Shown here piece by piece: positions 1 to 11,314 of a stretch of DNA of 11,314 bases. Location: positions 1 to 11,314 of the forward strand of contig JACQGZ010000144.1 of assembly GCA_016199305.1 (NCBI GenBank), in the 5' to 3' direction. Below the pieces are notes generated by a model. It saw nothing but the letters and a program-made list of their open reading frames with translations, did no database searches and had not been told where the DNA came from. Position 1 is the stretch's first letter. Each line of letters begins with the position of its first letter. Origin of the DNA: Armatimonadota bacterium. GTDB taxonomy: Bacteria; Sysuimicrobiota; Sysuimicrobiia; Sysuimicrobiales; Humicultoraceae. The translations under genes were made by a program, and so were the position numbers.

Positions 1-162
1 GACCGGTGGAAGTACGTCGAGTACGAGAACGGCGACCGGGAGCTTTATGATCTCGCCGCCGATCCCTTCGAGATGACGAACGTCATCGGGTCCTCCCCGG
101 CGACGCAGGTCGTCCCCGACCTGCGTCGCCGGCTCGAGGCGTTGCGCCGCGCCGGGCGTTGA
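1..162 (+). CDS. Sulfatase-family protein, C-terminal end (partial)
   Basis: Frame 1 is open from the first base to a TGA at 160-162 and gives the last 53 residues of a protein that starts outside the window. The piece contains WKYVEY followed by ELYDLAADPFEMTNV. This is the typical C-terminal block of type I sulfatases (alkaline phosphatase superfamily), where the chain reads 'K-Y...ELYDL..DP.E..N' before a final helix. The catalytic Cys/Ser formylglycine site would be upstream and cannot be seen, so activity and substrate are unknown. The gene is followed by a new promoter at 180-208, so it is not part of the ylxM operon. The family call is fairly sure; the exact function is not. Confidence 0.8.
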   Translation, partial: DRWKYVEYENGDRELYDLAADPFEMTNVIGSSPATQVVPDLRRRLEALRRAGR

Positions 163-179
163 GCGCCCCGTCCCCCGCC

Positions 180-208
180 TTGACCCCCTCGCTCCGCTCT
201 GTCATAGT
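180..208 (+). promoter_or_regulatory. Sigma-A type promoter for the ylxM-ffh operon
   Basis: TTGACC at 180-185 (5 of 6 to TTGACA) and CATAGT at 203-208 (4 of 6 to TATAAT) are separated by exactly 17 bp. The start of transcription would fall near 214-216, giving a leader of about 25 nt before the ylxM ATG at 240. It lies in the only AT-richer patch between the sulfatase stop and the operon. It is read from sequence only. Confidence 0.65.
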
Positions 209-228
209 GTAAAGGTAATATCCTTTAC
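209..228. promoter_or_regulatory. Inverted repeat overlapping the transcription start (candidate operator)
   Basis: GTAAAGG (209-215) and CCTTTAC (222-228) are perfect 7-bp inverted arms around a 6-base AT-rich centre. The repeat starts one base after the -10 box and covers the predicted transcription start. That is the position of a repressor operator, or of a hairpin at the extreme 5' end of the mRNA. The AT content stands out from the surrounding GC-rich DNA. I do not recognise the regulator; YlxM, the first gene of the operon, is a helix-turn-helix protein and is one candidate. Confidence 0.5.
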
Positions 229-239
229 GGCTCTGAGCC

Positions 240-497
240 ATGGCGCGCGGACTCGCCGAACGGTTGCACGTCGTCCGGCTGCTCGATACCTACGGGAGCC
301 TGCTCACCCCCAGGCAGCGGCGGGCGATGCGTCTCTACTACCTGGATGATCTCTCCCTGGGCGAGATCGCCGAGCGGCAGGGGGTCACCCGGCAGGCCGT
401 GCGCGACAGCCTGCAGCGGTCGATCGGAGAACTACGCCGCTTCGAGAGGCACCTGCGGCTGGTCCGCGACGGCCGGGGCGGGGACGGGCGGCGATGA
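240..497 (+). CDS. ylxM: YlxM family helix-turn-helix protein (SRP operon)
   Basis: This 85-residue protein matches the YlxM/p13-like family (UPF0122) in length and motifs. It has an N-terminal amphipathic helix, the block LYYLDDLSLGEIAE and the recognition helix GVTRQAVRDSLQRS (roughly residues 33-62), and then a charged helical tail. The fold resembles sigma-70 region 4. YlxM is encoded next to ffh in many Gram-positive bacteria and is thought to modulate the signal recognition particle. Here a methyltransferase gene separates it from ffh. It is the first gene after the promoter at 180-208, and its stop overlaps the next start as ATGA. No strong Shine-Dalgarno is seen upstream of the ATG, which fits the short leader. 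Confidence 0.9.
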   Translation: MARGLAERLHVVRLLDTYGSLLTPRQRRAMRLYYLDDLSLGEIAERQGVTRQAVRDSLQRSIGELRRFERHLRLVRDGRGGDGRR

Positions 498-1132
498 GCG
501 CGCACTACTTTACGCCTGTTCCGGAGGCCGGCCACCGCGTGCGAGAGCTCACGACGACCCTGCGGGGGCGGCGGTTCCGTCTGCGCACCGACCGCGCGGT
601 TTTCGCCTCCCGGGGGATCGACCGGGGCTCGCGCCTGCTGATCGAGAACATGCCGGTCGCGCCGCGCGATCTGATCCTGGATCTGGGGTGCGGCTACGGC
701 GTGATCGGGCTGGCCGCGGCGGCGCTGGCCTCCGGGGGGTGGGTGCATCTGGTCGACGTGAACGCGCGCGCGGCCGATCTGGCGCGCGCCAACGCTGCGC
801 GCAACGGCATCACCAACGTCACCGTGCACGTGGGAGAAGGGGTGGTCCCTGTCGCCGACCTTACCTTCGATCTGGTCTTGACCAATCCGCCCATCCGGGC
901 GGGGCGGGGGACGGTGCTGGCCTTCTTTGCGGGCGCGCACGCGGTGCTCCGTCCCGGCGGCCGCTTCCTCTTTGTCGCCCGCACCGGCCAGGGCGCCCGC
1001 ACGCTGGGCCGCCACGCCGCGGCCTTCTTCGGCCACGTCGCCGAGACGGCGAAGGGCGGAGGCTTTCGCGTCTACACCGCGACCAAGGAGCATGCGGCCG
1101 CGGCGCCGCGCGGGAGGGCAGCCGATGTTTGA
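494..1132 (+). CDS. Class I SAM-dependent methyltransferase, YbxB/RsmC-like
   Basis: This 212-residue protein has a single small-methyltransferase (MTS) domain of the RsmC/RlmG type. It starts with HYFTPVP and a DRAVFASRGID..S..L segment typical of the YbxB group. It carries the SAM-binding motif I DLGCGYG (residues 63-69), an acidic end of beta-2 (VDVN, 87-90), and the base-methylation motif NPPIRAG (131-137), where NPP marks amino-group methylation of a purine in nucleic acid. The likely substrate is guanine N2 in rRNA, by analogy with RsmC; the substrate cannot be proven here. It starts at ATG 494, overlapping the ylxM stop, and its TGA overlaps the ffh start. Its place between ylxM and ffh is not the usual arrangement, but translational coupling on both sides shows it is a true operon member. 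Confidence 0.85.
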   Translation: MSAHYFTPVPEAGHRVRELTTTLRGRRFRLRTDRAVFASRGIDRGSRLLIENMPVAPRDLILDLGCGYGVIGLAAAALASGGWVHLVDVNARAADLARANAARNGITNVTVHVGEGVVPVADLTFDLVLTNPPIRAGRGTVLAFFAGAHAVLRPGGRFLFVARTGQGARTLGRHAAAFFGHVAETAKGGGFRVYTATKEHAAAAPRGRAADV

Positions 1133-2474
1133 CAACCTGCAGACCCGCCTCGGGGAGATCTTCCGCCGCCTCAGTGGCCGCGGGGCGCTCAAGCCGGAGG
1201 ATGTGGACGCCGCGCTGCGCGAGGTGCGGATGGCCCTGCTGGAGGCCGACGTGCACTTCACCGTGGCCCGCGACTTCGTCGCCCGCGTGCGGGAGGCGGC
1301 GGTCGGCCAGGAGATTTGGAAGAGCCTCTCCCCCGCCCAGCAGGTGATCAAGATCGTGCACGAGGAACTGGCGCGCACCCTGGGGGGCGTCCACCGCGAG
1401 CTGCGCTTTGCGCCCAAGCCGCCGACGGTGCTGATGCTCGTCGGGCTGCACGGGACCGGCAAGACCACCACGGCGGCCAAACTGGCCCACCTGCTGCGGC
1501 GCCGCGGCCGCAATCCCCTGCTGGTCGCCACCGACCTGCGCCGCCCGGCGGCGGTGCAGCAACTGGAGGTGGTGGGACGAGCGGCCGGGGTGGCCACCTT
1601 CAGCCAGCCCGGCGCCGACGATCCGGTGGCCGTGGCCCGCGCGGCCCTGGCCCAGGCGGCCCGCGCCGGCCACGACGTGGTGATCATCGACTCCGCGGGC
1701 CGGCTCCATCTCGACGAGGAGTTGATGGCGGAACTGGCGCGCATGCGCGAGGCGGTTGCCCCGACCGAGGTGCTGCTCACGCTGGATGCCATGACCGGCC
1801 AGGACGCGGTGACGATGGCGGAGCAGTTCACGGCCAGGGTCGGCGTCGACGGGCTGATCCTGACCAAACTCGACGGCGATGCGCGCGGCGGGGCGGCGCT
1901 CTCGGTCGTCGCGGTGACGGGCCGGCCGATCCTCTTCGCCGGGGTCGGCGAGCGCGTCGAGGCGCTGGAACCCTTCCATCCGGACCGGATGGCCTCCCGC
2001 ATCCTGGGGATGGGCGACGTCCTCACGCTGATCGAGAAGGCGGAGGCGACGATGAGCGCGGAGGCGGCCGCCACCCTCGAACGAAAGCTGCGGCGGGGGG
2101 AGTGGACCCTCTCCGACTTCGTCGAGCAGCTGCGCCAGGTGCGGACGATGGGTCCGCTCGACCAGCTGGTGGAGATGATCCCCGGCCTGGGAGGCCGCCT
2201 GAAAGGCGCCCCCACGGTGGACGAGCGGCAGCTGGCGCGCGTGGAGGCGATGATCAACTCGATGACACCGGAGGAGCGGCGCACCCCGGCGCTCCTCAAC
2301 GGGAGCCGCCGCCGGCGCATCGCGCGCGGGGCCGGGGTAACGGTGCAGGAGGTCAACCGCCTGCTCAAGCAGTTCGAGGAGGCGAAGGCGCTGGTCCGGC
2401 AGATGGAGGAACTGGGGAAGCGCGGGAAGCGGCTTCCCAAAGGAGGTCTAGGATGGCCGTCAAGATCCGATTGA
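1125..2474 (+). CDS. ffh: Signal recognition particle GTPase Ffh (SRP54)
   Basis: This 449-residue protein targets nascent membrane and secreted proteins to the FtsY receptor together with 4.5S/6S RNA. The domains are in order: N helical bundle (about 1-95), G domain with P-loop GLHGTGKT (107-114), DLRRPAA (137-143), [13 protein letters not shown] (189-201), [10 protein letters not shown] (247-256) and GVGE (273-276), then the M domain from about residue 295 with [13 protein letters not shown], the RNA-binding helix-turn-helix. Two variations are visible. DSAGR replaces the usual DTAGR. The Met-rich C-terminal tail is missing and replaced by a short basic [10 protein letters not shown] end. 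The start ATG 1125 has GGGAGGG at 1112-1118. The gene overlaps the methyltransferase by 8 bp and rpsP by 22 bp. Confidence 0.97.
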
Positions 2475-2731
2475 TGCGGCTGGGGGCGAGGGGGCAGCCC
2501 TTCTACCGGCTGGTCGTCGCCGACTCGCGCTCGCCGCGGACCGGCAGGTACATCGAGGCGATCGGGTACTACAACCCGACGACCGAACCGTCCACGATCA
2601 AGGTGGACGAGGTCAAGGCGCTGGGCTGGCTGCGCAAGGGGGCGCGCCCCTCCGATGCCGCCCGGGTGCTGCTGACCAGGAGCGGGGTGCTGGCGAAGTG
2701 GGAAGCCCGGAAGAAAGACGCCCAGACCTGA
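2453..2731 (+). CDS. rpsP: 30S ribosomal protein S16
   Basis: This 92-residue protein fits the family length of about 80-100. The N terminus [30 protein letters not shown] is the S16 signature, followed by [10 protein letters not shown] and the C-terminal helices ([19 protein letters not shown]). S16 binds 16S rRNA and is needed for 30S assembly. The ATG lies inside the end of ffh but has a near-perfect Shine-Dalgarno, AGGAGGT at 2441-2447, with a 5-base spacer, so it can be translated independently of the upstream reading frame. It is followed by khpA, whose likely GTG start is inside the rpsP 3' end. Confidence 0.97.
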
Positions 2732-2958
2732 GGGCCCTCGTCGAGTACGTCGCCCGGGGGCTGGTCGACCACCCCGAGGCGGTGGAGGTGCGCGAGGTGG
2801 AGGGCGAGCGCGGCCTCACCCTGGAGGTCCGCGTCGCGCCGGAGGACATGGGCAAGGTGATCGGCCGGGGCGGGCGCATCGCCATCGCCCTGCGCACCGT
2901 CGTGCGGGCGGCGGCAGGGCGGGCCGGCCGGCGCGTCTCGGTCGAGATCCTGCGATAG
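2698..2958 (+). CDS. khpA: KH-domain RNA-binding protein KhpA (YlqC)
   Basis: This 86-residue protein has a single KH domain with the RNA-binding loop VIGRGGR (GxxG at residues 56-59), preceded by the family block [20 protein letters not shown] and APEDMGK. KhpA forms a dimer with KhpB/Jag in many Gram-positive bacteria and binds many RNAs. Here it follows rpsP, the usual position. The start is not certain. GTG 2698 overlaps rpsP by 34 bp and is the only standard start upstream of the conserved LRALVEY. CTG at 2728, overlapping the rpsP stop as CTGA, would give a protein closer to the usual 75-77 residues, but without a clear Shine-Dalgarno. Confidence 0.93.
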
Positions 2959-2981
2959 CCGCGCCCGCCGCGCGGCGCTGC

Positions 2982-3077
2982 AGGACTGGAGCGCGATTCA
3001 CCTGTAGGACCGGAAAGCGATTCACCTGGAGGACGGGAGCGCGATTCACCTGTAGGACCGGAAAGCGATTCATCTGG
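2982..3077 (+). repeat. Four tandem 24-bp repeats before ylqD
   Basis: Four contiguous 24-bp units lie at 2982-3005, 3006-3029, 3030-3053 and 3054-3077. Each starts AGGAC, carries GCGATTCAYCTG, and ends in GT or GG. Two subtypes alternate (A: ends CTGT; B: has CGGAAAGCG and ends CTGG), so the array also reads as a 48-bp unit duplicated once. The junctions give AGGA or GGAGG. The GGAGG made at the end of the last unit (3076-3080) is the ylqD Shine-Dalgarno, 5 bases before its ATG. The array fills nearly all of the 127-bp gap after khpA. In the ylqD frame it contains TAG codons, so it is not coding. Confidence 0.9.
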
Positions 3078-3085
3078 AGGCAGGC

Positions 3086-3490
3086 ATGGCGATTACGGTG
3101 GCACGACCGGTGGTGATCAAGGCGATCGTCACGGAATCTTTCAAGCGGCTCTACACCCAGGAACTGCAGGCCGCGATCGCGCGGGTGGAGGAGTTGGTCG
3201 GTCAGCTCGATGCGCAGATCCGGCGCACCGAACTGGAGCGGCAGATCACGCCGCAGGCCCGGGCCATCCGCCAGCAACTGGAACTGGAGCGGGCGCGGCA
3301 GGAGTCCACGCGGCTGGAGTTGCAGGCGCGCCTGCGGGAGGCGGAGGGGCTGGAACTGAACAGCGAGTTTCCCCAGGGCACCGTGGATAGTTTCACCGAG
3401 GTGAAGATCGGCGACAACCTCTTCCAGAAACTCGGCCGCACCGAGATCGTCGTGAAGGACGGCATCATCATTGAAGTCCGCGAAGAGTGA
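3086..3490 (+). CDS. ylqD: YlqD family protein
   Basis: This 134-residue protein matches the YlqD family in length, layout and location between khpA and rimM. It has a short N-terminal beta strand (ITVARPVVIKAIVT), a long charged coiled coil (about residues 20-90, rich in Gln, Glu, Arg and Leu), and a C-terminal beta-rich part with TEVKIGDNLFQKLGRTEIVVKDGIIIEV. The function is unknown in the family. No signal peptide or membrane segment is seen. The ATG 3086 has GGAGG at 3076-3080 supplied by the last tandem repeat unit. A 23-bp duplication covers its stop codon. Confidence 0.9.
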   Translation: MAITVARPVVIKAIVTESFKRLYTQELQAAIARVEELVGQLDAQIRRTELERQITPQARAIRQQLELERARQESTRLELQARLREAEGLELNSEFPQGTVDSFTEVKIGDNLFQKLGRTEIVVKDGIIIEVREE

Positions 3491-3521
3491 GGGGGCAGGT
3501 CCGCGAAGAGTGAGCGGGCAT
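3476..3521 (+). repeat. 23-bp tandem duplication over the ylqD stop codon
   Basis: The 16 bases GTCCGCGAAGAGTGAG occur at 3476-3491 and again at 3499-3514. The full 23-bp units (3476-3498 and 3499-3521) differ at two positions. The first copy encodes the YlqD C terminus VREE and its TGA; the second lies in the ylqD-rimM gap and repeats the stop. This is a recent local duplication next to the repeat array on the other side of ylqD. Confidence 0.88.
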
Positions 3522-3544
3522 CGCGGCCTCGCGCAGCCCGGGGC

Positions 3545-4096
3545 GTGAGGACCCGTCCCCCGTACCTGATTATCGGCCGGATCACCCGGCCCCACGGCCT
3601 GCGCGGGGAGGTGAAGGTGCGGCCGGAGACGGATTTTCCGGACCGGTTTGCGCTTCTACAACGCGTGTACCTGATGCGCGAGCGCGCGGCGGGGTCGGCA
3701 GAGGCGCCGGATGGTTCCGCGGGCGACCTGCACGCCGTCGAAGTGGAAGGGGTCCGGCGGCAGGGCGCGGTGATGCTGCTGAAGCTGGCCGGCACCGACA
3801 CCGTGGAGGCGGCGCGGAGCCTGGCGGGGGCGGCCGTGGCGGTCCCGTGGGCGGAGCGGGTGCCGCTGCAACCCGGCGCCTTCTACGTGGGCGAAATCGT
3901 CGGGCTGCGCGTGCGCACAGAGGAGGGAGAGACCCTGGGCCGGGTGGCGGAGGTCATCCGCACGGCGGCGCACGATCTGTACCGGGTCGAGGGGCCGGGC
4001 GGCGAGATCCTCCTGCCGGCGACCCAGCAGGTCGTCCGCGCCGTGGACCTGGAGGGTGGCGAGATGGTGGTGGCGCTGCCCGCCGGGCTGCGCTGA
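3545..4096 (+). CDS. rimM: Ribosome maturation factor RimM
   Basis: This 183-residue protein fits RimM (about 165-185). The N-terminal barrel starts with the signature IGRITRPHGLRGEVKV (residues 10-25), continues through LKLAGTDTVEAARSLAG, and is followed by a PRC-barrel domain from about residue 115 (FYVGEIVGLRVRTEEGETLG, then LLPATQQVVRAVDLEG). RimM binds S19 and assists late assembly of the 30S head and 16S processing. The start GTG 3545 is the only standard start just before the conserved block; the Shine-Dalgarno is weak. The insert at residues 43-58 (RERAAGSAEAPDGSAG) is a low-complexity loop. The gene is followed by trmD, as usual. Confidence 0.95.
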   Translation: MRTRPPYLIIGRITRPHGLRGEVKVRPETDFPDRFALLQRVYLMRERAAGSAEAPDGSAGDLHAVEVEGVRRQGAVMLLKLAGTDTVEAARSLAGAAVAVPWAERVPLQPGAFYVGEIVGLRVRTEEGETLGRVAEVIRTAAHDLYRVEGPGGEILLPATQQVVRAVDLEGGEMVVALPAGLR

Positions 4097-4127
4097 ACTC
4101 CGGCGGCGGCGGGTCTCAGAGACAGGC

Positions 4128-4865
4128 ATGCGCATCGACATCGTGACCATCTTTCCGGAGGCCTTCGCGCCGCTGGCGGTCAGCATCGTCGGCCGGGCAC
4201 GGGAGCGGGGGTTGCTGGAGGTGCGCCTCTGGGATCTGCGGGACTTCACCGCCGACCGGCACCGCCAGGTGGACGACACGCCCTACGGCGGCGGGCCGGG
4301 GATGGTGATGAAACCGGAGCCCTTCTTCGCCGCCGTCGAGGGGATCATGAGAGAGGCGGGAGGGCGGCCGCGGATCCTGCTGCCTTCCCCGCAGGGGCGG
4401 ACGTTGACGCAGGCGCTCCTGCGCGAGTTGAGCGGGGAGGCGCACCTGGCCATCCTCTGCGGCCACTACGAGGGGATTGACGAGCGCGTGACGGCCGGCC
4501 TGGGGGCGGAGGAGATCTCGATCGGGGACTATGTGGTCAGCGGGGGGGAATTGCCGGCGATGGTGATCGTCGACGCCCTCAGCCGCCTCCTCCCCGGCGT
4601 GGTGGGCGATGAGCAGTCCGTCGCCGCCGATTCGTTCAGCGAGGGGCTGCTGGACCACCCGCACTACACCCGCCCGCCGGAGGTGGCCGGGTTGGGGGTG
4701 CCGGAGGTGCTCCTCTCCGGCCATCACGAGGCGATCCGCCGCTGGCGGCGCAAGCAGCAGCTGCGCCGCACGCGGGAGCGCCGGCCGGATCTGCTGCGGC
4801 GGGAAGCGCTCAGCGACGAGGACCGCCGGCTGCTCGACGAACTCGAAGGCGAAGAGTTGCTATAA
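4128..4865 (+). CDS. trmD: tRNA (guanine-37-N1)-methyltransferase TrmD
   Basis: This 245-residue SPOUT methyltransferase makes m1G37 in tRNAs that read CNN codons and so prevents +1 frameshifts. All key blocks are present: N terminus MRIDIVTIFPEAF; PYGGGPGMVM (52-61); trefoil-knot SAM pocket LCGHYEGIDER (110-120) and ISIGDYVVSGGELPAM (130-145); catalytic Asp168 in ADSF; LLDHPHYTRP (174-183); and the tRNA-binding C-terminal helices starting at LLSGHHEAIRRWR. The start ATG 4128 matches the family N terminus exactly; an upstream in-frame extension does not resemble TrmD. The TAA stop at 4863-4865 overlaps an ATG (TAATG) and a promoter-like TATAAT before rplS. Confidence 0.97.
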   Translation: MRIDIVTIFPEAFAPLAVSIVGRARERGLLEVRLWDLRDFTADRHRQVDDTPYGGGPGMVMKPEPFFAAVEGIMREAGGRPRILLPSPQGRTLTQALLRELSGEAHLAILCGHYEGIDERVTAGLGAEEISIGDYVVSGGELPAMVIVDALSRLLPGVVGDEQSVAADSFSEGLLDHPHYTRPPEVAGLGVPEVLLSGHHEAIRRWRRKQQLRRTRERRPDLLRREALSDEDRRLLDELEGEELL

Positions 4866-4866
4866 T
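4858..4866 (+). promoter_or_regulatory. Extended -10 promoter for rplS
   Basis: TGCTATAAT is an exact match to the extended -10 consensus (TGnTATAAT) and lies across the trmD stop. Such an AT-rich hexamer is rare in this GC-rich DNA. No good -35 is seen at normal spacing, which extended -10 promoters do not need. Transcription would start near 4872-4874, giving a leader of about 28 nt before rplS. The same bases also form a TAATG stop-start overlap, so coincidence is possible. Confidence 0.5.
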
Positions 4867-4894
4867 GGCACGTCGGCAGAGGCGGAATGGGTGA
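4865..4894 (+). CDS. Possible nine-residue minigene (MARRQRRNG) before rplS
   Basis: An ATG at 4865-4867 overlaps the trmD TAA as TAATG, a classic re-initiation overlap. It opens a nine-codon frame encoding the basic peptide MARRQRRNG, which stops at TGA 4892-4894, inside the rplS ribosome-binding site (GGTGATC, 4890-4896). A ribosome leaving trmD could translate it and finish just before the rplS ATG at 4901. It may only be a coupling device, or chance. If transcription starts from the promoter at 4858-4866, the ATG would not be on that mRNA. Confidence 0.3.
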   Translation: MARRQRRNG

Positions 4895-4900
4895 TCAGCG

Positions 4901-5242
4901 ATGAATAGATTGGCGGCTGTGGATCGCGAGGGGCTGCGGGCGACGGCGCCTGCCTTCACCCCCGGGGATACCGTGCGCGTGCACATCAAAGTCACCGAAG
5001 GCGGGCGGGAGCGCGTGCAGGCCTTCGAGGGCGTCGTGATCGCGCGCAAGAACGCCGGCCGCCGCGAGACCTTCACGGTGCGGCGGGTCAGTCACGGGAT
5101 CGGCGTCGAGCGGACCTTCCCGTTGCACTCCCCGCGCGTGGAACGGATCGATCTCGTGCGCAAGGGCCGGTCGCGGCGGGCCAAACTGTACTACCTGCGG
5201 GGCAAGGTGGGGAAGGCGGCCCGGATCAAGGAGCAGCGCTGA
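4901..5242 (+). CDS. rplS: 50S ribosomal protein L19
   Basis: This 113-residue protein has the normal L19 length and motifs: [79 protein letters not shown]19 sits at the 30S-50S interface. The ATG 4901 has GGTGATC at 4890-4896, which pairs with the 16S rRNA 3' end. It follows trmD as in most bacteria. A promoter of its own may lie at 4858-4866. Confidence 0.97.
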
Positions 5243-5266
5243 GGGTCGGGGTCGGAGCGGCAGGGG

Positions 5267-5911
5267 ATGCGGCTGGATTGGTTCGAGCGCATTCCGATCA
5301 ACATCCCTACCCTCATCCTCCTGCTGGCGGCGGGGCTGTTCATCGTCCGGCTCCTCATCCGTCAGCTGCGGGTCATCCCCCCTGTCTGGCGGCGGTCTCT
5401 CGTCGAGACGCTGGACGCCTCCATCTTCGCCGCCCTCCTCAGCCTGGTCATCATTACCTTCGTCGTCCAGGCGTTCTACATTCCGTCGGGGTCGATGGAG
5501 CCCACCCTGGCGGTCGGCGACCGCATTCTGGTCGGCAAGTTCTCCTACCGCATCGGCGCGATCGACCGGGGCGACATCATCGTCTTCCATTATCCCCTCG
5601 GCCCCGCCCGCGATTTCGTGAAACGGGTGGTGGGGCTGCCGGGCGAGACGGTGGAACTCCGGGAAGGACTCGTGCTGGTCAACGGAAAACCGCTGAGTGA
5701 ACTCTACCCCACCGCGCTGCCCGGCGGCGACCGCGCCTGCACCAGCAACTACGGGCCGCGCAGGGTGCCGGTAGGGCAGTACTTCGTCCTGGGAGACAAC
5801 CGCTGCAACAGCGAGGACAGCCGCTTCTTCGGCTTCGTGCCGGCACAAAACGTCGTCGGCAAGGCGCTGTTCATCTATTGGCCGTTCCCCCGCGTGGGCT
5901 TGATCCACTAG
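5267..5911 (+). CDS. lepB: Signal peptidase I (LepB/Sip)
   Basis: This 214-residue membrane serine protease removes signal peptides from exported proteins. It has the Ser/Lys dyad: Ser76 in IPSGSMEPTL and Lys119 in DFVKRVVGLPGE. The conserved box GDNRCNSEDSRFFGFV begins near residue 177. Two hydrophobic segments precede the catalytic domain (about 12-31 and 51-71), unlike the single anchor of Bacillus SipS; this predicts both ends outside. Two cysteines (158 and 180) frame the strand leading to the conserved box. The ATG 5267 has AGGGG close upstream, and the gene lies 24 bp after rplS. The position beside rplS is common in clostridial operons. Confidence 0.95.
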   Translation: MRLDWFERIPINIPTLILLLAAGLFIVRLLIRQLRVIPPVWRRSLVETLDASIFAALLSLVIITFVVQAFYIPSGSMEPTLAVGDRILVGKFSYRIGAIDRGDIIVFHYPLGPARDFVKRVVGLPGETVELREGLVLVNGKPLSELYPTALPGGDRACTSNYGPRRVPVGQYFVLGDNRCNSEDSRFFGFVPAQNVVGKALFIYWPFPRVGLIH

Positions 5912-6729
5912 CGGCGGCTGCCGGCGCCAGGCGGGCCGGGCTGACCGTCCGCGAGATCGCCGCGCTCCTGCGCGCAGGCGACCCCGGTCGGGAGTGGCTG
6001 GCGCTGCTGGCCGCCGATCCGCGCGCCGGCGTGCGCCGGCTGGTCGCCCAGTGGCGGCGCGCCCGGGAGCGGGAGCGCCGCGAGCGAGAGCGGACGGCCG
6101 CGCTCTTTGCGCTGGAGCGCGCGCGTCGGGCCGAGGGGTTCGCCTCCATCGCGGGCGTCGATGAGGCGGGGGTGGGGCCGCTGGCCGGCCCGGTGGTGGC
6201 GGCGGCAGTGATCCTCCCGGAGGCGCTGGCCGCCGCGGTCCCCGGCCTCCGCGACTCCAAGACCCTGCTCCCCGACGAGCGAGAGCGTCTCTACGCGGCG
6301 CTGCTGGCGGCGGGCGTGCGTGTGGGCATCGGGCTGGCCGATGTGGCGGAGATCGACCGGGTGAACATCCTCCAGGCCACCCGGCGGGCCTGGCGGCGGG
6401 CGGTCGCCCTGCTGCTCCCCCGCCCCGACTACGTGCTGATCGACGGCCGCTATCATGTGGACCTCGAACTACCTCAGCAGGCCATCATCGACGGCGATGC
6501 GCTCTGCGCCTCCATCGCTGCCGCGTCCATCATCGCCAAGGTCACACGCGACCGCATCATGCAGGAACTGGATGCGCGCTATCCGGAGTTCGGCTTCGGC
6601 GCGCACAAAGGATACGCCACCTCCGCCCACCTGGCGGCGATCCGGCGCTTTGGGTTCTCTCCGGTGCACCGCCGGTCGTTTCTCCCCCTGCGGCTCTTCC
6701 AGCAGGACCTCTTCGCGGCGCAGGCCTGA
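5878..6729 (+). CDS. rnhB: Ribonuclease HII
   Basis: RNase HII cuts RNA-DNA hybrids and starts removal of single ribonucleotides from DNA. The N-terminal extension (LTVREIAALLRAG...RRLVAQWRR, about residues 21-85) is like that of Bacillus RNase HII. The catalytic domain carries GVDEAG (Asp95, Glu96), DSKTL, the YVLIDG Asp, SIAAASIIAKVTRDR, and HKGY. One key motif is changed: the ribonucleotide-sensing GRG is GVG (residues 98-100). The start is uncertain. TTG 5878 overlaps lepB by 34 bp and is the only standard start upstream of the conserved N terminus; no Shine-Dalgarno is visible. The usual neighbour rbgA/ylqF is not present before it. Confidence 0.93.
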   Translation: MAVPPRGLDPLAAAAGARRAGLTVREIAALLRAGDPGREWLALLAADPRAGVRRLVAQWRRARERERRERERTAALFALERARRAEGFASIAGVDEAGVGPLAGPVVAAAVILPEALAAAVPGLRDSKTLLPDERERLYAALLAAGVRVGIGLADVAEIDRVNILQATRRAWRRAVALLLPRPDYVLIDGRYHVDLELPQQAIIDGDALCASIAAASIIAKVTRDRIMQELDARYPEFGFGAHKGYATSAHLAAIRRFGFSPVHRRSFLPLRLFQQDLFAAQA

Positions 6730-6782
6730 GCGCGGGACCCGGGTGGGGGTGAAATCGCCTCCGCCCGGCCGATCCTTCCGGT

Positions 6783-7157
6783 GTGAGCCAGAGGCGGCGC
6801 CGCCTCGGCCGGCGCGGCGAGTCGGCCGCCGAAGCCTTTCTCGTCCGCCGCGGGTACCGGATCCTCGCCCGCAACTACCGCTGCCCCCTCGGCGAACTCG
6901 ACCTGGTCGCCTCCGACGGGGGCGTGGTCGTCTTCGTCGAGGTGAAGACCCGGCGCGGCGCGCGGGCGGGGAGCGGAGCAGAGGCGGTCTCGGCGCGCAA
7001 GCGGTGGCGGCTGATGCGGCTGGCTCAGTTCTACCTGGCGTCGCACGGGCTGGAGGGTGTCCCCTGCCGGTTTGACGTGGTCAGCCTGTCGGTCCGTCCC
7101 TGTGGCGCGCGGGTACAATTGTGGCGCGACGCCTTTCAGCGGGGAGAGGGGGGTTGA
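6783..7157 (+). CDS. yraN: UPF0102 (YraN family) endonuclease-like protein
   Basis: This 124-residue protein has the YraN layout: LGRRGESAAEAFLVRRGYRILARNYRC, then GELDLVASDG and VVVFVEVKTRR. The Glu38/Asp40 and Glu53-x-Lys55 pairs form the D/E-xK pattern of the restriction-endonuclease-like fold. Its biochemical role is not settled; it usually lies between rnhB and comM/yifB and near dprA. The GTG 6783 fits the family N terminus. It is the last plus-strand gene before the accessory block and ends 16 bp from the end of the convergent minus-strand gene, with no strong terminator between. Confidence 0.93.
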   Translation: MSQRRRRLGRRGESAAEAFLVRRGYRILARNYRCPLGELDLVASDGGVVVFVEVKTRRGARAGSGAEAVSARKRWRLMRLAQFYLASHGLEGVPCRFDVVSLSVRPCGARVQLWRDAFQRGEGG

Positions 7158-7173
7158 CGTAGCGAGGGCTCGG

Positions 7174-8535
7174 TTAGCGGATGAAGGCCAGCACGACGCC
7201 GGTTATCAGTCCGGCCGCCGACGTCAGCGTCACCGCGATCCGCATCTGATAGGTGTAGCGGTGGTAGGCGGCGAGCCGTTCGTCGAACTCCTCATCCGCA
7301 GCCAGGTCGATTGGGCGCGGTTCGAAGACGAGGATGCCGTCGGCCGGATCGGCGAAGGGTGAGGGCAACCACACCGCCGTGTCTTCATCACGCTGACGCA
7401 CGCTCAGGGGCACGGACGCAGGCTCCGGCTCGGGCTCGAGCGCAGGCCCTGCCGCAGGGTCCGTCGCCGGTTCCGCCTCCACGGGCCACGGGGTCACTAT
7501 CGCGACACTCTCATCCGGGCCCTCTGGGGCTGCGGACGGGGCCGAAACATTCTCCATCTCAGGTGGCAAGGCGGGCGCGCCCGTGGGAGGTTCCGCGAGG
7601 ACTTCCGCAACCTGCGCGGGGACCGCCGTGGCCTCCACCGGCGAATCCACGGGGCCCTCGGCTTCCACCCGCGCATCGATCGTCTCCGCCGGCGTCGCGC
7701 TCGTCCCACCATCGAGCATCTCCGCGGCGTCGGCCGCCTCCTCTTCCGGCAGCACGGTGATGTCCCCAATCAAGTCGGGCGTTACATGCCCGTTCGCGCT
7801 GGCCGGGACGACGACGATGGTCTCAGGCTGATCGCTCTCCTCGGGGCCGGCCGCGGCGGGGGATGCCGGCAGGGCGGTGCGCCGGGCCTCTCTGAAGGCG
7901 CGCTCAACCAGGTTCACCGTGCGGATCCTTTTCCACAGGTGTGGAGGGAACCGGTGGAAGCTCAGGCAGGACGCCAGATCTCCTTCCAGGGTGCGCACCG
8001 CCGGCTCGCCCTGCTTGAGCCAGTGCGTGTGCCACTCGCGGAAGAGTCCCACGGCCGTCACCCGGTCCGGAGCAGCGAAGATCTTCCGGGCGCCGGACAG
8101 ACAGAGGCTGCGCCAGCGGGCATCGACCTTTCGCGCCAGCGCCAGCAGGCGGTGCGCCACGCAGATCTGCAATGGGGTGTCGGGGTAGGTGGCGTGGATG
8201 GCCTTGATCAGCGCGGGGTGACCGTCGGCGCTGATGAGCAGGAGATCGGGACCGATGCCGTCCGCCTTCAGGCCCGCCAGGACATCCCGCCAGGCCCGCT
8301 CCTCCTCCGCAGGGACGAGGCGCATGGTCAGGGGCCGGGGGTAGCCGTCCCGCGTCAGGCCGAGGGCGCAGAGGGCCACATCGCGGCCGCCACCGGGACG
8401 CTGCCGTCGCAGGCCGTCGAGGAGGAGAAACGCGATCTCCGCGCGCGGCGGGAGGTCGACGGTGCCGCCGGCCTCCGCGGGACTGGAGCTCACCGGCTTC
8501 CTCCTTGTCTGGGGCCAATCAGAAAGGGCTGCCAT
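7174..8535 (-). CDS. IS256/Mutator transposase core fused to Pro/Glu-rich linker and C-terminal membrane anchor
   Basis: This gene encodes 453 residues from ATG 8535, chosen because GGAGGAGGAG lies directly before it and a riboswitch ends at that site. An in-frame GTG at 8637 would place the riboswitch inside the coding region. Residues 33-220 match the catalytic core of IS256 (Mutator-type) transposases: first Asp40 in LLLDG, VALCALGLTRDGYPRPL, second Asp104 in ISADGHPALIKAI, the CxxH pair Cys125/His128 in QICVAHRL, and Glu211 in RTVNLVERAFREARRT. The normal N-terminal DNA-binding part of about 130-150 residues is reduced to about 32. The C-terminal part normally following the Glu helix is gone. 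Residues 221-380 are rich in Pro, Ala and Glu. Residues 432-452 form one transmembrane helix at the very C terminus, so the core should stay cytoplasmic. No terminal inverted repeats are seen. It looks domesticated; its function is unknown. Confidence 0.85.
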   Translation of the reverse strand: MAALSDWPQTRRKPVSSSPAEAGGTVDLPPRAEIAFLLLDGLRRQRPGGGRDVALCALGLTRDGYPRPLTMRLVPAEEERAWRDVLAGLKADGIGPDLLLISADGHPALIKAIHATYPDTPLQICVAHRLLALARKVDARWRSLCLSGARKIFAAPDRVTAVGLFREWHTHWLKQGEPAVRTLEGDLASCLSFHRFPPHLWKRIRTVNLVERAFREARRTALPASPAAAGPEESDQPETIVVVPASANGHVTPDLIGDITVLPEEEAADAAEMLDGGTSATPAETIDARVEAEGPVDSPVEATAVPAQVAEVLAEPPTGAPALPPEMENVSAPSAAPEGPDESVAIVTPWPVEAEPATDPAAGPALEPEPEPASVPLSVRQRDEDTAVWLPSPFADPADGILVFEPRPIDLAADEEFDERLAAYHRYTYQMRIAVTLTSAAGLITGVVLAFIR

Positions 8536-8543
8536 CTCCTCCT

Positions 8544-8619
8544 CCGGCAGCCCAGCTGACCCAGATGGCCCTGTGGCTTTGCGTCCCCGGATCGCTCCGG
8601 GTTTGCCTTGATCGGCCGG
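8544..8619 (-). ncRNA. Cyclic di-GMP-I (GEMM-I) riboswitch
   Basis: Read on the minus strand, the element has all the parts of a GEMM-I aptamer. GGCAAACC (8607-8600) is followed by a six-pair hairpin CCCGGA/UCCGGG closed by a GCGA GNRA tetraloop (8595-8592). Next come the core ACGCAAAGCC (8584-8575), the P3 arm (CCA/UGG and GGCC/GGUC around an internal loop), and AGCUGGGCUGCC (8557-8546). The closing helix is CCGGC (8619-8615) with GCCGG (8548-8544). The G residues before CAAACC, expected for c-di-GMP binding, are present. The last two bases of the closing helix are the first two of the GGAGG Shine-Dalgarno, with the ATG at 8535. Control is therefore probably at translation; ligand binding would favour the helix that partly hides the site, so an OFF switch is likely but not certain. 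Confidence 0.93.
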
Positions 8620-8788
8620 GTCCTCGAGGGAACCCACTCTCTACCTGCCCATGCCCGCGGCGGTTTAGTCCCGCCGTCCATCACCGCCCGACACGGGATC
8701 CCGCGCAGAGGTCTGTGGCAGCAGGTGCCGCGTCCTTCCCGATGAAAGCCTCATCCGGGCAGGTCATGGGGCGTCGGGCGCAGCGCCC
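8620..8788. other. Region between divergent genes with hairpin-forming sequences
   Basis: No gene is supported here. Two inverted repeats are visible: CGGCGG/CCGCCG around a 7-base loop (8658-8676), and CCCGATGA with TCATCCGGG around AAGCC (8738-8759, one bulged base). On the minus strand, GGGUUCC and GGACCC (about 8635-8618) can also pair just upstream of the riboswitch and use its first bases. Promoters for both flanking genes must lie here or further upstream, but no convincing -35/-10 pair was found on either strand. Short minus-strand open frames exist without a recognised protein match. Confidence 0.45.
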
Positions 8789-8796
8789 GGAGGTGA
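8775..8796 (+). promoter_or_regulatory. Hairpin abutting the ribosome-binding site of the MOSC gene
   Basis: CGGGCG (8775-8780) and CGCCCG (8784-8789) form a six-pair hairpin with a CAG loop. The 3' arm's last G is the first G of GGAGGTGA (8789-8796), a strong Shine-Dalgarno 9 bases before the GTG at 8806. The hairpin could tune translation of the MOSC gene. It is not a known riboswitch to me. Confidence 0.4.
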
Positions 8797-8805
8797 CGGA
8801 CGACG

Positions 8806-9288
8806 GTGAGCGGTGTGGTGGTGTCCATTCACATTGCGCCGGCGGCGGAAGCGCCGATGAGGGCGGTCGAGGCGGTCCTCGCCGTCCCCGGGCGTGGGCT
8901 GGAGGGGGATCGCTACTTCGCGCAGGCGGGCACGTTCTCGCCGAAGCCGGCGCCCGATCGCGATGTGACGGTGATCGAGGTGGAAGCCATTGAGGCGCTC
9001 GCGCGGGACCACGGGATCACCCTGGCGCCGGGGGAGAGCCGGCGCAACATCCTCACCCGCGGGGTGGCGCTGAACCACCTGGTGAACCGGGAGTTCCGGG
9101 TCGGGGCGGTGACGCTGCGCGGGCTGCGCCTCTGCGACCCCTGCTCGCACCTGGAGCGGCTTACCCGGCCGGGCGTCCGCAAGGCGCTGATCCACCGCGG
9201 CGGCCTGCGCTGCCAGATCCTCGGCGAGGGCACGATCCGGGTCGGGGATCCAGTCGAGGTCGCAGAGCTCGCGCCGGTCCGGCGGTGA
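8806..9288 (+). CDS. MOSC domain-containing protein
   Basis: This 160-residue stand-alone MOSC domain is the sulfur-carrier fold related to the C terminus of molybdenum cofactor sulfurase. Visible family marks are [10 protein letters not shown] (29-38), a [11 protein letters not shown] segment, [18 protein letters not shown] (77-94), and [13 protein letters not shown] (107-119), where Cys110 is the position expected for the conserved persulfide-carrying cysteine; Cys113 is a second one. Related small proteins (YiiM/YuaD type) act in Mo-cofactor-dependent detoxification or sulfur transfer; the substrate is unknown here. The start GTG 8806 has GGAGGTGA at 8789-8796. Its stop overlaps the next start as GTGA, so the RidA-like gene is co-translated. 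No other molybdenum gene is in the window. Confidence 0.9.
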
Positions 9289-9683
9289 CACGGCAGAACT
9301 TCTCCAGTGGCACTCCGTGGGAGCGGATCGTGGGTTATTCCCGCGCGGTCCGCGTCGGCCGGTCCGTGCATGTCTCCGGCACCACCGGCACCGTCGGCGA
9401 CGGCACGATCGTCGGCGTAGGTGATCCATACGCGCAGACCATGCAGGCGCTGCGCAACATCGAGACCGCGCTGCGCGCCGCCGGCGCCGGGCTCGGCGAC
9501 GTCATCCGCACGCGCATCTACGTCACCAACATCGACCAGTGGCGGGAGGTGGCCCGCGCCCACGGTGAGATCTTCGGGACGATCCGGCCGGCCAGCACGA
9601 TGGTGGAGGTGAGCCGGCTGATCGTCCCCGAGATGCTGGTGGAGATCGAGGCGGAGGCGGTGCTGCGTTCGGCGGAGACGTAG
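9285..9683 (+). CDS. RidA/YjgF family protein without the catalytic Arg
   Basis: This 132-residue protein belongs to the RidA (YjgF/YER057c/UK114) family of trimeric proteins, whose RidA members hydrolyse reactive enamine/imine intermediates. Family blocks are VHVSGTTG (28-35), [29 protein letters not shown] (58-86) and [12 protein letters not shown] (101-112), ending in VEIEAEAVL. The arginine that contacts the substrate carboxylate in RidA (PARS) is replaced by Ser104 (PAST). This places the protein among Rid subgroups for which imine deaminase activity is not expected or not shown. The GTG 9285 overlaps the stop of the MOSC gene by 4 bp, and the next gene starts one base after its stop, so the three form one unit. 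Confidence 0.92.
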
Positions 9684-9684
9684 C

Positions 9685-10185
9685 GTGACGGAACGCCCGC
9701 CCGCGGGGTTCGCCATCGCCCCGCCGTTCGCGTCCGTGCTCCGCCTTCTTCATACCGGGCTTGCCGGCGGCGCGGTGCGCTGGGCGGTGGCGAGCAGCCT
9801 CGGCGTTGCATTGCCGGGAGTTCCTGTCACCCCGCGCGATGTAGACCTGCAGACCGACGAGGGCGGCGCCTACGAGATCGCGCGGCGGTTCAGCGCGTAC
9901 ATCACGCGGCCTGTGGCGTTCACCGCATCAGAGAAGATCCGCTCCCACTTCGGCACCCTGGTAATCGAAAGCATCACGGTGGAGATCATGGGCGGCATTC
10001 AGAAACGGTCGGCCGGCGGCCGCTGGGAAGACCCGGTGGATATCGCGCCCCACCTCCGTTTCGTGGAGATCGGGGGCCTGCGCATCCCCGTGCTGTCGCT
10101 CACCTACGAATACGAGGCCTACCGCGCCCTCGGCAGAACGGCGCAGGCAGACCTGCTTCTTCCCTGGGTCGACCGGCACGGCTGA
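9685..10185 (+). CDS. Nucleotidyltransferase-fold protein
   Basis: This 166-residue protein has a minimal nucleotidyltransferase (DNA polymerase beta-like) fold. The turn [16 protein letters not shown] (33-48) and the metal-binding pair RDVDLQTD (Asp52 and Asp54) match the family's G-S...D-x-D pattern, and Glu100 in VEIMG may be the third acidic residue. The remainder ([34 protein letters not shown]) resembles uncharacterised stand-alone proteins related to aminoglycoside nucleotidyltransferases and MNT-type antitoxins. The substrate is unknown and no HEPN partner is next to it. It starts at GTG 9685, one base after the RidA stop. Its 3' end is followed by 70 bp with no feature before comM. 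Confidence 0.75.
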
Positions 10186-10255
10186 CCCGCTCCCGCAAAC
10201 GCGTCCGGGCGCGCCGCCCGCAAATGTCTCCGCCCGCGCCGATGAATGCCTGGAG

Positions 10256-11314
10256 ATGCTGGCCAGGGTCCAGAGCGCGGCGCTCGTCGGCGTGGATGCG
10301 GTCCCGGTGGATGTGGAGGTCGACGTCTCCTTCGGACTGCCGGCCTTCGCCATCGCCGGTCTCGCCGCCACCTCCGAGCAGGACGCGCGGGAACGCGTGC
10401 GGGCGGCGGTCAAGAACTCGCACCGCGAGGTGCCGGCACGGCGGATCCTGGTCAATCTGGCTCCGGCGGACATCCGCAAGGAGGGGGCCGGGTTCGACCT
10501 GCCCATCGCCCTGGGACTGCTGCTGGCCACGGGGCAGCTGCGCGCCGGCGCCCTCGATGGCGGGCTGGCCATCGGTGAGCTCGCCCTGGACGGGCGCGTG
10601 CGGCCGATCCCCGGCGTGCTGGCGGTCGCGCTGCTGGCACGGCGGCTGGGGATTCGCCGGCTGCTGGTGCCCGAGGCCAACGCGGCGGAGGCAGCCGCCG
10701 CGGCGGGCGCGGCGGTCGTCCCGGTCGGCACGCTGGTCGAGGCGATGCAGCTCCTCGAGGGACGATGCGCTCCCCGCCCGGTGTCCGGTCCTGCGCAGGC
10801 TCCGGGTGCGCCGCGGCACGAGGTGGATTTCTCGGAGATCAAAGGGCAGGCCCACGCCAGACGGGCGCTGGTGGTGGCGGCCGCGGGAGGGCATCATGTG
10901 CTGCTCATCGGGCCGCCCGGCTCCGGCAAAACGATGCTGGCGCGGCGGTTGCCCACCATCCTGCCGCCGCTCGATCCCGAGGAGGCGCTGGAGGTGACGA
11001 AGATCCACAGCGTGGCGGGGCTGGTGCCGGCCGGGGCGGGGTTGCTGGCCGCCCGTCCCTTTCGTGCGCCCCACCACACCGCCAGCCGGCAGGCGTTGGC
11101 CGGCGGGGGTTCGGTGCCGCGGCCGGGGGAGATCAGCCTGGCGCACCACGGCGTGCTCTTCCTCGACGAACTGCCGGAGTTCCACCGCGACGCGCTCGAG
11201 GTCCTGCGCCAACCGTTGGAAGAAGGGATGATTACCATTGCCCGCGTGCAAACAACGGCGACGCTGCCGGCGCGCGTCATGCTGGCCGCGGCGATGAATC
11301 CCTGCCCCTGCGGC
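10256..11314 (+). CDS. comM: ComM/YifB family Mg-chelatase-like AAA+ ATPase (5' part)
   Basis: The first 353 residues are visible; the frame runs off the window at NPCPCG. The family has about 500 residues. The N-terminal Lon-S5-like domain starts with [24 protein letters not shown] and contains [25 protein letters not shown] (63-87). The AAA+ domain has Walker A GPPGSGKT (219-226), [11 protein letters not shown] (267-277) and Walker [11 protein letters not shown] (300-309). ComM is a hexameric branch-migration helicase that extends recombination of incoming DNA in natural transformation. The ATG 10256 matches the family start MLARV; the bases GGAG directly before it are too close to be a normal Shine-Dalgarno. 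In related genomes it follows yraN; here about 3 kb of accessory genes intervene. Confidence 0.95.

Follow-up and report, generated by a model that had tools for sequence, protein, structure and literature searches.

Results

The window, as we call the whole stretch of DNA analysed (11,314 nucleotides), is an entire contig (C100) of a draft genome of 1.58 Mb in 343 contigs that is 69% complete. It carries the gene run ylxM-rsmC-like-ffh-rpsP-KH-ylqD-rimM-trmD-rplS-lepB-rnhB-yraN and after it an open frame, 7174-8637 on the minus strand, whose product is probably a transposase-derived protein anchored in the membrane, preceded by a c-di-GMP riboswitch aptamer and a hairpin (Table 1). Just ahead of ylqD, at 2985-3085, there are about four tandem copies of a unit of about 25 bases (gcgattcacctg-aggac-gg), which include the Shine-Dalgarno-like sequence of ylqD.

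Table 1. Coordinates of the features at the locus and of three relatives found in the same phylum
Feature	Position	Strand	Basis or remark
c-di-GMP-I (GGC) riboswitch aptamer	8542..8616	-	RF03167 match
Terminator-like hairpin and short U-rich tail	8521..8553	-	stem arms 8553-8545 and 8534-8526
Shine-Dalgarno-like AAGGAGGA	8499..8506	-	sequence; 5 nt before GTG 8493
Gene for putative transposase-derived, anchored protein, 439 aa, GTG start	7174..8493	-	open frame; start as in P0001
IS256-type RNase H-like core with helical insertion, residues 20-206	7876..8436	-	PF00872, model, 6xg8 alignment, conservation
Acidic linker, predicted disordered, about residues 207-399	7297..7875	-	low pLDDT, charge
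C-terminal helix 401-438, hydrophobic from 419, GxxxG (G428, G432)	7180..7293	-	pLDDT, hydropathy, invariant Gly
Relative in G001, contig C18	L076 6014-6625	-	second Asp and Glu changed
Relative in G004, contig C28	L079 3-542	-	Glu changed; runs off contig
RodZ_C protein in G005	L077 5352-6725	-	first Asp and Glu changed

The original prediction described an IS256-type DDE core followed by a disordered linker and a C-terminal transmembrane helix, and this layout was recovered. The profile Transposase_mut (PF00872) matched residues 39-206 with 83.1 bits (cut-off 21); the match is restricted to the C-terminal part of the profile (positions 182-348 of 379), and the protein begins 25 residues before the first Asp. 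The NCBIfam model transpos_IS256 (NF033543) gave 111.1 bits, under its cut-off of 150. Both the DDE triad (D26, D90, E197) and the C/DxxH motif (C111, H114) are present in the RNase H-like core. In an AlphaFold2 model made from 65 sequences (mean pLDDT 66; 73-94 in blocks over residues 21-170 and 59-74 over 171-210), D26 is placed in the first strand, D90 just past the fourth and E197 in a late helix, and the same placement is described for the catalytic residues of Mutator-type transposases in the excerpted text of PMC3942029. The top five PDB matches of the model in Foldseek were all ISCth4 chains (E 7.7e-11 to 2.3e-9, TM-score 0.35-0.43), with the transposase chain 6xg8_A as the best (E 7.7e-11). 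By our own count on a sequence alignment, D90, C111, H114 and E197 fall on positions 244, 265, 268 and 351 of the 6xg8 chain, which would be D241, C262, H265 and E348 in the numbering of the available part of PMC7780238 if the chain has three extra residues. A Pfam scan of the window protein together with 22 homologues showed PF00872 and PF10551 only, and no RodZ_C.

Behind the core, model confidence is low from about residue 212 to 395, after which a single helix (401-438, pLDDT 82-93) is predicted, with a mean hydropathy of 2.07 from residue 419. The linker carries a net charge of -34 over 194 residues. A separate gene for the linker and tail was ruled out, as they lie in the one open frame and the homologues hold the whole layout in one protein. 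The topology, and with it the proposed tie to the membrane, is predicted from hydropathy and from a model of mean pLDDT 66.

At least 71 homologues were found among 5.8 billion proteins; the number is a lower bound, as scoring was confined to the 7993 candidates with the most words in common. Among the 72 rows formed with the window protein, every row that extends to the first Asp has it (69/69), the second Asp is present in 70/71 (P0064 has Gly), and the motif His and the Glu in all 72. In the C/DxxH motif, the Cys, reported to matter for catalysis in the available part of PMC7780238, is found in 8 of the 72 rows and replaced by Ser in the other 64. The linker and tail layout was sought in these homologues and found: a hydrophobic segment with GxxxG starts in the last 25 residues in 71 of the 72 rows (mean hydropathy 1.57-3.25), the lone exception being P0038, which has 241 residues and no linker. 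Residues D26, D90, H114, E197, G428 and G432 are invariant in a 65-row alignment (A2, made without P0001, P0010, P0038, P0040, P0064, P0067 and P0069). Linkers are acidic in all 70 rows measured (net charge -43 to -2, median -15.5), P0038 and P0064 having no measurable one. The cores are basic in 36/36 rows measured (net +4 to +13), as are 22 IS256 cores (+3 to +19); because the latter are equally basic, the basic core is inherited and gives no evidence for a new role with DNA. Most members are listed without a name and 9 of the 71 homologues as transposases of some kind, which keeps the family out of sight; they seem to be bacterial membrane proteins of an unstudied family.

The aptamer matched the family c-di-GMP-I-GGC (RF03167) in cmscan with 63.3 bits (E 2.3e-13, model 1-80), exceeding the gathering cut-off of 59. 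This confirmed the GEMM-I aptamer proposed at 8619-8544, with the edges moved by 2-3 bases. The same family was found 5' of the members in the genomes G007 (63.9 bits) and G006 (64.8 bits), and these aptamers together with the score in the window rule out a chance aptamer. Ahead of the members in G001 and G004 no aptamer was found, even at E up to 1, and the expectation that the riboswitch would be kept upstream was thus borne out for three of the five members with readable upstream DNA. The RNA-family scan covered 13 of the 29 loci L010-L038 and the wider stretches L071-L078, with L079 omitted. Two of the 75 protein records (P0010 and P0057) have N-terminal extensions that by eye read as translated aptamer; P0010 looks near-identical to the G007 protein and P0057 belongs to a different tree branch. 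With the aptamers of the three members, these extensions make the association between riboswitch and anchored family look old but not universal. Within the window's own genome RF03167 matches at 8 places, 5 of them above cut-off. Other matches lie at L144, L146, L147 and L148, and their downstream genes, read without a profile search, are those for a sigma factor and a roadblock-type protein near a PilB-like ATPase, a receiver-GGDEF protein, a CAP-domain protein and an amino-acid-binding ABC protein.

The candidate ligand-selectivity base of the window aptamer reads G by eye, on a provisional numbering against the reference letters. A G marks the c-di-GMP type and an A the cGAMP type, the numbering and the relation to G20A being those in the excerpt of PMC6274999, and cGAMP was considered as ligand in place of c-di-GMP.

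The 5' arm of the hairpin is the aptamer's own 3' strand (P3-J1/3-P1). In the window GGGCUGCCG pairs with UGGCAGCCC at -18.0 kcal/mol, a value reached by 5 of 500 dinucleotide shuffles, and the U-run behind it is weak (UUUCU). The G007 hairpin pairs GGGUUGCC with GGCAACCC at -15.5 (3/500 shuffles as low) and is followed by UUUUUCUU, and the G006 hairpin reaches -20.7 (2/500) with no U-run after it, so that control might be at translation instead in this member. Compared with the window, G007 has A for G in the P3 5' strand, U for C in the shared strand and A for G in the hairpin 3' arm, and through these compensating changes the aptamer pairing and the hairpin pairing are both kept. An expression platform that excludes the aptamer is supported by the shared strand, by the low-energy hairpins in three orthologues and by the compensating changes. 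A consensus terminator scan (loops 3-8, 5 T in 8) did not pick up the hairpin place on the gene strand, and a promoter scan found no sigma-70-like promoter ahead of the aptamer. The pilM riboswitch is described in the accessible part of PMC9262584 as an ON switch, in which terminator and aptamer are mutually exclusive and termination sequesters the ligand-pairing C75. Because the hairpin in the window likewise competes for the aptamer 3' strand, its anatomy and the compensating changes suggest an ON switch, in which c-di-GMP probably turns the gene on. For the claim that c-di-GMP sets the level of the protein there are the aptamer and the competing hairpin, and against it the two of five orthologues without an aptamer and the terminator scan.

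The aptamer had been thought to end on the Shine-Dalgarno sequence of a gene starting at ATG 8535. This codon, behind GGAGGAGGAG, falls inside the hairpin predicted at 8553-8526 and is an unlikely start. It is likely that translation begins at GTG 8493, giving the 439-residue protein, because P0001, a homologue of 94% identity, begins at the residue encoded there, because AAGGAGGA lies upstream of it and because ATG 8535 is within the hairpin; the original prediction was probably in error on this point.

Several observations indicate that the gene belongs to the host. There is one match to it in its own genome, which is 69% complete, and no inverted repeats of 14 nt or more flank it, as the six inverted pairs in 6950-8900 all lie within the gene. 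The gene run from ylxM to yraN, followed by the anchored gene, is common to the window, G007, G001 and G004; G001 and G007 are of one genus and G004 of another, both other than the window's genus. Further downstream MOSC is found in G007 and G004 and comM in G001 and G004, the G007 contig stopping before comM, and the G006 member is at a different chromosomal place, away from comM. In G005, at L075 9509-10328, what is left of the gene codes for 31 residues; its neighbours are the start of MOSC (45 residues) and a piece of comM (44 residues), with a tRNA after them, and we take the locus there to have decayed or been rearranged. Clear members are present in 5 of the 43 genomes of the phylum, each with more than 400 bits against the family profile. 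With dN/dS of 0.21-0.39 over ten pairs (NG86 values, ratio by hand), the core is, on this sequence measure, under purifying selection.

A tree of 61 rows (31 of the 71 database homologues, 5 genome members, 4 RodZ_C proteins, 2 broken relatives and 19 IS256 rows; L021, a frame of 22 residues, and the copies L089, L090 and L091 were left out) places the family, the RodZ_C proteins and the broken relatives opposite the 19 IS256 rows on a branch with 100/100 support; the bootstrap is not settled, long branches meet, and the IS256 rows are loci fetched by likeness to the family, so that unsampled IS256 lineages might fall between the two sides. Partial matches were obtained in 1778 plasmid records, none covering 80% of the query, and the five listed are annotated as IS256 transposases. 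A contig search gave three loci, two of them taken to be those of G007 and G006; the third, L041, resembles the terminal part of an ordinary IS256 enzyme. The terminal inverted repeats and several copies of an insertion sequence were not seen, with one match in a genome 69% complete, and an active insertion sequence is ruled out by the single copy, the shared slot and the lack of flanking inverted repeats. The single copy, the place shared with three other genomes, the purifying selection and the separate clade fit a domesticated transposase, as had been proposed; the G006 gene stands elsewhere. A missing GEMM-I match, many repeat-flanked copies or a separate gene for linker and helix, which were named beforehand as findings that would speak against the prediction, were all looked for and none was encountered.

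The active site is broken in three relatives from the phylum (in G001, G004 and G005; Table 1). The neighbours of the one in G004 we take to be dnaG and rpoD. In the G005 protein the core is followed by a hydrophobic segment and then RodZ_C (58.9 bits), and a search with it gave four proteins (P0072-P0075), one identical to the query, in which the catalytic Glu is Arg in 4/4, the first Asp is lost in 1/4 and the core is still basic. Judged from these sequences, the RodZ_C sister is a second membrane architecture on the same transposase core. A second RodZ_C frame of 304 aa in G005 is probably its ordinary RodZ.

Discussion

As far as sequences can establish it, a transposase has here been truncated to its catalytic core, has received an acidic linker and a tail helix with its catalytic residues conserved, and has been domesticated with a riboswitch at its side. 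We consider it rather probable that the gene encodes a c-di-GMP-switched, membrane-tethered transposase core acting on DNA near the membrane. The catalytic domain of an IS256-type transposase would have been captured by a host lineage (the relatives are named Armatimonadota). By its sequence the gene has lost the terminal repeats and the dimerisation, DNA-binding and HTH domains and has gained the acidic tether and the tail helix. When c-di-GMP is high, the bound aptamer would hold the P3/P1 strand, the hairpin could not form and the gene would be transcribed. The protein would be anchored in the inner membrane, N-terminus on the cytoplasmic side, perhaps as a pair formed through the GxxxG helix, and its basic core could reach DNA near the membrane. 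In the weakest step, the kept DDE and His suggest that metal ions still serve the protein in DNA binding there, and possibly in nicking or joining. This explanation is favoured by the aptamer, the shared-strand hairpin, the catalytic residues, the GxxxG tail, the ISCth4 fold and the host-gene evidence, and the orthologues in G001 and G004 without an aptamer, the weak U-run, the null terminator scan, the change of Cys to Ser and the Glu-less sisters stand against it. A likely role is membrane-tethered DNA binding, perhaps with cutting; DNA contact at the membrane is rated most likely, its enzyme and scaffold versions lying close to each other. Only tentatively can the protein be described further, as an inner-membrane DDE enzyme, switched by c-di-GMP, that cuts, joins or holds DNA as cells turn sessile, with a sister that took up a RodZ-like envelope domain and gave up the Glu.

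It is possible, if doubtful, that the protein is a non-enzymatic scaffold, in which the transposase fold serves as a cytoplasmic DNA- or protein-binding module on an anchor and the DDE residues are kept for the fold or for metal-dependent binding. The loss of Glu in P0072-P0075, which keep the core and the hydrophobic segment and add RodZ_C, indicates that an anchored core can serve without it and keeps this alternative alive, and the broken sites of the two further relatives (G001, G004) and the Ser in place of Cys point the same way. However, Asp, Asp, His and Glu are kept throughout the family, even though the sister group shows that they can be lost once not needed. The suggestion that catalysis had been lost is accordingly disfavoured for the window protein, which has its DDE residues, but holds for the sister proteins.

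It is improbable that the protein regulates mobile elements, as a truncated transposase on an anchor by which IS256-type transposases are sequestered or blocked. Among the 5 genomes that have the gene, none shows an IS256 match spanning at least 300 profile positions, compared with 8 of the 38 others of the phylum, but this is what chance gives (about 0.34, hand arithmetic), and the protein lacks the known domains for dimerisation and DNA binding; immunity against IS256 elements was rejected on the same counts. An ordinary decaying or chance IS256 insertion beside a riboswitch, for which one could cite the nine homologues named transposases, the degenerate relatives and the remnant, and the riboswitches acting antisense beside transposase genes for which random insertion is proposed in the available part of PMC9943018, is very improbable given the sense orientation, intact frame, purifying selection and shared slot of the gene, the anchor conserved in 71/72 rows and the riboswitch ahead of diverged orthologues.

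The membrane-tethered core that we favour resembles known systems only in parts. With the IS256 transposases, as ISCth4 TnpA (PDB 6xg8/6xgw/6xgx) is described in the excerpt of PMC7780238, it shares the RNase H-like core, the helical insertion and the placement of DDE and His. In contrast to ISCth4 TnpA, it has no counterpart of the dimerisation, DNA-binding and HTH domains that this excerpt assigns to residues 1-165, nor terminal repeats, and has the acidic linker and tail helix. The switch is like RF03167 and the pilM ON switch (PMC9262584, in the part available) in scoring over gathering and in having a hairpin that competes for the aptamer 3' strand, and unlike them in preceding a transposase-derived membrane protein and in its weak U-run. 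Unlike the antisense pairs in the accessible text of PMC9943018, the riboswitch and gene here are in sense and conserved. To RodZ (RodZ_C, PF13464) the likeness is in the sister proteins only, which have an N-terminal module, a hydrophobic segment and RodZ_C; the window protein has no RodZ_C match, and the N-terminal module of the sister is a transposase core. Domesticated DDE transposases are known, for example RAG1, and with these the gene shares a transposase core kept as a host gene, but to our knowledge none is a tail-anchored membrane protein of bacteria. Searches of the open-licence literature in PubMed Central showed no report of a domesticated transposase as a tail-anchored membrane protein or under a c-di-GMP riboswitch, in agreement with the original prediction, for which no described system of this make-up was known.

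With this family one can test whether cells employ transposase chemistry at the membrane, and it would tie c-di-GMP to DNA transactions. It also provides a natural series from the IS256 enzyme to an anchored core with an intact site and to an anchored core with a broken site and RodZ_C. If the more tentative description given above is true, a switched DDE enzyme of the membrane would represent a new path by which mobile elements enter membrane biology. The link to DNA uptake that had been proposed from the nearby comM has become weak, since the G006 member is away from comM and six relatives (G002, G003, G006, G008, G009 and G010, the G010 stretch ending about 2 kb past yraN) have rnhB-yraN without the gene beside it. 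Directly before comM in the window, at 9685-10185, there is a gene with a match to PF10706, a profile named for aminoglycoside-2''-adenylyltransferase (68.2 bits).
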